Below are positions 1 through 24,222 of a stretch of 24,222 nucleotides of DNA, piece by piece. A model generated the notes under the pieces. The model made no database searches. It was not told the origin of the DNA and saw only the letters and a list, made by a program, of their open reading frames with translations. How positions within the stretch are numbered: the stretch's first letter is position 1; each line of letters begins with the position of its first letter. The DNA comes from a virus. A program made the translations under genes and the position numbers. The stretch spans positions 1-24,222 of IMG/VR virus record IMGVR_UViG_3300044990_001069, one strand, 5' to 3'.

Positions 1-481
1 GCGAGCCCCCGAGGCCCTGAGCCGTAACTTGCCCGCTGCTGCCCTCCACGGCCCAGCTGTCGGCCTTGTTCGTGCCCCGTGCCGGGACGACTCCGGGAAA
101 TAGCTCCTGATAGGCGGATTCCGTCATGATGCGCTTGACCCACTTCGAGAAGCCAGTCACCAGGCTGAAGCCGTAGCCGCTCTGGATAACATCGGGCTGC
201 CGGTCGGCGTTGCGGCCGAGGAACCAGGCGGGGAGGGCACGGCTGACGATGTCGGACTTGCCGTGACGGAAGGGTATCGCGATCAGCAGATATGTCGTCT
301 TGCCGTCCCGCCAGTCGTTGACGGCTCGCGTCAGGCGGTCAGCCACGGCTCTCGTGTGGCGGCCGACGACCAGCTGGTGAGGCATCCACCAGCACCACCG
401 CATGAAGCCCAGCAAGTCAACGCGGGCCCGGCGCTTGGCCAGTTCCTCGAGCGCTTCACGCCGGCTGACTGCGTCCGGCAC
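1..481 (-). CDS. terL: Terminase large subunit, N-terminal part (cut by window edge)
   Basis: This is the ATPase/nuclease motor that drives phage DNA into the prohead; only the first 160 residues are inside the window and the rest lies beyond base 1. I translated the minus strand by hand. A GTG at 481 is preceded by GAGGAG seven bases upstream, which decides the start; an in-frame ATG at 505 has no ribosome-binding site. Residues 70-76 (PFRHGKS) form the Walker-A-like loop typical of TerL, after a Trp-rich stretch (MRWCWWMPHQ, residues 27-36) and before LPAWFLGRN. The next conserved stretch, SGYGFSLVTGFSKWVK, also fits the family. It overlaps the end of the small terminase gene by 26 bases, the usual TerS-TerL coupling. 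The C-terminal nuclease domain cannot be judged. Confidence 0.88.
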   Translation of the reverse strand, partial: MPDAVSRREALEELAKRRARVDLLGFMRWCWWMPHQLVVGRHTRAVADRLTRAVNDWRDGKTTYLLIAIPFRHGKSDIVSRALPAWFLGRNADRQPDVIQSGYGFSLVTGFSKWVKRIMTESAYQELFPGVVPARGTNKADSWAVEGSSGQVTAQGLGGS

Positions 482-974
482 GTGCGATCTCCTCGAGCTC
501 GGCATCCGTCATCGACTTGGCCGGCCGCGGAGGCTCGATCTGGACGCGCTCGACGAACAGGCCGATATGCTTGCCGACGAGCTCGAGCGCCCGCAGCTTG
601 TCGGCGAACTTGATCTTCGTGCCTTCGGCCGTCTCCGATACGGACTGGATTGCCCGGCGCTGGTCTTCGGTCTGTTCCTTCGTCGGCTTGATCGTGATCC
701 GTCCAGACTTGCCGACTGTAACGATTTCAGACGGGTCAAAAAAGGCCAGCCGCGCCAGCTCTTTTAACACGCGCTCAGCAGTTATTTCGAGACTCTTCGC
801 CCGATCGGATTGCAGTGCGGCGACCTTTTCTTTGACTCCAGCAAACGACAGCAGTCGAGGGCCGCAGGAATGCGCCGTCTTTTCGGAGTACCCGGCGCGG
901 ATGGCGGCCTGCGTGGCGCTCATGTCCACGATGTACTCCGTGCAGAATCGTTCCTGTTTTGCCGTCAGTCCCAT
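456..974 (-). CDS. terS: Terminase small subunit (Terminase_2-like)
   Basis: This is the DNA-recognition subunit of the packaging motor, 172 residues. The opening LTAKQERFCTEYIVDMSATQAAIRAGYS (residues 3-30, the helix-turn-helix region) is the classic small-terminase signature: K-Q-x-x-F-C-x-E-Y, then A-x-x-A-A-x-x-A-G-Y. The middle (VLKELARLAFFDPSEIV) also matches the family, where 'ARLAFFDP' commonly precedes a beta segment. The C-terminus is an acidic helix (MTDAELEEIARAG). The start ATG at 974 has no strong Shine-Dalgarno. It lies 16 bases after the stop of the zinc/HTH gene, so it probably relies on coupling. It is followed at once by terL. A cognate pac or cos site is expected nearby but I could not identify one. 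Confidence 0.9.
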   Translation of the reverse strand: MGLTAKQERFCTEYIVDMSATQAAIRAGYSEKTAHSCGPRLLSFAGVKEKVAALQSDRAKSLEITAERVLKELARLAFFDPSEIVTVGKSGRITIKPTKEQTEDQRRAIQSVSETAEGTKIKFADKLRALELVGKHIGLFVERVQIEPPRPAKSMTDAELEEIARAGRSQPA

Positions 975-990
975 GGATTTGGCCCGATCG

Positions 991-1395
991 TCAACCGAAC
1001 ACGCTTTTCAGCGCCGGGATCTTGCGGCAGAGCATTGCATAGCGGCTGCTGGCCGCCTGCCTGCTGACACCGTGCTGCTTCGCCCAGGAATACATCGACT
1101 TGCCCTGTCCGATCCAGTCCAGCAGGGAAAGGTCGGCCTTCTCGATGCGTGCAAGGAAGCCCACCAGGCGCCGGACGGCATCGGCGCAGCATGCCTGCAG
1201 GTTGATGAGGTCGTCTTGCGGCTCCTGCTGTTCGACCTTCAGCGCAGCCTCGACTTCCGCCCCCGTTTGCGCGGCGTGGCCCGAATCCAGCGAGACGAAC
1301 GTCCGGCCATGGTGGTTTGAATCGCTGGGTCCGATGCACTTCAGGCAAAACGGGCTTCCCTGTCCATTGTGCGGGCATTTGTGGCATTCAGGCAT
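991..1395 (-). CDS. Small zinc-knuckle plus helix-turn-helix protein
   Basis: This is an unrecognised 134-residue protein. It opens with a compact zinc-binding pattern: Cys4-x2-Cys7, then Cys17-x2-Cys20. The central part is acidic/helical (EVEAALKVEQQEPQDD). The C-terminus (about residues 100-130, SWAKQHGVSRQAASSRYAMLC) reads like a helix-turn-helix of the sigma-region-4/Trp-repressor kind. I chose ATG 1395 because it overlaps the recombinase stop by one base (TGATG). A longer reading to 1485 would lie inside the recombinase gene. It is probably DNA-binding. Its position, coupled to a serine integrase and upstream of terminase, makes a directionality factor or a late-gene regulator plausible, but neither is shown by the sequence. 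Confidence 0.75.
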   Translation of the reverse strand: MPECHKCPHNGQGSPFCLKCIGPSDSNHHGRTFVSLDSGHAAQTGAEVEAALKVEQQEPQDDLINLQACCADAVRRLVGFLARIEKADLSLLDWIGQGKSMYSWAKQHGVSRQAASSRYAMLCRKIPALKSVFG

Positions 1396-2927
1396 CAGGC
1401 GGCCTCCATAACCTTGCGGATTGGTGACAGAACGGATAGAATCCGCGCCAGATAGTTGGAACACGCCCCCTGGTGGGGGTGCCATTTTTCTGACGTGTCT
1501 GGAATTGCGTCCAGAATGCTCAAAATGCCGGATTCTAGGTTAGTTGTAACTGTCCGGTCGTGGTTCAAAACTATCGGATTGCCGATCAGAGCTTGCATCA
1601 GGAGGTTCTGACTCTCCGGCTCGGCCGTCAGCCACAGGTCGCCGATGCGTGACAAAAACTTCTCGCACAGGTCCAAAGCTGCGTCGGTGTCCATTTCGCC
1701 CTGGTCGGCCGATGCGACGATTTCCCATGCTGCTGCCCGCTGCGTTGCGATCTGTGAGGCTTTGGCCCGATAGGTGGCATCATCGATGGTTCCGGACAGG
1801 AGGGCCTCTAGCAGGCGTTCCTGGCGTGCCTGCATGTCGGCGACGACTTTCCGCTGCCGGTCGGAGATCTCGCGCTGGCGTTTCCGCTCGTCGATCATCG
1901 AGAGCCTGGTCAGCGCCCGCAGGACGGCGACGGACTTCTTGGCCTTGGCGACGAGGTTTGACAGCAGATATGCCATGCGGTCGTGTGCGCAATCGCGCCG
2001 GATCCTGACGTGTCCCTTCGGGCAGTGATAGTAGCCCCAGGCGCCGTAGCGGGTTTTGGTTGTCGAACCTGTCAGCGGCCGGCCGCACTCTGCGCAGACC
2101 ATCCAGCGCCGGAGCGGCCACTCGCGAGCATCGCCGCGGACTTCCGGACGACGCAGTCTGGCAAAGTGGGCGTTGGCACGGTCCCAGGTGTCGGCGTCGA
2201 CTATCCCGGGCCACTGCGCGGCGATGATCTTGCCTTCCGTAAGCCTCGAACAGATCTGCCCGCGGTAGGCCCGCTGTTCGACGATGGCCCGGATGTGCTG
2301 GGCAGGGAACTGGCGGCCGATGCTTTCGGTGAGCTGCTGTCCTGCCTGTTCCGGTGCGATTCTTCCAGAGGCCAGATCGGCGAACAATGAGACGACGGCC
2401 GGAGCTTCATCCGGATCCGGCTCGAGGATGGCGCCGGCGGCCGTGGCCTTGATTTGGAATCCGGTAGGCGCCTTGTGACACCAGAAGCCCTTGGCGGCCC
2501 GGTCGACCATTCCCGAGCGAGAGCGTTCGGCTCGGACCTCGTTGTCGAGCTGGGCCACGGCGGAAAGGATTGTCTGCAGGAATCTGCCCGCCGGGTCGTC
2601 GGAAGATGGCTCGGTCACCGAAAGGATCTGGACGCCGTAGCCGGCGAGCATGGCCCGGGTGACGGCGAAGTCGTGGGAGTCCCTGGCGAACCTGTCGAGC
2701 TTGTGGACGAGGACGACATCGCACCCATGTTTGCGGCAGAACTGGATCAGGCGGAGGAAGGCGGGACGATTGGCGGTCTTTGCCGACTCGCCGGCGTCGG
2801 TGAACGTCTCGACGACCGTGGCGCCGTTGCGACCGGCCCAGGCCTGACAGTCGGCGATCTGGCCGTCGATGGATGTTCCGGCGACCTGGTCAACCGACGA
2901 CACGCGGGCGTAGATGGCGGCTTTCAT
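1395..2927 (-). CDS. Large serine recombinase (phage integrase)
   Basis: This is a 510-residue site-specific recombinase expected to integrate the phage by attP x attB exchange. The resolvase domain starts IYARVSS, with catalytic Ser10 and Arg8. It continues with FTDAGESAK and the VHKLDRFARD block (residues 75-83). SAVAQLDNEVRAERSR (about 122-137) is the long helix before the recombinase domain. The recombinase domain (about 150-275) has KAPTGFQI, then a zinc ribbon with Cys278, Cys281, Cys302 and Cys313. A Lys/Arg/Glu-rich coiled coil (about 325-400) follows. This order is diagnostic of large serine integrases. I chose ATG 2927, since an upstream extension to 3053 has no family resemblance. 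The 62-residue ORF upstream overlaps its start by 38 bases. I found no attachment site. Confidence 0.95.
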   Translation of the reverse strand: MKAAIYARVSSVDQVAGTSIDGQIADCQAWAGRNGATVVETFTDAGESAKTANRPAFLRLIQFCRKHGCDVVLVHKLDRFARDSHDFAVTRAMLAGYGVQILSVTEPSSDDPAGRFLQTILSAVAQLDNEVRAERSRSGMVDRAAKGFWCHKAPTGFQIKATAAGAILEPDPDEAPAVVSLFADLASGRIAPEQAGQQLTESIGRQFPAQHIRAIVEQRAYRGQICSRLTEGKIIAAQWPGIVDADTWDRANAHFARLRRPEVRGDAREWPLRRWMVCAECGRPLTGSTTKTRYGAWGYYHCPKGHVRIRRDCAHDRMAYLLSNLVAKAKKSVAVLRALTRLSMIDERKRQREISDRQRKVVADMQARQERLLEALLSGTIDDATYRAKASQIATQRAAAWEIVASADQGEMDTDAALDLCEKFLSRIGDLWLTAEPESQNLLMQALIGNPIVLNHDRTVTTNLESGILSILDAIPDTSEKWHPHQGACSNYLARILSVLSPIRKVMEAA

Positions 2928-3078
2928 GTCTGTGGGGTTTGGATGCGACCACATGGCGCACCAAGGCAACGGCAACAGGGTAGAGCAAACGGATGGCGGC
3001 GTCAAGGGCTTCGTCGGATTCTTTTGCGAGCACCGGGTCGGAGGCTCGCACATATGCGATGAGTTCTTGGCGCGTCAT
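2890..3078 (-). CDS. Small hypothetical protein overlapping the integrase start
   Basis: This 62-residue ORF starts at ATG 3078 in an ATGA overlap with the nuclease stop (3075) and ends 38 bases inside the recombinase gene. It opens MTRQELIAYVRASDPVLAKES, a helical, mildly acidic stretch. An amphipathic or hydrophobic helix follows (AIRLLYPVAVALVRHVV), and the tail is His/Arg-rich (KPHRHESRHLRPR). I recognise no family. The tight overlaps on both sides argue that it is translated and couples the nuclease gene to the integrase gene, whose own ATG has no clear ribosome-binding site. The His/Arg tail overlaps the integrase start, so it may partly reflect the sequence of the other frame. Confidence 0.55.
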   Translation of the reverse strand: MTRQELIAYVRASDPVLAKESDEALDAAIRLLYPVAVALVRHVVASKPHRHESRHLRPRVVG

Positions 3079-3515
3079 CGTTTGTCCTCGGAGTTGAACC
3101 GCTGGATCTGCCATTCGCGGTTCTTGAACATGGCCCAGACGAAGTCGACATCCGGGAAGGCGGCGACGCACTCCCGGAAGGCTGCTGCCGCTCGCCCCTG
3201 GCTTCCGAAGCGGAAAGCGCCCTTGACTTCATAGCAGGTCATTTTGCCGAGCGTGGACCAGACGACCCAGTCGGGGGTATACCGCGACCCTCCAGGGAGC
3301 CGGAACGTCACGGCCTCGTACTTGCCGGCGCCGGAAAGGTGGACGCGGTTGAAGAGGGACTCCGTCTTGTTGGGTTGCCGGCCGGGAGTCCGGACCATAG
3401 GCGCCGCCTGGGGCGCTGGTGCCGGTGTCGGTTTTGGCGGGTTGAGTCTGGCGAGGGACGCCTCGACGCGGCGACGCAGTTCTGGGTTCAGGTCTTCGAG
3501 TTTGAGCGGTCTCAT
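3075..3515 (-). CDS. Putative PD-(D/E)XK endonuclease (DUF1064-like)
   Basis: This 146-residue protein probably cleaves DNA. After a Pro/Ala-rich linker (about residues 25-45, PPKPTPAPAPQAAP) comes a nuclease-like core. FRLPGGSRYTPDWVVW carries the 'PD' Asp, and CYEVKGAFRFGSQG carries the E-x-K pair (EVKG). The core ends with FVWAMFKNREWQIQRFN. This P-D...E-V-K arrangement is that of small phage PD-(D/E)XK enzymes of the DUF1064/Holliday-junction type. I assign the fold from the motif, not from a search. The start ATG (3515) directly abuts the eight-base A tract (minus strand) that closes repeat copy 1. No Shine-Dalgarno is visible, so its leader is entirely repeat sequence. It is coupled to the next ORF by ATGA. 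Confidence 0.72.
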   Translation of the reverse strand: MRPLKLEDLNPELRRRVEASLARLNPPKPTPAPAPQAAPMVRTPGRQPNKTESLFNRVHLSGAGKYEAVTFRLPGGSRYTPDWVVWSTLGKMTCYEVKGAFRFGSQGRAAAAFRECVAAFPDVDFVWAMFKNREWQIQRFNSEDKR

Positions 3516-3698
3516 TTTTTTTGTGTCCGGGTTTCCCCTCGCTCCGCCATCAAGCGGAGAGCGAGGGGGAATAATACTTTAGGTTATTCCCCCCTCTTCC
3601 TTTAGGGAGAGGGGCGCGCGCGCGTAGGACTGTCCTAAGGACTAGTCCTAAGGACTTTTCGTTTTTGGAATGTCCTACGCGCGCGCACGCGTAGGACA
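3514..3698. repeat. Multi-hairpin repeat element, copy 1
   Basis: On the plus strand the order is as follows. A T8 tract comes first. Stem-loop 1: arms 3535-3547 and 3554-3568, loop CATCAA, a 2-base AG bulge. Stem-loop 2: arms 3565-3574 (GGGGGAATAA) and 3584-3593, loop TACTTTAGG. Stem-loop 3: arms 3591-3600 and 3605-3614, loop TTTA. Next is GCGCGCGCGTAGGAC, then two direct copies of the palindrome GTCCTAAGGAC (3632-3642, 3645-3655). Finally a 28-base palindrome at 3671-3698 has 11-bp arms TGTCCTACGCG. A homologous element lies at 17388-17604 in the same orientation. Copy 1 lies in a transcribed region: it contains the 3' end of the Lar-like gene and forms the leader of the nuclease gene. Confidence 0.9.
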
Positions 3699-3930
3699 TC
3701 GGCGTTTTGGAGGGTTTTGGCGGCGTTTCCGGGCGGATTCCGCGCTGCATTTGGTTCCAGCGGGTCAGGGCGTCTATGGCGTGGCTTGCGGTCGCTTCTG
3801 CGCCGCAGGAAGGGCAAGCTGCAACGTAGCGGCGCCGGAGGCCGTGACGCGACATCCGCCAATCTCGGGACACCCGGGGACGTTCGCCGCAGCAGCGGTC
3901 GTATAGCGAGGTTTCCAGCCACCACTTCAC
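3550..3930 (-). CDS. Lar-like zinc protein with a repeat-encoded C-terminus
   Basis: The first 77 of 126 residues look like the restriction-alleviation (Lar) family: a Cys pair (Cys13-Cys14), then YVAACPSCGAEATA (Cys39-x2-Cys42-Gly) and the family's closing ALTRWN (Trp58-Asn59). These proteins are small zinc-binding phage products, and some modulate type I restriction. From residue 78 (MSYACARVGHS...) to the stop, every codon lies within the multi-hairpin repeat. The last 49 residues and the stop codon therefore come from the repeat, not from the family. I chose GTG 3930: AGGAG is five bases upstream and it overlaps the Dam stop as GTGA; the ATG at 3963 lacks both. Its position next to a methylase gene fits an anti-restriction role. 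Confidence 0.68.
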   Translation of the reverse strand: MKWWLETSLYDRCCGERPRVSRDWRMSRHGLRRRYVAACPSCGAEATASHAIDALTRWNQMQRGIRPETPPKPSKTPMSYACARVGHSKNEKSLGLVLRTVLRARAPLPKGRGGNNLKYYSPSLSA

Positions 3931-4484
3931 GTCGGCTCCTTTGCGTTGTCCGGTTTGACGCATATCGGGTTGTTTTTGGCATCAAGAACGAAGCACGCGA
4001 TATGGCGTCCCGTGCCACGGCCCGGCTTGCCGTCTTCCGTCGCCAACCATCGCACGTCGCCCAGGTTGCGCACCTTGGCCCCGTCCGCCAGCAGCATCAG
4101 AGCCCACTTGTCGAGCGGGAAGACGATCACGACGGCTTTGCCCTTCTTGTGCTCTGCAAGCGCCTTGCGAACCCACGCCGTCATGCCCTTTTTCTTTCCC
4201 TCGTGCATGATGGATCCGAACGGCGGGTTGACGTAGTTGCGCTGACCCCATTCGCATGTCAGACCGTCGAAGCCTTCCGGCTTCGGGAACGGGCACGGGT
4301 CGAAGTCGAACGGGCCAAACTCAGCGTTCAAGGCGGCGTACAGGTCCGGAGGTGTTAGCCAGTAGTGCTTGCCATCGCTGTTTCCGGCGTGGAACTTGTT
4401 CTTCTCAACCGGCGTCGCACCGGCCTGTCTAAGGAATGACCGTTTCGCATCATTGGCAAACTTGGCGGGTTGTACGCGCTTCAT
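3927..4484 (-). CDS. Phage DNA N6-adenine methyltransferase (Dam-type)
   Basis: This 185-residue protein is expected to transfer a methyl group from AdoMet to adenine N6 in a short DNA site. It carries the recognisable phage-Dam opening YWLTPPDLYAALNAEFGPFDFDPCPFP (about residues 41-67), where W-x-TPP-x-L and FDxDPC mark the AdoMet-binding half. The catalytic motif NPPFG follows at residues 86-90 (an NPPY/F variant of motif IV), then a Lys-rich loop and VVIVFPLDKWALMLL. ATG 4484 is preceded by GGAGGAA and overlaps the upstream stop as ATGA. No matching endonuclease is adjacent, so it is most likely an orphan methylase that protects phage DNA or times replication or packaging. The target sequence cannot be read from the protein. 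Confidence 0.9.
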   Translation of the reverse strand: MKRVQPAKFANDAKRSFLRQAGATPVEKNKFHAGNSDGKHYWLTPPDLYAALNAEFGPFDFDPCPFPKPEGFDGLTCEWGQRNYVNPPFGSIMHEGKKKGMTAWVRKALAEHKKGKAVVIVFPLDKWALMLLADGAKVRNLGDVRWLATEDGKPGRGTGRHIACFVLDAKNNPICVKPDNAKEPT

Positions 4485-5002
4485 GTCCGTTCCTCCGGTT
4501 CGACCCAGTCCACCCTGAGCATACGAAACAAGTCTTCTTCCTCTCGCACGGGAATTGAACGCCCCCCGCGCCATGGCGCAAGCATCCCGTTTTCGCTCTT
4601 GTAGCCAGCCATAACCCAGGCCCTCCCGAGCACGCAGCGCGCGAAATAAACGCTGCCGGTCCGGATGGCATAGATCAGCCCCCAGTTCTCCGGCCTTGCC
4701 GTGAAGATGTCCAGATTGATCTCGCCCAGGTCGACCTGGACGTACTTGCCGGCGACCGGGTCACCCTTGACGACCGTGCCGAAGCCGGAGACGGTCTGCG
4801 ACCAGCTCAATGACCGGACGCCTTCGTTAAGGACGCCGAAAAGGTCGATAATGGAGATACGCTTCGGGATGCAGACGATCTCGATGTCTCCGACCTCTGG
4901 TTTCTTGCGTCGGATGCTGCCGGCGATCTCGATGCGGTCGCAGTGCGGCGCCAGCTGGGCCTTGACGCGCTGCGCGATGGCTGTTGCTTGGTCTAGTTTC
5001 AT
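4481..5002 (-). CDS. Mini family-X DNA polymerase / nucleotidyltransferase
   Basis: This 173-residue protein has the catalytic palm of the Pol-beta/PolX superfamily. IEIAGSIRRKKPEVGDIEIV (residues 24-43) contains the GSxRR nucleotide-binding turn and two metal ligands, Asp39 and Glu41. LDIFTA supplies the third carboxylate, Asp98. RTGSVYF (about 114-120) matches the TGSxxF steric-gate/ribose-binding motif of Pol beta. The usual N-terminal 8-kDa lyase domain and the PHP domain of bacterial PolX are absent, so it is a stripped palm-thumb enzyme. It could fill gaps, add nucleotides to ends, or act on another nucleotide substrate. The second metal ligand is Glu rather than the common Asp. It is coupled by ATGA to the Dam gene and sits two bases... 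downstream of a small Cys protein gene in the replication cluster. Confidence 0.82.
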   Translation of the reverse strand: MKLDQATAIAQRVKAQLAPHCDRIEIAGSIRRKKPEVGDIEIVCIPKRISIIDLFGVLNEGVRSLSWSQTVSGFGTVVKGDPVAGKYVQVDLGEINLDIFTARPENWGLIYAIRTGSVYFARCVLGRAWVMAGYKSENGMLAPWRGGRSIPVREEEDLFRMLRVDWVEPEERT

Positions 5003-5003
5003 G

Positions 5004-5255
5004 TCAAAATGGATCCCTTTCTATTGCTGATTCCGGCCTTTTCGCTGTCGGGCACTCTCCCCACCGATCCTCGCCTCCGATCCCAGCGACAAGGAAGCAC
5101 CAATCGCCGTCGTCCGGCTCGATGCTTTCCTGCGCGCGGCGCCTGTGCTCGCATCCAACGCAACTCCCGGTCGCGTCCAGACCGTCGGCGATATCTTCTC
5201 CGTCTGGCAGGTGTTCAGACGCGTACTGCGTCACAAAAGCTTCATCGAGTTTCAT
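5004..5255 (-). CDS. Small Cys-containing hypothetical protein
   Basis: This is an unrecognised 83-residue protein with an acidic, helical N-terminus (MKLDEAFVTQYASEHLPDGEDI). Four cysteines are placed like a zinc site: CVGC, then DWC and GEC further on. ATG 5255 was chosen because GGAG lies just upstream and the codon overlaps the previous stop as ATGA. An upstream reading to 5336 would run inside the neighbouring gene. It lies between the primase-helicase group and the mini PolX gene, so a replication-accessory role is possible, but nothing in the sequence shows one. The spacing C-x2-C...C...C would fit either a metal knuckle or a disulphide-free cluster. Confidence 0.65.
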   Translation of the reverse strand: MKLDEAFVTQYASEHLPDGEDIADGLDATGSCVGCEHRRRAQESIEPDDGDWCFLVAGIGGEDRWGECPTAKRPESAIERDPF

Positions 5256-5566
5256 CTCGTCTCCGTTGTGGTTACTACAGTAGCGTACTTTTCCCACGAC
5301 CATGCGAACGACCGCGCGGCCCACTCCGGCATGCACAGCGCGTCTATCTCATCGTCGGCCTTCAGCCTGACCAGCTGGCGCAGGGCGGCGTGATGGGTGT
5401 CGGAAAGGAAGCCGCTGACGGCATCTTGCCGCAGCTCCTCCATGTGGCGGTCCCGATGTTCGCGCGCCATCAGCTCGATGAACCAGCGCTTGTTGCAGGG
5501 ATTGCGTCGGGGACAACTCGGGCGGCGACACTTGCGCCACGCCGTGGCGTCGTTTTGCTGCTTCAC
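5252..5566 (-). CDS. Small basic Cys-rich hypothetical protein
   Basis: This is a 104-residue protein of no family I recognise. The N-terminal third has three Cys in a basic context (WRKCRRPSCPRRNPCNKRW). Next is a charged helix (IELMAREHRDRHMEELRQ) and then a more ordinary folded stretch rich in Leu and Trp (FLSDTHHAALRQLVRLKADDEID, EWAARSFAWSWEKY). GTG 5566 is the start: AAGGAG lies eight bases upstream and it follows the primase-helicase stop by 16 bases. A longer ATG start at 5641 would overlap that gene by 59 bases and is not supported. It is probably translated in one operon with the primase-helicase upstream and the 83-residue protein downstream (ATGA). Confidence 0.65.
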   Translation of the reverse strand: MKQQNDATAWRKCRRPSCPRRNPCNKRWFIELMAREHRDRHMEELRQDAVSGFLSDTHHAALRQLVRLKADDEIDALCMPEWAARSFAWSWEKYATVVTTTETR

Positions 5567-5582
5567 TTCGCTGTCTCCTTTG

Positions 5583-7691
5583 TTAGAAAGACGGTGAATA
5601 CAGGTTGCCCTGCCACGTCCTGCCCTCTTTGTCGAAAACAATGATGCCGGCCCGGCTCAGCACCCGCCGGATGTTGTCCGCCCGCTTAAGGTCCGTCGGC
5701 TCGCCACGGTCGTCCATCGTCTGGCAGATGTGTTTGATCAGCTCCGAACGCTGGGGGTCGTTGTCGTTCGTCCGTGGCGGCATCAGTTCGAAGCCCATGT
5801 CGTCGTACTTGGAGGCCTTCGCCTTGGTCCAGTTCTTCTGCTTCTTCTGGCGCTCGACTTCCTTGGCGACGGGATGGCCGGCCGCCGCCACCCAGCATAT
5901 CCCCTCGTTGGCGTGCTGAAGCTCGGTCCGCTCCTGGCACCCGGCCCGCCGGCCGCGCTTGGCGTGGCGTAGCTCATAGCGGTTGTCGTAGTCCTCGATC
6001 TGCATGATCGTCGACGTCGCCCGGGCCCAGTTCGTCAGGTCGCTCGATCCGATGCCGAGATAGGCCATGTCGGCGCCCTTGTAGGCGTTCTCCTGGTTCT
6101 TGGGGGGCTTGCCGGTGTGATGGATCACCACCACGCCGACGTTGTGCTTCCGGATGACGGGGTTGAGCTGGTTGCGGAGAAAGCGGGAGCAGTCCGCCAT
6201 CTTCGATATTTCCCCGCCGATGTAGGCCAGGAGCGGGTCGATCCAGACTATGTCGGGCTTGATCCGGTCGCAAAGCCAGCCCGTGAAGGTGCAGAATTCA
6301 CCCCCGGTCAGGCTGTCGGAAGGCACGATCCGCAGGTTGTTCCGCAAAGCACGGCGCTCGTCGGCCGTCAGCTGCATGCCGGCGGTCACACCCTGGAACA
6401 TCTCCTGAACGTCGAGTCCGTTGTTTTCCGCCTGGATGATGAGCTGCCGCATCGGCGCCACCGGCACCAGGCCGAACAGCGGACGCCCCACGGCGAACGA
6501 CACGGCCCCCTGCACCGCCAAGACAGACTTGCCGATTCCTGACTGGGCCACCAGCAGCCAGGACCCGCCACGCGTCAGGAAGCGCTCGCCCAGAAGGTTG
6601 TCATCGGGCAGTTCCGCGTCGATCTGGTCGGGGCCGAGGATCTCGGCGGAATACTCGTCGGCGCGCGAAAGGCTGTCCCATTCGTCCCAGCTGACGGCGC
6701 CGCAGGGCCCGCTGACGAGATACTGCCGTTTGCCGGCCCGCGTGAGCCCCGGCAGGCGCGACAGACGGGAGGGGTTGCGGCATTGCCGGTCAACGACGAA
6801 TCCGGCCTCAGCGAGGCGCGTGAACAGCTTCTCGACCCGTTCGCGGTACAGCGCCCGGTCGGTGCCGGCGTCCACCCGGACGATGGCATGGACCGACTTT
6901 CCGCCGCTGTGGACGATGGCGGTGCAGGGGAGCTGCAGGGAGTGGATCGTCGAAAGTTGCATCTCCATCGGCATCGCGTCCGACTCGACCAGGACGTGAT
7001 CCAGACGCGCCACGGCCTCGTTGGTCACCCCGGCTCCGTCGACCGGATTGATCCGCACCCACCCGCCGGCGTCTGGATCCCAGGAGCCCAGCGCGTTCTC
7101 GATGGCCTTTTCCGGAGCCTTCTTGGCGTAGCGGCGCAGGTCGGCCACGATCTCGGCGCGCGTCCGGGTGTAGACGCCTTTTCCCATGGGCTTGAATTTG
7201 TCGTCCTCGTCCTTGAACGAGCCCAGCACGTAGCTGACCTTCTCGTTTTCCTGGAACATCAGCTCCAGATAGGTCACAAGGTCGGCGACGGGATCCGGGC
7301 CGGCTTCCGGGACGGGCTCGGCGTAATCGGCCACGGCTCCGGCCTGCTCAGCCATTCCCGGCCCGACTGGCGTTTCCCAGGTCAACGGCGCGTCCGGGAT
7401 GTCGGCGCCCCTGTGGCCCGTCCTGGGGGGCTTGCCTCCGTCGTCCTTGCACCACTTCACCAGCGAGGCGATCCCGATCTTGCCGTCGGCCTTGCCAAAC
7501 CCGCGCCACTTTGTCCGGCAGGTGGCCTCGTGGTTCTTCTTGCCGTCCGGGCACCAGGCAATCCAGTCATCGACCGTGGCGCCGGAGGCGTGCAGCGCCA
7601 TCCCGACCGCCAGCCAGGATTCGTAGGCTTTTGCCCGCGCCGGCGAAAGCTGCTTCAGACATTCGATTGCCGCTTCCCTGTCCGTCATCAT
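5583..7691 (-). CDS. Primase-helicase (AEP-type primase with RecA-fold ATPase)
   Basis: This 702-residue replication protein joins several modules. Residues 10-85 resemble a PriCT-type domain (SPARAKAYESWLAVGMALHASG... W...CK). Residues about 225-345 look like an archaeo-eukaryotic primase palm: VLVESDAMP gives two acidic residues (Glu236, Asp238), SGGKSVHAIV (262-271) gives the S-x-H motif, and NPSRLSRLPG (307-316) is typical of the RepB/phage AEP branch. Residues about 370-590 form a RepA/DnaB-like ATPase with Walker A QSGIGKS (383-389), Walker B IVWIDPLLAY (481-490) and VIHHTGK (523-529). The C-terminus is a helical region with a winged-helix feel. It would prime and unwind the phage fork. 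The start ATG 7691 overlaps the upstream helicase stop (ATGA). Confidence 0.88.
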   Translation of the reverse strand: MMTDREAAIECLKQLSPARAKAYESWLAVGMALHASGATVDDWIAWCPDGKKNHEATCRTKWRGFGKADGKIGIASLVKWCKDDGGKPPRTGHRGADIPDAPLTWETPVGPGMAEQAGAVADYAEPVPEAGPDPVADLVTYLELMFQENEKVSYVLGSFKDEDDKFKPMGKGVYTRTRAEIVADLRRYAKKAPEKAIENALGSWDPDAGGWVRINPVDGAGVTNEAVARLDHVLVESDAMPMEMQLSTIHSLQLPCTAIVHSGGKSVHAIVRVDAGTDRALYRERVEKLFTRLAEAGFVVDRQCRNPSRLSRLPGLTRAGKRQYLVSGPCGAVSWDEWDSLSRADEYSAEILGPDQIDAELPDDNLLGERFLTRGGSWLLVAQSGIGKSVLAVQGAVSFAVGRPLFGLVPVAPMRQLIIQAENNGLDVQEMFQGVTAGMQLTADERRALRNNLRIVPSDSLTGGEFCTFTGWLCDRIKPDIVWIDPLLAYIGGEISKMADCSRFLRNQLNPVIRKHNVGVVVIHHTGKPPKNQENAYKGADMAYLGIGSSDLTNWARATSTIMQIEDYDNRYELRHAKRGRRAGCQERTELQHANEGICWVAAAGHPVAKEVERQKKQKNWTKAKASKYDDMGFELMPPRTNDNDPQRSELIKHICQTMDDRGEPTDLKRADNIRRVLSRAGIIVFDKEGRTWQGNLYSPSF

Positions 7692-9256
7692 GCAAAGCTC
7701 CAGTTCTCTACCGGCCGCCAGTTGTTGGCCTTGATCGCGTCGATCAGCTTGGAGGCGTCCGCCCGCTTCATGTCGGCCGCGTTCGCGTAGCCAAACTTGT
7801 CGATGAGCCTCACCTGCCCGGGCGATGCCAGCCCAGCGTGACTGCGGCCGAAGAGCTTGTCCAGGATCAGCTTCGCCTGACCCTTGCAGCGCACCCCGGC
7901 CGGATCCAGCCCGAACTTGCCGATGGTCGCCAGCTGCTTCTCGGTCGGGGAGGCCGCCTCCCAGGGCATCGTCGGCTCATAGTCCTCGAGGTCGCTCGCC
8001 TTGATGTAGAGGGCAAAGGCCAGCGGGTCAATCCGCCGCGCCTCCTTGCGCGCCTGGTTCTTGAGCGCTTCGGCCAGCGCATCGTGACGCTTCCGGGCAA
8101 CCTCCGACGAGGCCATCTCGGCCAGGTCCAGAAGATCCATCTGCGTGGCCCCGCCGGCGGCCTCCTGGATCTCGGTCGCCTCGGTCGCCTGGTCTTCCTT
8201 CACCGCCACCAGCGAGGCCGGCCGGCAGAGGTCATGCCGGACCGTGTGCCAGAGGTAGTCCAGAATCAGCAGATCCTTCTTGCCGGGAAAGAGCCGCGTA
8301 CCGCGACCAACCATCTGCGCATAGAGCGCCCGCGACTTCGTCGCCCGCAGCACGCTGACGCAGTCGAGGCTCGGCTCGTCGAAGCCCTCGGTGTAGAGCA
8401 TGGCGTTGCAGCACACCTTGGGCCCCGGAGTCTTGAGCCATTCACCGACCTCCCGCCGATCCTCGCTCTCCCCGTCCACGTGCCGGCAGTCCATCCCGCG
8501 GGCTTGCAGCATGCCGAGGAAGGCCTTGCTCGTCCGCACCAGCGGCAGGAAAACCAGCGTCTTGCGGTTGCCCGCCATCGAGACGATGCCGTCGGCGATC
8601 TGCTCAAGGTACGGCCCCAGGGCGTCCCCGATGTCGCCGACGTTGTAGTCTCCCGCCGTCGTCCGGACGGCCCCCAGCTCGATATGCAGCGGGCAGGTCT
8701 GCACCACCGGCCGCGCGAGCCACCCATCCGCCACGGCCTGGGCGAGGCCGTACTCGTAGGCGATGCTTTCGAACACGGCGCCCAGGCTGCGCTTGTCGCC
8801 GCGGTCCGGAGTCGCCGTCACGCCCAGGATCTTGGCGCCCGAGAAGTAGTCCAGGATGCCGCGATAGCTGACGGACAAAGCATGGTGAGCTTCGTCCACC
8901 ACCACGGCCGAGAAGTGGTCGGGCCCGAACTGCGCCATGCGGTTCTGCCGCATGAGCGTCTGGACACTGGCGACGGTCACCGGCAGTAAGGTTCCCGCGG
9001 CCCGTTCGTCGGCCTTCTCGACGGCGGCCATCAGTCCCGTCGAGGCTTCGATCTTGTCCACGGCCTGGCGGATGAGTTCATCGCGGTGGGCGAGGATCAG
9101 CGTCCGGCCGCCTTCGTCGGCGATGCGTTTGGCGACGGCGGCGAAGACGATGGTTTTGCCTGTGCCGGTTGGGAGCACGAGAAGCGTGGAGCGGACATCC
9201 TTCCAGGCTTCGAAGATGGCCTCCGTCGCGTCGAGCTGGTACTTGCGCAGGGTCAC
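7688..9256 (-). CDS. Superfamily 2 DNA helicase (DEAH, type-III-restriction-like)
   Basis: This is a 522-residue ATP-driven DNA helicase. Motifs in order: RKYQLDATEAIF (Q-motif), PTGTGKT (Walker A, residues 29-35), DEAH (121-124), TATP (147-150), LVFLPLVRTS (motif IV region), TEGFDEPSLDCV (motif V) and QMVGRGTRLFPGKKD (motif VI, from about 314). This set matches the SSL2/ResIII group common in phages. The C-terminus adds a phage-type tail with WEAASPTEKQLATIGKFG, where a small DNA-binding module is often found. The true start is GTG 9256: GGAGG lies six bases upstream and the codon overlaps the preceding stop as GTGA. An ATG at 9448 would add 64 residues from an unrelated frame. No nuclease or methylase domain is fused. 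Confidence 0.9.
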   Translation of the reverse strand: MTLRKYQLDATEAIFEAWKDVRSTLLVLPTGTGKTIVFAAVAKRIADEGGRTLILAHRDELIRQAVDKIEASTGLMAAVEKADERAAGTLLPVTVASVQTLMRQNRMAQFGPDHFSAVVVDEAHHALSVSYRGILDYFSGAKILGVTATPDRGDKRSLGAVFESIAYEYGLAQAVADGWLARPVVQTCPLHIELGAVRTTAGDYNVGDIGDALGPYLEQIADGIVSMAGNRKTLVFLPLVRTSKAFLGMLQARGMDCRHVDGESEDRREVGEWLKTPGPKVCCNAMLYTEGFDEPSLDCVSVLRATKSRALYAQMVGRGTRLFPGKKDLLILDYLWHTVRHDLCRPASLVAVKEDQATEATEIQEAAGGATQMDLLDLAEMASSEVARKRHDALAEALKNQARKEARRIDPLAFALYIKASDLEDYEPTMPWEAASPTEKQLATIGKFGLDPAGVRCKGQAKLILDKLFGRSHAGLASPGQVRLIDKFGYANAADMKRADASKLIDAIKANNWRPVENWSFA

Positions 9257-9441
9257 CACTTGCCTCCGATCATCGCCATGCCGCCGCCGACTACAGCGCA
9301 CCCAGCCGCGATGGCCAGCGCGGTCACATCGGCGTCGCCGAGTTCCGTGTCCGCCAGCCCCCCCATGCAGCCCACCATCGCCAAGGCCGCCACGCCTGCC
9401 AGCCCGATCATGAACAATCCCGTCTTCCAGTTGATCTGCAT
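9253..9441 (-). CDS. Tiny membrane protein, two predicted helices
   Basis: This is a 62-residue protein. WKTGLFMIGLAGVAALAMVGCM forms a first hydrophobic segment and ADVTALAIAAGCAVVGGGMAMIGG a second, joined by an acidic turn (ADTELGDAD). The predicted shape is a hairpin in the inner membrane. No family is recognised. It lies in the replication operon directly before the SF2 helicase (GTGA overlap), an odd place for a membrane protein. Holin-like, superinfection-exclusion or replication-anchoring roles would all be guesses. The ending GGKW is short and has no charged tail of the kind seen in classical holins. Confidence 0.6.
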   Translation of the reverse strand: MQINWKTGLFMIGLAGVAALAMVGCMGGLADTELGDADVTALAIAAGCAVVGGGMAMIGGKW

Positions 9442-9490
9442 TTCTCACACTCCGTCCGCGTGTAGGATGCGCGGCCCCCGGGTTGCTGCT

Positions 9491-9916
9491 TCAACGCATG
9501 ACACCGACCGCCAGCTTCAGGCGCATGGCGTTCAAGGCTACGATGCTGCTCATCGTCTTGCTTTCGGCGTCCGTCAGCCGGGCCGCGTCTGTCATGCTGG
9601 CCACGGCGATGGCACGGCCGATGCACCGGCGGCCGGAATTCACGCGCGATGCCGCCCAGTTGATGCGCTCCCGGGGATCTGCGACCCGGATTCCGCCTTC
9701 GCCGTTGCCGATGGTCAGGAGGTTGTGCTGGCGGAACAACTGCTTGCGCCAGGCGCCCATGATGGTGCGGAAGCGGTTGCTTTTCGGGTCCATGTCGATG
9801 GCTTTGGCCACGTCTTCGAGGACGATGGTTGTTCCCTCCTTTGGCACGCCGCAGAACTCTGCGATGCGGTCAACGTCGATCTTGGTGGGGATTCCCCCGA
9901 GTGATACGATGCTCAT
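9491..9916 (-). CDS. Hypothetical phage protein, 141 residues
   Basis: I do not recognise this protein. The N-terminal half (KIDVDRIAEFCGVPKEGTTIVLEDVAKAIDMDPKSNRFRTIMGAWRKQLFRQHN) reads as an alpha-helical DNA-binding-like domain. A short beta stretch follows (LLTIGNGEGGIRVADP), then a long Ala/Arg-rich helical tail (NWAASRVNSGRRCIGRAIAVASMTDAARL). ATG 9916 has GGAG six bases upstream. The gene is the first one after the pentamer array at 9952-10302, so that array would be its 5' leader if the operon is transcribed through. A regulatory role is possible but not shown. It stands 49 bases ahead of the tiny membrane-protein gene. Confidence 0.7.
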   Translation of the reverse strand: MSIVSLGGIPTKIDVDRIAEFCGVPKEGTTIVLEDVAKAIDMDPKSNRFRTIMGAWRKQLFRQHNLLTIGNGEGGIRVADPRERINWAASRVNSGRRCIGRAIAVASMTDAARLTDAESKTMSSIVALNAMRLKLAVGVMR

Positions 9917-9951
9917 TTCATGCTCCGTTCGTTGTCTGTTTTGCGCGTACT

Positions 9952-10302
9952 ACGCCGCGCCCCGTTCCTTGTTCCTCGCCTAGCCCCGCCGGGCCCTGCC
10001 ACGCCTCGCCCGGCCACGCCGCGCCCAGCCTTGCCCCGCCATGTTCCTTGCCGCGCCCGGCCGAGCCGCGCCCTGCCGCGCCGTGCCTGTCCCAGCCGAA
10101 CCTTGTTCCTCGCCTAGCCGTGCCTGGCCATGCCCTGCCGAGCCGAGCCGCACCGCACCTTGTTCCCTGCCCTGCCGAGCCTTGCCATGCCAAGCCTGAC
10201 CCCGTCCCTCGCCTAGCCTAGCCAAGCCGAGCCCCGCCGTGCCCCACCTTGACCCACGCCGTGCCGAGCCGAGCCCAGCCCAGCCGTGCCACGTCCCTAG
10301 CC
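9952..10302. repeat. Block-structured pentamer array, (NNGCC)n with NNG(T/A)(T/C)CC separators
   Basis: The main part (9976-10290) is six uninterrupted blocks of 13, 11, 10, 7, 8 and 7 pentamers. All 56 end in CC and 50 read NNGCC. Blocks are separated by heptamers that look like the pentamer with two extra bases, at 9969, 10041, 10103, 10160, 10202, 10249 and 10291 (TTGTTCC, ATGTTCC, CCGTCCC, TTGACCC, ACGTCCC). A further heptamer (9962) and two pentamers (9952-9961) extend it on the left. In four of the six blocks the last unit is NNACC. The minus-strand transcript would read (GGCNN)n. It fills the 380-base gap between the 223- and 141-residue genes, and its last unit supplies the TAG stop of the former. 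Two frames are open by chance. Confidence 0.95.
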
Positions 10303-10968
10303 CTTAACCTGCTCAACCTCAACGTCGAACCGCCCGAACTGCCCCGGCGCCGTCGGCGAACCAGGCCGCCAATCGCAAAGCCCGCAGTAGAAACCCGCGT
10401 GCTTCAAGATCGTCGTGAGCATCTCCGTCGTGATCTGCTCGTCCAGAACCGTCAGCGTCCCACCGCATGCCCAGGTGTCGAACCGCGGACGCACGCGGAC
10501 ATTCTTCGACGTACCGATACGCGCCCGCTTGCAGAACAGCGTGAAGCCCATCCCGGCCGCCGCCGCCTCGTGCTGCCCGAAGTCTTCCACCTCCCGCAGC
10601 GCCTCGATGTCCTTCCACAGAACGGCCGCGCCGTTGGCCAGCAGCGGCCAGCCGATCTCGTTGACGATGATCCCCGCCTGCGTCTGCCGCTGCATCGAAC
10701 CCTTGCCCGTCGGCGCCGGACACTTCTTCCCGCCGTCGCGCAGCATGGTCATGAGGTTGTCGGCGTCGATGACCAACTGCTTCCCGTCGTGGTAGCAGTA
10801 GCCAATCCACGTCCACGCTGGCGAACGGTCGTCGCCAGGCACGCTGAACTTCTTGTTCATCGGGTCTTTCTGCCACTTCCGGACTTCTCCAGAAGCCGTG
10901 ATGTTGTCACGGTGCATCAGCAGCGGACTCGTTCCCGTCAGTGTCACTTTGTACGTTCTTGCCTTCAT
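10297..10968 (-). CDS. Conserved-looking phage protein of unknown function, 223 residues
   Basis: The protein starts MKARTYKVTLTGTSPLLMHRDN, a beta strand followed by a T-G-x-x-P-L-L-M-H turn. That turn reminds me of RAMP/Cas7-fold proteins, but similarity at this level is only a hint. The middle contains PTGKGSMQRQTQAGI and RDGGKKCPAP. The end is GQFGRFDVEVEQV, a glycine loop plus strand. It lies between the array and the SMC/Rad50-like ATPase within the ERF recombination cluster, so a single-strand nucleic-acid or recombination-accessory role is plausible. ATG 10968 has GGAG five bases upstream. The stop TAG at 10299-10297 is formed by the last unit of the pentamer array. I assign no function. 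Confidence 0.78.
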   Translation of the reverse strand: MKARTYKVTLTGTSPLLMHRDNITASGEVRKWQKDPMNKKFSVPGDDRSPAWTWIGYCYHDGKQLVIDADNLMTMLRDGGKKCPAPTGKGSMQRQTQAGIIVNEIGWPLLANGAAVLWKDIEALREVEDFGQHEAAAAGMGFTLFCKRARIGTSKNVRVRPRFDTWACGGTLTVLDEQITTEMLTTILKHAGFYCGLCDWRPGSPTAPGQFGRFDVEVEQVKG

Positions 10969-10995
10969 TCTTTCTCCATGTTGTTGTTGTTCACC

Positions 10996-12267
10996 CTACG
11001 AAAAACTAACCTCTTCCTCGCGCTCGATACCGGTCCCGTCCTCGATGATGATCGAGCACTCCGAACCCGTCGAAACGCGCGTCCCAATCGCCTGGAGCCC
11101 CTGCGCCTCCAGCCAGGCCCCGAACGCCTCCAGCGTCGGCAGGTCCATCTGCTCGAGCCCGTCCAGCAGCACGAAGCCGCACCGTGGGTTGACACGGTGA
11201 CAGACGGCCGTCGCCACCCGCAGCCGCTCGGCACCGGACATGCAGTCCCACGCCCGCCCCTGGTAGACCAGTTCGCCATCCTCGATGGTGAGGCCATCGA
11301 GCGGCAGCGCGTGGGAGTCCAGCAGCGCCCGCAGATCGGCGCGCACCGTCTCGATCTGGCCTTGCAGGGCGTGGTACTCCTCGCCCAGGGCCTCGGCGTT
11401 GGCAAAGGCCGCCTCACGGCCGGCGTTGTCGCGCACCTTGGCGTTGTGGGCGTCGATCTCCTCCATCTGGAGCTTGAGCGTCGTCGTGTCCACCGGCGCC
11501 GCGTTGGCGGCCGATTCCTTCGCCAGCAGGAACTTGCCCTGCAGTTCGGCCTCGTCCTCCTCGGCCTTCTTCAGCGCGGCCCGCAGATCCGCCACCCGCC
11601 CTTGGGTCTGGGCAAGCTTGTAATCCAGCATGCCCGCCTGGTCCTTGGCCTCTCGCACCTTGGCGTTGTGCTGGAGGGCCTGCTCCATCTGCTTGACCAT
11701 CGCGGCCCCGTCCATCGGCGCCACGCCGATGCCGTCGTGAAAGGGGAGGCTCTCGGCATGGCCCTTGGCCTTGACCTGCTCCCGCCCCTTCAGCAGCCGC
11801 TCCTGCTCGAGCGTCCGGATCTTCTCGTCGAACGGCTGCGTGTCCACGCCGATCACCTGCAGCAAGGTCTTGGCCTTCGCCTTGGCGTCGTCCCGCATGA
11901 ACTTGCCCAGGTTCAGGGCCAGCTCGGCCAGCACGCCGTTGAGCAGCGTCTGGCCGGCCTTGGCGCCCTTCGGGTCCGTCACCTTCAGGTAGCTCCCCTT
12001 GCCGGTGAACTTGCGAGCGACCTCGATCCCGTTCGAGAGCGTCACGCGCACCTCGCCCGACTCGGCACCCTCGCGCACCGCGGCCGTCGGCTGGTACTTG
12101 TCGCCCAGCAGGGCCGCCATGATCGCATCCAGGACACTGCTCTTCCCCTGGCAGTTGTTCCCGCCGATCACGGTCAGGCCATTGGCCGCCGGCGTCATCC
12201 GCACGGCCTTGACCCGCTTCACGTCGTCCACCTCGAGGTGGATGATCTTCACGGATGATTCGTTCAT
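10996..12267 (-). CDS. SMC/Rad50/RecF-like AAA ATPase
   Basis: This 423-residue ATPase has the split ABC-type architecture of DNA-repair ATPases. The N-terminal head opens with IIHLEVDDVKRVKAV and LTVIGGNNCQGKSSVLDAIMAALLG; Walker A is GGNNCQGKSS (residues 35-44). A coiled-coil arm spans about residues 145-310, interrupted near 170-190 by a Pro/Gly/Met-rich turn. The C-terminal head carries the signature MSGAERLRVA (343-352) and Walker B CGFVLLDGLEQMD (363-375). The arm is far shorter than in Rad50, as usual for phage SbcC-like proteins, and no zinc hook CxxC is seen. No separate SbcD/Mre11-type nuclease is recognisable nearby. ATG 12267 overlaps the upstream stop (ATGA). It probably acts with ERF in recombination-dependent replication or end processing. 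Confidence 0.9.
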   Translation of the reverse strand: MNESSVKIIHLEVDDVKRVKAVRMTPAANGLTVIGGNNCQGKSSVLDAIMAALLGDKYQPTAAVREGAESGEVRVTLSNGIEVARKFTGKGSYLKVTDPKGAKAGQTLLNGVLAELALNLGKFMRDDAKAKAKTLLQVIGVDTQPFDEKIRTLEQERLLKGREQVKAKGHAESLPFHDGIGVAPMDGAAMVKQMEQALQHNAKVREAKDQAGMLDYKLAQTQGRVADLRAALKKAEEDEAELQGKFLLAKESAANAAPVDTTTLKLQMEEIDAHNAKVRDNAGREAAFANAEALGEEYHALQGQIETVRADLRALLDSHALPLDGLTIEDGELVYQGRAWDCMSGAERLRVATAVCHRVNPRCGFVLLDGLEQMDLPTLEAFGAWLEAQGLQAIGTRVSTGSECSIIIEDGTGIEREEEVSFS

Positions 12268-12758
12268 GTGAAGCTCACCCCCTCATCTGCGGTTTCGGGC
12301 GGCACGCTCATGTCCTCGGCGGTGGCAGCACCTTCCGGCGGATCCAGGAAGCGCTTGACCTTGTTGTTGGTGCGCGCGTCGCCTTCCTTGCCGGTCCAGT
12401 TCTCGACCGCGACAACGAGCTGCCCCGTGGCGCCGACGACCGCGTCCCAGTTCGGGACGATGCTCTCGCCGTGCTTGCGCTGGCCGATTGCCCGGAAGAA
12501 CTCCCCGATCTTCCAGGCCGCCCGGGTGCTGAGCACCAGGTTCTCGCGGACGTATGTCGTCCCCTCGCCGGCGAGCCCCTCACACAGCAGTTCGACCTTG
12601 GCCATCGGCTTCTTACCGTCGGCCGTCCTGGTCTTCTCGAGCTTCTGAACGACGAAGCTGCACGCCGTGTTGTCCGGCAGCGTTTCGAAGTGGTTGCTGT
12701 CGGCGTCGATGGCGTCATCCCAGCCGAGTGGTGCATCTGCTTCAATTTTCTTTTCCAT
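12264..12758 (-). CDS. DUF669-like phage protein, probable ssDNA-associated
   Basis: This is a 164-residue acidic protein. Features that recall the phage DUF669/DUF2815 group are an early aromatic-acidic strand, a FVVQKLEKTRTADGKKPMAKVELLCEG core, NLVLSTRAAWKIGEFFRAIGQ, and GQLVVAVENWTGKEGDARTNNKVKRFL. In those families 'L..k..wkl..f..aiG' followed by 'v.v....k.g....n.V..fl' is typical. The C-terminal tail is strongly acidic (PPETADEGV), as in single-strand-binding proteins. It sits between ERF and the SMC-like ATPase and is coupled to the latter by ATGA. ATG 12758 has AGGA six bases upstream. Single-stranded DNA binding or delivery of the annealing protein is the likeliest role; I infer this from family context. 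Confidence 0.7.
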   Translation of the reverse strand: MEKKIEADAPLGWDDAIDADSNHFETLPDNTACSFVVQKLEKTRTADGKKPMAKVELLCEGLAGEGTTYVRENLVLSTRAAWKIGEFFRAIGQRKHGESIVPNWDAVVGATGQLVVAVENWTGKEGDARTNNKVKRFLDPPEGAATAEDMSVPPETADEGVSFT

Positions 12759-12791
12759 GGTGTTCCTGTGCCTTTCGTTTCGATGATGGTG

Positions 12792-13676
12792 CTACTTGCG
12801 CGCCGCTTTGATCCGGGCGACGACGATCTCCCAGTTCCCCTTGCCACTCTTGGCGTCCTTGCCATCCAGCAGGGCCGCGACAATCTTCTCGCCCAGGTTA
12901 TCGATCTTCATCGACCCCTTGAGGATTCCCTTCGTGTGCAGGTCGGAGTCCAGCTCCTCGACCGTGATCCCCGCCGCCTCGCAGGCGTCGTACAGCCGCC
13001 CGTGGAAAGCCTCCTGCTGCGTATCGGGTACGGGCTCGGCCGCGGGCTGCGCGACAGGATCCTTCGGCGCCGGAGGTGGCGGCGGTGCGACTGGTTCGGC
13101 CGGAGGCATCGTCCCGACGCGCTTGGCTACCCGCGCCGGATCCAGCTGGGCCTTGGGCGCCGGCGCCGTGACAGGAGCGTGATCCGCCACATGCGAGGCC
13201 GCGTTGCCGTCATCGTCGTCATCGGCGCTGCTGACGCCGACCATTGCCGTGAGGCCGTAGCGGCGGCCGAACGTGACGAGCCCGCAGACCTGCTGAGCCG
13301 ACGGCGGGATCTCCTTGCCAGCCTTCGTCCATTCGTTGTGGAGCAGGAAGGAGATCTTCGAGCTGATCGTCTGGCCGCTGATGTGCAGCAGCACGGTCGT
13401 GACGTGTACCATGCCGCCATCGACGCTGGGCAACTGCACGATCGACAGGCCGTTATTCGCCAGCGGCTCGCGGATGGAATCCCAGACCTCGGCAAGCGTC
13501 GAATACTTGCTGCCGAAGAAGGGGTTCGTGGCGTCCTTTCGCGCCGACTGCATGGCTCCCTGCGCTTTTGCCAGCGCAATGGCCAGCTTGTCGAGCGGCC
13601 CCTGAAGCGGGAGCGCTATGACTCCGGTCTTTGCCGATTCTATCTCGGCCTGATACTTGGCTTGTTCCTCGTTCAT
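12792..13676 (-). CDS. erf: ERF-family single-strand annealing protein
   Basis: This 294-residue recombinase anneals complementary single strands and helps circularise or recombine phage genomes. The ERF domain (about residues 28-150) is clear: LAIALAKAQGAMQSARKDATNPFFGSKYSTLAEVWDSIREPLANNGLSIVQ has the family's A-x-x-x-x-NPFFxSKYxxLxxV. The line HVTTVLLHISGQTISSK and the closing VCGLVTFGRRYGLTAMVGV, with G-x-x-x-T-Y/F-x-x-RYGL, fit too. An acidic patch (SSADDDDDG) and a Pro/Ala linker (PPAEPVAPPPPPAPKDPVAQP) lead to a C-terminal helical domain (about 220-294). ATG 13676 overlaps the ParB-like stop (ATGA), with AAGGG upstream. Confidence 0.93.
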   Translation of the reverse strand: MNEEQAKYQAEIESAKTGVIALPLQGPLDKLAIALAKAQGAMQSARKDATNPFFGSKYSTLAEVWDSIREPLANNGLSIVQLPSVDGGMVHVTTVLLHISGQTISSKISFLLHNEWTKAGKEIPPSAQQVCGLVTFGRRYGLTAMVGVSSADDDDDGNAASHVADHAPVTAPAPKAQLDPARVAKRVGTMPPAEPVAPPPPPAPKDPVAQPAAEPVPDTQQEAFHGRLYDACEAAGITVEELDSDLHTKGILKGSMKIDNLGEKIVAALLDGKDAKSGKGNWEIVVARIKAARK

Positions 13677-15169
13677 TTCGCTTTTCCCTTCTTTCCGGCC
13701 CCGTGGGCCACAACCAACACATCGGCGTCAACGCCGAAAAACACCTCTGAGATACGATTCGCCTCGTCGTAGGCGCTATCGACGCGGATGATGGCGTCGA
13801 ACGAAAGCCGGGCGATCAGCACCGGGACGATCTCGCACCACGCGTCGAACAGCACGGCGGTTTGCGAAGGATCCTTGCCCATCTTGTCCCAGGCTTCCGT
13901 GCTCCGCCACGGCTCATTGTTTTGCGTTCCGAAGACACACAGGCTCTGCAGCGCGAAGTGCTCGTCGTGAGTCTCGAACGGGCAGGGGTCGTCATGCGAA
14001 GCGAAGGCCGTCCGCTCCAGGTGGGCGACCACGCCATCGACGACCTTGGCCCGCCGCTTCTGCTCGGGAGTCGGCTGCTTCGGCGCCGGTGCATCGTCTT
14101 CGGTGGACTGCTTCCGTTCCGTGACGATGTTCACCTTGCGCAGCTTGCCGGTTTCGCCGATCAGGAAGCCGACCTCCGTGTTCGCGCCGGGCTTGGTCGC
14201 CAGCTCGACGTCCCATTTGGCGACGGTGCCGGGGACTTCGGCGAAGTCGTAGTCCCGCAGGATCTTGGCGCCAGGGTGCGCGCTCCGTACTTCCGCGATC
14301 GCATTCAGCAGCGCAGAACGCGCATTGGCGTCGAAGCAAGCCTTGTCCAGGCACCGGCCCAGCTCGCAGCATTCGCCGCTGTCGAACAGATCCGGCTGGA
14401 CGCCAGTCCGCTTCAGGCATTCCGCACAGGCCGCCGTGTCGAAGCAGACGCTTTTCAGCGAGTGCAGCTCCGCATGGATCTGGCTGCGGAGCCAGGCGGA
14501 TGTCGGAACGCCGTTTCGATACACGTTCATCATCCGCTCTTGCACGTCGGGAAGCATCGTCGCCAGCAGCTCCAGGGCCTCGATGCTCATCTGCCCAACA
14601 TTCGAATCGGCGTTGGCCAGCATCTCCTGGATGCTCGGTGACAGGTTGCGCAGGTTCGCCCGCCTCACCACCCACTGCCGCGATCGCCCCAGCCGGTCCG
14701 CCACGTCCTGGGCCGTCCGCCCCGCGTCCAGCAGCGTGCCGACGCCGTCGGCCTCCTCCATCGGCGTCAGATCCTTGCGCTGCATGTTCTCGACGACGCA
14801 CATTTCGCGGGCTTCCGCGTCGCTGGCCTCCACGACCATCGCGGGGATTGTCTTCATGCCCGCCCGTTTGCAGGCGAGGACGCGGCGTTCGCCGGCGATG
14901 ATCCAGTAGCCTTTCGGAACCGTTCCAAGGCCGCCGCATTCGCGCACCGTGATGGGGTTCATGAGCCCGTGCACGCGAATCGAGTCCGCCAGGTCATCGA
15001 GCGCCGCGTCGTCGAAGTGGCGCCGCGTCTGGCACAATCCCCGTTCGATCAGCGACGCCTCGATTTCGCGGTACACGCCGGCGACGCGCGATGGCGTTGT
15101 CGCCCCTTCATCCCGTGAAATTACAGGCGGTTCCTGTGAAATTTCAGCCGCTTTCTTGGTCTTTTTCAT
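13673..15169 (-). CDS. ParB-like DNA-binding protein with Cys cluster
   Basis: This is a 498-residue ParB/Spo0J-superfamily protein. The nucleotide-binding N-terminal domain has Q-T-R-R-H-F-D, LADSIRVHGLMNPITVRE, GYWIIAGERRVLACKRAG (GERR box, 93-96) and ENMQRKDLTPMEEADG (127-142). A helix-turn-helix follows (RTAQDVADRLGRSRQWVVRRANL, 151-173). Residues about 243-285 hold a dense Cys cluster (CAEC, GECC, C...C) that may bind zinc; this arrangement is known from ParB-like proteins of mobile elements. The C-terminal half has no recognised domain. It could segregate an extrachromosomal phage or plasmid, or regulate transcription. No parA is present in the window and I could not pick out a parS palindrome. 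ATG 15169 follows a 31-base gap containing a small hairpin (GTGGATTTCCAC). Confidence 0.85.
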   Translation of the reverse strand: MKKTKKAAEISQEPPVISRDEGATTPSRVAGVYREIEASLIERGLCQTRRHFDDAALDDLADSIRVHGLMNPITVRECGGLGTVPKGYWIIAGERRVLACKRAGMKTIPAMVVEASDAEAREMCVVENMQRKDLTPMEEADGVGTLLDAGRTAQDVADRLGRSRQWVVRRANLRNLSPSIQEMLANADSNVGQMSIEALELLATMLPDVQERMMNVYRNGVPTSAWLRSQIHAELHSLKSVCFDTAACAECLKRTGVQPDLFDSGECCELGRCLDKACFDANARSALLNAIAEVRSAHPGAKILRDYDFAEVPGTVAKWDVELATKPGANTEVGFLIGETGKLRKVNIVTERKQSTEDDAPAPKQPTPEQKRRAKVVDGVVAHLERTAFASHDDPCPFETHDEHFALQSLCVFGTQNNEPWRSTEAWDKMGKDPSQTAVLFDAWCEIVPVLIARLSFDAIIRVDSAYDEANRISEVFFGVDADVLVVAHGAGKKGKAK

Positions 15170-15200
15170 GCAATCTTCCGTCCTTTTCGTGGAAATCCAC

Positions 15201-15932
15201 TCAGTTCAGGTTTTCGCTTTCGCGCGCCTCGGCAACCGCAGCCGTCACCCGGCCGTCAATCTCGCCCGTCACGACCCGCAGCGGCTTCACCGACGGCTTC
15301 GGCGCCGCCTGCGCCGCCATGTTTGCGTTGTAGTCCTTCTGGTAGCGCCGGTTCTTCTCGGCGACGCACTCGGCAGAACAGCACTTCTGGATGGGACTCT
15401 TCCGCTCGAAGTCCTTGCCGCAGATGATGCACTTGGCCATCGAGTAGCCCGGCTTGGCCTTCGCCACGGCGCCTGGCTTGGCCGCCTTCTTGGGCACGTA
15501 GTTCTTCTTGGCGCGCTCTCGGGCGTAGCGGAGGTTCTTTTCAAGCGTGCAGGCGTCGCTGCAGCACTTCTGCACCGGCACCTTCTTGACAAACTCCTTT
15601 CCGCAGATCGTGCACGTCCCCATCCGCGGCTCGCGGACGAACTTGCGCGCCGGTGGCAGCTCCTTAGGCTCAATCGCGGGAGCGGGCTTCGCCTTGGCCG
15701 GCTTGGCAGCAGCTGGCGCCGCGGCCTTCAGCTTGGCCACCACTTCCGCCCGGGTGAGGCCGTGCTTGTCCATCGCGTTGTAGTCCTCCGGCATCCCGGC
15801 ACCCGGCCCCTTGAACAAAGGGGTCTGCTGGCCCAACTGCTCCAGCACCTCGACCGCGTCCGCGATCTTGGTCAGTTCATCCGTGGCGATCTCGATCAGC
15901 ACTCCGTTATCCGTCGTTCCTATCCGTTTCAT
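15201..15932 (-). CDS. Twin zinc-finger protein (internal duplication)
   Basis: This 243-residue protein contains two copies of a C-x2-C...CC-x3-C finger: residues 107-128 (CTICGKEF ... QKCCSDACTLEKNLRYARE) and 168-189 (CIICGKDF ... QKCCSAECVAEKNRRYQKD). The two copies share most residues and are joined by an Ala/Lys/Pro-rich linker. The N-terminal 60 residues (VLIEIATDELTKIADAVEVLEQLG) look helical, followed by a long Ala/Lys/Pro region. The C-terminus is a short helix. The 'C-x2-CG-x2-F...Q-x-C-CS-x2-C' pattern is that of small treble-clef/FCS-like fingers, commonly DNA- or protein-binding. It is the first sizeable gene after the RHH group. ATG 15932 overlaps the upstream stop (ATGA) and has AGGAG at eight bases. 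Its exact function is unknown. Confidence 0.78.
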   Translation of the reverse strand: MKRIGTTDNGVLIEIATDELTKIADAVEVLEQLGQQTPLFKGPGAGMPEDYNAMDKHGLTRAEVVAKLKAAAPAAAKPAKAKPAPAIEPKELPPARKFVREPRMGTCTICGKEFVKKVPVQKCCSDACTLEKNLRYARERAKKNYVPKKAAKPGAVAKAKPGYSMAKCIICGKDFERKSPIQKCCSAECVAEKNRRYQKDYNANMAAQAAPKPSVKPLRVVTGEIDGRVTAAVAEARESENLN

Positions 15933-16138
15933 GCCTTGTTCTCCTGGTTGTCCTTGTTCTCCTGTCCGAACCGCTCCATGTCCGTCAGCGCCTTCTGGCG
16001 GACATTGATCAGCTCGGTTTCCTCCCTCGCCATGCGGGCGAGGATGCGCTGGCGGTTTCCGCGCAGCGAGATGAGCATGGCGTCGGCACGACCGAGGGCC
16101 TGCGCCGCCTCCAATGCCGCCAGCTGGTTGGTCGTCAT
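15929..16138 (-). CDS. Small helical hypothetical protein, 69 residues
   Basis: This short, highly charged protein (MTTNQLAALEAAQALGRADAMLI, then RGNRQRILARMAREETELINVRQKALTDMERF) should be one or two long helices with a coiled-coil character and a polar Asn/Gln/Lys tail. No family is recognised. It is linked by ATGA overlaps to both the RHH gene before it (16135) and the twin zinc-finger gene after it (15929), which supports it as a real gene. A longer reading to 16360 would cover the RHH gene in another frame and is rejected. It may dimerise. Confidence 0.6.
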   Translation of the reverse strand: MTTNQLAALEAAQALGRADAMLISLRGNRQRILARMAREETELINVRQKALTDMERFGQENKDNQENKA

Positions 16139-16320
16139 GCCGTCACCGCCTGCCGGATCCCGACGGCCTGCTCGATGAGCGTCATGATCTGGGCCGACTG
16201 GCTGCGGTTGTTGGCCACGGCCAGCCTGTTGAGCTTGTCGCGCAGTTCCAGCGGGATAAAGCCGCCGACGAACACGTAGCCGAGTTCCTTCTGGGTTTTC
16301 TTCTTGAGTCGTTTCTTCAT
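16135..16320 (-). CDS. Ribbon-helix-helix (Arc/CopG-like) protein, 61 residues
   Basis: After a Lys-rich start (MKKRLKKKTQKEL) the protein reads YVFVGGFIPLELRDKLNRLAVANNRSQSAQIMTLIEQAVG. This is a beta strand (FVGGFIP), helix 1 (LELRDKLNRLAVANN) and, after the capping Ser-x-Ser, helix 2 (AQIMTLIEQAV), the ribbon-helix-helix layout. Such proteins are dimeric DNA-binding repressors. AGGAG lies four bases before ATG 16320. A 16-bp inverted repeat (16338-16353) lies just upstream, in a position to be its operator. It is followed by the 69-residue ORF through an ATGA overlap. It is the third of three consecutive RHH-sized genes. Confidence 0.78.
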   Translation of the reverse strand: MKKRLKKKTQKELGYVFVGGFIPLELRDKLNRLAVANNRSQSAQIMTLIEQAVGIRQAVTA

Positions 16321-16337
16321 GGTTCTCCTGTGGTTGC

Positions 16338-16353
16338 GGGTGTGGGTACACCT
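16338..16353. promoter_or_regulatory. Candidate RHH operator, site A
   Basis: GGGTGTGGGTACACCT contains the arms GGTGT and ACACC around a four-base centre. It lies 17 bases upstream of the ATG of the 61-residue RHH gene and overlaps nothing coding. Related sites lie at 16417 and 16784. Role as an operator is inferred from position and repetition. Confidence 0.55.
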
Positions 16354-16365
16354 CGTACAAAAAAA

Positions 16366-16572
16366 TTAGGCCGTGGCGCGATGCCCGGTCCCCGAGTGAC
16401 GGACGCGCTTGGCGTGAGGTGTGGGTACACCCTTTGCCAAAAAAGAAAACAAGGCGCCGCGCAAAGCATCGGCCCGGCTGAGCTTCTTTGCGGCCGCGAT
16501 CGCGTCCAACTTGGCGAGCAGCGCCTTGTCTTCGACACCGAATTCAATTTGCCAACGTTCTGTTACCTGCAT
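16366..16572 (-). CDS. Small RHH-like protein, 68 residues
   Basis: This 68-residue protein has a strand-like start (RWQIEFGVE), a helix (DKALLAKLDAIAAAKKL), the capping SRAD, and a second helix (ALRGALFSFLAKGV). The pattern fits the ribbon-helix-helix fold, followed by a basic tail (HAKRVRHSGTGHR). ATG 16572 has AAGGAG seven bases upstream, within the last codons of the 58-residue gene before it (3-base gap between stop and start). A 16-bp inverted repeat (16417-16432) lies inside its last third, where it encodes GVPTPH. It was probably expressed with its neighbours as a repressor trio. Confidence 0.7.
   Translation of the reverse strand: MQVTERWQIEFGVEDKALLAKLDAIAAAKKLSRADALRGALFSFLAKGVPTPHAKRVRHSGTGHRATA
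16417..16432. promoter_or_regulatory. Candidate RHH operator, site B (inside coding sequence)
   Basis: AGGTGTGGGTACACCC shares 14 of 16 bases with site A and has the same inverted arms (GGTGT / ACACC). It lies inside the 68-residue RHH-like gene, so its conservation cannot be due to intergenic spacing. Whether it binds protein is unknown. Confidence 0.45.
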
Positions 16573-16575
16573 GTC

Positions 16576-16752
16576 TCAGCTCCTTCCTTGATGGTTCTTT
16601 TTGGATTCCTGGTAGGCGTGTTCAATGGCCTGCTTGATGAGATCCGTGACGTTCGTTCCTTGCGATGCTGCCAAGGCTCTGAACCGTTCCTGCTCTTCTT
16701 TGGTCAGCCAAAGACCAATCTTGCGCTTGTTCGTGGCTCGCTGGTTCGGCAT
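16576..16752 (-). CDS. Leading RHH-type repressor, 58 residues
   Basis: The 58-residue sequence is MPNQRATNKRKIGLWLTKEE..., with RFRALAASQGTNVTDLIKQAIEHAYQ as the second half. I translated it by hand. It has the RHH layout: strand KIGLWL, helix 1 EEQERFRALAASQG, capping Thr-Asn, helix 2 VTDLIKQAIEHAYQE. The basic start and tail fit DNA binding. ATG 16752 has GAGGAG eight bases upstream. It is the first gene of the leftward operon. Its promoter overlaps a 16-bp inverted repeat exactly between the -35 and -10 boxes, the arrangement expected of an autorepressor. It is a strong candidate for the key switch protein of this element. Confidence 0.78.
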   Translation of the reverse strand: MPNQRATNKRKIGLWLTKEEQERFRALAASQGTNVTDLIKQAIEHAYQESKKNHQGRS

Positions 16753-16775
16753 GGTATTTTCTCCTCATGTGGGCA

Positions 16776-16805
16776 ACTTTAGCAGGTGGGTTCACACCTT
16801 GTCAA
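16776..16805 (-). promoter_or_regulatory. Sigma70-type promoter of the leftward operon
   Basis: On the minus strand TTGACA (16805-16800) and TAAAGT (16781-16776) are separated by 18 bases. The -35 is a perfect consensus and the -10 matches four of six. Transcription would start about 20 bases before the 58-residue gene's ribosome-binding site. The spacer is occupied by the inverted repeat of site C. Confidence 0.7.
16784..16799. promoter_or_regulatory. Candidate RHH operator, site C (between -35 and -10)
   Basis: AGGTGGGTTCACACCT has inverted arms AGGTG and CACCT and shares the outer bases of sites A and B (GGTG and ACACC). It fills 16 of the 18 spacer bases of the leftward promoter, so a bound protein would exclude RNA polymerase. 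It also lies about 50 bases upstream of the opposing promoter's -35. Confidence 0.6.
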
Positions 16806-16846
16806 CAGGAATTTGTAAAATATTTTTGCGGTTGTTCCGGTTGCGG

Positions 16847-16875
16847 TTGCGCCAAACTTGCCGGAAACCTATAAT
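16847..16875 (+). promoter_or_regulatory. Sigma70-type promoter of the plus-strand gene
   Basis: TATAAT (16870-16875) is a perfect -10. With a 17-base spacer the -35 would be TTGCGC (16847-16852), which matches only the first three positions well. The start codon of the only plus-strand gene is 24 bases beyond the -10. It is back to back with the leftward promoter. Confidence 0.55.
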
Positions 16876-16898
16876 GCCAGGCAGAAGGGAACCGTCAC

Positions 16899-17237
16899 AT
16901 GAGCAAGATCGTCATCCAGTCAGGTGCGTTGCGCCGCCAAGTTCAGCAGGCCTCACAGGCTTCCGGAGTCGTGGCCTGTCCCGACTGCGGCAATCCCGTC
17001 AGCCTCCGGGCCAAAGCCTGCCCGCGCTGCGGATCCCCTCAAGCCGCCAGCGGTCTGGGCACCGAGAAAGAGAAAAGCATCCGGCAGCAGATCATCGCCA
17101 CCAACATCGCCGTCCTGATCCTGCTGCCACTGGTCATGTCCGGCCTGGCTGCGCCGCTCTGGGTTCTGATCGGTGTGGGGGCTCTGGTCTGGAACATCGC
17201 CGCCCGGGCCTACCGCTGGCACCACCGCCAGGGGTGA
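16899..17237 (+). CDS. Zinc-ribbon membrane protein (only plus-strand gene)
   Basis: This is a 112-residue protein with a zinc ribbon CPDCGNPVSLRAKACPRCG (Cys27, Cys30, Cys41, Cys44). A short polar stretch (EKEKSIRQQ) follows, then two hydrophobic helices (about 66-82 and 86-102: AVLILLPLVMSGLAA, WVLIGVGALVWNIAA). A basic tail (YRWHHRQG) predicts both ends in the cytoplasm. The N-terminal 26 residues look helical. ATG 16899 has GAAGGGAA upstream and a perfect TATAAT further up. The zinc-ribbon-plus-TM layout is widespread in host hypothetical proteins. In this phage context it could be a lysogenic-conversion or exclusion gene expressed from the prophage, which I infer from its opposite orientation next to the repressor-like genes. 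Confidence 0.8.
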   Translation: MSKIVIQSGALRRQVQQASQASGVVACPDCGNPVSLRAKACPRCGSPQAASGLGTEKEKSIRQQIIATNIAVLILLPLVMSGLAAPLWVLIGVGALVWNIAARAYRWHHRQG

Positions 17238-17387
17238 CCGTCAGGAAGTCCTCTGTTTGCCCCGGCAAGGCCGGTCGGGGTTCCGGATGCGTCAACGTAG
17301 CGCCCCGAGTGCCGTCGTCCGCCTTAGCGCCCAGCCTGCGCAGCCCTGGGGCCATTGTCGCCATCCGCCACCCGCCGGCGCGCGGCT
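17238..17387. other. Intergenic spacer, no gene
   Basis: This is non-coding as far as I can see. A short perfect hairpin CCGGC-AAG-GCCGG lies at 17262-17274. The rest is GC-rich with no recognisable promoter or RNA gene. The remaining intergenic stretch up to 17630 is repeat copy 2 and its flank. Confidence 0.5.
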
Positions 17388-17398
17388 TTCTTTTTTTT
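17372..17398 (+). terminator. Possible terminator of the plus-strand gene
   Basis: A short GC-rich hairpin (CCGC / GCGG at 17372-17375 and 17382-17385) is followed by C-TTT-C and eight T (17391-17398). It stands 135 bases after the stop at 17237. The stem is only 4 bp, and the T tract is also part of the repeat element, so the call is tentative. Confidence 0.35.
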
Positions 17399-17604
17399 GC
17401 CGGCCCCCCTCCGCCATGCATCAAGCAGATGGCGAGAGGGGGGAAGAATACTTTAGGTTCTTCCCCCTCTCTCCCTTTAGGGGAGAGGGGTGCGCGCGCG
17501 TAGGACATGTCCTTAGGACTTTTCAAAAACCAGTTGTCCTACGCGTGCGCGCGCGTAGGACTTTGCGTTTTTGGAGTGTCCTACGCGTGCGCGCGCGTAG
17601 GACA
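17388..17604. repeat. Multi-hairpin repeat element, copy 2
   Basis: The order is the same as at 3514-3698. T tract 17391-17398. Stem-loop 1: arms 17404-17417 and 17429-17443, same ATCAA in the loop. Stem-loop 2: arms 17439-17448 (GGGGGAAGAA) and 17458-17467, loop TACTTTAGG identical to copy 1. Stem-loop 3: arms 17464-17475 and 17480-17490, loop TTTA. Then GCGCGCGTAGGAC and GTCCTTAGGAC. Here the terminal palindrome (arms GTCCTACGCG / CGCGTAGGAC) is present twice, at 17536-17561 and 17577-17604, separated by TTTGCGTTTTTGGAG. It lies between two convergent gene ends (17237 and 17631). Confidence 0.9.
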
Positions 17605-17630
17605 TTTGGCGAAAGGGGCGGAAACGGGGA

Positions 17631-18062
17631 TCATTTCCAGCCCTGAATGAGCTGCACCAGGGCGGGGAAGTTGGCGCTGGTGACGGCCGCTGAAACGGCG
17701 ACGGCCAGGGGCCACGCCACGGGGCGCAGCGCCGTCGCCCAGGCCAAGATTACCCCCGGCATCCCAGGGACCGCCACGGTGGGCGTAGTGGCCTTGCAGC
17801 GCACTTCGGCACACTTGGCCACGGCCGCCGCCGCCACGGCCGCCATCCGCTCGGGTTCCCGGACGCGCTCCTTGATCTGGTCGATCTTGGAAACCACCAT
17901 CAGCATGCACAGCGCCTGGATCTTGTCCGGTTCGCCGTTGGCCGCCTTGCGCACCATGCCGAGCTGGGCGGACAGGTAGTCCTTGGCTTCTTCGCACAGT
18001 CCGGAAGAGTGGAGGTAGCGCATGCATTCATCGATCATGGATGCGGTGTCAGGGTCGAGCAT
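17631..18062 (-). CDS. Membrane-associated hypothetical protein, 143 residues
   Basis: The N-terminal 65 residues are a soluble helical part (MLDPDTASMIDECMRYLHSSGLCEEAKDYLSAQLGMVRK...). An Ala-rich helix (AAVAAAAVAKCAEVRCKA) leads into a hydrophobic C-terminal region (TVAVPGMPGVILAWATALRPVAWPLAVAVSAAVTSANFPALVQLI) able to form two membrane segments. I know no family match. As the last gene of the late-type operon, next to a peptidase and lipoproteins, a holin or lysis-accessory role can be considered but is not shown. ATG 18062 has GAGGA seven bases upstream. Its stop lies 26 bases from repeat copy 2. Confidence 0.65.
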   Translation of the reverse strand: MLDPDTASMIDECMRYLHSSGLCEEAKDYLSAQLGMVRKAANGEPDKIQALCMLMVVSKIDQIKERVREPERMAAVAAAAVAKCAEVRCKATTPTVAVPGMPGVILAWATALRPVAWPLAVAVSAAVTSANFPALVQLIQGWK

Positions 18063-18074
18063 TTCAGATCCTCG

Positions 18075-18503
18075 TTAGGGGTGAAATTGGCGGCCGGTTA
18101 TCTGGCGGATTAATCGGGCGGCCTGGTGATACCAATAGCCTCCCAGGCGAACGCCGAAAAAGTACAAGTAGGCAACCACGCGCGGTTCCCCGTAGAACTT
18201 CATCAGCTCCAGAAACACAGCGTCCGCCCACTCCAGCACCTGGCGCACGGTCCAGTTCCAAGCCCGCGCGATCGGCTCAGCGAACTCGTAAATCGCATCA
18301 TGAACCAGCGACGGTTGAAAGCTCCGCAGATCCGGCACGATGGAATAGCCATCCCACGCGAACTGGGCCCGGACGTGGATCCGCGTTTTGACCGTCGACG
18401 TCGGCAAGTGGATAGCCAGCCAGGAGTTGACAAACGTCGCCGGCGCTGCGTGCCTCGTGAAGCACTCGAAATCCTCAGCAAGCGTGAAAGCGTAGCAGGC
18501 CAT
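18075..18503 (-). CDS. DUF1353-like phage protein
   Basis: This is a 142-residue protein. FAWDGYSIVPDLRSFQPSLVHDAIYEF (about residues 48-74) has the D-G-x-S-x-P and V-H-D-x-x-Y elements of DUF1353. It continues with WADAVFLELMKFYGEPRVVAYLYFFGVRLGGYWY, matching the family's D-x-x-F-x-E-x-M and V-R-x-x-G. DUF1353 proteins occur near phage lysis or tail genes; no activity is established to my knowledge. The His and Asp in the VHD motif could be catalytic, but that is conjecture. ATG 18503 overlaps the upstream stop by one base (TAATG), so translation is coupled. Confidence 0.75.
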   Translation of the reverse strand: MACYAFTLAEDFECFTRHAAPATFVNSWLAIHLPTSTVKTRIHVRAQFAWDGYSIVPDLRSFQPSLVHDAIYEFAEPIARAWNWTVRQVLEWADAVFLELMKFYGEPRVVAYLYFFGVRLGGYWYHQAARLIRQITGRQFHP

Positions 18504-18892
18504 TATTCCGTCGCCCCGTTTTCCGTTTCGGCCGCCGGGTAGTAGTTGTTGATCGTGTCGCCAGACGCCGGAGCGCCGCCGCCGCTGTCTTTGCTTTCCG
18601 TGTAGTAATACAGCGCCGCGGCCGCCAAAACGTAAACCCCGCCCTCTTTGGCGTAGTCCGGCCAGTTATCCAGAACCATCTCCCAGAAGCCGACTTCCGC
18701 AACGTACTTCTGTTCTCCTCCAACCGTGCACAGTGCCGGACGCCCGCGCATTACGTTCATGCGCGCCTCACGTTCATAGGCCGACTTGACCTGCCCATGA
18801 GTCACGCACCCCGAGCCGATAAAAGCTGCCAGAAAAGCAGTGCAGATCCAGCCGCACAACGCCATTGCCCCAATCGATTGCCGTATGTTCAT
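18503..18892 (-). CDS. Exported, probably lipid-anchored protein with one TM helix
   Basis: This is a 129-residue protein. The N-terminus (MNIRQSIGAMALCGWICTAFLAAFIGSGC) is a signal-like stretch ending in a cysteine at about position 29, close to but not exactly a lipobox (GSGC, no Leu at -3). The mature part has a short charged helix (VKSAYEREARMNVM) and then a second hydrophobic segment (EGGVYVLAAAALYYYTE), followed by a Ser/Gly/Asn tail with NNYYPAAE. ATG 18892 has GGAGG five bases upstream; a TTG at 18904 is the alternative. It lies in the late operon between the peptidase and the DUF1353-like gene. A spanin-like or surface role is possible. Confidence 0.65.
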   Translation of the reverse strand: MNIRQSIGAMALCGWICTAFLAAFIGSGCVTHGQVKSAYEREARMNVMRGRPALCTVGGEQKYVAEVGFWEMVLDNWPDYAKEGGVYVLAAAALYYYTESKDSGGGAPASGDTINNYYPAAETENGATE

Positions 18893-18893
18893 G

Positions 18894-19640
18894 TCAACCT
18901 CCAAACAGCCGGGCCCACCAGGAGCGCCGGATTTCCGGCGGTAACGCCGCCACGTCGATCATGTGGCGCCCCACCAGGAACGCCGCTTCGCCCATCTCCC
19001 GGCGAAGCTGGTTGTAATCCTTGAACGTCAGCTTGGCTTCGCCGTGGTTGCCCCAGGTGTCGTCCCATGCCATCCGGACGACGACGTATTCCTGCTCGAG
19101 GCAGATTTGGGGCAGCAGCATGCCGTGCCCGCCTAAATACTTCCCGGTCGGATGTAGAAAGCCCTTGGCGTCTGGGCACATCATTCCATGGTAACAGTTC
19201 GTGCCGATCAGACACGGGCCGTTGTACCCGATGCCGCGGTAAGTGTCCTTTTCCTTGAAGCTGTGCTGGTAGGAGTCGCAGGCGCCGATCGCCACAAGGC
19301 GCTTGAGAATGGCAATCATGCTGGTGCCCTGCATGCGACGGCTGGCGCCTGGATATTCGCCGCCGCGGAACTCGTCGGCGCGCTGGGCCGGCCAGTAGAG
19401 TTGCTTCGTGGCGAACTCGTCGGTGATCCCTGGTACGGCGACGGGGCCGCAGGCCAGCTCCCCGGCCGCGGCGAAGGCCATGCACCCGCCGGACTTCCGC
19501 TGGTTCAACACCGGTCCCCGGGGCCAGCTCATGGAGCGAAGCGGCAAATTTTCCTGCACGCTCAGCGTGATCGGATAGTTGCGGCTCCGCTCGTCGAAGC
19601 TGGCTACTCGGTCAAAAACGCGATTCAGTTGCTGCTCCAT
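18894..19640 (-). CDS. Papain-like (C1-type) cysteine peptidase
   Basis: This is a 248-residue probable cysteine peptidase. PVLNQRKSGGCMAFAAAG (about residues 43-60) matches the papain V-x-N-Q-x-x-x-G-x-C-x-A-F: Gln47 for the oxyanion hole, Cys53 as nucleophile. YLGGHGMLLPQI (168-179) supplies His172, and AWDDTWGNHGEAKL (191-204) corresponds to the N-S-W-G motif, with Asp-Thr in place of Asn-Ser. There is no signal peptide or propeptide, so it should act in the cytoplasm or as a virion protein. Likely uses are processing of structural proteins or host attack. The start is ATG 19640 or 19667; I prefer 19640 because the extra nine residues look unlike the fold. It overlaps the upstream gene's end by 16 bases. 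Confidence 0.78.
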   Translation of the reverse strand: MEQQLNRVFDRVASFDERSRNYPITLSVQENLPLRSMSWPRGPVLNQRKSGGCMAFAAAGELACGPVAVPGITDEFATKQLYWPAQRADEFRGGEYPGASRRMQGTSMIAILKRLVAIGACDSYQHSFKEKDTYRGIGYNGPCLIGTNCYHGMMCPDAKGFLHPTGKYLGGHGMLLPQICLEQEYVVVRMAWDDTWGNHGEAKLTFKDYNQLRREMGEAAFLVGRHMIDVAALPPEIRRSWWARLFGG

Positions 19641-20239
19641 CGCGTACCCCCGTTCGGGACCGTCCATGCCCGCGTGCCGCCACCGGACAGCGTGGCTATC
19701 ACCTGCACGTTCGCCCCGTAATCCGCGCCCTTCTTCCTGAACCGGAAGTGTTGCCGGTTTCCGTTCCCTCGCCCGGTGTACGCCGCCGGGCCTTCGCCGT
19801 TAACGGTGCAAGTTGTGGCGTTGATGTTGGCCGGCAGAAGGATAACCAGCTTGCCGCCGTTGTCGGCTACCGGCTTCCAGAGAAAGGTATTCGACGCGGG
19901 AACGTCGGGCGTCGGCGTAGGGCTCGGCGTAGGGGTCGGAGTCGGCACTGGCACAGGCGCCGGGGCAGGATCTTCCTTGCCCTGGATCTTCGCCCATATC
20001 TCTTTCCACCACTTTTGAAGCTTCGATTGCCAGTTTACTTTCAACGGCACCGCGAATGGGTCCGGCTCTCCCGGCACGGCCCACGCGCGCGGCAGGTCGG
20101 CAACAACGCCATGCTCCGGACCCTCGGCAAGCTCGGCGGTGTCGCCAGCCTGCGTGTCCGGTGCCGGGTATTCCGGTTGCGAGCATCCCGCCAAAGCAAT
20201 CATTCCAAGTGCGATGATTACGCGTGTCAGTGTCTTCAT
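19625..20239 (-). CDS. Lipoprotein with Pro/Thr-rich linker
   Basis: This is a 204-residue protein. MKTLTRVIIALGMIALAGCS is a textbook lipoprotein signal (lipobox L-A-G-C, Cys19). The mature protein begins with a disordered acidic stretch and a small helical segment with WKEIWAKIQGK. A Pro/Thr linker (PVPVPTPTPTPSPTPTPDVP) leads to a C-terminal beta-rich domain (FLWKPVADNGGKLVILLPANINATTCTVNG, then FRFRKKGADYGANVQVIATLSGGGTRAW). This is the shape of a surface-exposed, outer-membrane-anchored binding domain. A family name is not recognised. ATG 20239 overlaps the upstream stop (ATGA), with AAGGAA upstream. A membrane-anchored protein in a phage late operon is unusual; it may alter the host surface. 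Confidence 0.78.
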   Translation of the reverse strand: MKTLTRVIIALGMIALAGCSQPEYPAPDTQAGDTAELAEGPEHGVVADLPRAWAVPGEPDPFAVPLKVNWQSKLQKWWKEIWAKIQGKEDPAPAPVPVPTPTPTPSPTPTPDVPASNTFLWKPVADNGGKLVILLPANINATTCTVNGEGPAAYTGRGNGNRQHFRFRKKGADYGANVQVIATLSGGGTRAWTVPNGGTRWSSN

Positions 20240-20553
20240 GGTTTTTTTCCTTTCCGAATTTTCTGGGCTGCCTGATCGATTTTCTTGGCTACAGCGCGTC
20301 TGGCAGCCGGTGTCATTTTTCCTACTGGCGCGTCAAGTTCAACGCCGGCCGCGGCCAGTAGATTGGAAACGGCCGCGCGGTACACCGACCGCGACGCATC
20401 GCGTTCCACGCGATCCGCTTGCGCCTTCGCCTTTTCAGCGGCCGTGGGAGGTACGACGTATGGCTGTGGGGGAAAGCGCTCCAGCGGCGGCAAAGGGCCG
20501 GCGAGCGACGCGGCCGTCGACAACGCGACGATGATGCAGATCACGCGTATCAT
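20236..20553 (-). CDS. Small secreted basic protein
   Basis: This is a 105-residue protein. MIRVICIIVALSTAASLAGP is a signal peptide, probably cut after Ala-Gly. A Pro-rich segment (PLPPLERFPPQPYVVPP) precedes a basic coiled-coil-like helix (AAEKAKAQADRVERDASRSVYRAAVSNLLAAAGVE). The C-terminus is another basic helix (AARRAVAKKIDQAAQKIRKGKKP). No family is recognised. It would sit in the periplasm, and the Pro segment plus helix layout recalls spanin or periplasmic-linker proteins, but this is analogy only. ATG 20553 has GGAGG seven bases upstream and overlaps the fibre-like gene's stop (ATGA). It is followed by the lipoprotein with another ATGA. Confidence 0.72.
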   Translation of the reverse strand: MIRVICIIVALSTAASLAGPLPPLERFPPQPYVVPPTAAEKAKAQADRVERDASRSVYRAAVSNLLAAAGVELDAPVGKMTPAARRAVAKKIDQAAQKIRKGKKP

Positions 20554-22811
20554 GGCAGGGCCTCCAAGGCTGTTTTGAGTTCAACCAACGAAGAGTAGCG
20601 CTGTCCGAAAAGGATGATGGCGCTGCCAAACTCGTGGGTATAGTGCGACTTGATGATGGCCGCGCCGTCGCGCAAGACTACGCGGTAATAGCGCTTCGGA
20701 ACCGTCGCTGGACACGTTCCACGCCAGTACCCGATCATGTTGGTCATCGTTTGCTGCGGGCACGCAAGCCACTGCGGATTGACCAGATCGGCCGTAAACT
20801 CGATGTCGGGCGCGTAGGTGCCGTGGACCCAGTTGGTTGAAATGTCGAGCGTTGCGTAGCCGCCGGCAACGGTAAACCCTTGGACGTGGAGCATTCGATT
20901 GGTTGCCTGGATCTCGAAAGCGACCGTACCAGAGGGACCGATGCGCCAGGTAGATCCGGTCGGCGAGCTGTACCAGTCCCCGCCGGCGTAGCTGATGCAG
21001 TAGTAGTCGCCGGAGTTGAGGTAGCTGATTTGCCCCTGCTGCACAAGGGGCTGGTCGATGGTCACGGTATACGCGCTGGGCGCGTCGCGCCCGGCAGGCG
21101 TGCGGCGCCAGGCTTTGTCGGCGATTTCGGTTTTACGAGAATCGACATACGCGGCCATCGTCCCGCGGTTGACGGCGCGCCTGGGATCGTTGGCAGGGGC
21201 ATCGTCTACGCGCGACACGATACCCGCCGCATCATTGGTATACGCGCCCGTCCGCATTTCCTGACGGTCGTAGGTCAAGACGACGACGTTGCTGGCGTAA
21301 GCGTAGTAGTCGGCGCTAAAGTCTGCCGGCGATGTCGAGCACCAGGCACGCAACACCCATGATGTCGGGCCGCTACGACTGCTGGTCGTAAACATAGGAC
21401 GAGTAGGTTTCGATAGATCAGAAGGCAAGGCTACGTACCAATCGGCGTTGACCGCGACGATGTAGTTGGCAGATGCGATGGTCACAGACCCGGTTACATC
21501 GTGGCGCGTGGTTGTGTAAGGCACCAGCTCGTACCGCGAGTTGCGGTACACCGCATAGCCATTGGTCGCGACGGCGTAGGCGTTGGTCGGCGTGGCCTGT
21601 GATCCCTGCCAAAACCATCCGGGCGTAGACGAAAGATACTTGGTGTCGCCCGCTGCGATCGCGTCAGTGTTTGCGGCGATCTGGTCGGCGAGTTTAACGA
21701 CGGTCGGTGTGGTAACCATCGAGGCTGCGTTTGTCGTGGGCACGTAATCTACGACGCACGACCCAACGGCAGGCGCGCTTAAGGCCGCAAGGGACATGGG
21801 TACTGCAAACGCTCCGCCATGATGCTCGTAGATATCGACATCGCCTTGCGATGTCAGCAGCGTCGAGTCGCCCTCTATCTGCACATAGTCCGTTTCAGAT
21901 CCGACGCGCAAAAAATAGACACCTTCGCCCAGGCTGTTTGTGCGTGCGAAGACGGACCCCGCGGGAGGGCCGTTGAAATTGCTGGATGTGCTGACGATAT
22001 ACAAACGGTTGGTGTCGATAACGGCCGTGTACTGCGTCGTTGTGCCGTTCGCGGTCTCGACCCAGGTGTCGGCCCCTGACAGCCGCGTCACGCGGTTAGT
22101 CGCGAGCGCGGCTAGTGCTGCGGCGTCGCCGGCAATGCGTAGCGCGGCCTCGGCGGCCACGGCCCCGGCGTGGTTGGTCTTTGCCGCGTTGTCCCCAGCC
22201 GCCCGCAACAGCGCCTCCGCCAGAATGGCTGCCCGCGCCTGGGCATTGCTCGACAGCAACGCCGACCGCACCGCCGACGTGTAGTTGCTTCCCGCCGCAT
22301 CACCCGCCGCCCGCAGCACCGCCTCGGCCTGGATGGATGCAGCAAGGGCGTTGCTGACGGTATGCATCGGCGAGCCGAACGAGACAGGCGTAAACGTGCT
22401 GGCGAGGTTGCGCTGGATCGTCATAAACCCCCGGGCCCACTCCTGCTCGCTTCCGTCGGTGTGGTGTGCCACGATCTGCACCGTAAAACGGCCGTTTGTG
22501 GCCAGCAAAGCCCCAGGCAGGTCCCAGGTGGCCCAGCCGCGGCCGGCGGCGCTGTTGGTGAAGGCGAGCCCCAGGGGCGGGTTTGTGGCCCCGTCGCCGT
22601 ACCACAGGAGGCAGGCCCACGGCCGGACGTCGAACAGGGCGCCGTCGGAACGGATCGACGCCTCGATGGTGGTGTCGAGGCCCTCGGTCGCCGAGACGGC
22701 GATTTGCCGCGATGGGGCCCGCAGATCGAAGCCTACCCGCTCGACGCGGCCCGTCGCCGCCAGGCTGAGGAACGGAACGAAGGCCAGCATGATTATCAGC
22801 GTCGATTTCAT
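20550..22811 (-). CDS. Tail-fibre-like protein with signal peptide
   Basis: This is a 753-residue protein. It starts MKSTLIIMLAFVPFLSLAAT, a clear signal peptide. Residues about 22-140 form a beta-sandwich-like domain. Residues about 160-240 contain repeated E-A-x-L-R-x-A-G-D-x-A units (AEAVLRAAGDAA, AEALLRAAGDNA, AEAALRIAGDAA), the heptad-like trimeric-fibre repeat known from phage fibres. A long Thr/Ser/Asn-rich beta region follows (TTTQYTAVIDTNRLY, TNAYAVATNGYAVYR), with a C-terminal beta domain (GYWRGTCPATVPKRYYRVVL). ATG 22811 follows the preceding stop by 16 bases; an upstream extension to 23045 lies within the neighbouring gene. A signal peptide on a fibre is odd, because virion fibres normally assemble in the cytoplasm. 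Confidence 0.72.
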   Translation of the reverse strand: MKSTLIIMLAFVPFLSLAATGRVERVGFDLRAPSRQIAVSATEGLDTTIEASIRSDGALFDVRPWACLLWYGDGATNPPLGLAFTNSAAGRGWATWDLPGALLATNGRFTVQIVAHHTDGSEQEWARGFMTIQRNLASTFTPVSFGSPMHTVSNALAASIQAEAVLRAAGDAAGSNYTSAVRSALLSSNAQARAAILAEALLRAAGDNAAKTNHAGAVAAEAALRIAGDAAALAALATNRVTRLSGADTWVETANGTTTQYTAVIDTNRLYIVSTSSNFNGPPAGSVFARTNSLGEGVYFLRVGSETDYVQIEGDSTLLTSQGDVDIYEHHGGAFAVPMSLAALSAPAVGSCVVDYVPTTNAASMVTTPTVVKLADQIAANTDAIAAGDTKYLSSTPGWFWQGSQATPTNAYAVATNGYAVYRNSRYELVPYTTTRHDVTGSVTIASANYIVAVNADWYVALPSDLSKPTRPMFTTSSRSGPTSWVLRAWCSTSPADFSADYYAYASNVVVLTYDRQEMRTGAYTNDAAGIVSRVDDAPANDPRRAVNRGTMAAYVDSRKTEIADKAWRRTPAGRDAPSAYTVTIDQPLVQQGQISYLNSGDYYCISYAGGDWYSSPTGSTWRIGPSGTVAFEIQATNRMLHVQGFTVAGGYATLDISTNWVHGTYAPDIEFTADLVNPQWLACPQQTMTNMIGYWRGTCPATVPKRYYRVVLRDGAAIIKSHYTHEFGSAIILFGQRYSSLVELKTALEALP

Positions 22812-22827
22812 ATCATTGGCCCGCCCG

Positions 22828-24222
22828 TCAATCCTCAAAATCCCAAAAAACAAGCGGAGGCAGCGGCAGCCACTGGGCGCCGGCCGACATGCGCTGGTTA
22901 AAGATCTGCCAAGCCGTGACGGTTTTGTCAATCGTGCGGCTTGATTCTTTGCGGGCACGACCGTAATCCAGCCACTGTATCCAGTCCCCCTCCCATCCGA
23001 TGTATGACCACTCCACGGGAATCGTCTCCACGTCCGGCAAGGCATTGGTCGGCCCGGAATGCGTGTAGCTCCCTAAAATGGAGTGTTTGACCGGGACCAT
23101 ACCCTCTATCTCTTCAACGTGTACGTGATTGGTTGAGCCGACGTAGTAGGCATTCCCGAGCAGCACACCGCTCCATGAATTGCTTGCCCAGTTGATCGCC
23201 CCTGACATTCCGGCAACGCTGACGGATCCGGTAGGATATGTTCCGAGCACGTTGGTTGTGAACGTCACTGAGTTCGTGAACGCGTACCATACAACATTGG
23301 TCGCCGTCCAAAGCTCGTTGGAGTAGTCCATCGGATCTAAAAAATCGAACATAGTCGGCGGCCCGGTATTGGTCACAGAATATAGGTACACGACCTCATA
23401 ATCGAGCGTGCCGTAGATCGACGCGACCCAGGTACGCGGATACGATGCGGCCGCGATGCCTTCAATCGTTCCGTCGGCTGGCAGCGGACTGGATTCAGCG
23501 TTGATTGTGACGCCGTCCTGGTCAGGCGTGACTGTTGACTGCTCAGACGTAACCGGCCCGCGCCAGACAACCCACGTCCCGCCGATGGAAGCTTCATCCA
23601 GCCAGTTTGTTGCTCCCGTAACGGTGTTGGTGACCATGATAAGCGTTTCACCAAATCCGACGCCTTCTCCAAACACTGGCGCCGCGTTGGTTGCGTCGGC
23701 TGGGCTCGGCACCGTCAAAGTAGGCCAATCTGGCAACGTGGCGTCCACCGGGTTGCTTGCAGCCCCGTAGCGCGTACGCGTCGAGCTGGCCCAGCCGCTG
23801 TATCGCGTGGCGCCGTAGATGGCAACGTTGGTGCTGGTGTTTCCGAACATCATCGACGGCCAATTGGTTACGCTTTGCTCAGCTCTTGTCGCTTCAGCTG
23901 ATACGACTGCCGCTACATTCCCCGTCGCGTTGCCGGAATAGGTCCAGTCGATCAGCACGTGGCGCGTGTAGGTGACCATAAACCCAACATTTGTCCCGAC
24001 AGTCATCGCGCCGTCAAATTCTTCCGCCGAACCCAGCCCGCCGTATCCGATCCCAATAGGCACGGCCTGGCTGTAGCCATCGAGTAAATCGTCGTCGGTA
24101 GATGATCCATAGTAGGACTCCTCAATCCATCCGACGCGGAACCCCCCACCAAACATGCCGATCAGGTCCAATTCCGTATACCTCGCCGGCGCCCCGTTTG
24201 TTGCCGCAAACCACGTTTCTTC
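22828..24222 (-). CDS. Large beta-rich adhesin/fibre-like protein, N-terminus outside window
   Basis: The frame is open to the right edge (EETWFAATNGAPARYTELDLIG... before MFGGGF), so the gene starts beyond base 24222; 464 residues are visible. The sequence is Thr/Asn/Ser/Trp-rich with many short strands (VGFMVTYTRHVLIDWTYSG, TNVVWYAFTNSVTFTTNV) and a conserved-looking end (AWQIFNQRMSAGAQWLPLPPLVFWDFED). Cysteine is absent from the visible part. This composition fits a tail or receptor-binding beta-fold, but I recognise no family. No start can be chosen: TTG 24171 is merely an internal codon. It precedes the signal-peptide fibre with 16 bases between, and both probably serve the same structure. 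Confidence 0.7.
   Translation of the reverse strand, partial: EETWFAATNGAPARYTELDLIGMFGGGFRVGWIEESYYGSSTDDDLLDGYSQAVPIGIGYGGLGSAEEFDGAMTVGTNVGFMVTYTRHVLIDWTYSGNATGNVAAVVSAEATRAEQSVTNWPSMMFGNTSTNVAIYGATRYSGWASSTRTRYGAASNPVDATLPDWPTLTVPSPADATNAAPVFGEGVGFGETLIMVTNTVTGATNWLDEASIGGTWVVWRGPVTSEQSTVTPDQDGVTINAESSPLPADGTIEGIAAASYPRTWVASIYGTLDYEVVYLYSVTNTGPPTMFDFLDPMDYSNELWTATNVVWYAFTNSVTFTTNVLGTYPTGSVSVAGMSGAINWASNSWSGVLLGNAYYVGSTNHVHVEEIEGMVPVKHSILGSYTHSGPTNALPDVETIPVEWSYIGWEGDWIQWLDYGRARKESSRTIDKTVTAWQIFNQRMSAGAQWLPLPPLVFWDFED

Follow-up and report, generated by a model that had tools for sequence, protein, structure and literature searches.

Analysis of the window, i.e. the whole stretch of 24,222 nucleotides of viral DNA in IMG/VR record IMGVR_UViG_3300044990_001069, revealed a dense array of pentamers between two genes. 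The array starts at the stop codon of a gene for a 223-aa protein (10297-10968) and stops just short of a gene for a 141-aa protein (9491-9916), and all recognised genes around it lie on the minus strand. It lies in a replication and recombination module, which also encodes a ParB-like protein, Erf, phrog_2698 and an SMC-like ATPase, together with a helicase and a primase and, further on, a serine recombinase; the phage is probably temperate. Promoter and terminator scans of the locus returned hits at chance level only. Elsewhere in the window, a phage-encoded peptidase (phrog_16701, E 4e-37) is found at 18894-19667 on the minus strand, and a 26-base palindrome, GTCCTACGCGNGCGCNCGCGTAGGAC, occurs in three mismatch-free copies (3672-3697, 17536-17561 and 17578-17603) where none is expected. 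With partial copies in their vicinity they form two clusters, in which the spacers are short and T-rich, and the palindrome is possibly a regulatory or transposition-related hairpin. The features of the array locus are listed here, with names that anticipate the assignment made below:

10297..10968, minus strand: vipr, predicted RAMP-fold guide-RNA binding protein, 223 aa, phrog_4652, directly upstream of the array (PHROG, profile, model)
9952..10302, minus strand: predicted VIPR guide-RNA (vrRNA) array, sense 5′-3′ from 10302 to 9952 (parse and a grammar common to 71 of 78 vipr loci)
10256..10290, minus strand: block 1 in sense order, 7 units, flanked by GGGACGT (10291-10297) and GGGTCAA (10249-10255) (parse)
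10209..10248, minus strand: block 2, 8 units, followed by GGGACGG (10202-10208) (parse)
10167..10201, minus strand: block 3, 7 units, followed by GGAACAA (10160-10166) (parse)
10110..10159, minus strand: block 4, 10 units, the last GGCGA, followed by GGAACAA (10103-10109) (parse)
10048..10102, minus strand: block 5, 11 units, the last GGCAA, followed by GGAACAT (10041-10047) (parse)
9976..10040, minus strand: block 6, the final one, 13 units, the last GGCGA, followed by GGAACAA GGAACGG (9962-9975) (parse)
9491..9916, minus strand: vap1-like accessory gene, 141 aa, winged-helix model, directly downstream of the array (profile, AlphaFold and Foldseek)

Direct parsing of 9952-10302 reproduced the block structure that a preliminary description had read from the letters alone. 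On the plus strand, 56 pentamers fall into blocks of 13, 11, 10, 7, 8 and 7 units; 50 of them have the form NNGCC, four blocks close with NNACC, and every unit (56 pentamers, or 59 in the tally of NN positions) ends in CC. As had been described, the first two positions are free, with 15 of the 16 possible dinucleotides in use, and the last three are fixed. Only heptamers separate the blocks (plus strand: CCGTTCC-TTGTTCC / ATGTTCC / TTGTTCC / TTGTTCC / CCGTCCC / TTGACCC / ACGTCCC). The sequence NNGCCNNGCCNNGCC is present in 39 copies in the window against 1.6 expected, and 37 of these lie inside the array. The period and the fixed triplet are real, but the NNGCC strand is the antisense one: the sense unit is GGC-NN, and on the minus strand the array reads as (GGCNN)n blocks with separators of the GGAACNN type. 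Five-base steps from GGY to GGY on this sense strand number 49, against 4.0 ± 1.9 (maximum 11) in 2000 dinucleotide shuffles of the array stretch. The earlier claim of two levels of order, as opposed to drift of a simple repeat, is borne out.

The array is not an assembly artefact, a possibility raised at the outset, since an identical copy occurs on a second IMG/VR contig (22,731 bases), within 14,375 identical bases, and since the grammar recurs elsewhere. The expectation that other phages would share it was confirmed by a pattern search, in which six units plus a GTTCC separator matched in 36 viral-contig stretches, many of them with several arrays.

The preliminary description knew of no element with such a grammar. 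GGY/NN guide RNAs were, however, published in a 2026 preprint as the vrRNAs of VIPR, a system composed of a phage-encoded RAMP protein, Vipr, and vrRNAs of alternating GGY and variable NN (PMC13142463). In the VIPR systems studied there, the RNA is expressed and bound by Vipr, DNA is read through the NNs with one base skipped per repeat, and transcription is repressed, silencing genes of competing phages (PMC13142463). The window shows the corresponding arrangement: GGY/NN units are repeated in tandem in the intergenic stretch next to vipr, on the strand of that gene.

The 223-aa product matches phrog_4652 in PHROG with E 3.7e-22. A profile built without SUSP1, a phage studied in the VIPR preprint (PMC13142463), recovers the SUSP1 vipr at E 1.8e-30; the SUSP1 phrog_4652 gene (E 2e-98) is located at 28474-29061, and we equate it with the preprint's vipr on account of its position and of the GGYNN runs on its flanks. 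The window protein is a distant relative of those in the Ounavirinae relatives of SUSP1 (about 25% identity). Its AlphaFold model (pLDDT 89.6, pTM 0.85) had its best Foldseek matches in Cas7 (type VII) and Csm3 (type III-A) of CRISPR complexes, with a best E of 1.9e-5. It matched 28 PDB chains at E <= 1e-3, and among the matches listed all are class 1 CRISPR RAMP subunits; among viral models it matched a 'Cas system-associated RAMP superfamily protein' (E 6e-8). A G-rich C-terminal segment, DWRPxSP..G.FGRF, is conserved in Vipr. As modelled, the protein has the features of a RAMP-fold Vipr, namely an RRM core and a glycine-rich loop. For the adjoining 141-aa protein, the profile of its family, again built without SUSP1, finds the gene directly downstream of SUSP1 vipr (ALH47068.1, E 2.5e-9), which we take by its position to be vap1. 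Its AlphaFold model (pLDDT 90.5) gave weak Foldseek matches, mostly to winged-helix DNA-binding proteins, in line with the accessory protein of VIPR type II, given as 'predicted DNA binding' (PMC13142463). Rfam, NCBIfam and PADLOC have no model covering the array, Vipr or Vap.

Vipr relatives were present in 123 of 50,697 annotated phage records. In bacterial genomes, the single Vipr sequence of the window gave no match, whereas the Vipr alignment did find matches. The isolate Geothrix campi SG10 encodes a Vipr that is 56% identical; an array with GGAAC separators lies upstream of its gene, and the vap-like gene lies downstream. In mycobacterium and Gordonia phages, arrays of GGY-NN beside a phrog_4652 gene overlap genes annotated as 'hypothetical proteins', namely Donkeykong gp48 (L062 4912-5298), Pipp gp43 (L063 4960-5229) and Trine gp40 (L066 3304-4107); these ORFs are probably, at least in part, guide-RNA array and not coding.

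The association of array and Vipr was examined from both sides. Starting from the arrays, phrog_4652 is encoded in 36 of 41 records versus none of 14 control genomes (E<=0.01). The 41 comprise the record of the window, 35 from IMG/VR that matched the pattern and five from phages, retrieved by their similarity to the array; of the five that lack phrog_4652, three are short contigs (4.4-7.7 kb). In the pattern-first loci, all arrays (48/48) are co-oriented with vipr, at a median distance of 79 bases. Starting from Vipr, 78 viral loci were newly fetched with the Vipr alignment; in 71 of them the sense strand of vipr bears GGY-NN arrays, and in none does the antisense strand. The two tests are not wholly independent, because the 78 loci include some of the pattern-first contigs.

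Comparison of related loci showed how such arrays change. L123 and L126, whose vipr DNA is 94.6% identical, have none of 14 guides in common, and L130 and L132, with 92.7% identical vipr DNA, have none of two; where vipr is 100% identical between records, all guides are in common. Wholesale replacement of the NNs is what exchangeable guides would show; a structural repeat or a coding region would not behave in this way. The separators, by contrast with the random ones that would have counted against the grammar, are conserved in relatives: 143 in-phase heptamer separators from 34 loci give the consensus GGC-(A/G)A-GGAAC-(A/G)N-GGC, with GGAAC in 99 of them. The unit before the separator is GGYGA or GGYAA in 96 of the 143, versus a background of about 16% in arrays generally, and the heptamers of the preliminary description, although present, are therefore more aptly taken as belonging to a boundary element of 10 bases, GGCRAGGAAC. 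Several arrays bear this element at both outer ends, which gives n+1 elements for n guides. Variants occur: the L101 separator has GGTTC in place of GGAAC, and cluster F mycobacteriophages have a separator of another kind, in which four bases are added (array-forward strand: NNGC-CTGCC). In relatives with spaced guides (L129, L133, L137, L138 and L142) a guide ends in GGCRA-GG or a close form and is followed by a hairpin, and so does L180, with GGCAT; these hairpin tails have 4-5 base pairs. The compact form thus seems to have retained the start of the tail and lost the hairpin.

Three other explanations of the array were weighed against a guide-RNA function. The preliminary description had dismissed protein coding on the ground that a five-base period cannot keep a reading frame. 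This is wrong, since a five-base unit yields a 15-base, five-codon repeat in every frame, and the period alone therefore does not exclude a repetitive peptide. ORFs of 91 and 130 aa indeed traverse the array, and annotators have placed genes over the arrays of cluster F mycobacteriophages (e.g. Donkeykong gp48). The non-coding nature of the array was nevertheless upheld on other grounds: between near-identical phages the NN bases are replaced completely while GGY and separators stay, the 7-base separators shift the frame, and the arrays recur beside one gene family in one orientation only. We consider a peptide very improbable.

The five-base triplet spacing would also suit a site for a ring-forming, TRAP-type RNA-binding regulator that attenuates the downstream gene. 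TRAP sites consist of (G/U)AG triplets with 2-3 base spacers, a comparable spacing, and the array is located just upstream of a same-strand gene. The partner gene, however, is a RAMP and not TRAP, relatives hold several arrays per locus, some of them upstream of vipr, and the turnover of the NNs is guide-like, which leaves such a regulator with hardly any credence. A DNA-level element, either replication or partition iterons or protein sites corrected for helical phase, has the attraction that nine pentamers and one heptamer make 52 bp, about five helical turns, that a period of five with a 2-base insert per 7-13 units fits about 10.3-10.5 bp per turn, and that a ParB-like gene and Erf are nearby. 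Strict co-orientation of the arrays with vipr and the turnover of guides speak against it, and in relatives tails of 20-40 bases or 4-base separators break any helical phase; its probability is accordingly minimal in our estimation. We conclude, with a probability of about 0.92, that these repeats are the guide-RNA array of a VIPR system carried by the phage and work in the manner outlined below.

The proposed mechanism starts from the array and its strand, its link with vipr and vap, the RAMP fold, the guide turnover in relatives and the conserved separators, and extends to the window, by analogy with its relatives, the transcription, Vipr binding, 1-nt skip and repression of VIPR. The array would be transcribed on the minus strand, with vipr (10297-10968) and vap (9491-9916) probably transcribed along with it, and the RNA would be a chain of guides in which each block, as a run of GGC-NN units, would be one guide. 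The Cas7-like RAMP protein Vipr would coat each guide, gripping its GGC triplets and leaving its NN dinucleotides exposed, which would jointly specify a DNA target with one base skipped after each pair, and the bound complex would repress a gene of a competing phage or prophage. GGCRA-GGAAC-R, which sits where relatives have the hairpin tail, would mark the guide boundary, and GGCRAGGAAC is a probable boundary or processing site, at which the transcript may be cut or successive complexes may meet.

Searches for targets gave a single lead. The exact 9-NN patterns of window blocks 5 and 6 had no match in the viral collection, and those of blocks 2 and 4 had one and three, about the number expected by chance. 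One Geothrix guide gave only chance-level matches in 77 genomes of the Geothrix family. Across 1.4 Mb of fetched DNA the mean best match was 0.771 with a 1-nt skip versus 0.761-0.763 with other skips, a slight excess. When 325 guides were compared at the peptide level with every long ORF of the loci fetched, the excess was again slight, with a mean of 21.7 versus 21.4 for shuffled guides. Guides of two related phages (L100 at 6675 and L106 at 1555) have a 7-NN core in common, and this guide family matches the GLYKTPLGS motif of a primase-like protein in three related phages, with the skips on third codon positions. There are four hits in all (L195, L196, L197 and L198). The longest version of the guide is matched in frame at 21 of 22 bases in L196; since the chance of such a match among four hits is about 0.02, we count it as a lead only. 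These matches to a conserved primase-like motif are at most suggestive of natural targets.

Compared with SUSP1 and type II VIPR, the window system has a Vipr of the same PHROG family, a homologous gene adjoining in the vap position and intergenic GGY/NN guide tracts on the vipr strand, and it is likewise encoded by a phage. Type II vrRNA units, those of the SUSP1 clade, are about 100 nt long and end in an invariable structured 3′ tail with a pseudoknot (PMC13142463). The window guides, in contrast, stand head to tail with only GGCRAGGAAC between them. A structured 3′ tail of the SUSP1 kind is absent between the window blocks, where only GGCRA-GGAAC-NN is found, and we therefore file the system as VIPR but not as type II. 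Its blocks have 13, 11, 10, 8, 7 and 7 units, three of the six falling under the 9-16 repeats per guide, a range given for other clades (PMC13142463). Class 1 CRISPR systems (Cas7/Csm3 and crRNA arrays) share with it the RAMP fold and short conserved elements flanking variable guides; the window array differs in lacking CRISPR repeats and in guide bases interrupted by GGC every five bases. An identity as CRISPR-Cas was considered and rejected, as the array contains no direct repeats with unique uninterrupted spacers and Pfam and PHROGs gave no Cas match among the ten nearby genes scanned; PADLOC gave no match for vipr or vap.

The kind of system is already known, and its tight packing here seems to represent a variant that is poorly documented. 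In the preprint, 'staggered arrays with overlapping vrRNAs' are mentioned with fig. S18 (PMC13142463); this may be the compact layout described here, with several guides that lack separate tails. When the compact form is mapped onto a tree of 86 Viprs, compact arrays are clustered (9 changes versus 20.4 with shuffled labels, 0/500), mostly within a 30-row clade (95/85) that includes the window, and also in the distant pair L150/L151. It is conceivable, and we put this forward tentatively, that the compact array is a distinct VIPR format in which n+1 copies of one shared 10-base element (GGCRAGGAAC) bound n guides and in which the transcript is cut like CRISPR precursors but without a structured tail, a format that would have arisen or spread at least twice on the Vipr tree.

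The assignment ties phrog_4652, so far of 'unknown function', to a programmable RNA-guided system, and it does the same for hitherto unexplained GC-rich arrays between the genes of many phages, well-studied mycobacteriophages among them. That system, VIPR, is a presumed relative of the ancestor of CRISPR. The head-to-tail form without tails poses the question of how several guides get cut from one transcript, for which Geothrix campi SG10 provides an isolate with the same kind of array. In the phage itself, the system probably serves to shut down rival phages.
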